The notes under the pieces are model-generated. The model ran no database searches and had not been told where the DNA came from. It saw nothing but the letters and a program-made list of their open reading frames with translations. A stretch of 64,000 nt of DNA from an uncultured Flavobacteriaceae bacterium (lineage in GTDB: Bacteria > Bacteroidota > Bacteroidia > Flavobacteriales > Flavobacteriaceae): the NCBI GenBank assembly GCA_947494695.1, contig CANLWB010000012.1, positions 62,001-126,000 of the forward strand, in the 5' to 3' direction. This document shows positions 1 through 64,000 of the stretch, piece after piece. Position 1 is the stretch's first letter. Each line of letters opens with the position of its first letter. The translations under genes were made by a program, and so were the position numbers.

Positions 1-367
1 TTTCAGAGAGGTTGTTTTCGTCTTGCATTTAAAATATTTTTAGTCGTGTAATGTTACGATAATCCTTATTTTTTAGCAAATTGTTAAACTTCAATTTTTA
101 AATGTTTGCTATAATTTGTACAGAAATTTCTGAATTTATGTGACTTTTTTGCTAAATCAGTGTCTTATAGTGAGATAGGGAATTTTTTTAAGCATATCGC
201 AAAAAAAAACACGATAATTTATGATTTTGGTTTTGTTTTAAGTGATTTTTTTTTAATTTGATACCAATTAATTTACATTTTTCTCTTTAACAAATTAACC
301 TAAACCATTTAAGTTTAATCGCAAACCCTAATGTTATGGCTTAAATGAACCAACCAGATTAATAGCA
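1..367. other. AT-rich upstream region, no gene seen
   Basis: This stretch before the first gene is very AT-rich, with long A and T runs (for example near 202 and 247). No convincing open frame, tRNA or hairpin followed by a T-run was found. It probably holds the promoter of the small gene at 368 and the end of a gene outside the window, but no clear -7 element could be placed. Confidence 0.4.
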
Positions 368-613
368 ATGAAATACAACGTAGAACCGTGCCATGAAACA
401 AAATTAAAAATCGAAAAACTTAATCAAGCCTTATCCCGGAGTTTAAAAACACTGGAATATATTTATATGATTGAGACCGATTACGAAAAAAAGCATCAAA
501 TTAAAGGTTTCGAAGAACTTTTAAACTTTAAAGTTGACATTCAGGAGCATATTATAAGAACTACTGAAAAGATAAATTCCTATAAAATTTCACAAGATAA
601 ATTAGAATCATAG
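368..613 (+). CDS. small hypothetical helical protein (81 aa)
   Basis: I do not recognise this gene. The product is charged, lacks a signal peptide or membrane segment, and looks mostly helical, with many Lys, Glu and Ile residues (for example KLKIEKLNQALSRSLKTLEY near the N-terminus). A short coiled coil or helical bundle is plausible. It stands alone, 92 bp before the YdjM-like gene on the same strand. The start is the first ATG after a stop-rich leader. It could be cytosolic and structural or regulatory, but nothing visible assigns a role. Confidence 0.6.
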   Translation: MKYNVEPCHETKLKIEKLNQALSRSLKTLEYIYMIETDYEKKHQIKGFEELLNFKVDIQEHIIRTTEKINSYKISQDKLES

Positions 614-705
614 CGTTTAATAATATTGAAATAATTTAAACCTTTTCGCATCCATCAAAAAAGTTTAAATCACTTCAGGTATATATTGTATTTTAGTGCG
701 CTATT

Positions 706-1728
706 ATGGATTCATTAACTCAAATTGTTTTAGGAGCTGCTTGCGGTGAAGCTGTTCTGGGAAAGAAAATAGGAAACAAAGCACTGTTGTTTGGGGCCAT
801 TGGTGGTACCATTCCAGATTTGGATGTTTATATTGGTAGCCTGCTTTACAATAATGAGATTGATGCCATGCTCTTTCATCGAGGTTTTATGCATTCCATT
901 GTATTCTCTGTGGTTGCGGCCTTTATTTTGGGATGGCTTACCCATAAACTTTACAACTGGGGAAAGCGTCTTGGGACCACCACGACAAAAGATTGGATCG
1001 GTTTGTTTTTCTGGTCTTTATTTACACATCCCATTTTAGATTGCTTCACACCTTATGGGACACAATTATTTGCACCATTTAGTAATTATCGGGTAGCGTT
1101 TAATAATATTGCGGTGGCCGATCCGGTTTATACACTTCCATTTCTTATTTGTATGATTGTTTTGATGTTTTTTAGAAGGGCATCTAACCGAAGACGATTA
1201 TGGCTGAAATTAGGTGTGGGGATCAGTTCTGTGTATATGATTTTGACTATTATTAATAAGATTTATATCAACGCCTTATTTAAAAAATCGTTAGTAGAGA
1301 ATAATATTAAGTTTAAACGTTACAGTACGCAGCCAGCCATATTAAATAATGTGCTATGGTATGGTATTGTGGAAACAGATTCTCTTTATTTCGTTTCTAA
1401 TTATTCATTACTGGATAGGGAAACCCGATTTTTAAACTTTAGAGCGTTACCTAAAAAACGTGATCTAAGCCCCGATGAATTTAAAGATATTAAAGATTTG
1501 GCATGGTTTAGTAATGAGTATTACAGTGTTTACAAACGTCATGGTAATGAGTATCACTACAACGATTTACGCTATCCTATATTAGATGAAAATGATCCGA
1601 ATTCCTCTGTATTTAGCTTAACACTTTTCAAGGACAACGGACGCTTAAACATAAAACCTTTTGAACCCAAAGTTGATGATGTAGAGCATGTATTCTCGAA
1701 ATTGTGGGAGCGGGTTAAGGGGATTTAG
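706..1728 (+). CDS. YdjM-family membrane-bound metal-dependent hydrolase
   Basis: This is an inner-membrane protein of the YdjM (LexA-binding, inner membrane-associated putative hydrolase) family. The N-terminus MDSLTQIVLGAA is typical, with conserved polar motifs between membrane segments: GTIPDLD near residue 37, FHRGFMHS near 58 and THPILDCFTPYG near 107. The His and Asp residues in these motifs are the likely metal ligands. Roughly four hydrophobic segments fall within the first 190 residues. A soluble C-terminal domain of about 150 residues follows. The true substrate of the family is not established. The stop codon lies 10 bp before a 7-bp repeat array, and the next gene is convergent. 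Confidence 0.85.
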   Translation: MDSLTQIVLGAACGEAVLGKKIGNKALLFGAIGGTIPDLDVYIGSLLYNNEIDAMLFHRGFMHSIVFSVVAAFILGWLTHKLYNWGKRLGTTTTKDWIGLFFWSLFTHPILDCFTPYGTQLFAPFSNYRVAFNNIAVADPVYTLPFLICMIVLMFFRRASNRRRLWLKLGVGISSVYMILTIINKIYINALFKKSLVENNIKFKRYSTQPAILNNVLWYGIVETDSLYFVSNYSLLDRETRFLNFRALPKKRDLSPDEFKDIKDLAWFSNEYYSVYKRHGNEYHYNDLRYPILDENDPNSSVFSLTLFKDNGRLNIKPFEPKVDDVEHVFSKLWERVKGI

Positions 1729-1738
1729 TTTGTTGGTG

Positions 1739-1885
1739 TATTAAGTATTAAGTATTAAGTATTAAGTATTGAGTATTGAGTATTAAGTATTAAGTATTAA
1801 GTATTAAGTATTGAGTATTAAGTATTAAGTATTGAGTATTAGGTATTAGGTATTAAGTATTGAGTATTAGGTATTAGGTATTGAG
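1739..1885. repeat. tandem 7-bp repeat array (21 units of TATTRRG)
   Basis: Twenty-one consecutive heptamers can be read without a slip: mostly TATTAAG, with TATTGAG and TATTAGG variants. Weaker units in the same style (TGTTAAG, TGTTTAG, TGTTGCG) continue to the stop codon and last codons of the minus-strand lyase gene. The array fills the gap between two convergent genes. Related arrays with the same period occur at 6550, 6791 and about 9018. Confidence 0.95.
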
Positions 1886-1909
1886 TCTTAATTCTGAAAT
1901 GTTAAGTGT

Positions 1910-3139
1910 TTAGTGTTGCGTCTTACATCCTAACTCCAAGTCCAAAATATCAAGATTCTCCATACAAGATCGCATCATTTGGTAGGTACGTTCAATATCG
2001 GCATCTAATCCTATGGAAAAACGTATAAGTCCGTCGCTTAAGCCCATGTCTTGTTGTTCTTCCTCTGGAATTTCGGATGATGTGGAGGTTCCAGGTGCGC
2101 TAAACAGCGTTTTGTAAAAACCAAGACTTACCGCCAGGTATCCCAGGTTTTTGCCTTGCATCATTTCCATGAGGTCGTTTGCTTTGTCTAATGAACCGAC
2201 ATCAACAGTGAGCATCCCACCAAAGCCGTATGTTTCATTCATCATGCTTTTAAATAATTCGTGAGACGGATGCGATGTTAGTCCGGGATACACCGTTTTT
2301 AGACCATCCTCTTCAAATTTTTTAGCCAGATACATCGCATTGCGACTATGTTGTTGTATTCTAATGTGCAGTGTTCTCAGGTTTTTTAGTACAGAGGATG
2401 CTCTTAGGCTGTCCATTGTAGACCCCAATAGCATGGATGCACCGTTATTCACATTACGTAAATCATCTATAAACTGTTGCGTTCCGCAAACAACACCGCC
2501 TACGGTGTCACTCGATCCATTAATAAATTTTGTTAAACTGTGTAAAACCACATCGGCGCCCAATATTGCAGGGGAGATGGTTAGTGGTGAGAAGGTATTG
2601 TCTACGACCAATTTTAAGTGGTGTCTTTTAGCAATCTTTGCCAATCCTTTGATATCTGCCACTTCGAGTAACGGATTGCTCACAGATTCGCAATATAATA
2701 CCTTGGTGTCTTTGGTTATCGCGTTTTCAACAGCCTCTAAATTAGTGATATCTACAAACGAGGTATTCACCTGAAACCGGGGCGCGAAATTTTTTAAGAA
2801 AGCGTAAGTACCTCCATAAATCGTTCTGCTGGAAACCACATGATCGCCCGCACCGCATAATTGTAATAATACGGGAGTTATGGCACCCATCCCGGAGGCA
2901 GAAACATTGGCTGTTTCGGTTCCTTCCATGGCCGCTAAAGCTTCTCCTAAATATAAGTTTGAAGGGGAGGAATGACGTGAATACAAATAACAACCATCGG
3001 CATTACCTTCAAAGGTATCAAACATGGTTTTTGCTGAAAGAAAGGTATAGGTAGAAGCATCTGAAATTGAAGGGTTAACCCCGCCAAATTCACCAAAATA
3101 TTGTAAGTCCTGTATGTTGTTTGCTGGTTTAAAGGCCAT
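1910..3139 (-). CDS. PLP-dependent trans-sulfuration enzyme, probable methionine gamma-lyase
   Basis: This is a Cys/Met metabolism PLP enzyme (cystathionine gamma-synthase/lyase superfamily), which works as a cytosolic tetramer. Visible family motifs are YSRHSSPSN near residue 53 (phosphate-binding Tyr-Ser-Arg), ASGMGAI near 81, VVDNTF with Asp180 (pyridine nitrogen contact), and the Schiff-base lysine Lys204 in SLTKFING. Length (409 aa) is normal. Divergent pairing with an Lrp/AsnC regulator 158 bp away suggests amino-acid-responsive catabolism, which favours methionine gamma-lyase over cystathionine gamma-synthase, but sequence alone does not settle the substrate. The last codons overlap a heptamer-like repeat, so the C-terminal residues may have been altered by repeat spread. 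Confidence 0.85.
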   Translation of the reverse strand: MAFKPANNIQDLQYFGEFGGVNPSISDASTYTFLSAKTMFDTFEGNADGCYLYSRHSSPSNLYLGEALAAMEGTETANVSASGMGAITPVLLQLCGAGDHVVSSRTIYGGTYAFLKNFAPRFQVNTSFVDITNLEAVENAITKDTKVLYCESVSNPLLEVADIKGLAKIAKRHHLKLVVDNTFSPLTISPAILGADVVLHSLTKFINGSSDTVGGVVCGTQQFIDDLRNVNNGASMLLGSTMDSLRASSVLKNLRTLHIRIQQHSRNAMYLAKKFEEDGLKTVYPGLTSHPSHELFKSMMNETYGFGGMLTVDVGSLDKANDLMEMMQGKNLGYLAVSLGFYKTLFSAPGTSTSSEIPEEEQQDMGLSDGLIRFSIGLDADIERTYQMMRSCMENLDILDLELGCKTQH

Positions 3140-3172
3140 AGTGTTTATGTTTAGTATATAACAAAAATCATT

Positions 3173-3189
3173 ATTTTTAGATTAAAAAT
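3173..3189. promoter_or_regulatory. inverted repeat in the lyase-lrp divergent region, candidate Lrp operator
   Basis: A perfect 7-3-7 inverted repeat, ATTTTTA-GAT-TAAAAAT, lies 34 bp from the start of the PLP lyase gene and about 110 bp before lrp. Lrp/AsnC sites are typically AT-rich palindromes of about this size. Assignment to the adjacent regulator is inference from position. AT-rich chance palindromes are common in this DNA. Confidence 0.4.
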
Positions 3190-3297
3190 CAATATATATT
3201 CATTTTAAAGGAAAATAAAGCTACAATTATTCAATATTTTAGTTTATATATCTGTGTTTTGTTCGTTTTTACGTATCTTGAAGAAAATTTTTCAAAT

Positions 3298-3777
3298 ATG
3301 GTGCTAGACGATATTGATAAAAGGTTACTAGAGTACCTACAGCATGATAGTAAGCAGACCAATAAAGAGCTGTCTAATAAGCTCAATCTTTCGGTTACCG
3401 CGGTTTATGAGCGTATAAAAAAGTTGGAGCGAGGTGGTTATATTGATAAATATGTAGCGCTGGTAAATAAAGAAAACGTAGACAAAGGTTTTGTTACGTT
3501 TTGTCATGTTAGGTTGTTACAGCATAGTCAGGAGTATGTTATTAAGTTTGAAAAAGAGGTAACCAATTTAAAAGAAGTCTTAGAATGTTATCATATTAGT
3601 GGTGATTACGACTATTTATTAAAAGTACTGGTAAAAGACATGCAGGCGTTTCGTGAGTTTATGGTTAAGAAGTTAACAACCATTAATCATATTGGTAGTA
3701 CGCATAGTATGTTTGTTATTAATGAAGTAAAACACACCACAGCTATAACCATGTCATATGAAAACAACCATATATAA
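3298..3777 (+). CDS. Lrp/AsnC family transcriptional regulator
   Basis: The product (159 aa from the chosen ATG) has an N-terminal winged helix-turn-helix (residues about 4-60; LDDIDKRLLEYLQHDSKQTN and the recognition helix LSVTAVYERIKKLE). A RAM/AsnC effector domain follows, with the CYHISGDYDYLLKV motif. The frame is open from 3259, but the ATG at 3298 gives the canonical family N-terminus, so it is preferred. The gene is divergent from the PLP lyase and likely controls it in response to an amino acid. Its 3' end overlaps the next gene by 20 bp. Confidence 0.9.
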   Translation: MVLDDIDKRLLEYLQHDSKQTNKELSNKLNLSVTAVYERIKKLERGGYIDKYVALVNKENVDKGFVTFCHVRLLQHSQEYVIKFEKEVTNLKEVLECYHISGDYDYLLKVLVKDMQAFREFMVKKLTTINHIGSTHSMFVINEVKHTTAITMSYENNHI

Positions 3778-4384
3778 GGGTATTGAGTTTTTAATCATAT
3801 TTATAATATTTCCCATAAGTTTTACGATCGATTATTCCATAAAACTAAAAATGGTCATTGGTATTGTTGGGTTTTTATATATTATTTTCGTTTTATTAAA
3901 GGTGGAGAAGCTCCCTTTTAAAGTAGCGCCAAATCTTAAATGGCCTATGTTTTGGAAGTATACAATTTTAAAATTGGGTGTTATAGCGTTATTAACTACC
4001 GTGTTTGTTTGGTTAACGCATAGCGAGGCGCTTTTTCATGTCGTATTACATAAACCGAAGCTGTGGGTGGTTATATTATTTGTTTATAGTTTCTTTTCGG
4101 TGTATCCCCAGGAAATTATTTATAGAACCTTTTATTTTGAACGTTATCAGCCCCTTTTTAAGAATGAAAAGCTATTTATTTTTGTAAATGCTATCGTGTT
4201 TTCTCTTGGACACATTTTCTTTAAAAATGCCTTGGTAATACTTCTTACATTTCTGGGAGGGCTTTTATTTTCAATGACTTATAAAAAAACAAAATCGACC
4301 ATTTTGGTATCTATAGAACATGCGATTTACGGGTGTTGGTTATTCACGGTAGGGATGGGTGGGATGCTAGGCTTTCCAGCTTAA
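3758..4384 (+). CDS. CPBP (Rce1/CAAX-like) family intramembrane protease homolog
   Basis: This polytopic membrane protein of 208 aa has about six hydrophobic segments and the CPBP/Abi core. Motif 1 appears as PQEIIYRTFYFERY near residue 116, where the usual EExxxR is QExxxR. Motif 2 is FSLGH near 147. A third His lies in SIEHAIYG near 186. Loss of the first glutamate of motif 1 raises the possibility of weak or absent proteolytic activity. The gene starts inside the end of the Lrp gene in a different frame, suggesting translational coupling. The substrate is unknown. Confidence 0.75.
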   Translation: MKTTIYKGIEFLIIFIIFPISFTIDYSIKLKMVIGIVGFLYIIFVLLKVEKLPFKVAPNLKWPMFWKYTILKLGVIALLTTVFVWLTHSEALFHVVLHKPKLWVVILFVYSFFSVYPQEIIYRTFYFERYQPLFKNEKLFIFVNAIVFSLGHIFFKNALVILLTFLGGLLFSMTYKKTKSTILVSIEHAIYGCWLFTVGMGGMLGFPA

Positions 4385-4484
4385 ACCTCCTGAAATCCTA
4401 ACAAATACATAAAAAGACTACAGAATTAAATCTTTTTCTTATTTTTGGCCAGCTATTTATTAACCATAACAATTTTCTGAAAAC

Positions 4485-5033
4485 ATGAAGAAATTAAGTT
4501 ACATAATCTTGGGCTTTATTATTGGAGCTGTGATTACCTATTATTTTAGTCCTGGAAACCCAGGGGTGGATCCGTCTGAAGCTACTTCAGAACTGGCAGA
4601 AAAAGGCTTTAAACCGAAAAATATTATCTCCATAGAGGAGGCTAAGAAATTAAACAACAACTGGTCACAATACAGATGTAAGGCTGTAGATAGTTGTATA
4701 AAAGTTCAAACCAATGGCCAAAAGGGACATGACAACCGTTGGGCTGAATGGTCTATAAAAGATCTAAGACAATATTTGGCTTACTCCAGGTACGAATCTA
4801 GAAAATTAGGGTATAAAATGACTGGCGTACGTTTTTATTTAGGGGTTTATGGAGATGAAAATGAGCCTGATAATAAAAAGTTAACAACGACCATGTTTAT
4901 GGTACCGAGAGGACATAAGAAAGGCAACCAGAAAGCTAGTATGATTCCTTTTAATTTTGCCGGAGGTGATACAGATATTCCTATTCCTCCTATGAATAAT
5001 AGTTCAGGAGGTTCAGGAGGTTATCCAAACTAA
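4485..5033 (+). CDS. membrane-anchored hypothetical protein with Gly/Ser tail
   Basis: I do not recognise a named family. The product (182 aa) has an N-terminal transmembrane segment (KKLSYIILGFIIGAVITYYF) with no lipobox cysteine, so it is probably anchored with its body outside the inner membrane. The central part is soluble and ends in a flexible glycine- and serine-rich tail (NNSSGGSGGYPN). Two cysteines near residues 65 and 71 could form a disulfide in the periplasm. It is 5 bp upstream of a membrane protein and two genes upstream of a histidine kinase, so the three may form one transcription unit. Confidence 0.6.
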   Translation: MKKLSYIILGFIIGAVITYYFSPGNPGVDPSEATSELAEKGFKPKNIISIEEAKKLNNNWSQYRCKAVDSCIKVQTNGQKGHDNRWAEWSIKDLRQYLAYSRYESRKLGYKMTGVRFYLGVYGDENEPDNKKLTTTMFMVPRGHKKGNQKASMIPFNFAGGDTDIPIPPMNNSSGGSGGYPN

Positions 5034-5038
5034 TAACC

Positions 5039-5761
5039 ATGGATGAGTTTATAAAACAGAACTACGGTTTTATAGCTCATGGAGTAGAATTTTTGGCAGC
5101 TGTAGTAGGTCTAATTTTTTATGAAAAGTATAGATTAACAGCTGTCAAATATTTTATTCTATTTCTAATATATCTTTCCGTCTGTGATTTTATTAACCTC
5201 TATACATTATTTGTAAAACCCGATGAAATTTTAGATTTTCTAGAAGGAACAGTTTTTGAGAAAAATTATTGGTGGGCCACATCTTATTGGAATATTGGGG
5301 CGATCTTATTCTTTTCTTTTTTTTACAATAAAATACTAAAAGGAAATGGATTTAAAAAATTTATTAAAATAAGTACTTATATCTTTTTAATATTTTCATT
5401 GATCTATATTGCATTAAACAAGGAGGAGTTTTTTGTCAGGTTTTTTCCAATAATTAGTATACTTGGAGCGATTATAATATTCCAATGTGCAGTGTTTTAT
5501 TTTATTGAAATATTGCGGAGTGATAAGATATTAACTTTTTACAAATCAATGAATTTTTATATTAGTTTGGCAATATTTATTTGGTGGCTTATTATTACAC
5601 CAATTGTATTTTACGATGTATATTATTCTTATGATATCGAAAAATCTTTTAAAGATTGGGATTTTGTAATATTAAGACGAGAAATTTATTTATTTTCTAA
5701 CATTTTTATGTATTTAACATATACCTTCGCATTAATATGGTGCAAACCGGAGAACGATTAG
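5039..5761 (+). CDS. polytopic membrane protein, possible partner of the following kinase
   Basis: This 240-aa product is strongly hydrophobic, with about seven predicted membrane spans and short polar loops. No enzyme motif is visible. Codon use is markedly AT-rich. The last 25 bp overlap the start of the histidine kinase gene in another frame, a layout that usually means translational coupling. A sensory membrane subunit for the kinase is a reasonable inference; I cannot assign a family. Confidence 0.65.
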   Translation: MDEFIKQNYGFIAHGVEFLAAVVGLIFYEKYRLTAVKYFILFLIYLSVCDFINLYTLFVKPDEILDFLEGTVFEKNYWWATSYWNIGAILFFSFFYNKILKGNGFKKFIKISTYIFLIFSLIYIALNKEEFFVRFFPIISILGAIIIFQCAVFYFIEILRSDKILTFYKSMNFYISLAIFIWWLIITPIVFYDVYYSYDIEKSFKDWDFVILRREIYLFSNIFMYLTYTFALIWCKPEND

Positions 5762-6549
5762 CCAGTACGGCCGCAGAACGCTATTTATTGATTTATATGG
5801 TCGCTGTTTTGGTGATTATAACATCTTTGGTGGTGGTCTTTTTCATTGTATTCCAAAAAAGAAAAAATAAATTACTACTTGAAAGAATAAAGCAACAACA
5901 GGCTTTTGAAGAAGAGATCGCACGGGCGCAAACCGAAATACAAGAACAAACCCTTAAAAATATAGGGTGGGAGCTTCATGATAATGTAGGGCAGTTACTA
6001 TCGTTTGCCAATATGCAATTGAGTATTTTAAAGATGGAAGTGGCAGATAAACTAAAGGAGAAGTTTACAGATACCAGCGATGCCATAAAAAACAGTTTAT
6101 CTGAAGTTCGAGCACTCTCTAAAACCCTAAATAACGAAGTGATTTTGAATATAGGTTTCGAGCAGTCCATTACCAACGAACTAAACCGAATTAAAAAATT
6201 AAAATTTAAGACGGCAGAACTCAGAACCTTTGGAGATAAAATCGACTTTACAAACCTAAAACACGAAATCATTATTTTTAGAATTTTACAGGAGTTTATG
6301 TCGAATTCTGTGAAATATTCGGGAGCGGAAAGTCTAATTGTTACCATAGAATATCTAGACAATCGTTTAAAAATTACTGCTGAAGATGATGGTAAAGGCT
6401 TTGATATGGATAATGTGGAAAAGGGTGCGGGCTTGATTAATATGAAAAGTAGGGCGTCGCTAGTTCATGCCGATATGGAACTGTTCTCTAAGCCTAATGA
6501 AGGAGTGAAGCTGGTTTTGATGTATCCGGTTAATGGGGTGGGGATTTAG
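5737..6549 (+). CDS. NarX/LiaS/DesK-type sensor histidine kinase (HisKA_3)
   Basis: The product (270 aa) has one N-terminal membrane span (residues about 17-39), a coiled-coil linker (about 45-75), a HisKA_3 dimerisation domain with phospho-acceptor His81 in GWELHDNVGQLL, and a HATPase domain with an N-box (FMSNSVKYSG) and G1 box (DDGKGFD). Kinases of this class normally pair with a NarL/LuxR-type regulator encoded next to them. None is present here; the gene is followed directly by a heptamer repeat array and a convergent gene. It is therefore an orphan kinase in this window, or its partner was lost or moved. Confidence 0.9.
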   Translation: MVQTGERLASTAAERYLLIYMVAVLVIITSLVVVFFIVFQKRKNKLLLERIKQQQAFEEEIARAQTEIQEQTLKNIGWELHDNVGQLLSFANMQLSILKMEVADKLKEKFTDTSDAIKNSLSEVRALSKTLNNEVILNIGFEQSITNELNRIKKLKFKTAELRTFGDKIDFTNLKHEIIIFRILQEFMSNSVKYSGAESLIVTIEYLDNRLKITAEDDGKGFDMDNVEKGAGLINMKSRASLVHADMELFSKPNEGVKLVLMYPVNGVGI

Positions 6550-6661
6550 TATGGAGTATTAGGTATGGAGTATTAAGTATGGAGTATTAGGTATTAAGTA
6601 TTAGGTATTAAGTATTAAGTATGGAGTATTAAGTGTTTGGTCTTGAGTATTAAGGTTTTGG
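6550..6661. repeat. tandem 7-bp repeat array (16 units, TATTAAG/TATGGAG type)
   Basis: The array begins on the base after the kinase stop codon and continues for 16 units in one register: TATGGAG, TATTAGG and TATTAAG alternate, with a few degenerate units (TGTTTGG, TCTTGAG, GTTTTGG) near the end. The unit resembles that of the array at 1739. About 130 bp of non-periodic sequence then separates it from a second, different heptamer array. Confidence 0.95.
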
Positions 6662-6790
6662 ATTGACGAAGAATTGGGTATTGAACACTAGAAGTTGCTC
6701 GGACAAGCGCAAAGAGATATTTTAAGGCTGAGACCGGATATTGAGACTGTAACAGATTATTTTGTTTACTTATTGTTAAATGTTTGTTTT

Positions 6791-6839
6791 GAACACAGAA
6801 CACAGAACACAGAACACAGAACACAGAACACTCAGCACT
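6791..6839. repeat. tandem 7-bp repeat array (7 units, GAACACA type)
   Basis: Five perfect GAACACA units are followed by GAACACT and CAGCACT. The array ends 2 bp before the stop codon of the minus-strand aldehyde dehydrogenase. The unit sequence is unlike the TATTAAG type 130 bp away, yet the period is the same. Short open frames across it simply translate the repeat and are not genes. Confidence 0.95.
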
Positions 6840-6841
6840 AA

Positions 6842-8221
6842 TTACGAAAAGTACCTAAACATCTTTTTTAAAAGTTCTAATTTACCTTTATACGGGGCGT
6901 ATCGTACTCCGGGGTCGGCCCAATTCCCACGTTTTGATATGGATTTGTTATGGGAGAATGTGTCAAAACCTGTTTTGCCATGGTAGGCTCCCATACCACT
7001 GGTTCCAATACCTCCAAAGGGTAATCGGTGATTTCCGAAATGGATAAGCAGGTCGTTCACGACTCCACCTCCAAAACTATAGGTTTTAAGGGTACGTTCT
7101 ACGAAGGCTTTATTATTTGAAAAGATATAAAAGGCTAGCGGTTTGCTGTAGTTGCTTATAATGGTTTCTAAATCTTTTTCGGTGTGGTAGCTTAAAATGG
7201 GGAGTATGGGGCCGAAAATCTCATCGCGCATCAGTTTGCTATTGAGGTCAGGGGAATCCACAAGAGTAGGAGCAACGTAGCGGAGGTCGATATCCACTTC
7301 TCCTCCAAATAGTATTTCGGCACCTTCGAGCAGGTCTGCCATTCTCAAAGCATGTTTTTTATTAATAATACGAGGTAAATCTGGAGACATTTTGGGATTG
7401 GTACCATATCTTTTATGGATTTCAGCCTTTAAAAGCTTAACAAATTGATCTTTGATGTTTGATTTTATAATAATGTAATCGGGAGCAATACAAGTTTGTC
7501 CGGCATTTAAAAACTTGCCCCAGGAAATACGTCTGGCGGCGAGTTTTAGGTTAACGGTTTCATCGATAATACAAGGGGATTTTCCTCCAAGTTCGAGTGT
7601 AACGGGGGTTAAATGTTTGGCCGCCGCCTGTGCTACAATGTTACCAACAGGAACACTCCCCGTGAAAAATATATAGTCCCATTTTTGGTCAAGTAATGCT
7701 GTAGCCACATCTACACCACCCTCAACGGATGCAGCCAGGGACGAAGGAAATACCTTTTCAATCATATGAGTTATGAGTTGAGAGGTATGTGTTGTAAGCT
7801 CACTAGGTTTTAAAACCACTGTGTTTCCGGCAGCAATAGCCATAATTAGTGGCTCTATGGACAATAAGAATGGGTAGTTCCAGGGGGCTATAATCAGGAC
7901 GTTTCCGTAAGGCTCTTTATAGATATATTCCCGGGACGGGAATGTGAGAAGGGACGATCTTACCCGTTTGGGCTTGGTCCATTTGTTAAGTTTCTTAATA
8001 ACGAGGTTTAGTTCAGACAGAACCAATCCGAATTCACTAATAAATGTTTCAAATTTAGATTTATTAAAGTCGTGCTTTAGGGCATCATAAATGGCGTGTT
8101 CGTTAGATAAAATTTCATGCCTTAACGTCTTTAAGAGGGATAGTCTGTAAGAGACACTTTTACTGGCCTGAGATTTAAAAAAAGCACGCTGTCTAGCAAC
8201 TATTTCAGGGATGTTATTCAA
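6842..8221 (-). CDS. aldehyde dehydrogenase, ALDH3-like
   Basis: This NAD(P)-dependent enzyme oxidises an aldehyde to its acid. Motifs are PWNYP (Asn115, oxyanion hole), TGSVPVG (cofactor binding), LELGGKSP with general base Glu210, and NAGQTCIAPDY with catalytic Cys244. The short length (459 aa), the C-terminal PFGGIGTSGMGAYHGKTGFD motif and the missing N-terminal extension fit the ALDH3 branch (fatty, aromatic or coniferyl aldehydes). The exact substrate cannot be read. It is 26 bp downstream of the pseudouridine synthase gene on the same strand, so both may share a transcript. Confidence 0.92.
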   Translation of the reverse strand: MNNIPEIVARQRAFFKSQASKSVSYRLSLLKTLRHEILSNEHAIYDALKHDFNKSKFETFISEFGLVLSELNLVIKKLNKWTKPKRVRSSLLTFPSREYIYKEPYGNVLIIAPWNYPFLLSIEPLIMAIAAGNTVVLKPSELTTHTSQLITHMIEKVFPSSLAASVEGGVDVATALLDQKWDYIFFTGSVPVGNIVAQAAAKHLTPVTLELGGKSPCIIDETVNLKLAARRISWGKFLNAGQTCIAPDYIIIKSNIKDQFVKLLKAEIHKRYGTNPKMSPDLPRIINKKHALRMADLLEGAEILFGGEVDIDLRYVAPTLVDSPDLNSKLMRDEIFGPILPILSYHTEKDLETIISNYSKPLAFYIFSNNKAFVERTLKTYSFGGGVVNDLLIHFGNHRLPFGGIGTSGMGAYHGKTGFDTFSHNKSISKRGNWADPGVRYAPYKGKLELLKKMFRYFS

Positions 8222-8247
8222 ATGTGTTTTTTATAAAGATATTTAAA

Positions 8248-8949
8248 TTATGCTAAACAAGCATCCCAAATAACATCTTTTGGAGGTGGAGCTGAGATTT
8301 TAATTGGTTCTTTTTTAACCGGATGGATAAATTCTATAAATCTGGCATGTAAAGAAATACTTCCGTCGTTATTACTTCGGTCGAAGCCATATTTTAAGTC
8401 CCCTTTGATCGGGCTTCCTATATTGGATAATTGTGAGCGTATTTGATGGTGTCTACCGGTTTCCAGGTTAATTTCAAGTAAATAATAACGATCCAGAGCC
8501 TTTAGTAATTTGTAATGAAGCACAGCCTTTTTACTGTCTTTTACTTCCTTAGGATAAGCCGTAGATTTATTGTTTTTCGGATTCTTTTTTAACCAGTTTA
8601 TTAGGGTGCCTTCATGACTTTGAGGTTTGTTTTTTACAACAGCCCAATAGGTTTTTTTGACGTCTTTGGTGAGAAATAATTTGTTTAATCTAGGGAGAGC
8701 CTTACTGGTTTTTGCAAACATTACCAGTCCACTTGTAGGCCTGTCTAAGCGATGCACAACCCCTAAATATACATGTCCCGGCTTATTGTATTTGTCCTTA
8801 ATATACTCCTTCACAACATCACTTAAGGGCTTGTCTCCCGTTTTGTCGCCCTGTACAATATCTCCAGCACGCTTGTTCACCACAATAATATGGTTGTCTT
8901 CGTATAAAACCTGAAGGTTGTTTTTATTGGAAAGAAGTTTTTTATGCAC
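8248..8949 (-). CDS. RluA-family RNA pseudouridine synthase
   Basis: The product (233 aa) isomerises uridine to pseudouridine in rRNA or tRNA. The catalytic motif GVVHRLDRPTSGLVMFAKT carries the essential Asp69, and the family motifs LETGRHHQIR and GDLKYG follow. No S4 domain is present, which is normal for short RluA members. The start codon is GTG. In this lineage the gene often sits beside panB; here a 362-bp stretch of degenerate heptamer repeats separates them. Confidence 0.92.
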   Translation of the reverse strand: MHKKLLSNKNNLQVLYEDNHIIVVNKRAGDIVQGDKTGDKPLSDVVKEYIKDKYNKPGHVYLGVVHRLDRPTSGLVMFAKTSKALPRLNKLFLTKDVKKTYWAVVKNKPQSHEGTLINWLKKNPKNNKSTAYPKEVKDSKKAVLHYKLLKALDRYYLLEINLETGRHHQIRSQLSNIGSPIKGDLKYGFDRSNNDGSISLHARFIEFIHPVKKEPIKISAPPPKDVIWDACLA

Positions 8950-9017
8950 TATTGCTAAATTGGATGTTAGGTGTTTGTATATTTAGACTGTTAGATATTA
9001 GAGCTTAGACTGTGAGG

Positions 9018-9311
9018 AGGTGACATTTCAAAATAAAAATATTAAGCGCAACATTCCAATTCAAATTCCAAACGTTGACTCCCCGTTTCATGCGTCAAAC
9101 TTCTATCACCAAATCGTAAATCCAAAATCGTTATTCAGAAAATTAAAACCCAAAACTCAAAATCCAAATTCCGAACATTGACTTTCAACTCCAAGCTTCA
9201 CACTTCAAAGCCCAAAATCCAGAATTTTGAACACTGCCCACTGCCCACTGACCACCGAATACTGCCCACTGACTACTGAACACTGCCCACTGATCACCGA
9301 CATTTCAAGCT
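9018..9311. repeat. degenerate 7-bp repeat array between panB and the RluA gene
   Basis: The clearest part (9229-9298) is ten units in one register: GAACACT, GCCCACT, GCCCACT, GACCACC, GAATACT, GCCCACT, GACTACT, GAACACT, GCCCACT, GATCACC. Upstream, roughly 200 bp can still be parsed as heptamers (AAAACCC, AAAACTC, AAAATCC, AAATTCC and so on), and TGTTAGA, TATTAGA, GCTTAGA lie near 8982. The register carries on to the panB stop codon. There is no coding potential. Confidence 0.8.
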
Positions 9312-10130
9312 TCAATACTGCTCCTTTTCACTTGGGAAATCAGCCGACTTGACATCATCAACATATTGAGAAATGGATTTGGTCATATCTTCATATAAAT
9401 TCATATAACGACGTAAAAACCGTGGATTAAATTCGTGAGTCATTCCAAGCATATCATGTAATACGAGTACCTGTCCATCAACACCATTTCCGGCACCAAT
9501 ACCTATAATAGGAATGCTCACGCTATCTGCAACCTCTTTTGCCAGTTTGGCGGGTATTTTTTCAAGAACAATACCAAAGCAACCTATGCGCTCTAGCATT
9601 TTAGCATCCTCTATTAATTTTTTTGCTTCTTCTTCTTCTTTGGCTCTAACAGTATAGGTTCCGAATTTATATATAGATTGAGGGGTAAGTCCTAAATGTC
9701 CCATCACTGGAATTCCAGCATGCAGTATACGTTTAATAGAATCCTTTACTTCTTTACCACCTTCTAGTTTAACCGAATGTGCTCCGCTTTCTTTCATGAT
9801 TCTAATGGCAGACCGCAAGGCTTCTTTTGGGTCACTTTGATAGCTTCCAAAAGGTAAGTCTACAATAACCAATGCACGGTCTATAGCGCGAATCACCGAA
9901 GATGCATGATAGATCATTTGATCCAATGTAATGGGTAGCGTCGTTTCATGTCCAGCCATGACATTACTTGCAGAATCTCCTACAAGTATAACATCTACAC
10001 CGGCTTCATCAACAATTTTAGCCATGGTATAATCGTAGGCTGTTAGCATGGATATTTTTTCACCATGAGCCTTCATATCAACCAGGGTTTTTACGGTAAT
10101 GCGCTTATATTCTTTTTTAGCTACAGACAT
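9312..10130 (-). CDS. panB: 3-methyl-2-oxobutanoate hydroxymethyltransferase
   Basis: PanB transfers a hydroxymethyl group from 5,10-methylene-THF to alpha-ketoisovalerate, the first committed step of pantothenate (CoA) synthesis. The 272-aa product is full length and shows [17 protein letters not shown], the Mg-binding [17 protein letters not shown] (Asp52, Ser53), [12 protein letters not shown] and VLEKIP with the catalytic Glu, then [20 protein letters not shown]. It is cytosolic. No panC or panD lies in the window. Confidence 0.97.
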
Positions 10131-10414
10131 AATAATTTTCTAGTTTTTTAAAAAGTATGTAAAAGTAGTGAATAATGGATTAAGAAAAGATACCCGTGTT
10201 ACATTTTGATTTTATATGCTAACGTGGCATAACATTGTCTTGAGGTCTTTTAGTAGGGGTGTTGGAAACCTATTAGAGTTCGTATTTTTTTAAGTATCCG
10301 GACGTAGCATGAAACATGGGTTTCAAATTTAAAAGATGAGTTTTTGTTAAACTTTTCTTTAAGTTGGGCATACATTGGGTATGTTGTTCTAAATTTATTT
10401 CAAATTATGGTATT

Positions 10415-10876
10415 ATGGTTCGCATTATATTTTATTTATTCGTTTTAATGACCTCTATGTTATATGGTCAAAACAATCGGGAAGTAGAGGTTAAGACCAC
10501 TGTGGATCGTTTTTTTGAGGGGTTCCATAAGGGGGATACTCTAATTATGAAGTCTGTAATGGCAGATAAGATAATCTTGCAAACTGCCTTTAAAAATAAA
10601 AAAGGGGATGATGTTCTGGTAACAGATCAGGTTCAAAAACTTATGGATGCTATTGGGAACAGACCGAGTGACCAGAAATGGGATGAGCGTTTGCTAAGTT
10701 ATAACATTCAGGTTGATGGTAATATGGCCAATGCCTGGACTCCTTATGAATTTTGGTTTAATGACAAGTTTAGTCATTGTGGCGTGAATTCGTTTCAGTT
10801 ATTTAAAGAAGGGGAGTCCTGGAAGATTATTTATTTGATTGATACGCGGCGTAAATCTACCTGCGATAAAGATTAA
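10415..10876 (+). CDS. secreted SnoaL/DUF4440-like (NTF2 fold) protein
   Basis: From the ATG at 10415 the protein is 153 aa with a signal peptide (MVRIIFYLFVLMTSMLYGQ). The frame is open from 10364, but that start would put 17 non-signal residues first, so 10415 is preferred. The mature part has the NTF2-like pattern: VDRFFEGFHKGD, then AWTPYEFWFN, NSFQLFKEGESWKIIYLIDT. It is likely periplasmic. Members of this superfamily are often enzymes or binding proteins; no active-site assignment is possible here. A strong terminator follows. Confidence 0.8.
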   Translation: MVRIIFYLFVLMTSMLYGQNNREVEVKTTVDRFFEGFHKGDTLIMKSVMADKIILQTAFKNKKGDDVLVTDQVQKLMDAIGNRPSDQKWDERLLSYNIQVDGNMANAWTPYEFWFNDKFSHCGVNSFQLFKEGESWKIIYLIDTRRKSTCDKD

Positions 10877-10884
10877 TAATGTAA

Positions 10885-10906
10885 AAAGGGTGAACGAGCA
10901 CCCTTT
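10885..10906 (+). terminator. intrinsic terminator after the NTF2-like gene
   Basis: A perfect 8-bp stem AAAGGGTG/CACCCTTT with a 6-base loop is followed by AGATTTTTAA. It lies 9 bp after the stop codon. Confidence 0.85.
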
Positions 10907-11435
10907 AGATTTTTAATTCCATGTCTTAATTTTTAATGAACCATAGGTTTCTTGTTTAATTGGGTTAATCTGTCTTTTTTCGTTTAAACCTTAAATGATG
11001 AATTAAAAGTAATCAGTACCAGTACAGACAGTATTAGAATACTTGAATGATTACTTTTTATGGTGTTTAAATTAGTATTACGAAAATAAACAGAATGTAA
11101 GAGGCTAATTTAACTAAGACGTTTTATTATTTGTCTTAAAAGTCAAATCCCTTATCTTAAAAATTTTTATTCGAATGTAACCTTTTGTTAGGCTAACAGC
11201 GGTGTATTGCGTGTATATTTAAAATGTAACGGGTATTAAATATTTGATATTAGGGGGGATTGTCCGTTTGTTACGTACCTTTTTGACAGAAATAATACAT
11301 CGAAGAGATTTTAATGCTGGTTTTAATTTAAGATTATGACAAGGTGTCAGCATTTTTTAGTTGGCATAATGATTGACTATTACAAATCGAGTAAAAAGAA
11401 AAGAACATTCAACTATATTTAAAGTATAAAATATT
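10907..11435. other. long AT-rich region upstream of dnaK, no gene seen
   Basis: These 529 bp contain no convincing open frame and no tRNA. The proximal part holds a small inverted repeat (see 11337) and presumably the dnaK promoter. No CIRCE element was seen. The length is unusual for this compact window and could hide a small RNA, but no terminator supports one. Confidence 0.4.
11337..11349 (+). promoter_or_regulatory. inverted repeat TGACA-AGG-TGTCA upstream of dnaK
   Basis: A perfect 5-3-5 palindrome lies 86 bp before the dnaK start codon, in the position of an operator. A further TTGACA lies at 11283. It is not the CIRCE sequence used by HrcA. A role in heat-shock control is inference from position only. 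Confidence 0.4.
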
Positions 11436-13355
11436 ATGAGTAAAATTATTGGAATCGATTTAGGAACAACCAACTCTTGCGTTTCTGTAATGGAGGGTAA
11501 CGAACCTGTTGTTATTCCAAATGCAGAAGGTAAGCGTACTACGCCATCTGTTATAGCATTTGTGGAAGGAGGAGAGATCAAAGTTGGTGATCCTGCAAAA
11601 CGTCAGGCTGTGACTAACCCAGTGAAAACGGTTTATTCTATTAAGCGTTTTATGGGGAATAAATATTCGGAGTCAAAGAAAGAAGCCGAGCGTGTGCCAT
11701 ATACTGTTGTAAAAGGAGATAACGATACACCAAGAGTTGATATTGATGGTCGTTTATACACACCACAGGAATTATCGGCAATGATTCTTCAAAAGATGAA
11801 AAAAACTGCTGAAGATTATTTAGGACAAGACGTAAGCCGTGCTGTAATCACGGTACCAGCTTATTTTAATGATTCTCAGCGTCAAGCGACTAAAGAGGCC
11901 GGAGAAATTGCCGGATTAAAAGTAGAAAGAATTATTAATGAACCTACAGCTGCAGCATTAGCATATGGTTTAGATAAAAAAGGACAAGATCAAAAAATAG
12001 TAGTATTCGATTTTGGAGGTGGTACGCATGATGTATCTATTCTTGAGTTAGGGGATGGTGTTTTTGAAGTATTGTCTACAGATGGAGATACACACCTTGG
12101 AGGTGACGATGTAGATGAAAAAATTATCAGCTGGTTGGCAGATGAGTTTAACGCAGAGGAGTCGATGGATTTAAGACAAGATCCAATGTCTTTACAGCGT
12201 TTAAAAGAAGCTGCGGAAAAAGCTAAGATAGAGTTGTCATCTTCTGCTCAAACAGAGATTAACTTACCTTATATTACAGCAACTGCGAGCGGACCAAAAC
12301 ACTTAGTACGTACATTAACACGTTCTAAATTCGAGCAATTAATTGACGATTTAGTAAAACGTACTATCGAACCTTGTGAGTCGGCTTTAAAAGCTGCAGG
12401 ATTAAGCAAAAGTGATATAGACGAGATTATATTAGTAGGGGGGTCAACACGTATCCCTGCTGTACAGAAGGCCGTAGAGGATTTCTTTGGAAAAGCACCA
12501 AGTAAAGGTGTTAACCCAGACGAGGTGGTATCTTTAGGAGCTGGTATTCAAGGAGGTGTTTTAACAGGAGATGTTAAGGATGTTTTATTATTAGATGTAA
12601 CACCACTATCTCTTGGTATTGAAACTATGGGTAATGTATTTACTAAGCTTATTGAAGCAAATACAACGATTCCAACTAAAAAATCGCAGGTATTCTCAAC
12701 GGCGGCAGATAATCAGCCATCGGTAGAGATCCATGTATTGCAAGGAGAGCGAGCTATGGCCGCAGATAATAAAACTATTGGACGTTTTCACCTAGATGGT
12801 ATTCCACCGGCAAGACGTGGTACACCGCAAATTGAAGTGACTTTCGATATTGATGCCAATGGTATTATTAAAGTAGGTGCTGAAGATAAAGCGACCGGTA
12901 AGAAGCAGGATATTAGAATTGAAGCATCTTCAGGATTGACAGAGGAAGAAATCGAGAAAATGAAAGCTGATGCTGAAGCGAATGCTGAATCAGATAAAGC
13001 AGCTGCTGAAAATGCACAGAAATTAAACGAAGCAGATTCTATGATTTTCCAAACGGAAAAATTATTAGAAGAGTCAGGAGACAAATTATCAGCGGATAAT
13101 AAGTCGAAGATAGAAGGTGCATTAGAAGAATTAAAGAAAGCTTTTGAAACGAAAGATCTAGCTACAATTCAGCCGGCTTTAGATAACATGAATGAGATTT
13201 GGAAAGCTGCAAGCGAAGAGATTTATAAAGCTCAGGCAGCCGAAGCACAACAAGGAGATGCTGGTGGAGCTGCTCCCGGACCAGATGCAGCACAAGGTGG
13301 TGAAGGAGAGCAAGGAAGTGACGTAGAAGATGTAGACTTCGAAGAAGTGAAATAA
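11436..13355 (+). CDS. dnaK: Hsp70 chaperone DnaK
   Basis: DnaK is an ATP-dependent cytosolic chaperone that works with DnaJ and GrpE. The 639-aa product is full length: nucleotide-binding domain (residues 1-about 380; [43 protein letters not shown]), linker with [18 protein letters not shown], substrate-binding beta domain, helical lid, and a Gly/Ala/Gln-rich tail ending in [11 protein letters not shown], the conserved C-terminal recognition tail. dnaJ and grpE are not adjacent, which is common in Bacteroidetes. The gene is monocistronic, bounded by a long leader and a strong terminator. Confidence 0.99.
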
Positions 13356-13390
13356 TAAGCTGTAAGTTACAAGACCACAGCAAGATGTAT

Positions 13391-13420
13391 AAAAACGCAA
13401 CCTAAATGGTTGCGTTTTTT
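13391..13420 (+). terminator. intrinsic terminator after dnaK
   Basis: A perfect 12-bp stem AAAAACGCAACC/GGTTGCGTTTTT has a 5-base loop (TAAAT) and runs into a T-rich tract. It is 35 bp past the dnaK stop. The A-rich 5' arm means it could work on both strands. Confidence 0.95.
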
Positions 13421-13534
13421 GTTTTATAGTTTTATTAACGATTCACGTTAAAGTTGTTGTAATCCCTTTCATATTTGTGAAGTTTTAAATTCCAACAAAT
13501 TATTTTCGCCCCTTAAATCTAAATCTTTATAACT

Positions 13535-14047
13535 ATGAAAAATTTAAGTATCTTATGTATGGCATTTGCAATAGTATTCTCGTCTTGTTCCAAAGATGAT
13601 GCTCCAGACACCTCTGGCGATCTTGTAGGAACCTGGAAAGCCGTATCTGTAGATTATTCTGGAACTGAAACCCATACAGTTCGAGATGCAGTCACAGAAA
13701 CGACGATTACAGGCAAAGGTTATAAGATGAACTACGAGCTAACTTTTAGCGAGACTCCGAATGATTTAACATCTCAAGGGAAATACAGTGTCAAAGAGAC
13801 TAGAGTTACCAATGGAGAAGAAACAAAACAAAATTTAGGCAATCAGAAGCTTGTTGATAACGGAACATGGGCTAAAACTAATGCCGAGCTTGAAATAGCT
13901 CACTTTGGTAAAAACACGTCATTAAAGATTGTTAAGCTATCAGATTCTGAACTTATTTTGGAGAAATTAGAGAAAGAAGAATTAACTATAGGTCGACGTG
14001 TTATTAAAACGAGAAAAACGACTACTATAACTTTCGAAAAACAATAA
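13535..14047 (+). CDS. lipocalin-like lipoprotein, copy 1
   Basis: The product (170 aa) has an SpII signal peptide with lipobox FSSC (Cys about residue 18), followed by SKDDAPDTSGDLVGTWKAVS, the entry motif of lipocalin-like beta-barrel domains common in Bacteroidetes. The C-terminus ITFEKQ is shared with the next gene. It is probably tethered to the outer membrane. The ligand is unknown. Lack of overlap and a 242-bp gap to the second copy suggest separate promoters. Confidence 0.85.
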   Translation: MKNLSILCMAFAIVFSSCSKDDAPDTSGDLVGTWKAVSVDYSGTETHTVRDAVTETTITGKGYKMNYELTFSETPNDLTSQGKYSVKETRVTNGEETKQNLGNQKLVDNGTWAKTNAELEIAHFGKNTSLKIVKLSDSELILEKLEKEELTIGRRVIKTRKTTTITFEKQ

Positions 14048-14289
14048 AATACAACGTAACTCTAATGAAGAGGTTTGAAAGGTTTGTAATGGTGTCATTT
14101 TGAGACTTTGGCCAATTTGTTTGTTTAGCAGATAGGTTTGTTTCATTCTGAATAACACTTTTCAGGCCTCTTTGTTTTATAGCTGAATTTTATAGGACAA
14201 CGTCAAAGTTTTTGTATTTTTTTTCCTTTAGACAAATTTTTAATTTCGATGTTTTAATTTTGCATAATACCCCAAATATAGAGATACAC

Positions 14290-14802
14290 ATGAAAAAGTT
14301 ATGCATTTTATTTATCACATATTCCATTGTATTTACGGCCTGCTCTAAAGATGACGATGCTAACATATCCGGTAACATTTTAGGAACCTGGAAAGCAGTA
14401 TCTATTGATTATCTTACGAAGGAACATCGTAAAATTAAAGATAAGATTACTACAACCTGGGGTGCAGGTCATGCTTTTGATATGGATCATTCATTGATTT
14501 TTGAAGAAGATCCTAATCATATAGAATCTATTGGGACTTATAGTATTGATTTAAGCAAAGCTATGGGAAGTGAGAACGAAAAAAGTCGTTTAGAACATCT
14601 GAAAATTATCGATGATGGTACTTGGGTTGCACATAAAAGTGAACTTAAAACAACTCATGATGATCGAGAGGTAAGTATGAAGATTCTTGAACTAACCAAT
14701 TCTAAACTGGTTTTAGAAAAAGTAGAAGAGGAGTGGTTTGATTTGGGAGTAGCCGAACTTAGAAATATAACCACCATTGTAGTCACCTTTGAAAAGCAAT
14801 AG
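14290..14802 (+). CDS. lipocalin-like lipoprotein, copy 2 (paralog)
   Basis: This 170-aa protein is a diverged tandem paralog of the gene at 13535: lipobox FTAC, SKDDDANISGNILGTWKAVS and the same VTFEKQ end. The frame is open from 14212, but only the ATG at 14290 gives a proper signal peptide (KKLCILFITYSIVFTAC). It is likely surface- or periplasm-exposed on a lipid anchor. The shared N-terminus and tail with a divergent middle suggest duplication followed by change of the ligand pocket. Confidence 0.85.
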   Translation: MKKLCILFITYSIVFTACSKDDDANISGNILGTWKAVSIDYLTKEHRKIKDKITTTWGAGHAFDMDHSLIFEEDPNHIESIGTYSIDLSKAMGSENEKSRLEHLKIIDDGTWVAHKSELKTTHDDREVSMKILELTNSKLVLEKVEEEWFDLGVAELRNITTIVVTFEKQ

Positions 14803-14940
14803 TATTTTAAACCCAATGAAAATACCAAATTGGTAGCCTCATGTCCGATTAAGTTTTTAGGCGTTGCATACATTCATAACGATAAATTTTATATTGCTTC
14901 AGACAAGGGAGGTGGAAATCTTTATTTCATTCCTAAATAA
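14803..14940 (+). pseudogene. remnant: 45-codon tail of a lost gene
   Basis: Directly after the TAG of copy 2, 45 codons stay open to a TAA at 14938. They encode a protein-like segment without any usable start: PIKFLGVAYIHNDKFYIASD then KGGGNLYFIPK. The pattern resembles the last blade of a beta-propeller or similar repeat protein. It has no ATG, GTG or TTG giving a sensible N-terminus. The frame matches that of copy 2, but the paralog ends at the same FEKQ, so read-through is unlikely. Best seen as the 3' end left by a deletion; the source family is not identified. Confidence 0.5.
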
Positions 14941-14998
14941 TACTTCCTAAACGTTTTATTAAATCTTCGGAATGTGTAATTTGAATCAAGTTATAACT

Positions 14999-16018
14999 TT
15001 AGCGTTCAAAAATCTTAATCATTTTAAAAGATCTGAATAGATGATATAGTCCTGGAAGTATAATACAACCTCCAACAATAAGGGATATTCCAAGTACATT
15101 AATAACCTTGTCTGGAGCGGCAGTTTTAAGAATATTAATACTTGCATCTGAAGTTATTATTAGATTAGGATATTGTGCAATGAGTGCCGCAATTAAAATT
15201 AGAACAACCTGAACACCAGTAAATGTTCTTGTCGTAATTTTACGAGCCAATTTGATGCTTCTTAACAAAGGGAAAATCAATAAAGCTGATATTGCTACTA
15301 ATGTAAGGGCATAAGGGTTTTTCACGAAATTGGAGAGGAACCTTATGTCGTATAGATAGCTAAAACACAGTACTAGAAACCCCATAATAATAACGGTGAC
15401 TGTAGCGATTCTTGATTTCCTTACATAAATAGGCCGTTCCTCATCACTGGCTTCACCAATTAGTAGAATACTAGCTAAAAAGGCACAAAGCGCAGCAAAA
15501 AACAGCCCAACAAACACTGAGAAACCATTAAACCAAGGTGCGATAAAAAGGTTATAAAAGCTTTGAGATTCTATATGTTCCGGAATGATAATATGTCCTG
15601 ATAGCATCGCTCCAAAAGTCATTCCCAAAAAAATAGGGGTTACGAAACTTGATATTCTAAACATCCAATCGTATAAAATTTGCGATTTGTCCTTAAACGC
15701 ATCATAGTGTCTAAAAACAAAGGCAACACCTCTTAAGGTGATCCCCAATAAAACAAGGGTTATTGGAATATGAAGATATAAAACGAGAACATTATAAAAC
15801 TCTGGAAACCCAACCCATAGAATAACAAGTATAATGATAATCCAGATATGATTTGCCTCCCAAACGGGCCCCATAACTCTATAAACCGTCTTTTTTGTGA
15901 TCTGTTGATTTTGATCAGAAGAAAATAATTCAACGATTCCAGCTCCAAAGTCGGCCCCTGCTAAAATCACATAAAGTAATAATGATATGGCTAAGAAAAA
16001 CAGAACAACGTACAGCAT
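14999..16018 (-). CDS. cydB: cytochrome bd oxidase subunit II
   Basis: CydB is the structural partner of CydA in the quinol oxidase that reduces oxygen to water at low oxygen tension in the inner membrane. The 339-aa product has about eight or nine membrane spans and the family motifs GADFGAGIVELF near the N-terminus and GPVWEANHIWIIIILVILWVGFP (residues about 51-73, read in two parts). It lies 2 bp after cydA on the same strand. No cydX or cydDC was seen nearby. Confidence 0.97.
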   Translation of the reverse strand: MLYVVLFFLAISLLLYVILAGADFGAGIVELFSSDQNQQITKKTVYRVMGPVWEANHIWIIIILVILWVGFPEFYNVLVLYLHIPITLVLLGITLRGVAFVFRHYDAFKDKSQILYDWMFRISSFVTPIFLGMTFGAMLSGHIIIPEHIESQSFYNLFIAPWFNGFSVFVGLFFAALCAFLASILLIGEASDEERPIYVRKSRIATVTVIIMGFLVLCFSYLYDIRFLSNFVKNPYALTLVAISALLIFPLLRSIKLARKITTRTFTGVQVVLILIAALIAQYPNLIITSDASINILKTAAPDKVINVLGISLIVGGCIILPGLYHLFRSFKMIKIFER

Positions 16019-16020
16019 GT

Positions 16021-17328
16021 TTATACGGTTTTGGAGTTATTTAAAAATTTTATTTGCCTGGTCATAAGCCATGTTACGGCTACGGTCAGTACAGTATATA
16101 AAACGATATACATATAAAAACTGTATACCATGCCTGGCATGGGCGTTACGGCATCCTTGGTTTTCATAATATTGTGAATAATCCATGGCTGTCGTCCAAC
16201 TTCAGTAACGATCCACCCGGCTTCCAGAGCAATAAATCCCGTTGGGGCCAGTACTGCAAATAAGATCCAAAACCACTTCTTTTGCCACCAAATTTGTTTT
16301 TTAAAACTAATAAAAAACAAAAGACCAACAATTAACAAGAGGGAGCCAATACCTACCATAATTTGAAAAGCATAATGTACCAGAGCTATATTTTTAGGGC
16401 GCACATCTTCAGGAAAGTCATTAAGTCCTTTTACTTCAGCATCAAAATCACCAAAAGCAAGAAAAGACAGTGCTTTAGGTATTTCGATTTTATAAGAAAC
16501 AGTTTGGTTTTCATTATCAACAATACCACCAATATATAAAGGCGCACCCTTTTGCGTATGGTAGTGCGCTTCCATAGCGGCTAATTTTACAGGTTGTCTT
16601 TTAGCAATGTCTTTAGCCGAAATATCACCGCTTATGGGTTGTAAGATAGCTGCAAGAGCTCCAAATGTTAGGGCTATTTTAAACGCCTTCATATGGAGCT
16701 CCTTGTGTTTCTTTTTATAAACCTGAAAGGCATGAACACCTGCAACGGCGAAACCCGTGGCGGTGAAAGCCGCTAATGTCATATGTAGAGCCTGAGTAAA
16801 CCAGCCTGGGTTAAATAGAGCTTTAATCGGGTCTATGTTTAAAAATTCACCGTTTACATAATCAAATCCGGAAGGAGCATTCATCCACCCATTTGCAGAA
16901 ACTACCAAAATACCAGATGCCACTCCGGCAATACCCACAATAATGCCTGTAAACCAGTGGAATTTTTTTGGAAGCCTGTTCCATCCATATAAATAGAATC
17001 CTAGCGCTATAGCTTCAACAAAAAACGCAGCACCTTCCAAAGAAAAGGGCATACCTATAATAGGACCTGCGTGTTTCATAAATTCTGGCCAAAGTAAACC
17101 AAGTTCAAAAGAAAGCGCGGTACCGGACACAGCTCCAGTAACAAAAAAGATAGCAACACCTTTTTGCCAGGACTTGGTGAGTGTTAGGTAAATAGGATTT
17201 TTAGTATTTAACCATTTTTTATGAGCGACTACCATAAAGAACGGCATAACCATACCAATACAAGCAAATACAATATGAAAAATTAAAGTAAAGGCCATTT
17301 GTAGTCTTGCGGCATCTAAATTATCCAT
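16021..17328 (-). CDS. cydA: cytochrome bd oxidase subunit I (short Q-loop type)
   Basis: CydA binds hemes b558, b595 and d and oxidises quinol. His18 in ARLQMAFTLIFHIVF is an expected heme ligand; other motifs are ALSFELGLLWP, SLEGAAFFVEAI, WFTQALHMTLAAF, KLAAMEAHY (start of the Q loop) and VGRQPWIIHN. At 435 aa it is far shorter than the E. coli protein (about 520 aa), because the Q loop is of the short type. It forms an operon with cydB. Menaquinol is the probable donor, given the menaquinone genes at 26.8-30.2 kb. Confidence 0.97.
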   Translation of the reverse strand: MDNLDAARLQMAFTLIFHIVFACIGMVMPFFMVVAHKKWLNTKNPIYLTLTKSWQKGVAIFFVTGAVSGTALSFELGLLWPEFMKHAGPIIGMPFSLEGAAFFVEAIALGFYLYGWNRLPKKFHWFTGIIVGIAGVASGILVVSANGWMNAPSGFDYVNGEFLNIDPIKALFNPGWFTQALHMTLAAFTATGFAVAGVHAFQVYKKKHKELHMKAFKIALTFGALAAILQPISGDISAKDIAKRQPVKLAAMEAHYHTQKGAPLYIGGIVDNENQTVSYKIEIPKALSFLAFGDFDAEVKGLNDFPEDVRPKNIALVHYAFQIMVGIGSLLLIVGLLFFISFKKQIWWQKKWFWILFAVLAPTGFIALEAGWIVTEVGRQPWIIHNIMKTKDAVTPMPGMVYSFYMYIVLYTVLTVAVTWLMTRQIKFLNNSKTV

Positions 17329-17548
17329 AAAGTAAGCTTTAAAATTAGGTATTGCAAAGATACTCTATGGCGCTTAATTTTACTAAAAAGAGGAGACTTT
17401 TCGATATGATTTTTTACATTAAAGAAAGAAGCATTTAAAAACTATTAATTCTTTGAAAGTTTTCTTTTAAGCGCATGCTGTTGATAACATATTGTATTCG
17501 TTTTTGTACTTTGCGAGCTGAATAAATTCATACCGAAGACTTGTTTTC

Positions 17549-18775
17549 ATGCCATTTTCAGAACGTATAAAAAGTGACTATCACCCCAAGCGGTTGGCCA
17601 TAAAGCTAAATGCTAAGGGCGAACAATTTGTCATAAAAAAGCATCCCTGGGTATTTTCTAACAGTATTACAAAGATTAGTGATGATGCTAAAACAGGGGA
17701 TTTGGCCATTGTGTTTAGTAAAAATAAGAATAAAGTGATTGGTCTGGGTTTGTATGATGCGAATTCCCCAATTCGTATTAAAATGCTTCATTGTGAGATG
17801 AGTAAAGTTGATATCAACGATGCATTTTTTTATAAAAAAATCAAGGTGGCTTTCGAAAAGAGAGCTGAATTATTAAAAACGAATACGACTAGTTACCGTT
17901 TATTATTTGGGGAAAATGATAGCTTCCCCGGATTTATAGCCGATGTTTATAGTACCGTTTTGGTTGTAAAACTGTACTCCGAGATCTGGTTGCCTTATCT
18001 GGAAACTATCTTGGAGAGTTTACAAAGGGTATCGGGGGCTAAGACCATTGTAGTGAGACTAAGCCGAGGTTTACAGCAATCTAAGCGGCATAATTTAAGT
18101 GATGGGGACGTTGTTTATGGGGTATTAGAAGATGAGGTTGTACGTTTTGTTGAGCACGGTGTGTCATTCTCGGCCAATGTGATTAAAGGGCATAAAACCG
18201 GATATTTTTTAGATCACAGACACAATAGAAAACGGGTGGGAGAGCTTAGTAAAGACAAGACTGTTTTAGATGTGTTCTCTTATGCAGGTGGATTTTCTGT
18301 TCACGCTTTGTATCATGGAGCCAAATCGGTAACAAGCTTAGATATTAGTAAACAGGCTTTAGAAATTGCTATTCAAAATGGAAGGCTTAATACCTATAAA
18401 GGAAAACACAATACCATTGCAGGTGATGCTTTTGTTGAACTTAAAAACTTGATAAAAAAGGGGCAAACCTTTGATGTGGTTGTTATTGATCCACCAAGTT
18501 TTGCTAAGCAACAATCTGAAATTGATCTGGCAAAAAGAAAATATGCACAATTGGCAGAGTTGGGGGCGAAATTGGTGGCACAGAACGGACTTTTAGTTCT
18601 GGCTTCCTGTTCTTCAAGGGTTTCGACTCAGGCTTTTTTTGATATAAATATTCAGACATTAAAGAACCAACCAAGGCCGTTTAGTACTATTCTAAATACA
18701 TACCACGACACTGATCATCCCATTGGTTTTTCTGAGGGATCTTACTTAAAATGTGGCTATTATAGTGCCGATTAA
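17549..18775 (+). CDS. RlmI-like class I SAM-dependent rRNA methyltransferase
   Basis: The product (408 aa) has an N-terminal PUA domain (residues about 15-95; KHPWVFSNSI) followed by a Rossmann methyltransferase domain. Visible motifs are the SAM-binding VLDVFSYAGGFSVHAL (about 237-252), VIDPPSFAK (motif IV, RNA m5C-type family) and LLVLASCSSRV. This is the layout of RlmI, which makes m5C1962 in 23S rRNA. The exact target base in this organism is inferred. Confidence 0.9.
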   Translation: MPFSERIKSDYHPKRLAIKLNAKGEQFVIKKHPWVFSNSITKISDDAKTGDLAIVFSKNKNKVIGLGLYDANSPIRIKMLHCEMSKVDINDAFFYKKIKVAFEKRAELLKTNTTSYRLLFGENDSFPGFIADVYSTVLVVKLYSEIWLPYLETILESLQRVSGAKTIVVRLSRGLQQSKRHNLSDGDVVYGVLEDEVVRFVEHGVSFSANVIKGHKTGYFLDHRHNRKRVGELSKDKTVLDVFSYAGGFSVHALYHGAKSVTSLDISKQALEIAIQNGRLNTYKGKHNTIAGDAFVELKNLIKKGQTFDVVVIDPPSFAKQQSEIDLAKRKYAQLAELGAKLVAQNGLLVLASCSSRVSTQAFFDINIQTLKNQPRPFSTILNTYHDTDHPIGFSEGSYLKCGYYSAD

Positions 18776-18924
18776 CGAAAATATTAACGGCAGAACCCAT
18801 CTTCTATGATACGTTTATAAAAAAGTATAATTTATATACGCTATTCCTTTCAACTAGTTTTTTTTGATCATTATAAATTGTTTAAATCGCTGATAAAATC
18901 AACCGATTTAACTAAATATTGTAG

Positions 18925-20226
18925 ATGCGTATGTTACAATTATTAAGGGAACGTGCCTTTTGGTTTCTTGATGTATTGAGAGGCGGCACGATGAGAAAAC
19001 ATTATCGAGATGTTAAGGATATTATTGAATATTCTGAGTTTAGACATGAGAAAAGAGAAAAATATCTAAAAGAACTTTTAGAGCATGCAACGAAAACCAC
19101 CAATTTTTATAGCGTTTATCGCGATTTTAGTTCGATTTCCGATTTCCCGGTAATTGATAAGAATCTGGTAAGAGACAACTTTGAGAAGTTCTGTTCTTCA
19201 AGTTTTCAGGCAAAGGATTGTCAAGTGGTTTCTACCAGCGGATCGACTGGCGCACCATTCTCTGTATTACATGATCCGGATAAAAGTAGAAGAAGTAAAG
19301 CAGATAACATTTACTTTTCAGAACGAGCTGGGTATAAGATTGGTCAAAAGCTAATTTATATTAAAATTTGGCCTGATCATAAAAAGAATACACCATTTTC
19401 TCAATTATGGATTAAAAACATTCACCCTCAAAGTGTTTTTAATCTGAAAGATAAAGATATAAAAGCTCTTATTAGACGTTTAAAAAACTGTTCTAAAAAG
19501 AAGAGTTTCTTAGGGTATCCTTCGGCGTTCGAAAGGATTTGTAGATATTTAGATGAGATAAAGTCTGATCATATCCCGTGTAATACGATTTCGGTTATTG
19601 CTATGTCCGAATCTATGAATACCTATACCCGAGAGAAGATGGCGTATTATTTTGGCGCAACGCCAGTATCGAGATACTCTAATAATGAACATGGTATCAT
19701 AGCTCAAGAAGATAGTAGTGGTAGTGCGAAGTATGTGATCAATGAAGCTAGTTATTTTCTTGAGGTTTTTGATATGAATAGGGATATACCTGTTCCAAAT
19801 GGAGAACTGGGACGAATTGTTGTGACCGATTTACACAATTACGCCATGCCCTTAATAAGGTACGATACTGGCGATGTCGGTACTATTAGTCGAGATGCAA
19901 GAGGCATACCATATTTGGAGTCCATTGAAGGTAGAAAAATGGATTTGATTTATAATACCAAAGGAAAGATCGTACCGTCACATGTTTCTTATAAGCTTTG
20001 TAAATATGGTAATTACAAACAGTTTCAGTTAATTCAAACAGGAGAAAGAGATTATAGTATTAGGCTAAACACCGATAAAAAAATAGACGAGTTTGCCGTG
20101 TTGAATGAATTCAAGGAATATTTTGGTGCTGATGCCAACATTAAAATAGTGTATGTGAATGAAATCCCTTTATTGTCTTCAGGGAAAAGAAAAGAGGTAT
20201 TAAACACCTACCATTCACAACTTTAA
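18925..20226 (+). CDS. PaaK/CapK-like adenylate-forming ligase
   Basis: The product (433 aa) belongs to the phenylacetate-CoA ligase/CapK branch of the ANL superfamily. The phosphate loop is STSGSTGAPFSVLHD near residue 104; YDTGDVG and EGRKMDLIYN follow near 313 and 333. CapK-like members are linked to polysaccharide or cell-surface modification, whereas true PaaK works in phenylacetate degradation. No paa or capsule genes are adjacent, so the substrate is open. The ATG at 18925 has an alternative at 18931. Confidence 0.82.
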   Translation: MRMLQLLRERAFWFLDVLRGGTMRKHYRDVKDIIEYSEFRHEKREKYLKELLEHATKTTNFYSVYRDFSSISDFPVIDKNLVRDNFEKFCSSSFQAKDCQVVSTSGSTGAPFSVLHDPDKSRRSKADNIYFSERAGYKIGQKLIYIKIWPDHKKNTPFSQLWIKNIHPQSVFNLKDKDIKALIRRLKNCSKKKSFLGYPSAFERICRYLDEIKSDHIPCNTISVIAMSESMNTYTREKMAYYFGATPVSRYSNNEHGIIAQEDSSGSAKYVINEASYFLEVFDMNRDIPVPNGELGRIVVTDLHNYAMPLIRYDTGDVGTISRDARGIPYLESIEGRKMDLIYNTKGKIVPSHVSYKLCKYGNYKQFQLIQTGERDYSIRLNTDKKIDEFAVLNEFKEYFGADANIKIVYVNEIPLLSSGKRKEVLNTYHSQL

Positions 20227-20252
20227 TTTTACACATTCATTATAATTATTTT

Positions 20253-20268
20253 ATTATGCATGCATAAT
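20253..20268. promoter_or_regulatory. 16-bp perfect palindrome upstream of nitronate monooxygenase
   Basis: ATTATGCATGCATAAT is a perfect palindrome ending 6 bp before the predicted -7 element at 20275. This position fits an operator that blocks or positions RNA polymerase. No regulator gene lies next to it. Confidence 0.5.
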
Positions 20269-20274
20269 ATTTAT

Positions 20275-20282
20275 TATATTTG
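20275..20282 (+). promoter_or_regulatory. -7 element TATATTTG for the nitronate monooxygenase gene
   Basis: The octamer matches the Bacteroidetes -7 consensus TAnnTTTG. It lies 16 bp before the start codon, giving a very short leader. Confidence 0.5.
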
Positions 20283-20298
20283 TTAAAATTCACAATTC

Positions 20299-21246
20299 AT
20301 GGCGGCAAAGCTCAAAGAACTTTTAAATATTAAATATCCCGTTATTCAGGCTCCTATGTTTTTAGTTTCTAATGTTGCTATGGTCACCCAGGCCATGAAA
20401 GGCGGTATTGCAGGTTGCATTCCGGCTCTAAATTATAGAACACTGGAAGAGTTGCGGTGGGCTGTAAAGGAATTGAAACAAAACAAAGTAGAAGGAGGCG
20501 CTTTTGGGTTTAATTTAATTGTAAATAAGTCGAATATTAAATACAAGGGGCAATTAGAGGTGCTTTGTGAAGAGGGCTGCGATTTTATTATCACCTCTTT
20601 GGGAAGCCCGGAAGAAACGATTAAGCGTGCACATCATGTTGGTATAAAAGTATTTTGTGATGTCGTTGACTTAAAATTTGCCCGGAAAGTAGAACAACTT
20701 GGTGCCGATGCCATTATTGCCGTAAATAATCGAGCAGGGGGCCACCGTGGAGATGCATCTCCAGAGCATCTTATAAAAGAATTAAAAGCGAATTGCAGTA
20801 TTCCTGTTATCTCTGCCGGTGGTGTGGGGCGTAAGTCTGATTTAGATCAAATGTTAAGTTATGGAGCCGATGGTGTTTCTGTGGGAAGTCCGTTTATAGC
20901 ATCTGTAGAAGCCAATGTCACCGATGAGTACAAACAAGCTTGTGTAGATTATGGAGCCGAAGATATTGTTATGACAGAACGTATTTCGGGAACGCCATGT
21001 ACCGTAATAAATACACCATACGTTAAGAAAATAGGCACCAAACAAACCTGGTTGGAATCTATCTTAAATAAAAATAGAACACTTAAAAAATGGGTCAAAA
21101 TGGTGCGTTTTTCTATTGGAATGCATGCCACCAAAAAGGCAGCTACAAAAGCCACTTACAAAACGGTTTGGGTCGCGGGTCCAAGTATAGAACATACTAA
21201 AGCCATTTTATCGACTAAAGAAATCATTCATCGCCTGGTTAGTTAA
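20299..21246 (+). CDS. nitronate monooxygenase family flavoenzyme
   Basis: This FMN-dependent TIM-barrel enzyme (315 aa) of the NMO/2-nitropropane dioxygenase family oxidises alkyl nitronates such as propionate-3-nitronate. Motifs are YPVIQAPMFLVSN at the N-terminus, VNNRAGGHRGD with the catalytic His, PVISAGGVG and GADGVSVGSPFIAS (FMN phosphate binding). Some family members act in fatty-acid metabolism, so the substrate is tentative. The last 8 bp overlap the convergent gene at 21239. Confidence 0.9.
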   Translation: MAAKLKELLNIKYPVIQAPMFLVSNVAMVTQAMKGGIAGCIPALNYRTLEELRWAVKELKQNKVEGGAFGFNLIVNKSNIKYKGQLEVLCEEGCDFIITSLGSPEETIKRAHHVGIKVFCDVVDLKFARKVEQLGADAIIAVNNRAGGHRGDASPEHLIKELKANCSIPVISAGGVGRKSDLDQMLSYGADGVSVGSPFIASVEANVTDEYKQACVDYGAEDIVMTERISGTPCTVINTPYVKKIGTKQTWLESILNKNRTLKKWVKMVRFSIGMHATKKAATKATYKTVWVAGPSIEHTKAILSTKEIIHRLVS

Positions 21247-21595
21247 CCAAAGCGATTTTAGCGGTTCTTCTTTTTTTCTTATTTCCAACAAACAAGTTAA
21301 TTGTTGTACTGGCGGTTAAACCACCAAGAGTAGTGGCACCCCATTCGCCCGTGTCGAAACGATTATGTTCTTTACCGCTATCATAAACCTCTTTAGCAAG
21401 TCCAGCTAGTGCAGAAGCTCCTAAACTGTACCAAAATGCTTTTTTCTTATTTTTTGTGGTCACATAAACCACAGTATATGTAGATGCCGAAATTAAAGCA
21501 CCTGCTCCAAAGTGTAATTTATCGTCTGCAGAAATAGTTTGTGCACCACATAGGCCTGTAAAAGATAATATTAGAATAAAGACAAAAAATCTCAT
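21239..21595 (-). CDS. YfiM/DUF2279-like exported protein
   Basis: This 118-aa product has a signal peptide (RFFVFILILSFTGLCGAQ) and the YfiM-like core DDKLHFGAG near residue 24, two hydrophobic helices, KEVYDSGK and FDTGEWGATTLGGL. The conserved His, Glu and Asp in these helices suggest a glycine-zipper-like membrane-associated fold. Function is unknown. It is convergent with, and overlaps by 8 bp, the nitronate monooxygenase gene. Confidence 0.75.
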   Translation of the reverse strand: MRFFVFILILSFTGLCGAQTISADDKLHFGAGALISASTYTVVYVTTKNKKKAFWYSLGASALAGLAKEVYDSGKEHNRFDTGEWGATTLGGLTASTTINLFVGNKKKRRTAKIALVN

Positions 21596-21749
21596 TGTAA
21601 ATAATTCTGTTTTAGTGTTTTGAATGTAATTTTATAGAATATCTAGTACAGTAGTGGTAATTATTTGATGAACTACAGTTTTATTTGATTATAGGAGGGT
21701 TTTTGTAGGTATAATTACTATTTTTGATACTTTAAAGTAAGGTCGAATT

Positions 21750-22355
21750 ATGCAAATTAAGACAGAATCACAACTTCGGGATTTATATGGTTTTCCAAAG
21801 GGTAGGTCTAAAGATAAAGTACTTTCTAGCTTGGAAAAACATGCGATTTATTTTATTTCACAGTCACCGTTTTTGATGATGTCTACCTGTAACAAAGAAA
21901 ACAAATTAGATGCGTCGCCCAGAGGTGGAGTTCCTGGATTTGTTAAAGTGGTTCATGAAACGGAAGTTGTTATCCCAGATGCAAAGGGGAATAATATTGT
22001 TGACAGCCTGACCAATATTTTAGAAACTGGCACAGTGGGCTTGTTATTTTTGATTCCTGGGATAGACGAAACTTTACGTATTAATGGACGGGCTCAAATT
22101 ACAACCGATCCAAAGTATATGGCGCTATTTACAGAAGAAACAAATCCACCCAAGACATGTATTGTGGTTACTATTGAGGAAGTGTTTCTGCATTGTGCTA
22201 AGGCCTTTATGCGTTCTAAATTGTGGGATGAAACGTCTCAAGTGAATAAGGATGCATTTCCTACCATGGGACAAATGCTAAAAGATCAACTAGAATCTAC
22301 AGAGGCTCCCGAATCTAGAGCAGATATGGTTAAACGTTACCAAAAAGACCTGTAA
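21750..22355 (+). CDS. pyridoxamine 5'-phosphate oxidase-like FMN-binding protein
   Basis: The product (201 aa) has the split-barrel flavin fold of the PPOX family, in the branch with the MSMEG_1061-type layout: HAIYFISQSPFLMMSTCNKE, then DASPRGGVPGFVKV, a binding loop around IPDAKGNN, and LFLIPGIDETLRINGRA. It probably binds FMN or F420-like cofactor and reduces small molecules; it is not the PdxH vitamin B6 enzyme. The ATG at 21750 starts the expected domain. Confidence 0.85.
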   Translation: MQIKTESQLRDLYGFPKGRSKDKVLSSLEKHAIYFISQSPFLMMSTCNKENKLDASPRGGVPGFVKVVHETEVVIPDAKGNNIVDSLTNILETGTVGLLFLIPGIDETLRINGRAQITTDPKYMALFTEETNPPKTCIVVTIEEVFLHCAKAFMRSKLWDETSQVNKDAFPTMGQMLKDQLESTEAPESRADMVKRYQKDL

Positions 22356-22396
22356 GATCCAAAGACATATTTAGTTATCGTTTGTTTAAAAAATAA

Positions 22397-22404
22397 TATA
22401 TTTG
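22397..22404 (+). promoter_or_regulatory. -7 element TATATTTG for the riboswitch transcript
   Basis: This TAnnTTTG match ends 13 bp before the first stem of the cobalamin aptamer, exactly where a promoter for the leader is expected. Confidence 0.55.
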
Positions 22405-22416
22405 AATTTCAATATG

Positions 22417-22527
22417 TTTTAAAGGTTGGGCATTATGCCAGATAATAAGGAATTGTGTGAAAATCACAAGCTGTCGCGCAACTGTAAGTAATATAGATTA
22501 TTATAAGCCAGATACTTTCCTTTAAAA
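22417..22527 (+). promoter_or_regulatory. cobalamin (B12) riboswitch aptamer
   Basis: The closing stem is perfect: TTTTAAAGG (22417) with CCTTTAAAA (22519). Inside are the conserved blocks of the cobalamin aptamer: ATGCCAGATAATAAGGAAT, the GTGTGAAAATCACAAGCTG hairpin, the B12 box CGCGCAACTGTAA (about 22475-22487), a small TAATA/TATTA hairpin, and AAGCCAGATAC. The identification rests on these blocks and their order. The downstream gene is a PAS protein, not a B12 transporter or enzyme, which is unusual for this riboswitch. Confidence 0.88.
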
Positions 22528-22581
22528 CAGACGAATGTGCTTTCGCGATTTGAAGCCGGGTCAGGAAATATCTACCTTTCC

Positions 22582-22646
22582 AAGAAGACATTTTATGCCT
22601 TAATTTGGTGTCTTGCTTCTTTCGCTTTGTATAAAACATAAGAAGC
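22582..22646 (+). promoter_or_regulatory. candidate expression platform with competing hairpins
   Basis: GCTTCTT at 22615 can pair with AAGAAGC at 22640, which sits just before the ATG at 22648 and would hide the translation start. The same GCTTCTT can instead pair with AAGAA at 22582, extended by GACA/TGTC. These two pairings exclude each other. That is the logic of a translational riboswitch. It is a hand-drawn model without energy calculation. Confidence 0.4.
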
Positions 22647-22647
22647 T

Positions 22648-23139
22648 ATGAAAACAAAACCATCACGTTTACATGGTCCCTTAAAAAGCTGGGATATGTA
22701 TGCAATGCATTTGACAGAACAAGCAGTTAATTTTTCAAGAGAAGAGGATCTGGCCACTTTAAAGGTTTATAAAAGGAAATTTAACTGGTGTTTAGATCTA
22801 GATAGCCTGCTTCGTAATAATAAATTTGAGGCCTTAATACTTACCAATCCGTTTCGGGAAATTCAATGGGTTAATAATGGTTTTACCAAAATGACAGGTT
22901 ACACATTTAAATATGCGAAAGGAAAGACCCCTGTATTTTTACAAGGAGAACTTACGTCTCCCCGGGCTTTAGACAACATTAGAGGCTATTTAAAGAAAGA
23001 AGAGCCCTTTAAAGAAACACTAATTAATTATCGAAAGACCGGAGAGGTATATAATTGCCATATTGAAGTGTATCCTCTAAAGGATAACAACGGTCAATTA
23101 ACTCACCTTTTGGCTTTAGAACGAGAAATTAGATATTAA
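22648..23139 (+). CDS. LOV-like PAS domain protein lacking the photoactive cysteine
   Basis: The product (163 aa) is one PAS domain with an N-terminal extension of about 60 residues. The sequence follows LOV photoreceptors: IQWVNNGFTKMTGY, then GKTPVFLQGE where LOV proteins have GRNCRFLQ, and ETLINYRKTGEVYNC with the flavin-contacting Asn. The adduct-forming Cys is replaced by Pro, so a normal LOV photocycle is excluded, though flavin binding or signalling by redox remains possible. No output domain is attached. It is the only gene downstream of the cobalamin riboswitch. Confidence 0.8.
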   Translation: MKTKPSRLHGPLKSWDMYAMHLTEQAVNFSREEDLATLKVYKRKFNWCLDLDSLLRNNKFEALILTNPFREIQWVNNGFTKMTGYTFKYAKGKTPVFLQGELTSPRALDNIRGYLKKEEPFKETLINYRKTGEVYNCHIEVYPLKDNNGQLTHLLALEREIRY

Positions 23140-23141
23140 GT

Positions 23142-24020
23142 TTATTTTATAGGAATATAAATCTCGGTTTTAAGTTTATAGGGCGTTACACGTTGTGGGT
23201 TGCTAATGTATTTTTCTCTAATAACTTGCTCTCGTAATTCATAGCTGCTGTTAAGGAACCAATCGTTAAAAATATAGTTGTATACATCCTGAAAAAAATT
23301 GTAACTTCCCTGGTATAAAAACACGGCAAATTTCCCTCCTTTAAGGGTTTTTACCCCTATGTCTCCGTTTGGAACAGCGTCTTTTTTAATTATTAAACTA
23401 GCGTCGTATCTAATTTTATCGGATTCTGTAACTTGGGGGTCGTCGTAAGGAAGCCCCAGATGTTCAATGCCGGCTGTAAAAAGCTTTTGCGCCTTTACTT
23501 CTTGCCAAAGCGTTTCATAAGCAGAAATATAGTCTAACGTTTTGTACCCCCCTTGCAGACGCGTATAAATACATTTTTTATCTTCAATATTAAGAATTTT
23601 AGGTTTTTTAATGTTTAGTGTTTTGTCTCTTTTGAATAGCGTTAGCATGCTTTCTGTTTTTTTAATTGTAAAGGATTTGTCTTTTCTATACGCGGACGGT
23701 GATATTCCAAATCGTGCTTTAAACTGTTTAGATAAGGATGAAGGCGTTTCAAATCCCACATTGTAAGCGATACTTTCAATATCTAACGAGGTATATCGAA
23801 TCATTTTGGCGGCGGTCTCCAGGCGTGCCCTGGAAATGTAGGCTCCAATGGGTTCTCCCAGGAGTGCTCTGCTAATACGATGAAAATGAAATAATGAAAG
23901 GTTAGAGAGCTCGGCTAGCGTTTTTATGTCTATTTTACGATCTAAATTATTATGAATGTATTCTATGATAATATTTAGTTTTTGTTTGTAAAAAGCTTTA
24001 TTAGTTTGTTTCGATTCCAC
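23142..24020 (-). CDS. AraC-family regulator with GyrI-like effector domain
   Basis: The product (292 aa) has an N-terminal AraC double helix-turn-helix (residues about 10-110; IEYIHNNLDRKIDIKTLAEL, SLFHFHRISRALLGEPIGAY, IESIAYNVGFETPSSLSKQF). A GyrI-like/Rob-type small-molecule-binding domain follows (about 135-292; CIYTRLQGGYKTLD). Such regulators often control drug or stress responses. It ends 2 bp from the convergent PAS gene. Another GyrI-like protein lies at 24706. Confidence 0.92.
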   Translation of the reverse strand: MESKQTNKAFYKQKLNIIIEYIHNNLDRKIDIKTLAELSNLSLFHFHRISRALLGEPIGAYISRARLETAAKMIRYTSLDIESIAYNVGFETPSSLSKQFKARFGISPSAYRKDKSFTIKKTESMLTLFKRDKTLNIKKPKILNIEDKKCIYTRLQGGYKTLDYISAYETLWQEVKAQKLFTAGIEHLGLPYDDPQVTESDKIRYDASLIIKKDAVPNGDIGVKTLKGGKFAVFLYQGSYNFFQDVYNYIFNDWFLNSSYELREQVIREKYISNPQRVTPYKLKTEIYIPIK

Positions 24021-24170
24021 TTTTATGGTATTATTGAGTAGATATATAGGCCTCGACTATGAAGGCGTACTTAACTTTGCAAACCCCTACCAAAATGTAA
24101 ATCTGATAGGGTTTTCAGGAGTAGACAAGAACAAGCAAATACTTATAGCTTTTCTTGTTGTAGCCCCTTT

Positions 24171-24590
24171 TTATCCGATAAGCTCTTTTAAATACATTAA
24201 AACTTCATCTGCTATTTCAATAGGACATCCCCAATAGTCAAAAATTCCACCTTTTTTAGAGTTTTGTCCGCAGACTACAAACAAACCGGAGCCTAAATCT
24301 TTTTTTATTTTACTTGCCAGCCAACCAACAAATCCACTATTGTCTAAACCATCCTTGAAATGAAAACTAAACATTTTGAAATTTTCGGTTTTATCGCTTT
24401 CTGAAGGAATCAAATAGCTCCAAACGTCATTGTCTTTGACCATTGCTAGGGCTTTAGGATCAAAATTAAAATCAGTAATTTTACTTTCCTTATAGAAATA
24501 AGGCTCTTCAAAAATTTTTAGAGAAGCGCTTCTAAGCACTTTCAATAACCTTTGTTCTGTTTCTTCCAGTGTTTCTTTGCTTATATACAT
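24171..24590 (-). CDS. hypothetical protein, DUF6196-like
   Basis: This soluble product of 139 aa has no signal peptide. The pattern FHFKDGLDNSGFVGWLASKI and FVVCGQNSKKGGIFDYWGCP resembles a small family I recall as DUF6196; this recall was not checked. The conserved Cys and Gly residues suggest a compact alpha/beta fold. Function is unknown. It lies between two GyrI-domain genes on the same strand. Confidence 0.6.
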   Translation of the reverse strand: MYISKETLEETEQRLLKVLRSASLKIFEEPYFYKESKITDFNFDPKALAMVKDNDVWSYLIPSESDKTENFKMFSFHFKDGLDNSGFVGWLASKIKKDLGSGLFVVCGQNSKKGGIFDYWGCPIEIADEVLMYLKELIG

Positions 24591-24705
24591 TGAAGTCTTT
24601 TATTTTTAATGTTTTGCGATTTGCTTAAGTTGGCTAAAATGATGAAATAAATATAGACATTCTTTCAAAATTCTATATAAAACTTTAATAGTATCCTTCT
24701 TATTT

Positions 24706-25335
24706 TTAAATGTCTAATTGAAAGCGTAATAACGTTTTTAATTTTTCCTCTGGTACTTTTCTGAAGTCGTTGAGGTAAATTTCACGATGGATTTTAGATT
24801 GACGATGTAATCCTTGACTATTGGCAAATGCTTCCATTTTTTTAAATGATTCCGCTTCATTATCGTAACTCCCTATGTGCAACATTTGAATACATTTTCC
24901 GTCGGTTATTTTCTTATACGCTACGTTGTTTAAAAGGATATGAGGTTTTTTCTTTTTCGTGAATTCAAGCATCTCATGAAAAAAGTTGTCATCAATAAAA
25001 TTTGGTTGACGAATCATTAAATCAAAAACCAACTCGTCTTTGTTTATTTGTCCCGTAAAATTTGTTTTAGCCTTTTCCGAAATATCCCAAACACCTTCAA
25101 GAGGGTAAACCGTCCAATCATAATAGTTTGAAGGCTTTTTGTCTATTGTTTTAAGGTTCATTTTTATAGCATAAGAAACACTATATAAAACGCCTATGCA
25201 TTCTGCAAAGAACTTGCTATTGGGGTTGCCTTCACCACTTATGGTTATAAAATTATATTCTGGAATGTGAATTAACTGGGGGGCTTCTTTAGGTAAATAA
25301 ACCGTTTTTTCTTTTTTTCTCCACTCGTGTTTCAT
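24706..25335 (-). CDS. GyrI-like small-molecule-binding protein
   Basis: The product (209 aa) is a stand-alone GyrI-like domain: PQLIHIPEYNFITISGEGNP near the N-terminus, DWTVYPLEGVWDISE, and the C-terminal half around QMLHIGSYDNEAESFKKMEA. These proteins bind or hydrolyse hydrophobic or cationic compounds, or sequester toxins. It is cytosolic and is likely expressed with, or under control of, the AraC-GyrI regulator nearby; this is inference from proximity. Confidence 0.82.
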   Translation of the reverse strand: MKHEWRKKEKTVYLPKEAPQLIHIPEYNFITISGEGNPNSKFFAECIGVLYSVSYAIKMNLKTIDKKPSNYYDWTVYPLEGVWDISEKAKTNFTGQINKDELVFDLMIRQPNFIDDNFFHEMLEFTKKKKPHILLNNVAYKKITDGKCIQMLHIGSYDNEAESFKKMEAFANSQGLHRQSKIHREIYLNDFRKVPEEKLKTLLRFQLDI

Positions 25336-25483
25336 ATGTTTTTAAGTATCAGGATCACAAATATATTTATAAGAATAGGGATAGACTTTTCCAATCTTGC
25401 TGGATTCACTTTTAGACGATATCGCTATATTAAATGTGGAATCTTGTATTATTATTGCTTTTTATTTCAAAATATGTTTTCCT

Positions 25484-25636
25484 ATGATTGATAACAAAAA
25501 TGGGGGACTGGATAATAAAATAGGGGTAGAAGCTTTGAAGTCGTACGCGGATATAATTTATCATTTGTTCGAATTATACGACGATATGGTTGAAATATTT
25601 GGTATAAATCTTGCAGAATTAAAAGAAACTGTATAA
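25484..25636 (+). CDS. small hypothetical protein (50 aa, start uncertain)
   Basis: From the ATG at 25484 the product is 50 aa and acidic, with a helical end (LKSYADIIYHLFELYDDMVE). The frame is open from a TTG at 25397, which would add 29 residues that look like translated non-coding DNA. The gene is divergent from the GyrI-like gene and 13 bp before another small frame. I do not recognise it and it may not be real. Confidence 0.35.
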   Translation: MIDNKNGGLDNKIGVEALKSYADIIYHLFELYDDMVEIFGINLAELKETV

Positions 25637-25649
25637 ATTGTAATTAGTT

Positions 25650-25895
25650 ATGACAATATATAAAAAGAAAATAAGTAAAAGTACAGTAAAAACAAGAGTC
25701 GCTCATTTAAGAAAATCATCTTCAAATTCAGAAGTTGGTGTTTTAATTGTTAAAGACATATCTAACAAAAATATTTCCGGTAGGTATGGAATTAAACCTA
25801 TAGCCAAATTGAAAAATAAAACCATGCATAAGAAGTTTATTTCCAATCTACTTTCTGCGATACCATCCAAATCTCCAATACCAATTGAGGAATAG
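25650..25895 (+). CDS. small basic hypothetical protein (81 aa)
   Basis: The 81-aa product is rich in Lys and Ser (KKKISKSTVKTRVAHLRKSS) and has no membrane segment. It might bind nucleic acid. It follows the preceding small frame at 13 bp. No family was recognised. The composition is compatible with either a real small gene or a chance frame. Confidence 0.4.
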   Translation: MTIYKKKISKSTVKTRVAHLRKSSSNSEVGVLIVKDISNKNISGRYGIKPIAKLKNKTMHKKFISNLLSAIPSKSPIPIEE

Positions 25896-26099
25896 CTTTT
25901 TGTATTTAAAATACCGTCAGAATTATTTCTAAAATTATCACTTTGTTATATGACTTAAAACGAATCAAATAATCCCACATTACGAAATGATGTGCTTTAT
26001 TGATTTAGTTTTCACTTCACTCTTAGATTCAAAGCTTTTCATCTGTGGAATTTAAGAGGTCTAAAAAGAATCTGTTTTAGGGGTTTACCATTAAGCTAA

Positions 26100-26118
26100 A
26101 GGACGTTTTTTACGTCCT
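26100..26118 (-). terminator. hairpin after the alpha/beta hydrolase gene
   Basis: A perfect 7-bp stem AGGACGT/ACGTCCT with a 5-base loop lies 7 bp past the stop of the minus-strand hydrolase. On that strand only TTTAGCTTAA follows, so it is a moderate terminator. Confidence 0.55.
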
Positions 26119-26125
26119 AAGTAAT

Positions 26126-26761
26126 TTATACCAAACTTTTGATGAATGGGACATGTACCTCATGAATACCATCAAAGGGTATAATTCTCAAGTTCTCTCC
26201 AAATAATTTGTATCCTTTATCAATTTCTAAGGCTATACGATCTTTATTTAGGTAAGCATCGTTCTTTCCGTATACTAGCGATACCTTAGCATTTAAAAAA
26301 TTAAAATCAACAGAAGATAGTTCTTTAGGAATACCACCAGAATGTAGAACCAGTTGATGACATGGCAATTTTCGTTTAGCTACGTATCTGGCCGCTATAC
26401 TCACACCCTGAGAATATCCTAAAACAATTAATGTCTTGTTCTTCGGAATATGCTCTTTCTCTAAAACGGCATCGATATATCGCATAATGTTTTCGGTTTC
26501 TACTGCTGTATTTTCTCTGGTTAACCAATTGGCGCCAATATGCTTAAAATCCGATTTTAGATAGTATTTACTACTGGCTTGCGGTGCTATAATATAGTTT
26601 TCTTCGGCATTAAGCTCTTTAAAGTATCTTATGAAGTATTTGCTTAAATACCCCATACCATGACAAACTAGCCAAACATGTTTTGTTTTATTGGTTAACG
26701 TATTTAAGGTAGAATATGTATTTGTTGTATGATAGGATATTTCTTTTTCGTTAGAATTCAT
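26126..26761 (-). CDS. alpha/beta hydrolase (carboxylesterase/phospholipase-like)
   Basis: The product (211 aa) has the serine hydrolase elbow VLGYSQGVS (Ser117), the strand-acid motif SLVYGKNDAYL (Asp) and the C-terminal GIHEVH (His). An early VWLVCHGMGY gives the oxyanion-hole region. Length and motif order fit the small phospholipase/carboxylesterase group. It is cytosolic and divergent from the menaquinone genes, 52 bp from their first start codon. It is not an obvious MenH. Confidence 0.85.
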   Translation of the reverse strand: MNSNEKEISYHTTNTYSTLNTLTNKTKHVWLVCHGMGYLSKYFIRYFKELNAEENYIIAPQASSKYYLKSDFKHIGANWLTRENTAVETENIMRYIDAVLEKEHIPKNKTLIVLGYSQGVSIAARYVAKRKLPCHQLVLHSGGIPKELSSVDFNFLNAKVSLVYGKNDAYLNKDRIALEIDKGYKLFGENLRIIPFDGIHEVHVPFIKSLV

Positions 26762-26813
26762 TTGTTAAACTCGTTTTGTATTTTTGTTTCACTTTTTAAA
26801 AATAATTCTTTCT

Positions 26814-27242
26814 ATGCAATTACCTAAGGAAAACGTTCTGAAACAGACGAACGCTGCTTGTAAAAATACTTTGATGGAAACCTTAAACATTGAGGTTGTA
26901 GATTATGGAGAAGATTTTTTAGTGGCCAGAATGCCTGTAAATTCCAGAGTACACCAGCCAGACGGTGTGTTGCATGGTGGAGCGACTGCCGCTTTGGCCG
27001 AAAGTGTTGGTAGTTTTGCTACACATATTTTTATTGATACCGAAAAATTCTTTGTCCGTGGTATTGAAATTACAGCTAATCACTTGAAAAGTGTACGGGA
27101 AGGGTTCGTTTACGCCCGTGCTACTTTTGTGCATAAGGGACGTACCACACAACTATTGGATATACGAATTACAGATGAGGGGGATAATTTAATTTCAATA
27201 TGTAAATTATCGACTATTGCTTTACCAAAAAGAAATAGTTAA
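26814..27242 (+). CDS. hotdog-fold acyl-CoA thioesterase, probable DHNA-CoA hydrolase
   Basis: The product (142 aa) is a PaaI-type hotdog thioesterase. The motif QPDGVLHGGATAALAESVGS holds the active-site Gly-Gly and Glu, and NHLKSVREG and ATFVHKGRTTQLLDI follow. The frame is open further upstream from a TTG; the ATG at 26814 gives the normal N-terminus. It overlaps menF by one base (the stop TAATG junction), so it is translated with the menaquinone genes. This context supports 1,4-dihydroxy-2-naphthoyl-CoA hydrolase (MenI) activity. Confidence 0.87.
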   Translation: MQLPKENVLKQTNAACKNTLMETLNIEVVDYGEDFLVARMPVNSRVHQPDGVLHGGATAALAESVGSFATHIFIDTEKFFVRGIEITANHLKSVREGFVYARATFVHKGRTTQLLDIRITDEGDNLISICKLSTIALPKRNS

Positions 27243-28369
27243 TGACTTTAGATTTTTTTTTAGAGCGTATAGAAACGCAGTATCATAGTAAATTGCCTTT
27301 TGTTGTTTATAGAAAACCAAATGAACATAAAGTAAATACCCTTTTACAACAAACGGATGCCTTATGTTTCGCTCATAATTTTTCTGAAAAAGGTTTTGTG
27401 TTTTCTCCTTTCGACGATATAGAGAAAACGGTTTTAATTCCTTTAGAACAATCTGAACACTTAAATATCGATGCGGTCATAGATGAGTCGTTAATAGGTG
27501 GAAAAGGAGTTGAAGATCACCATGACATAGCAGATATGAATGCAAGGCAGTCCCATATTGAGCTCGTTAAAAAATGCGTTGAAGCCATTTCTAAGCATAG
27601 GTTTAAAAAGGTTGTACTTTCAAGGCAAGAATCTGTAAAAGTTTCAGAAGCCAATCCAATCCTTATTTTTAAGAGGCTTTTAAGTACGTATCCGTCGGCT
27701 TTTGTGTATTGTTGGTACCATCCTAAAGTTGGATTATGGTTAGGTGCTACACCAGAAACACTTATTAAGATTCAAGGAAATCGTTTCTCGATTATGGCTT
27801 TAGCCGGTACTCAGGATTATAAGGGAACTCTCGATGTAGAATGGCAGAATAAGGAAAAAGAAGAACAGCAGTTTGTCACCGATTTTATAGTTGAGAACCT
27901 AAAACCTTTGGTAGAACGCTTTAAAATATCTGATGTAGAAACCGTAAAAGCTGGAAACCTGTTACACCTTAAAACGATGATTTCTGCTCAGTTAAAGTCA
28001 GAATCCAATTTAAAAAATATCATTTCCGTTTTACACCCAACCCCCGCTGTTTGCGGTATGCCCAAGTTAGAGGCCAAAACATTTATTTTAGAAAATGAAT
28101 CTTATAACAGAGCCTTTTATACGGGCTTTTTAGGAGAGTTAAATCTGGAAAGTCGATTAGAGTCGAGATCTGCAAAACGAAATATAGAAAATAGGGCTTA
28201 TACAATGAACAGAAATGCTACACGCTTATATGTTAATTTAAGGTGTATGCAATTGGAGCAGGATGCAGCCATTATTTATGTTGGAGGTGGCATAACAAAA
28301 TACTCTAATCCTGAAAAAGAATGGCTGGAAACGGTGTCTAAGTCTTTAGTAATAAAAACTGTTTTGTAG
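27242..28369 (+). CDS. menF: isochorismate synthase
   Basis: MenF converts chorismate to isochorismate, the first step of menaquinone synthesis. The 375-aa product is a chorismate-binding-domain enzyme: HIELVKKCVEAI, KVVLSRQ, VGLWLGATPETLIK, MALAGTQDYKG, HLKTMISAQLK, and the C-terminal PTPAVCGMPK and YVGGGITKYSNPEKEW. The last two motifs hold Mg-binding Glu and substrate-binding Gly residues. Distinction from anthranilate synthase or SEPHCHC-independent homologs rests on the adjacent menD. Confidence 0.93.
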   Translation: MTLDFFLERIETQYHSKLPFVVYRKPNEHKVNTLLQQTDALCFAHNFSEKGFVFSPFDDIEKTVLIPLEQSEHLNIDAVIDESLIGGKGVEDHHDIADMNARQSHIELVKKCVEAISKHRFKKVVLSRQESVKVSEANPILIFKRLLSTYPSAFVYCWYHPKVGLWLGATPETLIKIQGNRFSIMALAGTQDYKGTLDVEWQNKEKEEQQFVTDFIVENLKPLVERFKISDVETVKAGNLLHLKTMISAQLKSESNLKNIISVLHPTPAVCGMPKLEAKTFILENESYNRAFYTGFLGELNLESRLESRSAKRNIENRAYTMNRNATRLYVNLRCMQLEQDAAIIYVGGGITKYSNPEKEWLETVSKSLVIKTVL

Positions 28370-28417
28370 TTAAGTGTGGCTACTATTTCTTATTTTTGTC
28401 TGAAGACTTATTACTAA

Positions 28418-30172
28418 ATGATTTATTCTAAAATCCCACTAGCACAAACGGTTACGCAATTGTGTAAATCTAAGGGAGTTAAACATATTGTCATCTCTCC
28501 CGGTAGTAGAAATGCACCACTAACCATAGGGTTTACAAACAACAATTATTTTAAATGTTATAGTATTGTAGATGAACGTTGTGCTGCTTTTTTTGCTTTA
28601 GGAATTGCTCAGAAAACACAACAACCTACTGCCCTTGTTTGTACATCGGGGAGTGCCTTACTCAATTATTATCCGGCAGTTGCGGAGGCCTTTTACAGTG
28701 ATATTCCCTTGATTGTTCTATCGGCCGATAGACCTAAACATTTAATAGGTATTGGTGATGGACAAACCATTAATCAAAAGCATGTTTTTAAAAACCATAT
28801 TTTATATTCTGCGAACTTGAAACTGGATTTGAAGGAAGTGGATACTTTCGAAGAGGAAGAACTTCCAATTTTTAAAAATCTGGAAAATAAAGTGGAAACA
28901 CTTTTAGGTTTGAAGACATCCATCGAGGAATATAATGAAGAAGCCATAAATGAAGCTATTAATGTGTCACTTCTTCAAAATGGACCGGTGCATATCAATG
29001 TCCCGTTTGATGAGCCTTTATACGATATGGTAAGGGAATTATCGGTGAATCCACAGTCGGTACCAATGAAGGATAAGCCATTACACATTGATGATTCTGT
29101 TTTAACCAGTTGTATTCAAGATTGGAATACCGCCAAAAGAAAGATGGTTCTGGTTGGTGTTAAGCAACCTAACCATATAGAAAAACGTTGGTTGGATATG
29201 CTAGCCGCAGATGATAGTGTTATTGTTTTTACGGAAACAACTTCGAATCTGTATCATGAAGGTTTTTTTCCAAGTATTGATAAAATAATTGCACCTTTAG
29301 ACCATGATGAGCTTAGCAAACTTCAACCTGAAATTTTATTAACTTTTGGTGGGTTAATAGTTTCTAAAAAAATAAAAGCATTTTTAAGAAAATATAAACC
29401 AAAACAGCACTGGCATATTGATTTAAAGAAGGCCAATGATACTTTTTTTAGTTTAAATAATTTTATAGAAACGACCCCCAATTACTTTTTTTCAAAATTC
29501 TTTCCAGAAGTTAAACGCGTAAATAGCGATTATAAACCATATTGGAATCATATAAAAGTTTATAGAGATAGTAAACACAAGGCATATTTAGATGGTATAG
29601 ATTTTTGCGATCTAAAGGTCTTTGATGCACTTTTAAAGGCGTTGCCAGATCATACCGTTTTACAATTAGGTAATAGTTCTACTGTGCGTTATGCGCAGTT
29701 ATTCGATTTAAATGAATCTTTAGACGTATTTTGTAACCGTGGTACCAGTGGCATTGACGGATCTACGGCTACGGCCATTGGTTATGCTGTGGTAAGCGAT
29801 AAACAAACCACATTAATATCGGGAGATTTAAGTTTTATATACGATAGTAATGCCTTATGGAACAACTACATTCCCAAAAACTTTAGGATTATAGTCATTA
29901 ATAATCAAGGTGGCGGTATTTTTAGGATTCTTCCAGGACATAAGGATACCGAAAACTTCGATACTTATTTTGAAACTAATCATCAACTTACGGCAGAACA
30001 TTTATGTAAGATGTATGGTTTTGAATACAAAGCTGTTTCATCTGAAACCGATTTGGAACAAGCCTTAGAAACATTTTATTCAAACGGAGGCCAACCGAAA
30101 TTATTGGAGGTTTTCACGCCTAAAAACCTTAATGATGAGGTCCTTTTAAATTATTTTCGATGTATTAGTTAA
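28418..30172 (+). CDS. menD: SEPHCHC synthase (2-succinyl-5-enolpyruvyl-6-hydroxy-3-cyclohexene-1-carboxylate synthase)
   Basis: MenD is a thiamine-diphosphate enzyme that joins 2-oxoglutarate and isochorismate. The 584-aa product is full length: HIVISPGSRNAPLTIGFT at the N-terminus, the conserved DERCAAFFALGIAQ with the catalytic Glu, SGSALLNYYPAVAEA, and the ThDP motif ISGDLSFIYDSNALWNN followed by IVINNQGGGIF. It lies 48 bp after menF. menB, menC, menE and menA are not in the window. Confidence 0.96.
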   Translation: MIYSKIPLAQTVTQLCKSKGVKHIVISPGSRNAPLTIGFTNNNYFKCYSIVDERCAAFFALGIAQKTQQPTALVCTSGSALLNYYPAVAEAFYSDIPLIVLSADRPKHLIGIGDGQTINQKHVFKNHILYSANLKLDLKEVDTFEEEELPIFKNLENKVETLLGLKTSIEEYNEEAINEAINVSLLQNGPVHINVPFDEPLYDMVRELSVNPQSVPMKDKPLHIDDSVLTSCIQDWNTAKRKMVLVGVKQPNHIEKRWLDMLAADDSVIVFTETTSNLYHEGFFPSIDKIIAPLDHDELSKLQPEILLTFGGLIVSKKIKAFLRKYKPKQHWHIDLKKANDTFFSLNNFIETTPNYFFSKFFPEVKRVNSDYKPYWNHIKVYRDSKHKAYLDGIDFCDLKVFDALLKALPDHTVLQLGNSSTVRYAQLFDLNESLDVFCNRGTSGIDGSTATAIGYAVVSDKQTTLISGDLSFIYDSNALWNNYIPKNFRIIVINNQGGGIFRILPGHKDTENFDTYFETNHQLTAEHLCKMYGFEYKAVSSETDLEQALETFYSNGGQPKLLEVFTPKNLNDEVLLNYFRCIS

Positions 30173-30286
30173 CATATGTGTAACAAACTCTAAATTTTCA
30201 TGTCTAAAAAATAGTTATATTTAAACTAGTCATTGAACTGGTACAATTATTTATAGGGTAGTTACAAATACATTAAACATTATATC

Positions 30287-30625
30287 ATGAATAAAAGAGA
30301 CGCACTTATTGTCAAATACGCTGCAGATTTAAAAGAAAAATTTGACGTAGATGCTGATATGGAATTACTTACCAAAATAACAGTTGGTTGTGGTCCTTCC
30401 ATTTATAATGCCGATTCTTCAACGGTTTCCAGTTCGGATGAATCTGAGCTTGCCACAGTAAAGCATAACTTTTTAATTAAAAAGTTAGGTTTAGAAGATG
30501 GCGCTCATTTAGATGAAGGTATTAGAACAGTTATGGGGAAATATGGACGGTCTAATCGTAATAAGTACCGTGTTGTGGTCTATTATTTGCTAACAAAGCA
30601 TTTTCAAAAAGAAGCAATTTACTAA
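30287..30625 (+). CDS. DUF2853 family protein
   Basis: The 112-aa product matches the DUF2853 pattern: LIVKYAADLKEKFDVDADME, ITVGCGPSIYNADSSTVS, FLIKKLGLED, and YGRSNRNKYRVVVYYLLTKH. It is cytosolic, mixed alpha/beta and of unknown function. In flavobacteria this gene is commonly found beside the men genes, as here, 114 bp after menD. Confidence 0.85.
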   Translation: MNKRDALIVKYAADLKEKFDVDADMELLTKITVGCGPSIYNADSSTVSSSDESELATVKHNFLIKKLGLEDGAHLDEGIRTVMGKYGRSNRNKYRVVVYYLLTKHFQKEAIY

Positions 30626-30846
30626 ATACCTATCCTGAGAATTTTTAATATTTTGATTTGTGAGCGGTTGCGAAAGTTGTTACAATCTGTTTCATTAAGA
30701 ATAATTTATGGATGCTCTATGTGTGGGATTTTGATGAAAAGGCGGAGGTAAGTCGAAAAAACTTTTCGCAATGCCCCGTTTTTTAAGCGGTCTTATTTAC
30801 AAGGTCTTTAGACTTAAACTCAATCTAATATTATTACCTTTGCCGC

Positions 30847-31686
30847 ATGATAGATTTAGGACAAATAAACACCCTTGAAATACTTCGTGAAACCGATCAC
30901 GGGATATACTTGGTTGATGGAGAGGACAATCAGGTTTTATTACCAAACAGATACGTACCGGCCGATTATAGAATTTGGGACAAGCTGGAGGTTTTTGTGT
31001 ATTTAGATAATGAGGAACGTCCTGTGGCAACTACAGATATTCCGTATGTTAAACGTGATGAGTTTGCATTATTACGTTGTAACCAAATAACAGATTACGG
31101 TGCATTTTTAGATTGGGGGCTCGTGAAAGAATTATTTTGTCCGTTTAAAGAACAAGCATTTAAAATGAAACCGGGAGGTTGGTACTTTGTACATTGTTAT
31201 TTGGATGAGAAAAGCAATAGGTTAGTGGCTTCTAGTAAAACAAATAGGTTTCTGGATAATAAAGAACTTACTGTAAAAGAGTTTGATGAAGTGGATTTAA
31301 TTGTTTCTCATCCTTCGGATATAGGGATGAATGTTATTGTGAATGAGATACATTCTGGACTAATCTATAGGGACGCGATTTTTACAGATCTTAGTGTAGG
31401 AGATAAACTAAAGGGAATTGTAAAAAAAATACGTCCTGGAAATAAGCTCGATATCACCCTGGGAAAAGTGGGCTATAGAAATATAGAACCTAATGCTGAT
31501 TACATTTTACAGCGACTACAGGATGATGATGGTTTCTTAAAACTAACAGACAAAACCAGTCCGGAGGTTATAAAAGAAACGCTTCAAATGAGTAAGAAAA
31601 ATTTCAAGAAGGCCATAGGTAGCCTATACAAGCAACGGCAAATAGAAATAAAACCAGATGGTATTTATTTAGTGCAACGACAATAA
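30847..31686 (+). CDS. S1-domain RNA-binding protein, CvfB-like
   Basis: The product (279 aa) has several OB/S1-like units: an N-terminal unit around GIYLVDGEDNQVLLPNRYVP, a second around LLRCNQITDYGAFLDWGL (the usual S1 signature), a third with HSGLIYRDAIFTDLSVGDKL, and a C-terminal winged helix (KKNFKKAIGSLYKQRQIEI). This is the architecture of CvfB/YitL. Homologs affect virulence and RNA metabolism in Firmicutes; here the role is unknown. The gene ends inside the 3' end of a convergent gene (18-bp overlap). Confidence 0.85.
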   Translation: MIDLGQINTLEILRETDHGIYLVDGEDNQVLLPNRYVPADYRIWDKLEVFVYLDNEERPVATTDIPYVKRDEFALLRCNQITDYGAFLDWGLVKELFCPFKEQAFKMKPGGWYFVHCYLDEKSNRLVASSKTNRFLDNKELTVKEFDEVDLIVSHPSDIGMNVIVNEIHSGLIYRDAIFTDLSVGDKLKGIVKKIRPGNKLDITLGKVGYRNIEPNADYILQRLQDDDGFLKLTDKTSPEVIKETLQMSKKNFKKAIGSLYKQRQIEIKPDGIYLVQRQ

Positions 31687-32100
31687 TATATCGTTTTTTA
31701 CTTTGCTATAAACATTATTCATGGCATCATGAATACTGTCGAAACAAATTTTATTTGCAGTACAAAAAAACTGATCTTCAATTTCTGCATTCATCTTACT
31801 AGCTTTGTTATGCCCTACAACAGCATAATAGCAGAGTTTGCTAATTTTTCTTCTGAATAAATCAGCATCTAATAATTTTACCGAATACGAATTTGTTCTG
31901 TTTGCTATAATTCCAAATGGTCTGGAGCGACCAAAATAGGAAATCAGTTCATCAAAAATCTTGGAAGAATTCTCTATGTCAATATGCACACCTTCATGGA
32001 ATTCTATGACCGCAATGTGTTTAAAAAAGAAAATGTTTCCTAATTCTTTTTTTACAGATTTAACAATGTGACTTGAAAAATCAGATTCTACAATTTTCAT
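31669..32100 (-). CDS. hypothetical protein, SpoIIAA/STAS-like fold suspected
   Basis: The 143-aa product has alternating strand/helix segments: FFFKHIAVIEFHEGVHIDIE, SYFGRSRPFGIIANRTNSYS and KLCYYAVVGHNKA. The order resembles small SpoIIAA/STAS-like proteins often seen in flavobacteria, but no phospho-site can be placed. It is cytosolic. It is convergent with the S1-like gene and overlaps it by 18 bp. Confidence 0.6.
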   Translation of the reverse strand: MKIVESDFSSHIVKSVKKELGNIFFFKHIAVIEFHEGVHIDIENSSKIFDELISYFGRSRPFGIIANRTNSYSVKLLDADLFRRKISKLCYYAVVGHNKASKMNAEIEDQFFCTANKICFDSIHDAMNNVYSKVKNDILLSLH

Positions 32101-32402
32101 ACGCTATTAATTAATCTTCTTTTGTTCGAGTTTGAGAGATTGGAAGTTCTTTTATATCATCGTGCTATTAAACGATATTCACAAATATAATATGTGTGTA
32201 TTATATTGTCAAGTCAAAATAATTCTAAGCAAGATTATTGTGAATAATTCTGAATTTTTAAGATTGTATTGTGTTTTTTTTATCTGTGTTTATAGAAAGT
32301 TGATAAATCATTATGTTTTTTTGCGATTTTCTTAGTTTAAAAATGAATCGTTATCAATACGAAATATCATAAAAGGCTCCTTAAATTTAGTATTTTTGTC
32401 GC
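32101..32402. other. 302-bp region upstream of mnmE, nothing identified
   Basis: AT-rich sequence without a convincing gene; the short frame across it lacks protein-like composition. It presumably holds the mnmE promoter and that of the minus-strand gene ending the previous unit. Confidence 0.4.
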
Positions 32403-33800
32403 ATGATTAATCAAGATACCATAGTTGCTTTAGCGACACCTTCAGGAGCGGGGGCCATTGCCATTATACGCTTATCTGGCAAGTTTTCTATAGATTTAGT
32501 AGAGAAGCAATTTAAATCGGTTTCAGGAAAGCAGTTAAAAAAACAACCCACTCATACGATACATCTTGGGCATATTATTGATGATGACCGAACGCTGGAT
32601 GAGGTATTAGTATCTGTTTTTAAAAACCCTAATTCGTATACGGGAGAGGATGTCGTTGAGATTTCATGTCATGGGTCAAATTATATTCAGCAGGAAATTA
32701 TACAATTGTTTTTACGTAAAGGATGTAGAATGGCATCGGCTGGAGAGTTTACTTTGCGCGCATTTTTAAACGGTAAGTTGGATTTAAGTCAGGCAGAGGC
32801 CGTGGCAGATTTAATATCTAGTGATAATGAGGCCTCACATCAAATTGCCATGCAACAGATGCGTGGTGGTTTCTCATCAGAAATAGCCAGGTTAAGAGAA
32901 GAACTTTTAAACTTTGCGTCTTTAATCGAGTTGGAATTGGACTTTGCAGAAGAAGATGTTGAGTTTGCAGACAGAAGTCAGTTTAAAGATTTAATAGCAC
33001 GTATTACATTTGTTTTAAAGCGTTTAATAGATTCGTTTGCCGTAGGAAATGTAATTAAAAATGGGATTCCGGTGGCCATTGTAGGGGAGCCTAATGTGGG
33101 GAAATCGACACTTTTAAATGCACTTTTAAATGAGGAGCGTGCCATAGTGAGCGAAATAGCAGGAACGACTCGGGATGCCATTGAAGATGAGATTAATATT
33201 GGAGGTATAGGCTTTCGGTTTATTGATACGGCCGGGATTAGGGAAACTGAGGATGTTGTAGAGAGTATTGGTATAAAAAAGACTTTTGAAAAAATTGCTC
33301 AGGCGCAAGTGGTTGTATATTTGTTTGATGCGGAAGCCATCTTTTCTCATAAATCGGCTATGGATACTATTATTAATGAAATTGAAAAAATAAAGAATAA
33401 ATATCCTCAAAAACCACTAATCGTTATTGCCAACAAAATAGATGCTATTAGTGAAACAGAGTTTCAAAAACTCACCGACAAGATTCCTGATATCAAGTTA
33501 ATTTCTGCCAAACAGAAAAAGGGTATTGAAGATTTAAAAATAACCCTCTCCAATCTTATAAATACGGGGGCTTTACGTAATGATGAAACCATTGTTACCA
33601 ACTCTCGTCATTATGATGCCTTACTAAAGGCCTTTGAAGAGATTCAAAAAGTACAACAAGGTTTAGATACTGGTTTATCGGGAGATTTATTGGCTATAGA
33701 TATCCGTCAGGCACTTTACCACTTTGGTGAAATTACCGGAGAGATTACTAACGATGACTTATTGGGCAATATTTTTGCTAATTTTTGTATCGGGAAGTAA
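32403..33800 (+). CDS. mnmE: tRNA uridine-5-carboxymethylaminomethyl synthesis GTPase
   Basis: MnmE works with MnmG to modify the wobble uridine of certain tRNAs. The 465-aa protein is full length: N-terminal THF-binding domain (IVALATPSGAGAIAIIRLSG), a helical domain, an inserted G domain with GEPNVGKST (P-loop), GTTRD, DTAGIRE and NKID, and the C-terminal NIFANFCIGK whose Cys is essential. Monocistronic; no mnmG nearby. Confidence 0.98.
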   Translation: MINQDTIVALATPSGAGAIAIIRLSGKFSIDLVEKQFKSVSGKQLKKQPTHTIHLGHIIDDDRTLDEVLVSVFKNPNSYTGEDVVEISCHGSNYIQQEIIQLFLRKGCRMASAGEFTLRAFLNGKLDLSQAEAVADLISSDNEASHQIAMQQMRGGFSSEIARLREELLNFASLIELELDFAEEDVEFADRSQFKDLIARITFVLKRLIDSFAVGNVIKNGIPVAIVGEPNVGKSTLLNALLNEERAIVSEIAGTTRDAIEDEINIGGIGFRFIDTAGIRETEDVVESIGIKKTFEKIAQAQVVVYLFDAEAIFSHKSAMDTIINEIEKIKNKYPQKPLIVIANKIDAISETEFQKLTDKIPDIKLISAKQKKGIEDLKITLSNLINTGALRNDETIVTNSRHYDALLKAFEEIQKVQQGLDTGLSGDLLAIDIRQALYHFGEITGEITNDDLLGNIFANFCIGK

Positions 33801-33872
33801 CTATGCGTTTTGATATATAATTATTATTCTGTGGATCTTCCATTAACTTATTATTTTACGCTTCGATCTTAG

Positions 33873-33942
33873 TACACTAGTATAAACATTTTGTATGCAT
33901 CTTCATTTTATAAATGTGATTATGTGTTTTTGTATACTAGTA
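33873..33942. promoter_or_regulatory. two ACTAGT-centred palindromes upstream of the efflux operon
   Basis: TACACTAGTATA (33873-33884) and TATACTAGTA (33933-33942) share a palindromic core, ACTAGT. Their centres are exactly 60 bp apart. They lie 117-186 bp before the first gene of the RND operon. Two similar sites about six helical turns apart suggest a dimeric regulator that could loop DNA. No regulator gene adjoins. Confidence 0.4.
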
Positions 33943-34058
33943 AGTATTCAAGAGCATATTTAAAACTTTAGCTTCATAAGCTTAGTACTTTAAAATATCA
34001 TTTTCGTGATTGAATACTACATAAAAGTGTTATTTTTATAAAAAAATAACTCGCCAAA

Positions 34059-36389
34059 ATGAAAAAATCCCTTATAGTTTTCGTTGTATTGTTTTTGCAA
34101 TTAAGTTATTCCCAAAACATAAATATAGGTCTTTTAACAGATAAAGACTCACCAGAAGTTCAACCTTTGTTAGAACAGTTAAAAACTGAAATCAAAGCCG
34201 TTTTAGGTCAAGATAAAACAGTTAACTTCCAAAAGGTACTTTCAAATGATTTTAGTTTAGGGAAAGCTAAAGAAAACTATCAATCCTTAGTTAATGGTAA
34301 TGCAGATATTATTCTCGCTTTTGGGGTCATGGATAATATTGTTTTAAGCCAACAAGAAAACTACACCAAGCCTGTTATTGTTTTCGGTTCGATTAATTCA
34401 GATTTTATAAATCTACCCCCAGAACGCAAAACATCAGAAATAAATAACATCACATACATTATAGCGCCTTTGTCTTACAAAAAGGACTTGGACGCTTTTA
34501 AAACAATTTACGATTATAAGAATGTTGGGGTTTTAATAGAGCAGTACATTATTGATGCATTGCCTCTAGAAACGATATTTGACCCATATTTTCAGAAGGA
34601 AGGAAAAAAGTACCGTTTAGTACCTTTATCTGAAAATGGTATTAGTGCATCTGATTTGGAAGGTCTTGATGCAGTTTACTTAGCAGGTGGTTTTGAATTT
34701 ACCGATACTCAATTTGACAAATTAACTTCAGTTATTAATTCTAAAAAATTACCATCATTTTCAGCAAACAGAGTTAAGGATGTTGAACGTGGTATATTGG
34801 CTACTAACCAACCCCAAACAAATTTAAATCAGTTTTTCAGGCGTATTGCATTAAATATTGAAGCTATTACAAATGGGACTAACGCCTCAGAACTACCCTT
34901 GTTGTTAGAGTATAAAAACAAACTAACCATCAATTATAATACAGCTAAACAAATTGATTTTCCATTGCGTTATGCTATGTTGGGAACTGCAGATTTTATT
35001 GGAGGCCAATTAGAACCAAATACTGAAAACATGATGTCTATATTGGATATTATGAATGGTGTTCTTGATAAGAATTTAAGTCTATCTTCTAGTGAAAAGA
35101 GTGTCGAATTAAGCGGACAGGATATTAAAACAGCTAAAAGTGGTTATTTGCCCAATGTATCTGCTGGTGTAAGTGGGGTTTATCTAGATCCTAGAGTTGC
35201 TGAGATTTCAAATGGCGCAAATCCAGAGTTCTCAACATCTGGAAATGTTGTTTTAGAACAACTCATCTATTCAGAAAGTGCTTCTGCCAATATCGATATT
35301 AGGAAAGAATTACAAAAAGCAGAACAAGCCATTTATGATACAAACGAACTGGATGCTTTATTGAATGCTACCGTAGCTTATTTTAATGCCTTGATTTTAA
35401 AGACCAATACAAGTATCCAGAATCAGAACCTACAAGTTACTAAGCGTAATTTAGAAATAGCAGAACAAAACTTTGAAGCAGGTGAATCTGGGAAATCAGA
35501 TGTATTACGTTTTAGAAGTCAATTAGCTCAAAATATGCAAAGCCTTATAGAAGCTAGAAATCAATTGCAACAAGCGTTTTTCACTATTAATCAATTGATG
35601 AATGTATCTATTAATAAAGACATTGATATTCTGGATGCTGAACTTTCCGAAGGTGTTTTTAAGAATTATAAATATGATGACTTTTACAAGATTCTAGACG
35701 ACCCTAAATTACAACCTGCTTTAGTTGAATTTTTGGTGCAAGAAGCAAAAACGAACTCACCTGAGTTAAAGAATATAGATTATAATTTAAATGTTACAAA
35801 ACGAACCTATGACTTAAACGATTATGGTCGTTTTATACCAACAGTTGCTTTACAGGGGCAATACAATCTGGCAATTTCTCAGTCAGGAAAAGGTTCTACT
35901 ATTCCATCTGGAATTCCAATAGCACCAGACGGCACTTATAATGTTGGATTAAATGTTTCATTGCCAATATTCAACCAGAACCAAAGAAATATTAATAGAC
36001 AATCGGCATTGATTCAGGAAGAACAATTAGGCTTTGAAAGACAAAATATTGAATTAAATATTGAAAAAAATGTTAATGATGTGGTACTGGATTTGATTAA
36101 TCAAATAGCGAATATCGAAATTTCTAAAGTATCGGAAGAGACAGCAAAAGAAAGTTTAGACCTCACGCAAAATGCTTATCAACAGGGCGCAGTTCCCATT
36201 ATTCAGTTAATTGATGCACAGACCAATTATTTGCAAGCGCAGTTAGCAAGGTCCACTGCTAACTATAACTATTTAATCACGTCTATGCAATTAGAACGCG
36301 CTATAGGGTACTTCTTTTTAACCCATTCTGAAGATAACAATCAAGCATTTATTCAAAGAGCCAACCAATATATTTTAAATAAAAACTAA
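34059..36389 (+). CDS. TolC-family outer membrane protein fused to an N-terminal ABC-type substrate-binding-like domain
   Basis: The 776-aa product is much longer than a normal TolC homolog (about 430-480 aa). After a signal peptide (KKSLIVFVVLFLQLSYSQ) residues about 20-300 look like an ABC_sub_bind periplasmic domain: NADIILAFGVMDNIVLSQ, KPVIVFGSI, NVGVLIEQYIID, LDAVYLAGGFEFTD, RGILATNQPQ. Residues about 330-760 are the TolC/OEP part with two coiled-coil helix pairs (LLNATVAYFNALILKTNTSI; LDLTQNAYQQGAVPIIQLID). It opens an RND operon, with 6 bp to the adaptor gene. The binding domain may sense or hand over a substrate; that is inference. Confidence 0.88.
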   Translation: MKKSLIVFVVLFLQLSYSQNINIGLLTDKDSPEVQPLLEQLKTEIKAVLGQDKTVNFQKVLSNDFSLGKAKENYQSLVNGNADIILAFGVMDNIVLSQQENYTKPVIVFGSINSDFINLPPERKTSEINNITYIIAPLSYKKDLDAFKTIYDYKNVGVLIEQYIIDALPLETIFDPYFQKEGKKYRLVPLSENGISASDLEGLDAVYLAGGFEFTDTQFDKLTSVINSKKLPSFSANRVKDVERGILATNQPQTNLNQFFRRIALNIEAITNGTNASELPLLLEYKNKLTINYNTAKQIDFPLRYAMLGTADFIGGQLEPNTENMMSILDIMNGVLDKNLSLSSSEKSVELSGQDIKTAKSGYLPNVSAGVSGVYLDPRVAEISNGANPEFSTSGNVVLEQLIYSESASANIDIRKELQKAEQAIYDTNELDALLNATVAYFNALILKTNTSIQNQNLQVTKRNLEIAEQNFEAGESGKSDVLRFRSQLAQNMQSLIEARNQLQQAFFTINQLMNVSINKDIDILDAELSEGVFKNYKYDDFYKILDDPKLQPALVEFLVQEAKTNSPELKNIDYNLNVTKRTYDLNDYGRFIPTVALQGQYNLAISQSGKGSTIPSGIPIAPDGTYNVGLNVSLPIFNQNQRNINRQSALIQEEQLGFERQNIELNIEKNVNDVVLDLINQIANIEISKVSEETAKESLDLTQNAYQQGAVPIIQLIDAQTNYLQAQLARSTANYNYLITSMQLERAIGYFFLTHSEDNNQAFIQRANQYILNKN

Positions 36390-36395
36390 TCCATT

Positions 36396-37484
36396 ATGAA
36401 ATTACACATATACAAATTGTCAATTTTAGCTTTAGTTATAAACCTTTCTTCCTGCAAGGATAAAGTAGAGGTTAAAGAAGAAGTATTGAGACCTGTTAAA
36501 TATGAAGTTGTTGGAACTCCAAATGTTCAAGGCACAAGAACATATAGCGGAACAGCAAAATCTAGTAACGCCATTGGATTAAGTTTTAGAAGTGGTGGAA
36601 TCATCACTAAAGTAAACCATTGGAAAGGTGCACAGGTTAAAAAAGGAGCTATTATTGCAAGGTTAGATAATGTTGAGGCAAACTTAGCTTATGAGCAATC
36701 TGTGTCATCCTTAAATGCCGCTAAATCTGCCATGAATACTGCTAAGTCGAGTTTAGATAGAATTAAGTCGCTATATGAAAAAGGAAGTAATTCATTGAGT
36801 GACTATGAACAAGCAAAAAACTCCTATCAATCTGCTTTAGACCAATTTGAATCTGCAAAACGCAATAAAAGCATACAAGCTACCCAATTAAGTTATGGTA
36901 TTATCAGAGCCCCAAAGGATGGTGTAATCGTTTGGACAGATGGCGCAGTTAATGAGCAGGTTTCAGCAGGGCATCAATTTGCAGAATTAAATGCAGGTAA
37001 AGGTATGAAGGTAGAGGTTGGTTTGCCAGAAGCAGTCATTAATAAAGTGAAAGTAGATATGCCTACCAAGATTGAGTTCTCGGCTATTGAGGGCAAAGTT
37101 TTTGAAGGTAGGGTTTTTGAAGTATCACCAAGTATAGACCCTAATTCGTCTACATATATTACGGCAGTAGCAATAATTAATCCTATTCCAGAAATTAAAT
37201 CAGGCATGGCAACAAATGTCATTTTTGATTTTGTAAAAGATGAAACTATTGCAAATGATACATTGGTTGTGCCTGTTAAGTCTGTAGGAGAAGATGGTAA
37301 CGGTAATTTTGTATTTATAGTAGAATCAAGCGATGGGATAACGGGAACTGTAAAAAAACAACAAATTGAGATTGGTGAATTAACACCATCTGGATTTGAA
37401 GTAAAAAAAGGTTTAAATTCTGGTGATAAAATAGCTACTGCTGGCTTGCAGACCTTGTTAGATGGACAAAAAGTAAGATTATAA
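36396..37484 (+). CDS. RND efflux periplasmic adaptor lipoprotein
   Basis: This membrane fusion protein (362 aa) joins the pump to the outer-membrane channel. It has an SpII signal with lipobox LSSC near residue 20, a lipoyl/barrel-sandwich half around GGIITKVNHWKGAQVKKGAI, a coiled-coil hairpin (about 95-150), a second lipoyl half (GIIRAPKDGVIVW), then beta-barrel and membrane-proximal domains. The order TolC-adaptor-pump with gaps of 6 and 19 bp supports one complex. Confidence 0.93.
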   Translation: MKLHIYKLSILALVINLSSCKDKVEVKEEVLRPVKYEVVGTPNVQGTRTYSGTAKSSNAIGLSFRSGGIITKVNHWKGAQVKKGAIIARLDNVEANLAYEQSVSSLNAAKSAMNTAKSSLDRIKSLYEKGSNSLSDYEQAKNSYQSALDQFESAKRNKSIQATQLSYGIIRAPKDGVIVWTDGAVNEQVSAGHQFAELNAGKGMKVEVGLPEAVINKVKVDMPTKIEFSAIEGKVFEGRVFEVSPSIDPNSSTYITAVAIINPIPEIKSGMATNVIFDFVKDETIANDTLVVPVKSVGEDGNGNFVFIVESSDGITGTVKKQQIEIGELTPSGFEVKKGLNSGDKIATAGLQTLLDGQKVRL

Positions 37485-37503
37485 TAACTAAAAAACGAAC
37501 CTT

Positions 37504-40500
37504 ATGAATCTTACTGAATTTTCAATAAATCGTAATCGTGTTGTATTAAGTATTTTGGCTGTGGTTATGGTCATGGGTATGTTATTTTATGCCTCATTGT
37601 CAAGAGATAGTATGCCACCTTATACCATACGAGTAGCATCAATTGTATCATCTTTCCCTGGGGCAAGTCCAGAACGTGTTGAAGAATTAGTTAGTGACAA
37701 AATTGAAAAAGTAGCACAGGAATTACCCGAATTAAAAGTAGTAAAAAGTACATCTCGTACAGGACTTTCAGTCGTTCAGGTAGAACTTAAAATGGAAGTT
37801 AAGCCAGAAGAACTACAACCTGTTTGGGATAGACTTCGCAGAAAATTAAGCACCATTCAGGGCTTACCAAGTAATGTGAGCCCTCAATTACAGGATGATG
37901 GTATTGGTGAAGTATTTGGTATTGCTGTTGGTTTAATTTCTGATGGTTATGACTATGCCGAAATGAAAGATTATGCAGATGACTTGAGAGATGATTTAAT
38001 AAAACTTGAAGATGCTGCTAAAGTTGAATTGAATGGTGCGCAAGAAGAACGTGTTTTTGTTGAGTTTGAAAACACCAAATTAAAAACCTACGGACTAACA
38101 TCGAGCAGATTAAAAAACATTATAGGCAGCACTAATATACTTAGCTCTGGAGGAACTATTAATGTTGAAGCTGAACGTATTATTTTGGAACCCACAGGTA
38201 ATTTCAATGATTTAAAGTCCATACAGGAGATGTTAGTCCCCGTTGGAGAAAATGGACAAGTTATAGCTCTTGAAGATATTACTACAGTGAAAAAAGGGTA
38301 TATTAATCCACCAAAACAAAAGGTACGCATCAATGGTATGGATGCCATTTCATTACATGTATCTTTAAAAGAAGGTGCTAATATTATTAAGTTAGGTGAG
38401 GAAATTGATGTGTTACTTGGGGAGTGGCAAGATAAATTACCAGTTGGTTTAGAAGTATCTCGTTTAGCATCAATTGACAAATACATCGATTTAAAAATTA
38501 GTGATTTTATTGGCAACCTATTACAGGCTATTGCCATCGTATTAGCAGTTATGCTTTTCTTTTTAGGACTAAGAACAGGATTGGTTATAGCCAGTTTAAT
38601 TCCAATAGTTACTATAACAACGTTGATGGTTATGGGATTAATAGATGTGGGGCTGAATCAAATTTCGCTAGCAGCTTTAATTATGGCTCTAGGAATGATG
38701 GTTGATAACGCTATTGTTGTTGCGGAATCTGTCATGGTAAAAATGGAAGCAGGTATTCCCGTTAAGAAAGCTGCAATTGATTCATGTTCAGAATTATTTA
38801 TGCCATTATTAATTTCAACATTAACAACATCTGCTGCCTTTTTAGCATTCTTTATGGCAGAATCTGTTATGGGTGATATTATGGGGCCTATTTTCGTGGT
38901 AATTACCATTGCGCTTTTATCGTCATGGATTATCGCATTGAGTATCATTACGCTATTCTGTGTCTTCTTTTTAAAAGTAAAACCAAAAGAAGCAGGAAAA
39001 GTAAGCTTCTTAGATAGACTCATTAATGGCTTAAAACTCAAGTATAAAAATTTAATTTTATTAGCTCTTAATTGGAAAAAATCGGTTTTAGTACTTATTG
39101 TTTTTATGTTCTTTTTATCCATTTTCGGATTTGGACTTTTAGGCTTTGTGTTCTTCCCAGATAGTGACCGTAATATGATAACGGTTGATATCAATTTACC
39201 AGAGAATACTAAAATTGAGAACACAACATCTGTGGTTTTAGCACTTGAAGACTTTATGCAGAAAGAGCTGAAAGTTACCGAAGATAAACCAGATGGTATT
39301 GTAGATTGGTCGGCCTACATTGGTGAAGGTCCTTCAGCTTACGATTTAGGTTATAATGCCGATGAAGCAAATTCCAATTATGCCCATATTTTAATTAATA
39401 CGTCTTCTTTTTTGGTGAATAATAACATGATTGAAAAATTAGATGCCTTCAGTTTTGAAAACTTTCCTAATGCCGATATTAAAGTTGGTTTGCTAGGTTC
39501 AGGTGGAGGTGGAACACCTGTTGAAATTGAAGTTTCTGGAGATGACCCCGATAAATTAGCAAGTATCTCCGAAGCTATTAAAGCGAAGTTGTTTACCATT
39601 TCTGGGACAAAAAATATTAAAGACGATTGGGGACCCAAAGGGAAAAAGTTTGTTATAGATATAGACCCTAATAAAGCACAAACTGCTGGTATTACCAATC
39701 AAGATATTGCAACGTCTCTACAAACTGTTTTAGATGGTTTTCAAGCAGGGGAATATCGCGAAGGCGATAAATCTATCCCTATTGTAATGAAGAGTAATCA
39801 AAGTAAACAGCAATCCTTATCTTCATTAGAAAGCTTAAATATATATGCACAAAGTTCTGGAAAAAGTGTGCCTCTACTTCAAGTAGCATCTATAATTCCT
39901 CAATGGCAATATTCAAAAATAAAACGTGTTGATTTAACTAGAACAATTAAAGTATCAAGTGAATTAACAACTACGGGTAATGCTTCCGAGGTAACACAAG
40001 CCATAACACCTTGGCTTGATGAGCAGAAAGAAATTTGGGGTAAAGACTATACTTATGAATTAGGTGGAGATGCTAAAAGTTCTGCCGAAAACATGGGGGC
40101 AGTTGCCAGCTATTTACCACTTTCAGCTTTCATTATTGTAATGCTATTAATCATTCAATTTAATTCTTTTAGAAAAATGGTGATGATTGTTTGTACCATT
40201 CCGTTGGGAGTTATTGGGATGGTTTTAGGGCTTTTACTATTCGGTGTGCCTTTTGGGTTTATGGCGTTTTTAGGCGTTATTTCCCTTGCAGGTATTGTTA
40301 TCAATAATGCCATCGTTTTAGTAGATAGAATTGAGATCGAAGAATCGGAATTAAAACGTAAACCACAAGATGCTATAATAGCAGCATGTTTACAACGTTT
40401 TAGGCCTATTTTGTTAGCAACTTTTACCACCGTTTTAGGTTTAGTGCCTTTATATCTTGGTGGAGGCGAAATGTGGGAACCTATGGCGGTAACCATCATG

Positions 40501-40614
40501 ATTGGTCTATTGTTTGGAACTGTAATAACTTTATTATTTATACCTGCTTTTTATAGTGTGATGTATAAAGTGAATTATAAGGGTTACGAGTTTAATGATA
40601 ACCTTTTAGACTAG
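37504..40614 (+). CDS. RND (HAE1-like) efflux pump, inner membrane component
   Basis: The 1036-aa proton-driven transporter has the RND two-fold layout: TM1, a large periplasmic loop (about 35-330), TM2-6, a second loop (about 555-850), and TM8-12. The proton relay motif LGMMVDNAIVVAES lies in TM4, and SLAGIVINNAIVLVDRIEIE is the matching region in the second half. Substrates cannot be predicted; drugs, dyes, lipids or metal chelates are all possible. It ends 2 bp before the potassium-channel-like gene, which implies co-transcription. Confidence 0.95.
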   Translation: MNLTEFSINRNRVVLSILAVVMVMGMLFYASLSRDSMPPYTIRVASIVSSFPGASPERVEELVSDKIEKVAQELPELKVVKSTSRTGLSVVQVELKMEVKPEELQPVWDRLRRKLSTIQGLPSNVSPQLQDDGIGEVFGIAVGLISDGYDYAEMKDYADDLRDDLIKLEDAAKVELNGAQEERVFVEFENTKLKTYGLTSSRLKNIIGSTNILSSGGTINVEAERIILEPTGNFNDLKSIQEMLVPVGENGQVIALEDITTVKKGYINPPKQKVRINGMDAISLHVSLKEGANIIKLGEEIDVLLGEWQDKLPVGLEVSRLASIDKYIDLKISDFIGNLLQAIAIVLAVMLFFLGLRTGLVIASLIPIVTITTLMVMGLIDVGLNQISLAALIMALGMMVDNAIVVAESVMVKMEAGIPVKKAAIDSCSELFMPLLISTLTTSAAFLAFFMAESVMGDIMGPIFVVITIALLSSWIIALSIITLFCVFFLKVKPKEAGKVSFLDRLINGLKLKYKNLILLALNWKKSVLVLIVFMFFLSIFGFGLLGFVFFPDSDRNMITVDINLPENTKIENTTSVVLALEDFMQKELKVTEDKPDGIVDWSAYIGEGPSAYDLGYNADEANSNYAHILINTSSFLVNNNMIEKLDAFSFENFPNADIKVGLLGSGGGGTPVEIEVSGDDPDKLASISEAIKAKLFTISGTKNIKDDWGPKGKKFVIDIDPNKAQTAGITNQDIATSLQTVLDGFQAGEYREGDKSIPIVMKSNQSKQQSLSSLESLNIYAQSSGKSVPLLQVASIIPQWQYSKIKRVDLTRTIKVSSELTTTGNASEVTQAITPWLDEQKEIWGKDYTYELGGDAKSSAENMGAVASYLPLSAFIIVMLLIIQFNSFRKMVMIVCTIPLGVIGMVLGLLLFGVPFGFMAFLGVISLAGIVINNAIVLVDRIEIEESELKRKPQDAIIAACLQRFRPILLATFTTVLGLVPLYLGGGEMWEPMAVTIMIGLLFGTVITLLFIPAFYSVMYKVNYKGYEFNDNLLD

Positions 40615-40616
40615 TA

Positions 40617-41270
40617 ATGCTAAAGCGTTTATATCCATACCGTTTTGAGATATTCTTTTTTAGTCAGGTGGCTATTTTATTTGGTTCTTTAATTGTACCA
40701 TCAATTATTTTTGAAACGTTTTTATCTCCTGCATTATTTCTATTGAATCTATTAGCAGGAATGGTGCTTTTATCAAAGCAGAAAAAAACCATGTGGTTTT
40801 TAGTACTATTACTTGTTATTAGTGCTTTGTTATTAGGTTCAAATTTGATAGAAACGACTAATGACGCTTTAGTAGGGCTTATTGAAATGGGGACTTACTT
40901 TTTGTTTTATGTTGTAGTAACATCGGAAATTATAAAGCAAGTATGGCAAGCAAAAAAAGTAAGTAAAAATGTAATATTTGGACTGGTTAGCGGATATATT
41001 TCTCTTGGTTTAATTGGCTTTTTTATTTGTTTGAGCATAGAAATGGCTTATCCCAATTCGTTTTCAGGATTAATAGAGGGGATTTCAATTACAGAAAATT
41101 TAATGTATTACAGCTATATCACATTATTAACTATTGGGTATGGCGATATTTTACCCATAAGTGCATTAGCACATAAAGCAGCTATTTTAATTGGTTTAAT
41201 GGGACAAATATACTTAGTGGTAATTACGGCTATAGTAGTTGGAAAGTACATTAATCAATCCTCTAAGTAA
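40617..41270 (+). CDS. two-pore-helix potassium channel family protein
   Basis: The 217-aa membrane protein has about six hydrophobic segments and a selectivity filter TIGYGD at residues 172-177, placed between the last two spans as in Ion_trans_2 channels. There is no RCK or cyclic-nucleotide domain, so gating cannot be guessed. Its start lies 2 bp after the RND pump stop, an unusual partnership that would tie K+ flux to pump expression. An RCK-containing transporter lies at 45.8-47.7 kb. Confidence 0.9.
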   Translation: MLKRLYPYRFEIFFFSQVAILFGSLIVPSIIFETFLSPALFLLNLLAGMVLLSKQKKTMWFLVLLLVISALLLGSNLIETTNDALVGLIEMGTYFLFYVVVTSEIIKQVWQAKKVSKNVIFGLVSGYISLGLIGFFICLSIEMAYPNSFSGLIEGISITENLMYYSYITLLTIGYGDILPISALAHKAAILIGLMGQIYLVVITAIVVGKYINQSSK

Positions 41271-41362
41271 GCTATAAAAGATAGATGCGAATTTATTTTT
41301 AACGATTAATAAATTTAAAAATAGATGTATCTTGCAATAAAATAACCTTTAATTTTAAAGAT

Positions 41363-42043
41363 TTGAAAGAAATAAAAAAAGTAACCCTATTAGTAGTTTT
41401 AGTGATGTTTATAACTAATTGTGCATCAGTAAAGCTCGCAAATTCATGGAATTCTGAAAACTTCGATACCACTAAAGCTAGAAAGATTTTAGTTGTTGCA
41501 AGAGATAATGATATGGATGTAAGAACTTCTTATGAAAACGCTATGGTTTCAAAATTAAAGGAAGAAGGTGTTGATGTCGTTGCTGCATATGAACTATTTC
41601 CTGATTTAAAGGAAAATAAAAATAGAAGTCAAGAAGAGATTGATGCCATCGTTAAAAATTTTAAATCCAAAGGTATTAATGCAATTATATTAACTGCACT
41701 AAAAGACACAAAAGTTGAAGAGTCTCAACCTCAAAGCAATTCTAATAATTACATTTCTACAGCTAATATTGGTAAATATGGGATTAGTTTTACCGATTAT
41801 TATAATGTACATTCCATAGAATATATAAGTAGAGGCCTAAAGCCTGTATATAATGATAATCAAGATTTAGTAACTCATCTATCTTCAGCTACTTATATTC
41901 TTGAAGCTGTTGTTTATGATTTAGCTTTGGCAAAAAAGGAACAATTAGTGGGTGTATTCGAAATAGAAGCAACCGATCCTTCATCAGGAAAACAAGTATT
42001 AAATAAATTCGCAACATTAATTTCAAAACAATTTAAAAAATAG
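41363..42043 (+). CDS. lipoprotein, member A of a paralogous pair
   Basis: The product (226 aa) begins at a TTG, supported because it gives a proper SpII signal peptide (KEIKKVTLLVVLVMFITNC, lipobox ITNC). The mature part reads ASVKLANSWN, KILVVARDNDMDVRTSYENA, KSKGINAIILTALKDTK. The same motifs occur in the lipoprotein at 51938, so both belong to one family that I cannot name. It lies 92 bp after the channel gene, abuts the next gene (no gap), and is probably part of the same operon. Confidence 0.8.
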   Translation: MKEIKKVTLLVVLVMFITNCASVKLANSWNSENFDTTKARKILVVARDNDMDVRTSYENAMVSKLKEEGVDVVAAYELFPDLKENKNRSQEEIDAIVKNFKSKGINAIILTALKDTKVEESQPQSNSNNYISTANIGKYGISFTDYYNVHSIEYISRGLKPVYNDNQDLVTHLSSATYILEAVVYDLALAKKEQLVGVFEIEATDPSSGKQVLNKFATLISKQFKK

Positions 42044-42481
42044 ATGATTATGAGCCCAATTAAATCGTTGTTAACACTTAGCTTAATTTTAGTAACTATA
42101 AATGGGTTTTCACAACGGAAAACTCAGGAACAGAAAGAAAAGGAAAATAATAAAGTTGAACTTTATACACCAGAAGAAAAAGATAATTTACAAGACTTCT
42201 ATGCAGAAGAAGTAGATAAAATGAAATTATCTGAAGAAGAAAGGGACGAATATTATAGTACTTTATTGTTTTACACCCATAGTATGTCTAGACTTGATGA
42301 TAAGGATAAAGGCTATACGCAATCAGAAATTTTAGAAAAATTTAATACTTTGCATTTTAAAATGAATGAAAAAATGAAGACGTTATTAAAACCAGAACAA
42401 TACGTTATTCATCTTGAAACTTTTAATAGAATAATATATAGTGTAAGTAGAAAAACAAGTTTATTTAATCAAAAAGAATAG
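42044..42481 (+). CDS. secreted hypothetical protein, Glu/Lys-rich
   Basis: The 145-aa product has a signal peptide (SPIKSLLTLSLILVTINGFSQ) followed by a highly charged helical body (QKEKENNKVELYTPEEKDNL, EEVDKMKLSEEERDEYYST). It resembles the Spy/LTXXQ-type periplasmic helical proteins in composition only. ATG codons at 42044 and 42050 are both possible starts. It starts directly after the lipoprotein stop and ends 9 bp before the TerB-like gene. Confidence 0.7.
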   Translation: MIMSPIKSLLTLSLILVTINGFSQRKTQEQKEKENNKVELYTPEEKDNLQDFYAEEVDKMKLSEEERDEYYSTLLFYTHSMSRLDDKDKGYTQSEILEKFNTLHFKMNEKMKTLLKPEQYVIHLETFNRIIYSVSRKTSLFNQKE

Positions 42482-42490
42482 GTATAAAAT

Positions 42491-42913
42491 ATGAGTAATT
42501 CAAGAAGTGTTTATTTTGAGGCTTTTGCATCTATCATGAAGATTACTTTAAGAGATAATGATGCTACAGATGAGGAAAAGGCCTTTTTACAACATTTTGG
42601 CAAAAAATTAGGTGTTACAAGCTCGGAGTATTTCGAGTTGATTGATGACAATATGTATATGAAGTATGAAATAAAAGCACCTTACCTGTATAATCAGCGT
42701 TTAGAAAGTTTATACAAAATCACACAAATTGTCGACGTAGATAATTTATCAAAAGCCGCAAAAACGAAATGGTTAAATAGAGTGGCAATTGCAATTGGGT
42801 TTGACCCAAGTAATGTTAAATATATTGTGGGTAAATCTTTAGATATGTTTAATGTAAACAATGGTTTAACATTAGAGGACTATAAGGATGGTATCAAGAA
42901 TATTATGATGTAA
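42491..42913 (+). CDS. TerB-like helical protein
   Basis: The 140-aa cytosolic protein is all-helical with the TerB-like pattern: a first helix ending ASIMKITLRDNDATDEEKAF, then GVTSSEYFELIDD and YKITQIVDVDNLSKAAK. TerB domains bind metal and are thought to sit at the membrane in tellurite and stress systems. The assignment is by pattern, not by search. It is the last gene of the operon that begins with the TolC fusion. Confidence 0.55.
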   Translation: MSNSRSVYFEAFASIMKITLRDNDATDEEKAFLQHFGKKLGVTSSEYFELIDDNMYMKYEIKAPYLYNQRLESLYKITQIVDVDNLSKAAKTKWLNRVAIAIGFDPSNVKYIVGKSLDMFNVNNGLTLEDYKDGIKNIMM

Positions 42914-42938
42914 TTATAAAAGCATTATAAGCTTCTAT

Positions 42939-44054
42939 TTAAAAAGCTTCATTGATACCAAAATAAATACCAGAATTACCATCTATACCAGAACCGATAT
43001 CAAAGCGTAACCAGGTGTCCTTGTCTTTAAATATTTTATATCTTGTTCCAAATCCAAAAGATGGTTTTAAATTATTAATGCTAAAAAAGTCTTCAGGTTT
43101 TTCAGCTACTTCTCCAAACAAGCCAAATGCATTTATTGTCCATCTAGGTTTAAAGCGCCAGCGATATTCTATTTGAGATACATACATTTGTTTATCAAGA
43201 AAGCGACCAAAAAAATAGCCCCTAGCACGATTACCACCTCCATAACTGGCCAAAGCTTGAAAAGGTACATCACCATAATTATTTTCTATATATAATTGAA
43301 AAGCTAAAAGGCTACGGCTACTTAAAGGTTGATATTCTCTTAAGTCTAAAATAAATTTATTAAAACCAGAAGTTGCACCAAAAAGTTCGCTAGAAAACTG
43401 TGCTTTTGCCTGATAGTAAAACCCTTTGTTTGGAGATCCTGTATTATCTCTAGTATCATAATTAAAAACAGCTCCTAACCCAGCAATTACAGTACGTTTG
43501 CTTCCTATTACATTTTGTGTGTCTAAAATACCTCCTTTAGCAATTTCTGTTACTTCATGATTTTTAAATATAAATTGAAAACCAAAATTAAGATCGGGAG
43601 GTAGACGTTTTAAAAACGAAATATTAAGCGCATGAGTTGTTTGATTATACACTTCTTCATTTTCGTCTGATGTATTGTTTCCAATGCCCCAAAATAGATT
43701 GGGATACACTTCTAATAAATAATGTGCATCAATAAAATAGTTTCCTGAGCCAAAATAAATTTGAGGCGTAATTTCAAACATAATCTGTTTGTTCAATGTA
43801 TATATACCGCTAAAAAGAACGTTGGATAATCTGTTTTTAAATGTGTTTTTTTTATTTAGAAAGAAAAGTTGTCCACCTCCTCCAAATCCAAAACCCGTTT
43901 CAGGTGTATAAAACGCAATAGGTATTGCTATAAGTTGATAGTTTTTTGTAGTTGAAATAGTATCTATTTTAACTAGATTGTTTTCGTCTTTTCTTTGCGC
44001 TAGTGCAGTAAACGAAAAGAATATTAAAAGGATGTATAGGGTTGTTTTTTTCAT
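42939..44054 (-). CDS. outer membrane barrel of the BamA/TamA (Omp85) type
   Basis: The 371-aa product has a signal peptide (KKTTLYILLIFFSFTALAQ) and many alternating beta strands ending in an aromatic-rich C-terminus (GIYFGINEAF). The motif GSPNKGFYYQAKAQF and the region GGGNRARGYFFGRFLDKQMY match the D15 surface-antigen barrel, including the RGY tail of the L6 loop. No POTRA domain is present, so it is the barrel-only type. One base separates it from the upstream barrel gene. Confidence 0.85.
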   Translation of the reverse strand: MKKTTLYILLIFFSFTALAQRKDENNLVKIDTISTTKNYQLIAIPIAFYTPETGFGFGGGGQLFFLNKKNTFKNRLSNVLFSGIYTLNKQIMFEITPQIYFGSGNYFIDAHYLLEVYPNLFWGIGNNTSDENEEVYNQTTHALNISFLKRLPPDLNFGFQFIFKNHEVTEIAKGGILDTQNVIGSKRTVIAGLGAVFNYDTRDNTGSPNKGFYYQAKAQFSSELFGATSGFNKFILDLREYQPLSSRSLLAFQLYIENNYGDVPFQALASYGGGNRARGYFFGRFLDKQMYVSQIEYRWRFKPRWTINAFGLFGEVAEKPEDFFSINNLKPSFGFGTRYKIFKDKDTWLRFDIGSGIDGNSGIYFGINEAF

Positions 44055-44726
44055 CTAAAAAAAGAAATCATCCAATATAACGTTAAATCCAAAAGAAAAA
44101 GAAACATCATTCGAAGAAATACTAGTATTTGTTATTGTTTGGTTTGGTAGTAACTTTTGTTCTATGTCAACCCAAAATAAGTTCACATTCACACCTAAAT
44201 CAAAAGCTATAAAATCGTTTATAGTATATGAATAGCCAAAACCTATGATACTCCCTAAACCACCACCTTCAGAAAGTTGCTGCGTAGCTTGATTTATTAA
44301 AGGTTCAATTCCCTCTAGCTCTGTTTTGTCTTTATACCTAACATAGCCTAATGATAAACTAGTAAATAAAGACCCCGTTTTATTATCCATAAAATAATAA
44401 TTAGAAAATGGGCCTATATAAAATGTTTCAGTTGTTTTTGTAAAAGCGCCAGAATTACTGATTTTATTGGCTTGAAATATACCTCCAATTAAAAGACGAT
44501 TTTTGAAGAACTTTCCGCTTTGTATGTTTATACCAAAATTATTAGAGGTAGCTTTTGAATTTAAGTTACCTGCATCTGTTGTAGTAGAGCTAATACTGCC
44601 TGATAACCCCGTAAGAAACCGCCCTTTTCTAAACGCTGTTTCTAAACTATCGGTCGTTTGCGCAGATATATTGCAGATTAAAAAAATAGCTGCGGCTATA
44701 CATATATTACGTCTTGTTTTTTTCAA
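44055..44726 (-). CDS. outer membrane beta-barrel protein
   Basis: The 223-aa product has a signal peptide (TRRNICIAAAIFLICNISAQ) and alternating aromatic/Gly strands (FLTGLSGSISSTTTDAGNLN; YIGPFSNYYFMDNKTGSLF; SFSFGFNVILDDFFF). The terminal Phe and barrel pattern fit an 8-strand OmpW/OmpA-like porin fold. Function is unknown. It lies between the HtrA protease and the Omp85 gene, so all three may share one transcript. Confidence 0.75.
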   Translation of the reverse strand: MKKTRRNICIAAAIFLICNISAQTTDSLETAFRKGRFLTGLSGSISSTTTDAGNLNSKATSNNFGINIQSGKFFKNRLLIGGIFQANKISNSGAFTKTTETFYIGPFSNYYFMDNKTGSLFTSLSLGYVRYKDKTELEGIEPLINQATQQLSEGGGLGSIIGFGYSYTINDFIAFDLGVNVNLFWVDIEQKLLPNQTITNTSISSNDVSFSFGFNVILDDFFF

Positions 44727-44747
44727 ATTATTAAAATTAATTAACCC

Positions 44748-45770
44748 TTACTTATTTTGTAAAGTAACAATTTTTCCTTCACGTAAAACTGTTAGTTCAA
44801 ATTTTGGATTTTTTTCTAAGCTATTTGCAAAATCAGCAATCTTCAATAAGGTGTAGTCTGTAACATCGTACTTTATATCATTAAAAGCCAATATAATATC
44901 ACCGCCCAAAATTAGTTTTTTATTACCAACAGTTACCTCAGTATCCCCTTCTTTTACGCCCATTTTATCAAATAAAGACCCAGAAGCAATACGTTGCACT
45001 AATAAACCACTTGTTTGAGGCAGATTAAACAGTTTAGCTTCTTTTTCAGATAAGGAATATAACTCAGCACCAAACCAAGGCATTTTATTATTTAAAAGGA
45101 GTTTGGCAGCTAAATTAGACGTTGAGGCATAACCAATACCATCAGAACCCCCTGATAGTGATTTTATGTGACTTACAATACCTATAACATCACCTTCTAA
45201 GTTGAACATTGGACCTCCAGAGTTACCTTGATTTATAGCAGCATCTGTTTGAATAAACTCCGTATTAGTAAAAGGGTTTCTCCCTAAAAATTGTTTTTTA
45301 AAAGCACTAATATAACCTGAAGATAGAGATAAACCAACACCAAGTGGCACACCAATAATAAATACGCGTTGTCCAACTTTCATTCGGTCTGAATCGCCGA
45401 ACCTTAAAACGGTAGTATTTATTTTTTGTCTTGATAATTCTAATAAAGCGATGTCTGCACTATCATAGGAAGTAATTACTTTAGCTGGTATAGTTTCTCC
45501 ATCTGAAAACTGTACAACTAAAGTATCGGGTACTTTTACAACATGAGCAGCTGTTACAACAAGTTTATTTGATATCATAAAACCTGAGCCTAACCCAGAA
45601 TTTGTAACTGTCTGAGAAACATTATTTTGAGAGGTGGCAATATTGCTTTCTTGAGTGTAAATAGCAACAACGGCTGGACTTACCCTTTCATAAATAGAAG
45701 ATAGGTCTTGGGCATTAGTATAATGTATGGTAAATAAGCATATTAGAATTAATCTAATTATTTTTTTCAT
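44748..45770 (-). CDS. HtrA/S1C-type periplasmic serine protease
   Basis: The 340-aa exported protease has the trypsin-like triad His76 (VTAAHVV), Asp106 (SADIALLEL) and Ser184 (QGNSGGPMF). A PDZ-like domain follows (about 245-335; SGLLVQRIASGSLFDKMGV). This is a DegP/DegQ layout with a single PDZ. It probably degrades misfolded envelope proteins, which suits the two adjacent outer-membrane barrel genes downstream. Confidence 0.93.
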   Translation of the reverse strand: MKKIIRLILICLFTIHYTNAQDLSSIYERVSPAVVAIYTQESNIATSQNNVSQTVTNSGLGSGFMISNKLVVTAAHVVKVPDTLVVQFSDGETIPAKVITSYDSADIALLELSRQKINTTVLRFGDSDRMKVGQRVFIIGVPLGVGLSLSSGYISAFKKQFLGRNPFTNTEFIQTDAAINQGNSGGPMFNLEGDVIGIVSHIKSLSGGSDGIGYASTSNLAAKLLLNNKMPWFGAELYSLSEKEAKLFNLPQTSGLLVQRIASGSLFDKMGVKEGDTEVTVGNKKLILGGDIILAFNDIKYDVTDYTLLKIADFANSLEKNPKFELTVLREGKIVTLQNK

Positions 45771-45846
45771 AGCTATTAGAGATATGGTTTTTGTTAAAAA
45801 TAAGCTTTAAAATATGAATAGTAAATTTCAAGAAATAAATCTTGAA

Positions 45847-47685
45847 TCAAAAAGGCCAAATCAAAGGCACTAAAATCAAAGACAAAATAAAAAACAATAA
45901 GAGTAAAGGCGCACCAACTTTTACATAATCCATAAATTTATAATCGCCTGCAGCCATAACCATCGCATTGGTAGTTGTACCAACAGGGGTTAAAAAAGCA
46001 GTAGATGCACTAATGGCAACAACAATCATAAATGGCTCGGGCGAAATATTTAAAGACGTGGCGGCTAATATGGCTATTGGTGCCATTAAAACAGCAGTTG
46101 CTGAATTATTAATGGCTTGACTAAAACCAGTAGTTAATAAAAAGATACCACCTAATAGAACAATAGGGTGTATACTTCCCAAATTAGTAACCAAGCTATT
46201 GGCAGCAAGTTCCGCAACACCCGTTTTTTGAAGCGCAATACCCATAGGAATCATTGCTGCAATCATCACCACACTTATCCAACTAATCCCTTTATACGCT
46301 TTTGCCATGGGCACACATCCCGTTAATAAAATAACACCCGCAGAAATCATAGCAGCAATGGCTCCAGGAACAACTTTAAATACGAGTAATGCAATCATTA
46401 GCAACAACATTGCTAATGAAATGTACGATTTATAGGTTAACGTATTTACATCCTTAGACATGCTTTCTGGGTTTCCAGAAATCACTAAATTTTTATAAAC
46501 ACTTTTTAAATGTTCTATACGCTCCCAAGTGCCTCTAATAATAAAGGCATCTCCAGCTTTTACGGCTACGTTTTTATCTTTTAAAGGCTTGTTATTTCTT
46601 GATGCAGCTAATAATTGAATGCCTGCTTGTTCCAAATACAATCCCATAGGTATGTTGTGTCCTAAAAAAAGCGATTTGGGTGTCACAATCATTTCTGCCA
46701 TACCTACTTCTTGATTTATAAACTCATCCTTTAGCTCGTCATTATTATTTTTAAAAGGAATCAAATTGAGTTTAAACTTCAGAATCATTTTATCCACATC
46801 TTCCGTGTTTCCTTTTACAGTAATAATGTCATGATATTGTAAAATGGTATCTGGTGTTGGAAATTCAATATACGGTTTTACACCTTTTACTATATTGGGA
46901 AATCGTCTTCTTAATCTAATTATTGAAACATTGTATTTATTATCAAAATCCCATTCACCAATAGTGGTATTTAGTAAAGGAGACATTGAACGTACTCTTA
47001 AGCGGTAAATATTTTCATCAATGCTATAGTTTTCAATCCATTGATGCATTTCAGAATCTATATTTATTGGCTGATTTTCAGAGGTGTTTTTTGGCAATAA
47101 TTTATAACCAATAAAACGGAAATATAAAATTGAAATAAGGAGTAATGGCAAGCCAATGAGGGCAAATTCAAAAAATGAAAAGGATTCGAACCCATTTTCT
47201 ACTAAAGCATTACTAGCAATAATATTTGGAGGTGTTCCTGTTAATGTTAATAAGCCACCAGTATTTGACCCAAAAGCAACAGGCATTAGTAATTTAGAAG
47301 GTAGTGTGCCCATTTTATATGAGGCAGATACAGTAACTGGTAGTAATGTGGCAACAGTTCCAGTATTGCTTACAAAACCAGACAAAATACCAGAGCCTAA
47401 TGTGACTAATACTAATAGTTTAGGAACACTCTTACCAGCCCATTTTACAAATTTTTGTCCTGCTAATGCTGTCCACCCTGTTTGAGATAGACCTTCACCA
47501 ATAATAAATAGCGAGGCAATCATTATTACTGTAGGGTTACTAAACCCGCTAAGTGTTTCAGAAAGATCTAAAATACCAAATAAAAACAGGCTTAACATGG
47601 ACATAAGGGCTACAATATCTGGTGTGAATTTACCCCAAACGAAGAGTGCTATTGTAATACCCAAAATAATTAAAAGTGTAAGCAT
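45847..47685 (-). CDS. SLC13-family anion transporter with two RCK_C (TrkA-C) domains
   Basis: The 612-aa product has two membrane halves of about five or six spans, separated by a cytosolic segment with two TrkA-C-like domains (about 205-390; PDTILQYHDIITVKGNTEDV and KAGDAFIIRGTWERI). Membrane motifs are SNTGTVATLLPVTVSASYKM and PVGTTTNAMVMAAGDYKF, typical of the DASS/SLC13 fold. Substrates of this RCK-bearing group include sulfate, dicarboxylates or citrate; the substrate here is open. Confidence 0.9.
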   Translation of the reverse strand: MLTLLIILGITIALFVWGKFTPDIVALMSMLSLFLFGILDLSETLSGFSNPTVIMIASLFIIGEGLSQTGWTALAGQKFVKWAGKSVPKLLVLVTLGSGILSGFVSNTGTVATLLPVTVSASYKMGTLPSKLLMPVAFGSNTGGLLTLTGTPPNIIASNALVENGFESFSFFEFALIGLPLLLISILYFRFIGYKLLPKNTSENQPINIDSEMHQWIENYSIDENIYRLRVRSMSPLLNTTIGEWDFDNKYNVSIIRLRRRFPNIVKGVKPYIEFPTPDTILQYHDIITVKGNTEDVDKMILKFKLNLIPFKNNNDELKDEFINQEVGMAEMIVTPKSLFLGHNIPMGLYLEQAGIQLLAASRNNKPLKDKNVAVKAGDAFIIRGTWERIEHLKSVYKNLVISGNPESMSKDVNTLTYKSYISLAMLLLMIALLVFKVVPGAIAAMISAGVILLTGCVPMAKAYKGISWISVVMIAAMIPMGIALQKTGVAELAANSLVTNLGSIHPIVLLGGIFLLTTGFSQAINNSATAVLMAPIAILAATSLNISPEPFMIVVAISASTAFLTPVGTTTNAMVMAAGDYKFMDYVKVGAPLLLLFFILSLILVPLIWPF

Positions 47686-47743
47686 AGATTATAAAAAGAA
47701 ATTAGTTGGACTAAAATAGTTAAAACTAAAGTCTATTCAAATG

Positions 47744-47778
47744 AAAAGAGGTGCGTTTCACATTTTCACACCTCTTTT
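47744..47778 (-). terminator. intrinsic terminator after the 158-aa lipoprotein gene
   Basis: A perfect 10-bp stem AAAAGAGGTG/CACCTCTTTT with a 15-base loop follows the minus-strand gene ending at 47792. It is A/T-flanked on both sides and may act on both strands. Confidence 0.8.
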
Positions 47779-47791
47779 TAAGATCTGTTTT

Positions 47792-48268
47792 TTATTCAAA
47801 TATAACATCACCTGTTTTTAAATTTTCAATATCCTTTTGATTTCTAGTGTTAACAGGAACCTCAATAATTAAGAACGTATCTTCTCCATCAGAATCTTTG
47901 CCTTGATAAAATTTAAAAATGTAAGTTTCTTTTTGTAATGCTCTTACTGGTATAGAAAATGTTGTTTCAGTAATAACTTCATTACAACCAATACCATCAT
48001 CTACATGTACTATGGGGTAAATAAGTCTTGTTGGTCCATCATAAATGTAATCAAACTGGTCATAGTAAAAATAGCAACTATTGGGTAGCGATATGGTTAT
48101 ATTAATTTGGTAAGTACTCCCGTAATTAAATCCATCAGGAAGTTCTGCGTTTATAACACCTGAATACTCTAAGTGGTAGTCGTGGTCGTTATCGTTGTCG
48201 CTGCTGCATGATAATACAGATATAGAAAGAACAACGATTATAATTAATAAATACTTAAATCTTTTCAT
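47792..48268 (-). CDS. hypothetical lipoprotein (158 aa)
   Basis: The product has an SpII signal with lipobox VLSC (KRFKYLLIIIVVLSISVLSC) and then an acidic linker SSDNDNDHDYH. The mature domain is beta-rich (NITISLPNSCYFYYDQFDYI), with paired cysteines that may form a disulfide. It is probably outer-membrane anchored. I do not recognise the family. Its own promoter is visible at 48292. Confidence 0.75.
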   Translation of the reverse strand: MKRFKYLLIIIVVLSISVLSCSSDNDNDHDYHLEYSGVINAELPDGFNYGSTYQINITISLPNSCYFYYDQFDYIYDGPTRLIYPIVHVDDGIGCNEVITETTFSIPVRALQKETYIFKFYQGKDSDGEDTFLIIEVPVNTRNQKDIENLKTGDVIFE

Positions 48269-48291
48269 CTTGTTTTATTTTTAATTCTATT

Positions 48292-48299
48292 CAAATGTA
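48292..48299 (-). promoter_or_regulatory. -7 element TACATTTG for the 158-aa lipoprotein gene
   Basis: On the minus strand TACATTTG matches TAnnTTTG and lies 23 bp before the start codon. It falls inside the short gap after the 43-aa gene. Confidence 0.5.
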
Positions 48300-48324
48300 C
48301 CCGCGCTTTACATTTTTAATGGAT

Positions 48325-48456
48325 TCATTTGAAGTATTTAATGGTTAATAATATTGATTTTATTTTCTCTCTTATTTTAGTGTATCCAAAAACTCCTATT
48401 TGAATTAATGCCGACACTAATACTATGATTTTCACGTATTCTAATAAAATAGTCAT
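48325..48456 (-). CDS. very small membrane protein (43 aa)
   Basis: A clean 44-codon frame on the minus strand encodes a single-span protein: MTILLEYVKIIVLVSALIQI then GVFGYTKIREKIKSILLTIK. The hydrophobic segment followed by a basic, amphipathic tail is typical of regulatory or stress microproteins. It begins 12 bp after the stop of the 62-aa gene, so the two share the repeat-bearing promoter at 48689. No family is recognised. Confidence 0.6.
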   Translation of the reverse strand: MTILLEYVKIIVLVSALIQIGVFGYTKIREKIKSILLTIKYFK

Positions 48457-48468
48457 AACTTCTAGTGT

Positions 48469-48657
48469 TTAGTGTCTCATAGCTACTCCTGCAGCTGTTC
48501 CATATTCTTCTAGCGTTTTGACAAACCCTTTGATAGTGTTTTTGAAACCTATTTTAACTTTTTCAAACGTTGTATATGTTGGTATTTCTCCTATTATAGG
48601 TCTATAAAAATTCTTGTTGAATTGAGCGTTGTTAATTGTTGTGCTTTGAGTTCTCAT
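48469..48657 (-). CDS. small hypothetical protein (62 aa)
   Basis: The 62-aa product has no signal peptide or membrane span; the middle is basic (FEKVKIGFKNTIKGFVKTLE) and could form an amphipathic helix. It is the first gene after a promoter with a Bacteroidetes -7 element and three upstream direct repeats. Its promoter layout matches that of the 46-aa gene at 52606, which supports it as a real and co-regulated gene. Function is unknown. Confidence 0.6.
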   Translation of the reverse strand: MRTQSTTINNAQFNKNFYRPIIGEIPTYTTFEKVKIGFKNTIKGFVKTLEEYGTAAGVAMRH

Positions 48658-48688
48658 ATCTATTTGTGTTTAATGATTATTTATAGTA

Positions 48689-48778
48689 CAAATGTAGCCT
48701 GAAGCAACAGAGGAAATCGGAGCTATTTAAGTGAAGTGACCAAATAATTAGGTGAAGTGATTCTACTTGAAAGTGAAC
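48689..48778 (-). promoter_or_regulatory. promoter with three direct repeats, candidate LytTR operator (site 1)
   Basis: On the minus strand the -7 element TACATTTG (48689-48696) is preceded by three direct repeats of TCACTT type. Read on the plus strand they are AAGTGAAGTGAC (48729), AGGTGAAGTGAT (48750) and GAAAGTGAAC (48769). Cores are spaced 21 and 16 bp. The gap from -7 element to nearest repeat is 32 bp. Spacing of 21 bp between 9-10-bp direct repeats suits LytTR-type regulators, one of which is encoded at 49973. A near-copy stands at 52771. Confidence 0.65.
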
Positions 48779-48866
48779 TTAAAATGTTAGTATGAGGTAA
48801 GTGATATGAGTTGAAGAAAAGGGCTCGTTTTGATGGGCTAACTATAAGGATAAGAATTCAAAAATG

Positions 48867-49937
48867 CTACTCATATTGAAGCGTATCTTCAATACGTGTT
48901 ACGGAATAGATATTTACTGTTCCTTGTTTACCTTTTAGAAGCACATTGCCTTCAAGTACAGATGTTGTCCATGAGTCAATTTCAACGACTTTTAAAAGTT
49001 TCTCTGAAATAAGTAAATCAAATCCTAATCGATTACATTGGTCTTGGATTCTTGAAGCTGTATTTATAGTATCACCATGATATGCAATTTCACGTTTATA
49101 TTCTCCAACTTCTGCAACAGTTATGGCACCACAATTCATACCTGCTTTAAATTCTGGTACTAAACCATAAGTTTTCATATAGTAATCTGTTCTACTATTA
49201 ATTTGGTCTTTAAAAGCATAAAAAGCTAGTATACTTTTAGCGTTTTTAAGGCCTTCTTTATACGGCCAAGTTAATACCGCTTCATCTCCTACATATTGAT
49301 AAATAGAAGCTTTATATTTATTAACTATAGCTAAATCATAAAAACAGTCTTGAAGGAGTTTGCTATATTTTATATGCCCTAATTTTTCAGCAATTGTGGT
49401 AGAGTTTCTAAGGTCTAAAAACATGAAAATAAGCTCTTTCTCTTTTGGAGTATAGAATTCTCCTGAAATAAATTTAATCAAATTGCCTTCACCTAGCATT
49501 AAATTAATATTGAGAAAAAGGCTTATAAAGAAGTTAACTGCTATAGTATAGATAAAGCTTACCCAAATGACAGGTAATTGAATAAACTCTGATAATTTAA
49601 AAGTAATGTCTACAAATATTTCAATCTTAACAAATAAATAAAATATAAATACATAAAACCCAATAGCAGATATAATTTGTAGTATAAGTGCAAATACCAA
49701 TAACTTAGATAATGAAATACGTTTTCTAACCAATTTTTCAAGGAAAATATGGAGTGTGCCGTAAAGTAACCCTTGGGTTATCCATGCTATAATGAATATA
49801 AAAAATATATTGGAGAAAGAATCCTCCATATAAGGGATGTTAACGTCCTGAGATCCTCGAAGGAGTTGCCAGACGAGGCTCGCTATTAACCAACCTATGA
49901 TATAATCCCGTAATATTTTATAATGTCTAGATTTCAA
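48867..49937 (-). CDS. class III adenylate/guanylate cyclase with membrane domain
   Basis: The 356-aa product has four N-terminal membrane spans (residues about 12-145) and a C-terminal class III nucleotide cyclase domain (about 168-335). Metal-binding Asp175 (FMFLDLRNST) and Asp218 (YQYVGDEAVL) are present, as is GDTINTASRIQ with transition-state Asn and Arg. It probably makes cAMP, though the substrate-specifying residues were not resolved. It is 35 bp downstream of the LytTR regulator on the same strand, suggesting one operon. Confidence 0.9.
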   Translation of the reverse strand: MKSRHYKILRDYIIGWLIASLVWQLLRGSQDVNIPYMEDSFSNIFFIFIIAWITQGLLYGTLHIFLEKLVRKRISLSKLLVFALILQIISAIGFYVFIFYLFVKIEIFVDITFKLSEFIQLPVIWVSFIYTIAVNFFISLFLNINLMLGEGNLIKFISGEFYTPKEKELIFMFLDLRNSTTIAEKLGHIKYSKLLQDCFYDLAIVNKYKASIYQYVGDEAVLTWPYKEGLKNAKSILAFYAFKDQINSRTDYYMKTYGLVPEFKAGMNCGAITVAEVGEYKREIAYHGDTINTASRIQDQCNRLGFDLLISEKLLKVVEIDSWTTSVLEGNVLLKGKQGTVNIYSVTRIEDTLQYE

Positions 49938-49972
49938 ATTAAATCATTGATAGTTAAGCGTTTTTAGTGAGC

Positions 49973-50734
49973 CTAATTATTTATCCAATTTTTTATTTCG
50001 GAAGATTTGGCTTTGCTTATTGAAATGCGCTCTTTAGATGGCGGATTTACATTAATAATTAGTTTTCCATTAAAGTAGAATTTTATATTCTGTATCGCAT
50101 TTCTATTAAGTATAAATTGCCTGTTTGCTCTATGAAAATTATACGGGTCTAATTCGTTTTCAATGTCTTCTAGTTTTTTATCTATTATGTAAGTTTGATT
50201 TTTAAATGTCATAGCTTGTACAATACTGCTTTCAATATAGAAATAGGCTATATCTTCTACTTTAACAGGAATTAATTCATCTCTCTGATGTACTAAAAAT
50301 GTAGTTCTGAAAACCTGATTTTTAGATTGCATTAATTGTACTAATTGTTGGATGTTATCATAAGAGATTGTGTCAATTTTGGCATTAGTTTTAAACTTTT
50401 TAATTGAGTGACTTAATTCTTCCTCATCAATTGGCTTTAAAAGATAATCAATGCTATTTAACTTGAATGCTTTTAAAGCATATTGATCATAAGCTGTTGT
50501 GAATATTATGGGGATATTGATAGTTACCTGTTCAAAAATTTCAAATGAAATACCATCAGAAAGATGTATATCCATAAAAACTAAAACGGCTTCACTTGGA
50601 TTAGAAAAATAATCGATGGTCGATTTCACAGAATCCAGAACAGTTAGTATCTCTATGCTAGGATCTATATTATTTATTAAGTAAGTGAGTTGTTCACTTG
50701 CTGCTAATTCATCTTCTACAATAACTACTTTCAT
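49973..50734 (-). CDS. LytTR-family response regulator
   Basis: The 253-aa product has an N-terminal receiver domain (acidic pair in VEDE, phospho-acceptor Asp55 in VFMDIHLSD, Lys in LLKPIDEEEL) and a C-terminal LytTR DNA-binding domain (about 150-250; PVKVEDIAYFYIESSIVQAM, NFHRANRQFILNRNAI). LytTR proteins bind pairs of direct repeats. It overlaps no gene, being 5 bp after the LytS-type kinase. The two repeat-bearing promoters at 48689 and 52771 flank it and are its likely targets. Confidence 0.95.
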   Translation of the reverse strand: MKVVIVEDELAASEQLTYLINNIDPSIEILTVLDSVKSTIDYFSNPSEAVLVFMDIHLSDGISFEIFEQVTINIPIIFTTAYDQYALKAFKLNSIDYLLKPIDEEELSHSIKKFKTNAKIDTISYDNIQQLVQLMQSKNQVFRTTFLVHQRDELIPVKVEDIAYFYIESSIVQAMTFKNQTYIIDKKLEDIENELDPYNFHRANRQFILNRNAIQNIKFYFNGKLIINVNPPSKERISISKAKSSEIKNWINN

Positions 50735-50739
50735 GGTAA

Positions 50740-51795
50740 TTAATTTAAAGAAAGTTTGACTTTAAAGGTGTTATTTTTGTTACTTATTGTTATGTGCTTC
50801 TTTTTTAGAGCATAATACCGCTTATTAAGGTTTGATAAACCGTTTCCTGTTCCAGTAGCTAAACTTTTTCTGGGTCTTATTTCATTTTCAATAATTATGA
50901 ACGCATCTTCGGAATATATATTAACTTGAAGTGGGTTCTCTTCTGATATTTCATTGTGTTTAATGGCATTTTCAACTAACAACTGAAGCGCTAAAACGGG
51001 CACTTCTTTTTTTATCCATTTTTCATGAATATTATAAGTAATGTTAAAACGATTACGATATCTTGTTTTTATTAAATGTATATAACTACTTAAAAACTCA
51101 AGCTCTTCTTCTATAGATACTAAATCTCGTTCACTACTTTGTAATATATAACGATACATGGAGGAGAGTTTGTTTATAAAGTTGGTCGCATCTTTGTTTT
51201 CTTTGACTAAAGCGCTTAATGAGTTTAGTGAATTGAATAAAAAGTGGGGATTAACTTGATTTTTTAATGCCATCAATTCATTTTGTAAGCTTTGTTGTTT
51301 TAAAGCTTCTTGCTCTATCAATTTTTCTTTTAAGCTCATTTGATACCTTAAAATTCTAGCGATAAATATGATTATTATTGCTATAATAAAATATACGAAG
51401 TAGGTTAACCCTTGTTCTTCTGAAACCATTGATTCTCCTACTAACCTTGGGTACAAAAAGAAGAATAAATGTAATAAAGCGAAGTATAAAGCAATATTAA
51501 TTATGATAGTTGTTAACCCTCTTAGTACGCTTTGAAATTTTGAATAAAAATATTTAGTGTTTGCATTAAACTCTAATAACAACCAAGAAAAAAAGGTAAA
51601 CCATAAAAACCGAAAGAGTATATCTTTTACAGAAGCCGTAGTGAAAGCAGTTGATAGGTCATCTACAATATCAAATATAATTAAGATTCTAGGAGAGGTT
51701 AAAAGTGTTGATATAATAAATGCTATACCTAGTAAAACGTTTTGCTTTATAAATTTGGTCGTCAAAATGGTTATAGTGTTATTGATGAAGAACAT
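50740..51795 (-). CDS. LytS/YehU-type sensor histidine kinase
   Basis: The 351-aa product has four membrane spans (about 15-150), a short coiled coil (about 155-178) and a His_kinase domain with the phospho-acceptor His184 in QVNPHFLFNSLNSL. A HATPase domain ends it (LALQLLVENAIKHNEIS; GTGNGLSNLNKRY). It lacks an extracytoplasmic sensor domain, so the signal may be membrane-borne. It is 5 bp from its regulator and forms a classic two-component pair. Confidence 0.95.
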   Translation of the reverse strand: MFFINNTITILTTKFIKQNVLLGIAFIISTLLTSPRILIIFDIVDDLSTAFTTASVKDILFRFLWFTFFSWLLLEFNANTKYFYSKFQSVLRGLTTIIINIALYFALLHLFFFLYPRLVGESMVSEEQGLTYFVYFIIAIIIIFIARILRYQMSLKEKLIEQEALKQQSLQNELMALKNQVNPHFLFNSLNSLSALVKENKDATNFINKLSSMYRYILQSSERDLVSIEEELEFLSSYIHLIKTRYRNRFNITYNIHEKWIKKEVPVLALQLLVENAIKHNEISEENPLQVNIYSEDAFIIIENEIRPRKSLATGTGNGLSNLNKRYYALKKKHITISNKNNTFKVKLSLN

Positions 51796-51937
51796 AACTA
51801 ATATAGTTAAAATTAATGTAAGTAAATTGTATAATTTTAGCTGATTATGAATGAAATTAAAAACTGCCAGCGGGGTATGAGTATTTCAATAATCTCTGGT
51901 AGTCAAACTAACCAACCAAATTAACTATGCATGAAAA

Positions 51938-52591
51938 TTATTTTATCAATTTTTTTATTATTTGTTTTGAAAAATCTTTAGAAATTGTTCCTAACGACTT
52001 AGGGTTGTCAATCTCTGTCATTATAACTGATATTAATTGTTCGCTATCAGTTTTTGTTAAATCGTAAATTACAGTTTCGAGAATGTATTTTTTACCTGTA
52101 TATGTAATGGTGTTTTCAGGTTCAGATTTTACATGAATACTATTGTAGTAACGATAGAATGTACCGTTAGGCCCTCTAAAGTATGTGGGAAAATAAAGTG
52201 TTGAGTAACTACCACCAGTTGTTTCTGTTCTGGTATATTCTTGAGTATCTTTTAAAGTATTAAGAATAATTATGTCTACGCCTTTATTTTTCAAATCCTC
52301 AACGATTTTTTGCACTTCATTTTCGTTAAGTTTTACCTCAGTATCAATTTTTGGAAAAACGGTTAAGCTTTCCATAGAATTGAGACCATGTTCTCTTAAT
52401 TTGTTTACAAGGTCACTCTCAAACTGACTTCTAACAATATTGTCATCCGTTTTACTTATTACCATGATGCGCTTATCACTTAAATTGAGCTCTTTTGAAT
52501 GGTTCCAAGTACTAACAACTTTGACAGTTGAACAACTTGTAACTATAACAATTAGTATTAATATGCTCAGAATTTTGTTTATTGTTTTCAT
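51938..52591 (-). CDS. lipoprotein, member B of a paralogous pair
   Basis: The 217-aa product has lipobox VTSC (KTINKILSILILIVIVTSC) and then STVKVVSTWNHS, RIMVISKTDDNIVRSQFESD, VFPKID, KNKGVDIIILNTLKDTQ. It shares these blocks with the lipoprotein at 41363, so the two are diverged paralogs. The middle is longer and contains a YFPTYFRGPNGTFYRYYNS insert not seen in member A. It is 14 bp downstream of the 46-aa gene and is therefore probably under the repeat-bearing promoter at 52771. Confidence 0.8.
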   Translation of the reverse strand: MKTINKILSILILIVIVTSCSTVKVVSTWNHSKELNLSDKRIMVISKTDDNIVRSQFESDLVNKLREHGLNSMESLTVFPKIDTEVKLNENEVQKIVEDLKNKGVDIIILNTLKDTQEYTRTETTGGSYSTLYFPTYFRGPNGTFYRYYNSIHVKSEPENTITYTGKKYILETVIYDLTKTDSEQLISVIMTEIDNPKSLGTISKDFSKQIIKKLIK

Positions 52592-52605
52592 GATTTCTAG
52601 TGTAT

Positions 52606-52746
52606 TTATATAAACATATGCGTGTTATTTGTAGTATCGTTATTAATTAAATTTAATCTTGTTGAGATATGATTTTTAGAATGTTTTATGTTTAAAAACC
52701 GTCTTACAAAACTCCATTTCTTTAGAATTGATTTTAACTTTTTCAT
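52606..52746 (-). CDS. very small basic protein (46 aa)
   Basis: A 47-codon frame on the minus strand encodes MKKLKSILKKWSFVRRFLNI followed by KHSKNHISTRLNLINNDT. The N-terminal half is strongly basic and amphipathic, so it may bind membranes or nucleic acid. It lies 24 bp from a TACATTTG -7 element and 14 bp before the lipoprotein start. The promoter layout matches that of the 62-aa gene, which supports expression. It could be a leader rather than a functional protein. Confidence 0.55.
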   Translation of the reverse strand: MKKLKSILKKWSFVRRFLNIKHSKNHISTRLNLINNDTTNNTHMFI

Positions 52747-52770
52747 GACGTTATTGTTTAAATTCTTATA

Positions 52771-52860
52771 CAAATGTATACCACGCCTAAAGGCAGAATC
52801 ATGACTTTTTAAGTGAAGCGACTAAAATCTAAAGTGAAGTGTTTTATATTGAAAGTGAAC
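52771..52860 (-). promoter_or_regulatory. promoter with three direct repeats, candidate LytTR operator (site 2)
   Basis: The -7 element TACATTTG (52771-52778, minus) is preceded by repeats read on the plus strand as AAGTGAAGCGAC (52811), AAAGTGAAGTGT (52831) and GAAAGTGAAC (52851). Core spacings are 21 and 16 bp and the gap to the -7 element is 32 bp, exactly as at 48689. Sequence between the repeats differs, so the match is not simple recent duplication. It controls the 46-aa gene and lipoprotein B. Confidence 0.65.
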
Positions 52861-52930
52861 CGTATTTAAAGTTCAAGTAACCCATTTGTGATTTTAAAAG
52901 AAAGGTAGAAATCTGAAGATTGAGTATGAG

Positions 52931-55900
52931 TTATTTGAGAGAAAAAGCTTTCTTTCTGTAATAAGCTAACACAGATACAATGATTACTATAACAATTAAA
53001 ACGTAAATGAATGTTGGTATGGGTAAGGGGTCTCCAGCAGCGTAACTATGTAAACCAGATAAATAATAATTAACGCCAAAGGATGTCATGATAATAGAGC
53101 CAAATGCGAAGACACTAGCCGTATTTAGTACATAGGAGCTTTTTAACTTCGGAATAAGTCTAAGGTGTAAAACAATAGCATAGATTATAATACTAATTAA
53201 AGCCCAAGTTTCTTTTGGGTCCCAAGCCCAATAACGCCCCCAAGATTCATTTGCCCATATACCTCCTAAAAATGTGCCTACAGCTAACACGAATAAACCG
53301 ATGGTCATTGAGATTTCGTTGATATACGTAAGCTCTTTAATTCTGATATCAATTTCTTTCTTTGTCTTTGCTGTTTTAAAAATCATGAGCAATAATGCCA
53401 TGAAACCTAATACAGCAGAAAGTGCTAAAGGCGCATAACTACTTACAATGGTAGCTACATGAATTTTTAACCAAAACGATTTTAATACGGGCATTAAATT
53501 GGTTATTTCTGGACTTAACCAATCTAAGTAACTTACAAATAATAAAGCCCCTGAAAACAGCGTGGAAAGTGGTAATGCAAAATCAGATTTTCTAAACGTC
53601 ATTAATCCACAGAGTAGTAATACCCAAGATACAAATACCAACATTTCATAGCCGTTACTCCAAGGTGCGTGTTGTGCTATATACCATCTTAGGATTATGT
53701 TTCCTGTAAATAGAAGGAAGCTAGTAAGGGTTATAATGATAAAGCTATTCCAAAGAAATTCAATTGCTTTTTTCTTAGTGAAAATTTTAGTTATAGCTAA
53801 AACTAAAAGAATAGCTCCCAAAGTAAAAAACACCTGAAACAACCAAAAGTTTAGATTGAGTTGATTATACCATAATTCTGCTTCAATACGCTTTCTACTT
53901 GGTATAATGTCCTTTCCTAAAACATCTTGGAATGTTTTAATATAGCCTAATTTTTCACTAGCATCTACCCAATTTTTAGTAGTAACATCTTTAAAATAGG
54001 TTGGTATAATTTGTTTAGCAAATGTACCATCTTCAGCAGGGAAATCTTGAAAATGATGTGTCTGACTATGCCATTTATTATTTTCATCATTGCTATTAGG
54101 AAATACTTTTAAATAGTTCCCAGAAAATACGTTGTAAAGAATATTGAAACGCTCATCTACTTTTAAAACCTCTTTATCCAATTCGCTCCGCTCTCCAGGT
54201 TTCCTTTTATTAGCCTGTTCAACAGCTTGTCCAAATAAATACTTCCCTTTATCATCTAATAAACCTACAAAAGCGACCAAACCATCCTCACTTATTTCTA
54301 AATCTTTGAAGAGTTCGCCTCCTTTTTTAGGGTCCACTTTTATAAGCGGGATATATTGCCAAACATTTGATGCAGATTGCATTGCCAAAAATGCCTGATT
54401 TGCACTAAAACGAATACTTTCTCCATCTTGTGTAAATTTGAAATAAGGCTTACGTGATAGTTTTCTTAAAAACTCGGAGGCCAGAGTATTCATTGGTTTT
54501 ATACGTCCGTCTAAATCTTGAACCATTAAACGACCAAACAATTCTGCGTGTTGTACATCTATATGCTGTTGGGCTATAGTTTGTAAATCAATTTTTAGTG
54601 TTTTACTGTTTTCATTTTGAGCAAAAGAGGTATTTGAAAGGCTAAAGAAGAGTAGGAGTATTAGAGCATTTTTTAGTTTCAGTTTTTTTAATTTCTTATT
54701 GATTAATGTGAAACGAGATGCTTTTCCAAAGAGGGTAAAAAACATGCCTATCATCATTAAAAAATAACCCAAATAAGTAATATTTGTGCCAATAGCATCA
54801 TGATTAACGGCTAATACGGTTCCTAATTCGTCCGTGTCATAACTGGCTTGAAAAAAACGATAGCCTTTGTAATCCAATACATTATTCATGAAAATGCGAT
54901 GTGGTGTTTCTGTGTCATTATCAAGAACTTTAACCTCACTTGCGTATGCAGATGGACTTGTTGATCCAGGATAGCGCTCTAATTGAAAATCGTCTAAATG
55001 AATTGAAAAAGGTATAGTTATAGCTTCTGCACCATAGGATAGCGATACTTTAATATTGTCAATGTCTACATTGTGTGTTGTTGGTAAAAAGCCTTCACGA
55101 TATAGTAATGTTGCTTTTTTTAGGGTTTCGTTTACTTGAATATTTACAACTAAAGCATCATCTTTTTGTTCATCGTTATCTTTTGGTTTTTCAGAGGCAC
55201 TTACAAGTGCTATTTCTGCTTTTGGATGATAAGAAAGTGGTACAAAAGACGCATCACCATCACGATATAATGTTCGTAACGACATGGTTTGTAAACTATC
55301 TTTTTTTATGGTTCCAGCTATTTCGGTAGCCATCACAAACGTGTTTAAATTTCGAGGAGATAGAATGCTAAAAACACCATCGTTTTCAATAATATTGATA
55401 ACATCAGGTGCATCAACTTCAAAGCCTACTTTGTGCTTATGCGCGCCAATGGCCTCAACTTCTCCTTTTTCTAAAAACACAGTTTCCCTTCCATTTCCTG
55501 CTGAAACGACCATTTGAATCATAGCCTTTCCATGTTCAGCATCGTCCTTTATTTCTGGTATAGCATCTGCAACAAATTCATTATAAGAGATTTTAATTGG
55601 TCTAGTGTTGAATTCTGTAGTAATACTAAAATCGTTATCACTTAATGGAGAAAAATTAAGCTGCTTTTTAATGGTTTTTGTAGTCGTACCATCTGATAGA
55701 TGCACATGAAGGTAATTATTGTCGGATACAATAATATTAGACGATGCACCTTCACGAATTCTCATAACCCCACCATAAGACGCGTAGCGTGTAATACTGG
55801 CGCCAATTAATATGACAATAAAGGCCAAATGAAACATAAGCAAGGCCCATTTTTCTAAACGCCAAAGTTTATATTTATAAATATTCATTATAAAACAAAT

Positions 55901-56074
55901 ACCTAGTCCTAGCATAACGAGTTCAAACCACCAAGCATCATAAATAAGTTTCCAAGCCGTGGCTGTACCAAAATCGTTTTCAATAAATGTGGCTACGCCC
56001 ATAGAAATGGCGAAAGTAAATAAGAATAATACCGCTAAAATAGGAGAAGAGAAGAAGCGAAATAGTTTATTCAT
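52931..56074 (-). CDS. ccsA: fused ResB-CcsA (CcsBA) cytochrome c maturation protein
   Basis: This 1047-aa system II factor moves heme across the inner membrane and attaches it to apocytochrome c. The N-terminal half is ResB/CcsB-like: four spans and a large periplasmic region (about 95-415). A central region with ALILLLFFSLSNTSFAQ links to the C-terminal CcsA half (about 730-1047) with the WWD motif: SWGRYWAWDPKETWAL. Fusion is normal in Bacteroidetes. It follows nrfHA on the same strand, fitting maturation of those multiheme cytochromes. Confidence 0.95.
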   Translation of the reverse strand: MNKLFRFFSSPILAVLFLFTFAISMGVATFIENDFGTATAWKLIYDAWWFELVMLGLGICFIMNIYKYKLWRLEKWALLMFHLAFIVILIGASITRYASYGGVMRIREGASSNIIVSDNNYLHVHLSDGTTTKTIKKQLNFSPLSDNDFSITTEFNTRPIKISYNEFVADAIPEIKDDAEHGKAMIQMVVSAGNGRETVFLEKGEVEAIGAHKHKVGFEVDAPDVINIIENDGVFSILSPRNLNTFVMATEIAGTIKKDSLQTMSLRTLYRDGDASFVPLSYHPKAEIALVSASEKPKDNDEQKDDALVVNIQVNETLKKATLLYREGFLPTTHNVDIDNIKVSLSYGAEAITIPFSIHLDDFQLERYPGSTSPSAYASEVKVLDNDTETPHRIFMNNVLDYKGYRFFQASYDTDELGTVLAVNHDAIGTNITYLGYFLMMIGMFFTLFGKASRFTLINKKLKKLKLKNALILLLFFSLSNTSFAQNENSKTLKIDLQTIAQQHIDVQHAELFGRLMVQDLDGRIKPMNTLASEFLRKLSRKPYFKFTQDGESIRFSANQAFLAMQSASNVWQYIPLIKVDPKKGGELFKDLEISEDGLVAFVGLLDDKGKYLFGQAVEQANKRKPGERSELDKEVLKVDERFNILYNVFSGNYLKVFPNSNDENNKWHSQTHHFQDFPAEDGTFAKQIIPTYFKDVTTKNWVDASEKLGYIKTFQDVLGKDIIPSRKRIEAELWYNQLNLNFWLFQVFFTLGAILLVLAITKIFTKKKAIEFLWNSFIIITLTSFLLFTGNIILRWYIAQHAPWSNGYEMLVFVSWVLLLCGLMTFRKSDFALPLSTLFSGALLFVSYLDWLSPEITNLMPVLKSFWLKIHVATIVSSYAPLALSAVLGFMALLLMIFKTAKTKKEIDIRIKELTYINEISMTIGLFVLAVGTFLGGIWANESWGRYWAWDPKETWALISIIIYAIVLHLRLIPKLKSSYVLNTASVFAFGSIIMTSFGVNYYLSGLHSYAAGDPLPIPTFIYVLIVIVIIVSVLAYYRKKAFSLK

Positions 56075-56096
56075 GTAATTGTTTTGAGTATAAATT

Positions 56097-56134
56097 AAAA
56101 GATACCTTACTGTTTGCTTAATAAGGTATCTTTG
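56097..56134 (-). terminator. hairpin between nrfA and ccsA
   Basis: A perfect 12-bp stem AAAGATACCTTA/TAAGGTATCTTT with a 12-base loop lies 31 bp past the nrfA stop. On the minus strand it is followed by TAATTTATAC. It may end most nrfHA transcripts or stabilise their 3' end while allowing some read-through to ccsA. Confidence 0.7.
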
Positions 56135-56164
56135 ATATTGTAATCTTGAAGATAAATTAGTTTT

Positions 56165-57652
56165 CTATTGAACTACATTTATTGGCATTTTATCTTCACG
56201 AGCTTTAGCTTCTTCGAGCCATTTTGGTAATAGTATTTTTTTGAACTCCGCTTTTTCAGCTTTTAATTTTTCTATGTCTAAACCTATAAATTCCTGTGCT
56301 TTTTCTTTCGTAGAAATATCAGGCATTTCTATAGGTTTATTATGTCCTAAGTCAGCTAATAAGCGTGCTAGTTTAACGCGAGCTTCTTGAGCTATTACCA
56401 ATCCGCTACCAATAACTCTTGCCGTTTCTACAGGTGAGTGAAAAGATGCGCCATGTGATGCGGCTGAATAATCCCAACGCCATTGTCCGTGACGGATGTC
56501 TGTTAATATGGGCTTCATCTGCGTTTCAGTTGCTCCTAAATCCCAACATTTTTTAGCTTCTAAATGTGCTTTTACAAGAAGGTCTTCTAATTTTAATCTA
56601 TTCTCGGTAGCTTTACGTTGTCTTTCATAAACATTGGCAATGAGTTTGTCAGATTCTTCTCTATGGCAAACTTGGCACGCATTAGATGTATTTGATAAAG
56701 GTGAGCGAATATGATGGTCTGTAAATTTTTGACCTCCTTCACTTTTATATGGCATATGACAATCGGCACATGATACGCCTCGGTCTGCATGTACACCAGT
56801 AACAAAAGTTTCATAACCCGGATGCTGGGCTTTTAGCATGGGAGTTTTACTTAATTTATGTGTCCAATCTGAAAACTCTATGTTGTCATAATAGTCTTCC
56901 ATGGCTTCAACAGTAAAACCACCCTTCCAAGGGAATTTTAAGTAAGGAACGCCTTCCTTTCCTGGTAGTTTTTTATCAAAGTAATACTCAACATGGCATT
57001 GTGCGCATACAAGAGAGCGCATCTCATTATGCGTAGCTTTATTAATATCTTTTCCCATGGCATCAAAAGCTTCCACTAAAGCAGGTCTTGTTATACGAAG
57101 CTTCATGGTTTCAGGATTATGGCAATCGGCACAACCTATTGGGTTTACTATTTCTGCGCCTTTATCTGCCCATTTTCCGCTATAAAATTCTGCAATACCA
57201 ATTTCATTCATTAAACGAGGTACATCTGGACTTTTACAAGTCCAACAGGTAGCTGGCATGGGGCCATCTCCTTTTCCTTTTGGACCTCCAGTTCGTAAGG
57301 TATTATGGATATCTTCAATGGCATAGGAGTGTCCACGCCCTTGGTTGTAATCTTTTGAGAAACCATAACCTGCAAATAGTACCACTAAACGTGGGTCTTC
57401 TTCAAGAACATCTCTCATGGCAGAACCACCTTGCATAGAAGCAAATGTAGTATCTAAAGTTTGTAAAGACGATTGGTATTCTAACGGGAAATTTTCTCCC
57501 CAAACCGCATTTCTTGGTTCATTTTCCACAATATTTACTTGTGGTACATATTTATACTTTGCTTCAGACTTTCTATTTACAATACTAGATGCCAAAAGCC
57601 CTAGCAGAAAAACGACAATAATGGTTACGATAAATAATACTTTGTTTTTCAT
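56165..57652 (-). CDS. nrfA: ammonia-forming cytochrome c nitrite reductase
   Basis: NrfA reduces nitrite to ammonia with six electrons in the periplasm. The 495-aa product carries five heme sites: CWTCK (the unusual lysine-ligated active heme), then CADCH, CAQCH, CADCH and CQVCH. The N-terminal span (VLFIVTIIVVFLLGLLASSI) may anchor it rather than be cleaved. HGASFHSPVE supplies a further conserved His. It forms a unit with nrfH, 14 bp upstream. Confidence 0.98.
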   Translation of the reverse strand: MKNKVLFIVTIIVVFLLGLLASSIVNRKSEAKYKYVPQVNIVENEPRNAVWGENFPLEYQSSLQTLDTTFASMQGGSAMRDVLEEDPRLVVLFAGYGFSKDYNQGRGHSYAIEDIHNTLRTGGPKGKGDGPMPATCWTCKSPDVPRLMNEIGIAEFYSGKWADKGAEIVNPIGCADCHNPETMKLRITRPALVEAFDAMGKDINKATHNEMRSLVCAQCHVEYYFDKKLPGKEGVPYLKFPWKGGFTVEAMEDYYDNIEFSDWTHKLSKTPMLKAQHPGYETFVTGVHADRGVSCADCHMPYKSEGGQKFTDHHIRSPLSNTSNACQVCHREESDKLIANVYERQRKATENRLKLEDLLVKAHLEAKKCWDLGATETQMKPILTDIRHGQWRWDYSAASHGASFHSPVETARVIGSGLVIAQEARVKLARLLADLGHNKPIEMPDISTKEKAQEFIGLDIEKLKAEKAEFKKILLPKWLEEAKAREDKMPINVVQ

Positions 57653-57666
57653 ACTGTATATTTTTA

Positions 57667-58266
57667 TTAATCTTTAATCTGTTTTTTCATCCAAGAAGGA
57701 ATGACGAGTTCATCTTCTTCATCAGTAGGTAATGGGGCAACATTAAATTTTATAGTGGTTAAACCATGTACTTTACCATGAGGCACCTGCTTATGGCAAC
57801 TCCAACATTGTCGGCCAGTTCTATTTTCTTTATGGCCTTCTAGCCAACCATCATATTTTACTTGTGTAACTTGTTGTACATGGCAACGGATACAGTTGTT
57901 TTGTACAACTTCTTGTGAAGCTTTTTTCATTTCAATAACATCGGGTTCTGCACGGGCTGTAAAAACTGAAGCGTGGTATAAACCATCTTTTGCTTTAAAG
58001 TAATATTTATTGAAAATATTGTTATGAGGTACATGACAGTCATTACATTTTGCCCATTCTCTATGCGAACTGTGCATCCAGCTATTATAAACTGGTGTCA
58101 TAACATGGCAGTTTACACAGGCTTGAGGGTCATCAGACATATAAGATATTATCCTAGACTCTCTTGCCATAAATAAACCCAAGCCAATAATAACAGCCAT
58201 AAAGAATGTAGCGGTTGTTCTCCATCTTGATGTCTTTGGTGGTAAAAATTTTGGTTTAAAGTTCAA
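57667..58266 (-). CDS. nrfH: NapC/NirT-type quinol dehydrogenase NrfH (TTG start)
   Basis: NrfH passes electrons from menaquinol to NrfA. The 199-aa product has one N-terminal span (TATFFMAVIIGLGLFMARE) and four heme motifs: CVNCH, CNDCH, CIRCH and CWSCH. The start is TTG at 58264-58266; an in-frame stop lies 21 bp further up and the next ATG would fall within the membrane span, so TTG is the only sensible start. The weak start may keep the level low. Confidence 0.96.
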   Translation of the reverse strand: MNFKPKFLPPKTSRWRTTATFFMAVIIGLGLFMARESRIISYMSDDPQACVNCHVMTPVYNSWMHSSHREWAKCNDCHVPHNNIFNKYYFKAKDGLYHASVFTARAEPDVIEMKKASQEVVQNNCIRCHVQQVTQVKYDGWLEGHKENRTGRQCWSCHKQVPHGKVHGLTTIKFNVAPLPTDEEDELVIPSWMKKQIKD

Positions 58267-58742
58267 ATAAGTTATTTGTTTTTAAAGTATGGTTGGCCAA
58301 ATAAGTTTTTATAAAAATAGACAATATTTATAACTTTCAATAGTTAAGGGGATAGTCTTTTTTAGAGAAAAGCTAAGTCAATCCTAATATAGATCATATT
58401 CAAGACTAAATTTAACTTGAAATATTAAAAGACTGTTGAAGCACAACATTTTATAAATTAATTATGAGGTTCTAATAGGAATCGAATTATCAAACTTTTT
58501 TAAGATTGCTATTTTAATCTATTTTGATTTTTTTTGTACTGAATTTGTATCGCTTGATTAATAAAGTATATAAATACTATAAAGTTACTTTCTATATGCA
58601 GAAGTAGATTCTTTTAAAACCATTAACATGTGATTGATTTACAGTTAAATACGTCTTTGTTCTTTATCGGTTTAACAGTCTTTTTCACCTCAGTTCTTTG
58701 TTTTAGTGCGTTTTTATATTTTTAGTTCAGACATTTTTTTTC
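58267..58742. other. 476-bp region upstream of nrfH, nothing identified
   Basis: AT-rich, with no protein-like frame on either strand and no clear terminator for the 181-aa gene at 58743. It should hold the nrfH promoter. I looked for an FNR-type TTGAT-N4-ATCAA site and did not find a good match. Confidence 0.4.
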
Positions 58743-59288
58743 TTATTTAAGTCCACTTTCATTTGTATTGAGGTCAACCAATTTCCATTTAATTCCTAAA
58801 AAGTTTCTTTCATCCCATTTTTCGGCGAGTACAACATAGAAATAGTCAGTCATGTAATAAACTTCAGCATTCCGTTTTGCGTATCCTAATGCTCCAACAT
58901 CTTTCATTTGAAATTCTACTTTATGATTTGTATGGTTTTCATTGATTAATCTAATGGTTTGAGTTTTCCAAGTTGCTATATTAAAGAGTAATTTCATTGG
59001 ATTTAAGTATATAAGTCCAATAATGGTCAAAATTGGGATTGCCTTTCTCAAAATTGGTTCAGATAAATGCTGATTAGCCTTAAATTCCAATATGAGTAAA
59101 GGAATTGGTAAAATCAAAATTCCATAATATATAATAGCTTTTAAAAATCCGATTTTTGTTTGAAACAACTCGAAAACGTCCAGTAAGAAAAGGAACAAAA
59201 CTATGTAAAATGTTATTCGGATTGTTTTCAAAATATCGATTTTCTCAAATGCACTATAACGGTTGTATATGATTACTTTAGCAATCAT
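58743..59288 (-). CDS. hypothetical membrane protein (181 aa)
   Basis: The 181-aa product has about three or four hydrophobic segments in its first 115 residues (TFYIVLFLFLLDVFELF; IIYYGILILPIPLLIL; IPILTIIGLIYLNP) followed by a soluble C-terminal part (MKDVGALGYAKRNAEVYYMT). No known motif is visible. It stands alone between two long gaps and its codons are AT-rich. Function is unknown. Confidence 0.6.
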   Translation of the reverse strand: MIAKVIIYNRYSAFEKIDILKTIRITFYIVLFLFLLDVFELFQTKIGFLKAIIYYGILILPIPLLILEFKANQHLSEPILRKAIPILTIIGLIYLNPMKLLFNIATWKTQTIRLINENHTNHKVEFQMKDVGALGYAKRNAEVYYMTDYFYVVLAEKWDERNFLGIKWKLVDLNTNESGLK

Positions 59289-59570
59289 ATATCTACTATA
59301 TAAGGACTAAGATAATCAATCTTTTATACTGGAAAATTTATTTATAGAAGAGGTAGAATTATAAAAAATATATATTATTAATTAACTAATAATTAAAAAG
59401 TTATAGTATTTAATTAATCTTTTGTCACTTTTTTGTGGTTAAAATAGGTTTTAGTGTTCAATTTTTTCATTTTTAGAGCAAATTTTTGTTACTCATTTGC
59501 CACTCGAAATACCAGAAGCTTTATGAATAAAGTGTTTGTTATTTTCTAAATCGGCAAGTAGTCAGGTATT

Positions 59571-59594
59571 AAGCCTCCTTTAGAGAGGCTTTTT
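59571..59594 (+). terminator. orphan intrinsic terminator without an upstream gene
   Basis: AAGCCTC/GAGGCTT forms a perfect 7-bp stem with a 7-base loop, followed by TTTATTT. There is no plus-strand gene before it; the nearest upstream gene runs the other way. It could end a small RNA that starts in the 59300-59500 region, or act as an attenuator in the polyamine operon leader. Confidence 0.7.
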
Positions 59595-59834
59595 ATTTAG
59601 GCGATTTGCAATTTTGAGTAAAAACAGCCGTTTTACTTGGTTTTTTGGTTAAAATCTTGTAATTCACTAATAATCAATTGTTTACATGGTGTAGGTGTTG
59701 TTTTTAGAAATTAATCAACTAAATTTTTTTTATTCAATTTTTTGTATTTCATTTGTAATAGAAAGTTTTTATCATAGGAACTTTTTAGCTGAACAAAGTG
59801 AAAACTGTTTTTACGTTCGGGCTTTTGAAAATTA

Positions 59835-60020
59835 GGAAGTCAAATTCAAAGGCAGCTTATGGTGTAAGTATCCGAAATTTAAAGCTAACTTCCGTAGCAT
59901 TTCTTTATTTAAACCAAATTTTATTTGGTTTTATTCCTACTACAGTAAATCAAATTCGTATTTGATAGAAATTCTTTTTTGAGATTTTTTATTGGTTGAG
60001 CTTGTCCGTTACTTAAGCTC
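59835..60020 (+). promoter_or_regulatory. structured leader of the polyamine operon
   Basis: Four hairpins are seen by eye. First, GGAAGT (59835) pairs with ACTTCC (59888), and inside it AGCTT (59854) pairs with AAGCT (59882), leaving a lopsided 13-to-1 internal loop and a 23-base end loop. Second, AAACCAAAT/ATTTGGTTT (59911-59931). Third, ATCAAAT/ATTTGAT (59949-59966) followed by a TTCTTTTTT tract, terminator-like. Fourth, GAGCTT/AAGCTC (59998-60020). AAGCT at 59882 could alternatively pair with AGCTT at 59999. This is consistent with a regulatory leader but not proof of one. Confidence 0.45.
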
Positions 60021-60058
60021 CCTACACATTATTTTTTCAAAATAGAATTTTATTTAAT

Positions 60059-61513
60059 ATGAATACCAGATATATTGATTTAATCAATCAAACTTTTGAT
60101 TTTCCTCAGCCGGAGTTTGCTTTGGAAAAAAATAAATTATTTTTCCATGATATTGACTTAAACAAGTTAGTCGAAGTATATGGAGCACCTTTAAAATTTA
60201 CCTATTTACCACAAATATCTAATAATATTAACAGGGCAAAGAAGTGGTTCGAAATTGCTTTTAAAAAATATGATTACCAAGGACGTTACAAATATTGTTA
60301 CTGCACCAAAAGTTCACATTTCAAGCATGTTTTAGATGAAGCTTTAAAAAATGATATTCACATAGAAACATCATCGGCTTTTGATATTGATATTGTAGAA
60401 AATCTTAAGAAAACAGGTGAAATAAATAAAGATACCTATGTTATCTGCAATGGTTTTAAAAGAGAGCAATACGTTGCTAATATTGCAAGATTGATAAACA
60501 ACGGACACCAAAATTGTATTCCGGTTATAGACAATTATGAAGAAATAAATCTTTTAGCCAATGAAATAGAAGATAACTTCAATATTGGTATTAGAATAGC
60601 TTCCGAAGAAGAACCCAAATTTGAGTTTTATACATCTCGTTTGGGCATTGGCTATAAAAACATTGTACCGTTTTATAACAGGCAGATAAAAGACAATCCC
60701 AAAGTTCAGCTTAAAATGCTTCATTTTTTTATCAATACAGGTATAAGAGATAATGCCTATTATTGGAATGAGCTTTTAAAATGTTTAAAAGTGTATACTA
60801 GTTTAAAAAAGATTTGTCCTTCATTAGACAGTTTAAATATTGGTGGAGGATTTCCTATAAAAAGCTCATTAGCATTCAATTTTGATTATGAATATATGGT
60901 AGATGAAATTATAAATCAAATCAAACTCGCCTGTGAAGAAGAAGACGTAGACGTCCCAAATATCTTTACGGAATTTGGAAGTTTTACGGTGGGCGAAAGC
61001 GGAGGCGCTATCTATGAGGTATTATATCAAAAGCAACAAAATGACAGGGAAAAATGGAACATGATAAATTCATCATTTATTACCACACTTCCAGATACAT
61101 GGGCGATAAATAAGCGCTTTGTAATGCTTCCAATAAATAGATGGAACAGTTCTTACGAACGAGTACTTTTAGGAGGACTTACATGTGATAGTGATGATTA
61201 CTATAACAGTGAACAGCACGTTAATGCCATTTATCTGCCAAAATTCGATAAGGATAAGCCTTTATATGTTGGCTTTTTTAATACCGGAGCATATCAGGAA
61301 ACTATTGGAGGGTTTGGAGGCTTACAACATTGTTTAATACCAAACCCGAAACACATCTTAATAGATAAAGATGAGCAGGGAAATATCATTATGACACTTT
61401 TTAAGAAACAGCAAAAAAGTGAAGATTTACTAGAAATTTTGGGCTACCCAAAAGAGCCATTGGTAGAAGAAAATGATCAAATTTATAGAAACAGTAAACC
61501 ATTGTGCAATTAG
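60059..61513 (+). CDS. speA: PLP-dependent arginine decarboxylase (ODC/DAP-DC fold)
   Basis: The enzyme makes agmatine from arginine. The 484-aa product has an alanine-racemase-like barrel with the Schiff-base lysine Lys84 (YCTKSSHF), SLNIGGGFPIKSS (PLP phosphate loop), IFTEFGSF (substrate-side Glu) and the C-terminal GGLTCDSDDY with the dimer-interface Cys and Asp, and FFNTGAYQ. Assignment as arginine rather than diaminopimelate decarboxylase rests on the agmatinase that follows 12 bp later. Confidence 0.92.
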   Translation: MNTRYIDLINQTFDFPQPEFALEKNKLFFHDIDLNKLVEVYGAPLKFTYLPQISNNINRAKKWFEIAFKKYDYQGRYKYCYCTKSSHFKHVLDEALKNDIHIETSSAFDIDIVENLKKTGEINKDTYVICNGFKREQYVANIARLINNGHQNCIPVIDNYEEINLLANEIEDNFNIGIRIASEEEPKFEFYTSRLGIGYKNIVPFYNRQIKDNPKVQLKMLHFFINTGIRDNAYYWNELLKCLKVYTSLKKICPSLDSLNIGGGFPIKSSLAFNFDYEYMVDEIINQIKLACEEEDVDVPNIFTEFGSFTVGESGGAIYEVLYQKQQNDREKWNMINSSFITTLPDTWAINKRFVMLPINRWNSSYERVLLGGLTCDSDDYYNSEQHVNAIYLPKFDKDKPLYVGFFNTGAYQETIGGFGGLQHCLIPNPKHILIDKDEQGNIIMTLFKKQQKSEDLLEILGYPKEPLVEENDQIYRNSKPLCN

Positions 61514-61525
61514 CAAACAACTAAA

Positions 61526-62467
61526 ATGAAAACTAAAACATACGCAGGTATAGCAGGACAATATGCCAAATTAGACCAATCTAAAATTGTTTTAATTCCA
61601 GTTCCTTATGATGGAACAAGTACCTGGCAAAAAGGTGCAGATAAAGGCCCCGAAGCTTTTTTGGAAGCTTCTGAGAACATGGAACTATATGATATAGAAA
61701 CCAATTCAGAAGTATATAAAGAAGGCATTTATTTAGCAAATGCAGTAACCGAGAATGATTCACCTGAAAAGATGGTAGAAACTGTGCATAAAGTTGTTAA
61801 AAGCTATATAAAGAAAAATAAGTTTGTAACTATTTTTGGAGGTGAACATTCTATATCCATTGGCACTATAAGGGCTTTTAATGAAGCGTTTAATAATTTA
61901 ACCGTGTTGCATATTGACGCACATGCCGATTTACGAAAATCCTATGAAGGAAGTACCTGTAATCATGCCTGTGCTGTTTATGAAGCCAGTCAGGAAACCA
62001 ATTTAATTCAAGTTGGTATTCGTTCTATGGATGCTATTGAAAAATCTGTAATGGATTTAGATAAAACGTATTTTGCTCATGAAATGGTAATAGATGACAC
62101 TTGGATGGATTCGGCCATTGAACAAATGACCGAGAATGTATTTATAACGTTTGATTTAGATGCGTTTGATCCCTCGATATTACCTAGTACCGGCACACCA
62201 GAGCCGGGAGGACTATTTTGGTATGAAACTTTGGATTTTTTAAAACAGGTGTTTAAAGAAAAAAATGTTGTTGGTTTTGATATTGTCGAATTATGTCCTC
62301 ATGTAAATGAAAAGTCTTCAGACTTTCTAGCAGCTAAATTATACTATAAGATGCTGAGTTATAAATTTCAAAATGAAGAACTAGAAGCTAGTTATGGGGA
62401 TACCTTCGAAGAATCAAATCGTTTAAACCACAACAATTTAAAATTTAAGGAAGAAGATGAATACTAA
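61526..62467 (+). CDS. speB: agmatinase
   Basis: SpeB splits agmatine into putrescine and urea. The 313-aa ureohydrolase shows all the binuclear manganese ligands: GGEHSIS, VLHIDAHADLR, and FDLDAFDPSILPSTGTPEPG. It is cytosolic. It lies 12 bp after speA and overlaps the next gene by 11 bp, so three genes are probably translated together. Confidence 0.96.
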   Translation: MKTKTYAGIAGQYAKLDQSKIVLIPVPYDGTSTWQKGADKGPEAFLEASENMELYDIETNSEVYKEGIYLANAVTENDSPEKMVETVHKVVKSYIKKNKFVTIFGGEHSISIGTIRAFNEAFNNLTVLHIDAHADLRKSYEGSTCNHACAVYEASQETNLIQVGIRSMDAIEKSVMDLDKTYFAHEMVIDDTWMDSAIEQMTENVFITFDLDAFDPSILPSTGTPEPGGLFWYETLDFLKQVFKEKNVVGFDIVELCPHVNEKSSDFLAAKLYYKMLSYKFQNEELEASYGDTFEESNRLNHNNLKFKEEDEY

Positions 62468-63431
62468 AGGTGCTGTTTCAAATTTTATAGAAAAATATTA
62501 TTTGCATTTCAATGCAGCCACGGTGGTTGATGCTGCAAAAGCCTATGAAACACAGTTAAACAATGGTTCAAAAATGTTGGTGTCTTTAGCAGGTGCTATG
62601 AGCACTGCAGAATTGGGGAAAATTTTTGCAGAAATGATACGTCAGGATAAAGTACATATTATTTCCTGTACAGGTGCAAACCTAGAGGAAGACATTATGA
62701 ATTTAGTAGCGCATTCTCATTATAAGCGCATACCTGATTATCGTGATTTAACCCCGGAAGATGAATGGGATTTATTAGAGAGAGGTTTGAATCGTGTTAC
62801 AGACACTTGCATTCCGGAAGAAGAGGCTTTTAGGCGATTACAAGTACATATTTATGCGCTCTGGAAAGAAGCTAACGATAAAGGAGAACGCTACTTACCA
62901 CATGAGTTTATGTATAAACTTTTATTATCTGGAGTTTTGGAAGCATATTATGAGATAGACTTAAAAGATTCCTGGATGTACGCAGCAGCAGAAAAGAACC
63001 TGCCAATAGTATGCCCTGGCTGGGAAGATAGTACTATAGGAAACATTTTCGCCAGTTATGTGCTCAAAGGAGACCTTAAAGCAAGTACTGTGAAATCTGG
63101 AATAGAGTATATGACATTTTTAGCAGATTGGTACACAAACAATTCGGATAACGGTATTGGTTTCTTTCAAATTGGCGGTGGTATTGCTGGCGATTTTCCC
63201 ATTTGTGTAGTGCCCATGCTGTATCAGGATATGGAACGAACAGATATACCATTTTGGAGTTATTTTTGTCAAATTTCAGATTCTACTACCAGCTACGGTT
63301 CTTATTCAGGAGCTGTTCCGAATGAAAAGATTACCTGGGGAAAGCTGGATATAGATACACCCAAATTTATTATTGAGAGTGATGCCACCATTGTTGCTCC
63401 ATTAATTTTTGCCTATTTGTTAGACATGTAA
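62457..63431 (+). CDS. deoxyhypusine synthase-like enzyme, probable homospermidine synthase
   Basis: The 324-aa product belongs to the deoxyhypusine synthase family: SLAGAMSTAELGKIFAEMIR, IISCTGANLEED (NAD-binding), GFFQIGGGIAGDFPICV, SYGSYSGAVPNEKITWGKLD with the catalytic Lys296, and the C-terminal DATIVAPLIFAYL. Bacteria make no hypusinated eIF5A, so the natural acceptor is probably putrescine, giving homospermidine. Flavobacteria are known to hold homospermidine. Position right after speA and speB supports this. Confidence 0.88.
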   Translation: MNTKGAVSNFIEKYYLHFNAATVVDAAKAYETQLNNGSKMLVSLAGAMSTAELGKIFAEMIRQDKVHIISCTGANLEEDIMNLVAHSHYKRIPDYRDLTPEDEWDLLERGLNRVTDTCIPEEEAFRRLQVHIYALWKEANDKGERYLPHEFMYKLLLSGVLEAYYEIDLKDSWMYAAAEKNLPIVCPGWEDSTIGNIFASYVLKGDLKASTVKSGIEYMTFLADWYTNNSDNGIGFFQIGGGIAGDFPICVVPMLYQDMERTDIPFWSYFCQISDSTTSYGSYSGAVPNEKITWGKLDIDTPKFIIESDATIVAPLIFAYLLDM

Positions 63432-63443
63432 ATACAGAAAGAA

Positions 63444-63716
63444 ATGATACGCAAAATTGTAGATTACCAAAAACTAAATGAGGAACTTTTAAATCTGCTT
63501 GTAGAAAAATTTCCTGACGGATATTCGGATAAAGATATCATCGCATTTCGAAACGCACAAAATGAGTTTATTGAAGCAGTTGAAATAAGAACAAATGATA
63601 CAATTTATCTCGTAAAAGTAGGAAAGCGTTTAGTGCAAGCTATGGAAGACTTTGATTCTGATGATGACAACGATAGTAATGATATTAATGATGACTTAGA
63701 TACAAGTTCCATATAA
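63444..63716 (+). CDS. small conserved acidic protein (90 aa)
   Basis: The 90-aa product has an alpha/beta N-terminal part (RKIVDYQKLNEELLNLLVEK; NEFIEAVEIRTNDTIYLVKV) and a long acidic tail (DFDSDDDNDSNDINDDLD). It lies 12 bp after the DHS-like gene and the next gene starts within 2 bp, so it belongs to the operon. The acidic tail could bind polyamines or basic partners; this is a guess. No family is named. Confidence 0.7.
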   Translation: MIRKIVDYQKLNEELLNLLVEKFPDGYSDKDIIAFRNAQNEFIEAVEIRTNDTIYLVKVGKRLVQAMEDFDSDDDNDSNDINDDLDTSSI

Positions 63717-63717
63717 A

Positions 63718-64000
63718 ATGAAGACTAAAGTATCAAAGAATAAGATTTTGAAAAGAATTGATAAATCCAGATTGCTAGCCTTTAACAATGATAAACTATT
63801 AGTTCTTGAAAAGGTTGGTCATAAAAGGAAGTACTCACTTGCCGGAGGCATCAGGAAAAAGAAAGAAACCGATTATGAATCTCTATTAAGAGAAACTTAT
63901 GAAGAGATAGGAGTACAACTAGATAATGAAGATTTAGTTTATTTTATTTCCAGAAAAAGTACAACCAGGGATCATGAGGAAGTAAACAAGCATTACTTTA
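63718..64000 (+). CDS. Nudix hydrolase, 3' end cut by the window
   Basis: Ninety-four codons are visible from an ATG one base after the previous stop. A complete Nudix box is present (GX5EX7REX2EEXG): GIRKKKETDYESLLRETYEE then IG, at residues about 44-66. It hydrolyses a nucleoside-diphosphate-X substrate of unknown identity. The frame runs off the window at 64000. Tight spacing places it in the polyamine operon. Confidence 0.88.
   Translation, partial: MKTKVSKNKILKRIDKSRLLAFNNDKLLVLEKVGHKRKYSLAGGIRKKKETDYESLLRETYEEIGVQLDNEDLVYFISRKSTTRDHEEVNKHYF

Follow-up and report, generated by a model that had tools for sequence, protein, structure and literature searches.

A LytS–LytTR sensor–regulator pair flanked by promoters with triple direct repeats, and its likely regulon in Flavobacteriaceae

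We analyzed a window of 64,000 nucleotides from an uncultured marine Flavobacteriaceae bacterium and found two promoters with the same three-repeat operator on either side of a LytS-type kinase and a LytTR response regulator. Both promoters very probably belong to the intervening sensor–regulator pair, judging from comparison with related genomes, and we consider it likely that the pair is a LytS–LytTR two-component system with a dedicated regulon of its own. The switch recurs beside the LytTR orthologue in dozens of related bacteria, before tiny proteins, envelope lipoproteins, and what appear to be small RNAs.

Results

All features of the window described here lie on the minus strand. In a domain search, the LytS-type kinase (50,740–51,795) carried His_kinase (PF06580, E 5.1e-25), and the directly adjoining response regulator (49,973–50,734) combined a receiver (Response_reg, E 5.2e-10) with a LytTR DNA-binding domain (E 1.5e-19). 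These domains, and the roughly 21-bp period of the direct repeats in the promoters, are those of a LytS/LytTR two-component system. Regulators of the LytTR Regulatory System type lack a receiver domain and are controlled by a membrane inhibitor protein; the receiver domain and the adjacent kinase ruled out membership in that class. Downstream of the regulator lies a class III adenylate/guanylate cyclase-like gene (48,867–49,937; Guanylate_cyc, E 9.6e-8) with a membrane anchor recognized by eye.

Site 2 has an operator at 52,811–52,859 with three copies of TTCACTT, starting at 52,859, 52,838, and 52,817 and kept in relatives, and a −7 box, TACATTTG, at 52,771–52,778, whose distance to the repeats is fixed in relatives. 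At site 1 (operator 48,729–48,777), TTCACTT, TTCACCT, and TTCACTT start at 48,777, 48,756, and 48,735, and TACATTTG occupies 48,689–48,696. At both sites the repeat period is 21/21 bp and the start of the first repeat is 81 nt from TACATTTG. Rereading the sequence at both sites bore out the original prediction of paired minus-strand promoters, each with three TCACTT-type repeats of which the last is 32 nt from the −7 box, but corrected its core spacings of 21 and 16 bp, a reading that arose from a choice among overlapping TCACTT words (TCACTTCACTT). The sequence between the repeats differs, as predicted, and has diverged while the spacing and the −7 distance stayed fixed across genera.

The exact pair TCACTT-N15-TCACTT occurs three times in the 5.49-Mb genome, always within sites 1 and 2, compared with six occurrences of the reversed control pattern; a single pair is thus not rare, and what is rare is the triple with a promoter. 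Of the 21 repeat letters, two places in the window matched 20 or more and three matched 18 or more, whereas no match at either threshold turned up in 40 Markov-random windows. The check proposed with the prediction, a search of the genome and its relatives for the repeat pattern, returned only these two strong sites in the own genome: a site model of which both are part matched site 1 at E 1.4e-18 and site 2 at E 2.6e-18, the next best match having E 0.026. A simple sigma-70 scan, uninformative for Bacteroidota promoters, gave 34 matches vs. 32.7 in shuffles.

The same geometry was found in relatives. In 33 relatives' loci outside motif building, we counted 37 repeat pairs at a spacing of 21 (three-repeat sites counting twice) vs. 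0 to 4 at each of the other spacings from 15 to 28 and a random-sequence mean of 0.85, and 35 of 36 TAnnTTTG boxes near repeats in loci outside motif building stood at fixed offsets. The sites also followed the regulator. All 40 other genomes searched that have a LytTR orthologue had sites at E 6e-7 or better, compared with 1 of 26 genomes without one; at E ≤ 1e-3 the latter number rose to 4, the three marginal sites having E 3.8e-4 to 8.8e-4. Many of the genomes tested had themselves supplied training sites to the model used, R1. Genomes without a training site are cleaner tests, as are orthologue loci on contigs that were, by their length, new to the analysis; of these loci, 41 of 42 carried a site. 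Among orthologue loci from named records (54–96% identity), sites were found in 63 of 65 at E ≤ 0.01 and in 62 at E ≤ 1e-4, and the two site-free loci contain less than 1.7 kb upstream of LytTR. Of 41 orthologue loci, 39 have a site ahead of lytS on the strand of that gene, at a distance of 153–1,281 bp, the two misses being contig ends.

These patterns of co-occurrence and position before lytS strongly support the predicted activation of both promoters by the neighboring LytTR regulator (49,973), and the 21-bp period and fixed promoter distance are as expected of a LytTR activator; most likely it switches on its own operon in addition to both promoters. It is improbable that the repeats are true operators of another regulator, either a LytTR paralogue or an unrelated factor, and that the neighboring gene is merely linked. 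Such a reading could draw on the own genome, where the LytTR response regulator has 18 matches, and on one genome (G004) with a strong site and no orthologue, but four genomes of the same genus (G005, G007, G008, and G011) have 14 to 22 regulator matches and neither an orthologue nor sites, lytS is regularly preceded by a site, and 15 more distant LytTR loci gave a single weak match (L313, E 3.1e-4, about equal to the weakest orthologue match, L292, E 2.5e-4). The sites cluster in some genomes, with tandem copies in L174 and L175, as might a repeat that is mobile or was recently duplicated and has no regulatory meaning, but with diverged inter-repeat sequences, constant repeat spacing and −7 distance across genera, and genes of a few recurrent families behind them we give this origin hardly any credence. 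The description "small autonomous regulon" fits the own genome and its two strong sites but not the relatives, which hold up to 10 sites each.

As the prediction had it, site 1 precedes ORFs of 62 and 43 codons, and site 2 a 46-codon ORF and a lipoprotein gene. The 46-codon gene s46 (52,606–52,746), first behind site 2, belongs to a family with C-terminal MFI/LFI and looks coding, with dN/dS of 0.15–0.58 among six relatives (a count that excludes the window copy, which is longer by one codon). For s62 (48,469–48,657), dN/dS was 0.26–0.93 on few changes and is hence weak; its C-terminal YGxAAxAxR recurs in other genera. The 43-codon ORF s43 (48,325–48,456) has one membrane span by eye and varies in length from 35 to 53 codons, and ORFs resembling it by eye stand behind sites in L041 and L303. 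The third gene behind site 1, lipo158 (47,792–48,268), encodes a lipoprotein and in other genomes (L181, L185, L186, and L188) immediately follows a site of its own. In G004, which is without a LytTR orthologue at E ≤ 1e-80, the strong site stands before a lipo158 gene. The lipoprotein gene behind site 2, lipo217 (51,938–52,591), has relatives in many orthologue loci; its AlphaFold2 model (mean pLDDT 72.5) resembles PelC/CsgG-type outer-membrane lipoproteins, the best Foldseek match being PelC (E 5.1e-7).

Outside the window, two microprotein families with the C-termini LFI and YGxAAxAxR, lipoproteins, and ORF-less units stand behind the promoter. The family alignments, from which near-identical copies were left out, have 14 LFI members, one of them (L039) without the LFI tail, and 7 YGxAAxAxR members. 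ORFs were listed for 122 of 127 site matches (five were dropped, one of them because overlapping loci had yielded it twice) and for 62 of 103 in a second set. As the first ORF was chosen by a rule of our own (ATG within 160 nt, length weighed against distance), single gene assignments may be wrong.

The ORF-less units look like 130-nt RNAs. Sites without an ATG ORF of at least 25 codons that starts within 160 nt made up 26 of the 122 inspected, 25 of them in clusters L170–L173 and L175–L178. The core of these units is also present in the 3′ UTR of lipo217 in the window, where a candidate 3′-end-derived small RNA (51,852–51,968) consists of the conserved core TTTTCAT...GTTAGTTTG and a terminator-like hairpin. 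This small-RNA-like 3′ UTR behind the site 2 lipoprotein gene was absent from the original prediction. The lipo217 3′ end was the best match in the window, at E of only 0.0064, of a model (R3) made exclusively from array units of other genera, and all 13 R3 matches at E ≤ 0.1 in 601 kb fell at the 3′ end of a lipo158, lipo217, or LFI gene, 4 of the 45 sources given to R3 having been chosen because model R2 already matched there. R2 had weaker matches elsewhere in the own genome (E 3.3e-4, 0.0031, and 0.0096). At the Rfam gathering threshold, nine sources (the window, L170–L173, and L175–L178) gave no family for the units, only a cobalamin riboswitch elsewhere. We rejected the idea that the array units contain a tiny ORF (MVSLVSL... 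from ATGGTTAGTTTGG): several copies have lost the ATG (CATATAGTTAG in L177 and L178) and the frame ends differently among copies.

The 3′ end of lipo217 probably gives a small RNA, one whose core is shared with the free-standing array units. A mere terminator or mRNA-stability element, with the array units likewise by-products, is an alternative that we take seriously while leaning away from it. It agrees with the hairpin of the window 3′ UTR, no more stable than shuffles (z +0.33); z was −3.29 in L034, −5.53 in L035, and about −2.7 in two array units, and compensatory changes affected 6 of 12 pairs of the array hairpin. It agrees also with the antisense search: an 18-mer complementary to the array core, with up to three mismatches, gave 132 matches in four genomes, part of them the RNA units themselves, vs. 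125 for the reversed pattern, no clear excess (29/32, 21/28, 37/35, and 45/30 by genome). Against it stand the concentration of ORF-less sites in the named clusters and the unpaired core ahead of the hairpin, which is the best conserved part, with 19 of 27 columns invariant in 24 array units. Ten antisense near-matches were inspected, and two (L227 and L232) start exported-looking proteins. One of these two is a UPF0164-like protein (a sub-threshold match) whose start regions, in some of 60 combinations with array cores, reached pairing z values as low as −3.7, but the window's own core gave z +0.74 with its own orthologue; this target was picked after the fact and is a lead only.

The links to HtrA hint at a role for the regulon in envelope stress. 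HtrA genes occur in 13 of 41 orthologue loci, seven of them outside the genus, and an HtrA/Deg-type protease gene (44,748–45,770) lies in the window, there not behind a site. Lipoprotein and Spy-like genes recur behind sites; "Spy-like" is a label given by eye to proteins of 140 residues, and of three compared with LTXXQ, one had a sub-threshold match (19.3 bits against 24.3) and two had none. These recurrent genes and the HtrA loci beyond the genus argue against another role, such as cyclic-nucleotide or nutrient signaling, which we hold to be a considerable, if lesser, prospect: the cyclase and a DASS anion transporter adjoin the system within the genus, and a cyclase relative is also found in L039, L083, L087, and L107.

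Discussion

Comparison among relatives shows the anatomy of the sites, their co-occurrence with the regulator, the position upstream of lytS, the microprotein families, and the shared RNA core. From these we infer a mechanism in which activated LytTR would bind as a row of subunits on two or three TTCACTT half-sites 21 bp, or two helical turns, apart; the row would end just upstream of the promoter core and recruit the housekeeping polymerase to the TAnnTTTG promoter. Site 2 would turn on s46 and lipo217, with read-through into lytS–lytTR as positive feedback, and site 1 would turn on s62, s43, and lipo158. A working terminator in the 3′ UTR implies that read-through to lytS must be partial. 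The outputs would be microproteins and envelope lipoproteins, perhaps serving against envelope stress, and the lipo217 mRNA 3′ end would probably be processed to a small RNA sharing its core with the free-standing units of related genera.

Gram-positive LytTR regulators acting on direct repeats with an RNA output are known in AgrA–RNAIII and VirR–VR-RNA. The present system shares the regulator type, direct repeats, and a candidate RNA output, but its RNA-like units are short and multicopy, and forms in 3′ UTRs occur beside them. Another LytS/LytTR pair is Escherichia coli YpdA/YpdB, with cooperative binding and a direct repeat, GGCATTTCAT, in the yhjX promoter; LytTR sites are there described as generally two repeats of 9–11 nt with spacers of 11–13 nt (PMC4847170), which gives a period of about 21 bp. 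Our system resembles that pair in kinase, regulator, direct repeats, and period. It differs in that the flavobacterial sites often have three half-sites at a fixed distance from the Bacteroidota TAnnTTTG promoter, that a site lies upstream of lytS, and that the targets are microproteins, lipoproteins, and RNA-like units. The Cpx response to envelope stress, which includes CpxP and the 3′ UTR RNA CpxQ (PMC4817254), is likewise a two-component system. Relatives of the window's system have Spy/CpxP-like small exported proteins, and the regulatory-RNA candidate is, as with CpxQ, a conserved element that closes a regulon mRNA at its 3′ end; here, however, LytS–LytTR replaces CpxA–CpxR, and free-standing promoter arrays are a second source of the candidate RNA core. 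The transcriptome of Flavobacterium psychrophilum, another member of the Flavobacteriaceae, has the TAnnTTTG box at −12 to −5 and small RNAs, among them Rfp18 (PMC9723704); the main text of that study does not contain the word LytTR.

More broadly, the data suggest, tentatively and at slightly less than even confidence, a stress regulon that extends across the marine Flavobacteriaceae and has one LytTR operator, a protein arm of two previously unrecognized microprotein families and outer-membrane lipoproteins, and an RNA arm formed by a multicopy small-RNA family with the unpaired core TTTTTCATAT-RGTTAGTTTGGTTAGTTTG, coming from dedicated promoter arrays or from the 3′ ends of lipoprotein and microprotein mRNAs of the regulon itself. 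The LFI and YGxAAxAxR microproteins are possibly feedback regulators or protease ligands. Among the papers searched, we found no description of a LytTR operator or regulon in Bacteroidota by title or abstract; the own genome has 18 LytTR response regulator matches. The system offers an operator whose spacing and promoter rules are defined, together with a likely regulator and a target set, and gives two microprotein families a regulatory context. It also provides a natural comparison of 3′ UTR-derived and free-standing RNA candidates with a common core; if the broader reading is true, one RNA signal has in the course of evolution changed places between 3′ UTRs and genes that stand alone.

Promoter Anatomy and Repeat Spacing

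On its minus strand, the window carries a 46-codon microprotein gene (s46), a lipoprotein gene (lipo217), a LytS-type kinase and a LytTR response regulator, and further a cyclase-like gene, microprotein genes of 62 and 43 codons (s62 and s43) and a second lipoprotein gene (lipo158). The kinase–regulator pair is flanked by two promoters, each with three TTCACTT-type repeats at a 21-bp period; in both, TACATTTG begins 81 nt downstream of where the first repeat begins. The original prediction of matched triple-repeat promoters around the pair thus holds for their presence, but the period is 21 bp and not 21/16. A passage of PMC9723704 places the TAnnTTTG box of Flavobacterium psychrophilum at -12 to -5, so that the third repeat would lie at about -51 to -45, adjoining the -35 region. 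The gene after LytTR is class III cyclase-like (48867-49937, minus strand), with relatives of 39–48% identity near the regulator in L039, L083, L087 and L107. The window also contains a cobalamin riboswitch (22406-22537, plus strand; Rfam RF00174, E 1.1e-11).

We built a weight matrix from 30 repeats in 10 sites (taken from the window, from five loci of the same genus and from one locus of another) and applied it to 33 other loci totaling 423 kb. Repeat pairs with a spacing of 21 occurred 37 times, sites with three good repeats being counted twice, and every other spacing from 15 to 28 gave 0–4 pairs; the mean in random sequence was 0.85 pairs. Near the spacing-21 pairs, 35 of 36 TAnnTTTG boxes started 38/39 or 59/60 nt past the start of the second repeat, offsets that amount to a single register in sites with either two or three repeats. 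Judged by these comparisons, the repeat pattern is not a product of chance and is conserved in relatives. A sequence model of the promoter sites (R1; 42 sites, both window sites among them) recovered the two window sites from their own genome (E 1.4e-18 and 2.6e-18), where no other match was better than 0.026. The search of the genome and its relatives proposed as a check returned two strong sites at home and a spacing of 21 recurring in other loci.

Association with the LytTR Orthologue

An orthologue of the regulator (E ≤ 1e-80) was present in 36 of 397 family genomes, the window's own included. With strict filters, R1 was searched against 66 other genomes, 40 with and 26 without the orthologue. 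Sites were found in 40/40 of the former (weakest best E 6e-7; many of these genomes supplied training sites); among the latter, one genome (G004) had a site at 5e-9 and three had marginal sites at 3.8e-4 to 8.8e-4. Because of the shared training sites, we ran a cleaner test on 65 orthologue loci of 54–96% identity from named GTDB records, including Flavivirga, Algibacter, Hyunsoonleella, Aquimarina, Arenibacter, Maribacter, Winogradskyella and others. A site was found in 63 of them at E ≤ 0.01 and in 62 at 1e-4; the two site-less loci, L286 and L304, each extend <1.7 kb upstream of LytTR. Sites occurred in 41 of the 42 new contigs, the other 23 loci lying on contigs that, by their length, had already been covered, and more distant LytTR loci (36–45% identity) gave a weak R1 match in 1 of 15 (3.1e-4). 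A same-strand site lies 153–1281 bp upstream of lytS, with intervening genes possible, in 39 of 41 loci, the remaining two (L036 and L105) being contig ends. The operator anatomy, the promoter register, the link to LytTR and the placement upstream of lytS are all borne out by comparison of sequences.

G004, of the same genus and without the orthologue at E ≤ 1e-80, combines a strong site, a lipo158 gene and a 3'-end RNA core in L181 (3387-4032), which may be a relic or reflect cross-regulation. In L254, L258, L261, L266, L272, L298 and L301, an R1 site lies right behind the LytTR gene, at ~5768-5868. In the last five, it precedes an exported protein of ~140 residues that is Spy-like by eye, an arrangement seen also in L082 and L084, which cover the genomes of L254 and L258.

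Genes behind the Promoters

R1 gave 127 matches in 61 sources, and of the 122 inspected for ORFs, 96 are closely followed by one of 25 codons or more. The s46 family, ending in MFI or LFI, accounted for 16 of the 96 ORFs and the s62 family, with a YGxAAxAxR-like tail, for 10; in each family, seven members are from the window itself or from the loci most closely related to it (L034-L038, L080 and L081). Both also occur in other genera: Aquimarina and Kordia have the s62 type, and records of Psychroserpens, Croceitalea and Allomuricauda have members with the LFI ending. The dN/dS of 0.15–0.58 indicates that the s46 gene evolves as protein-coding. Other recurrent ORFs were members of the lipo217 and lipo158 families, acidic repeat proteins, DUF6515 proteins (a single one tested, at E 2.8e-26) and small exported proteins that are Spy-like by eye, with a subthreshold LTXXQ match in one of three tested. 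The predicted structure of lipo217 (mean pLDDT 72.5) is similar to that of PelC (Foldseek E 5.1e-7); similarity to CsgG and GNA1162 is weaker, and all three are outer-membrane lipoproteins. HtrA-type genes occurred in 13 of 41 loci, six of the same genus including the window, which was searched over 64 kb, and one stands beside lipo158 in two further loci.

Divergent R1 pairs sharing one intergenic region (L041:9269-9536, L094:8475-8727, L269:3246-3498 and L303:2498-2772) place an LFI microprotein opposite one of s62- or s43-like type. The equal-score sites L174:4126 and L174:5383 each precede a lipoprotein ORF, and the two ORFs agree in all 170 residues compared, which points to a recent duplication.

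A Candidate RNA Arm

Of the 26 inspected sites not closely followed by an ORF of 25 codons or more, 25 belong to the clusters of L170-L173 and L175-L178. In L170-L173, L177 and L178, most R1 sites are followed by ~130 nt with a common core, AGTAAGTTTTTCATAT-RGTTAGTTTGGTTAGTTTG. These array units have a putative terminator hairpin in which 6 of 12 pairs show compensatory changes (hairpin z about -2.7 in two units), and gave no match in Rfam. The clusters in these six loci are apparently a multicopy family of small RNAs. In L176:1292-2575 and L175:1394-2386, R1-type promoters stand 274–361 and ~300 bp apart, respectively, before units that mostly lack an ORF, have terminator-like ends and differ in sequence from the main family (GATAAGTGTTAATTGATC or like in L176).

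A similar core occurs at the lipo217 3' end in the window and its relatives L034, L035, L038, L080 and L081. To avoid circularity, we trained an RNA model (R3) exclusively on 24 array units found in other genera and searched 45 sources (601 kb): the 41 loci with the orthologue plus four picked for matches to R2, a mixed model. All 13 R3 matches at E ≤ 0.1 fell at 3' ends of genes of the target families: eight behind lipo217, four behind lipo158 (in the picked loci) and one behind an LFI ORF assigned by eye. With the window searched alone, the best match was the lipo217 3' end (51968-51852; E 0.0064, next 0.61). R2 matched at E ≤ 1e-4 in 12 of 15 genomes that carry the orthologue and in 6 of the 19 that lack it; matches below 1e-8 came from orthologue-bearing genomes and G004 only, and the window's own genome held weaker matches elsewhere too. 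The hairpin is weak in the window (z +0.33) and strong in two relatives (z -3.3 and -5.5). Comparison among loci supports both the recurrent target families and the common RNA core. Antisense-match and pairing tests established no mRNA target of the core. A UPF0164-like outer-membrane-type protein, picked post hoc, has a start region partly complementary to array cores (L235-L245).

Placement and Proposed Working

As its domains and repeat spacing fit, the system is classed as LytS/LytTR, E. coli YpdAB being a studied likeness (PMC4847170). Cpx/CpxQ would have a like layout if the candidate RNA arm is real, although the window's system is no member of Cpx. Searches of open-licence papers returned no title or abstract that describes this LytTR system.

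We propose that phosphorylated LytTR would bind and activate the repeat promoters, that transcription from lipo217 would read through to lytS, and that a small RNA would be released from the lipo217 3' end. One may speculate that the microprotein s43 feeds back or that LFI tails bind a PDZ protease. The system as a whole may have a role in envelope stress.
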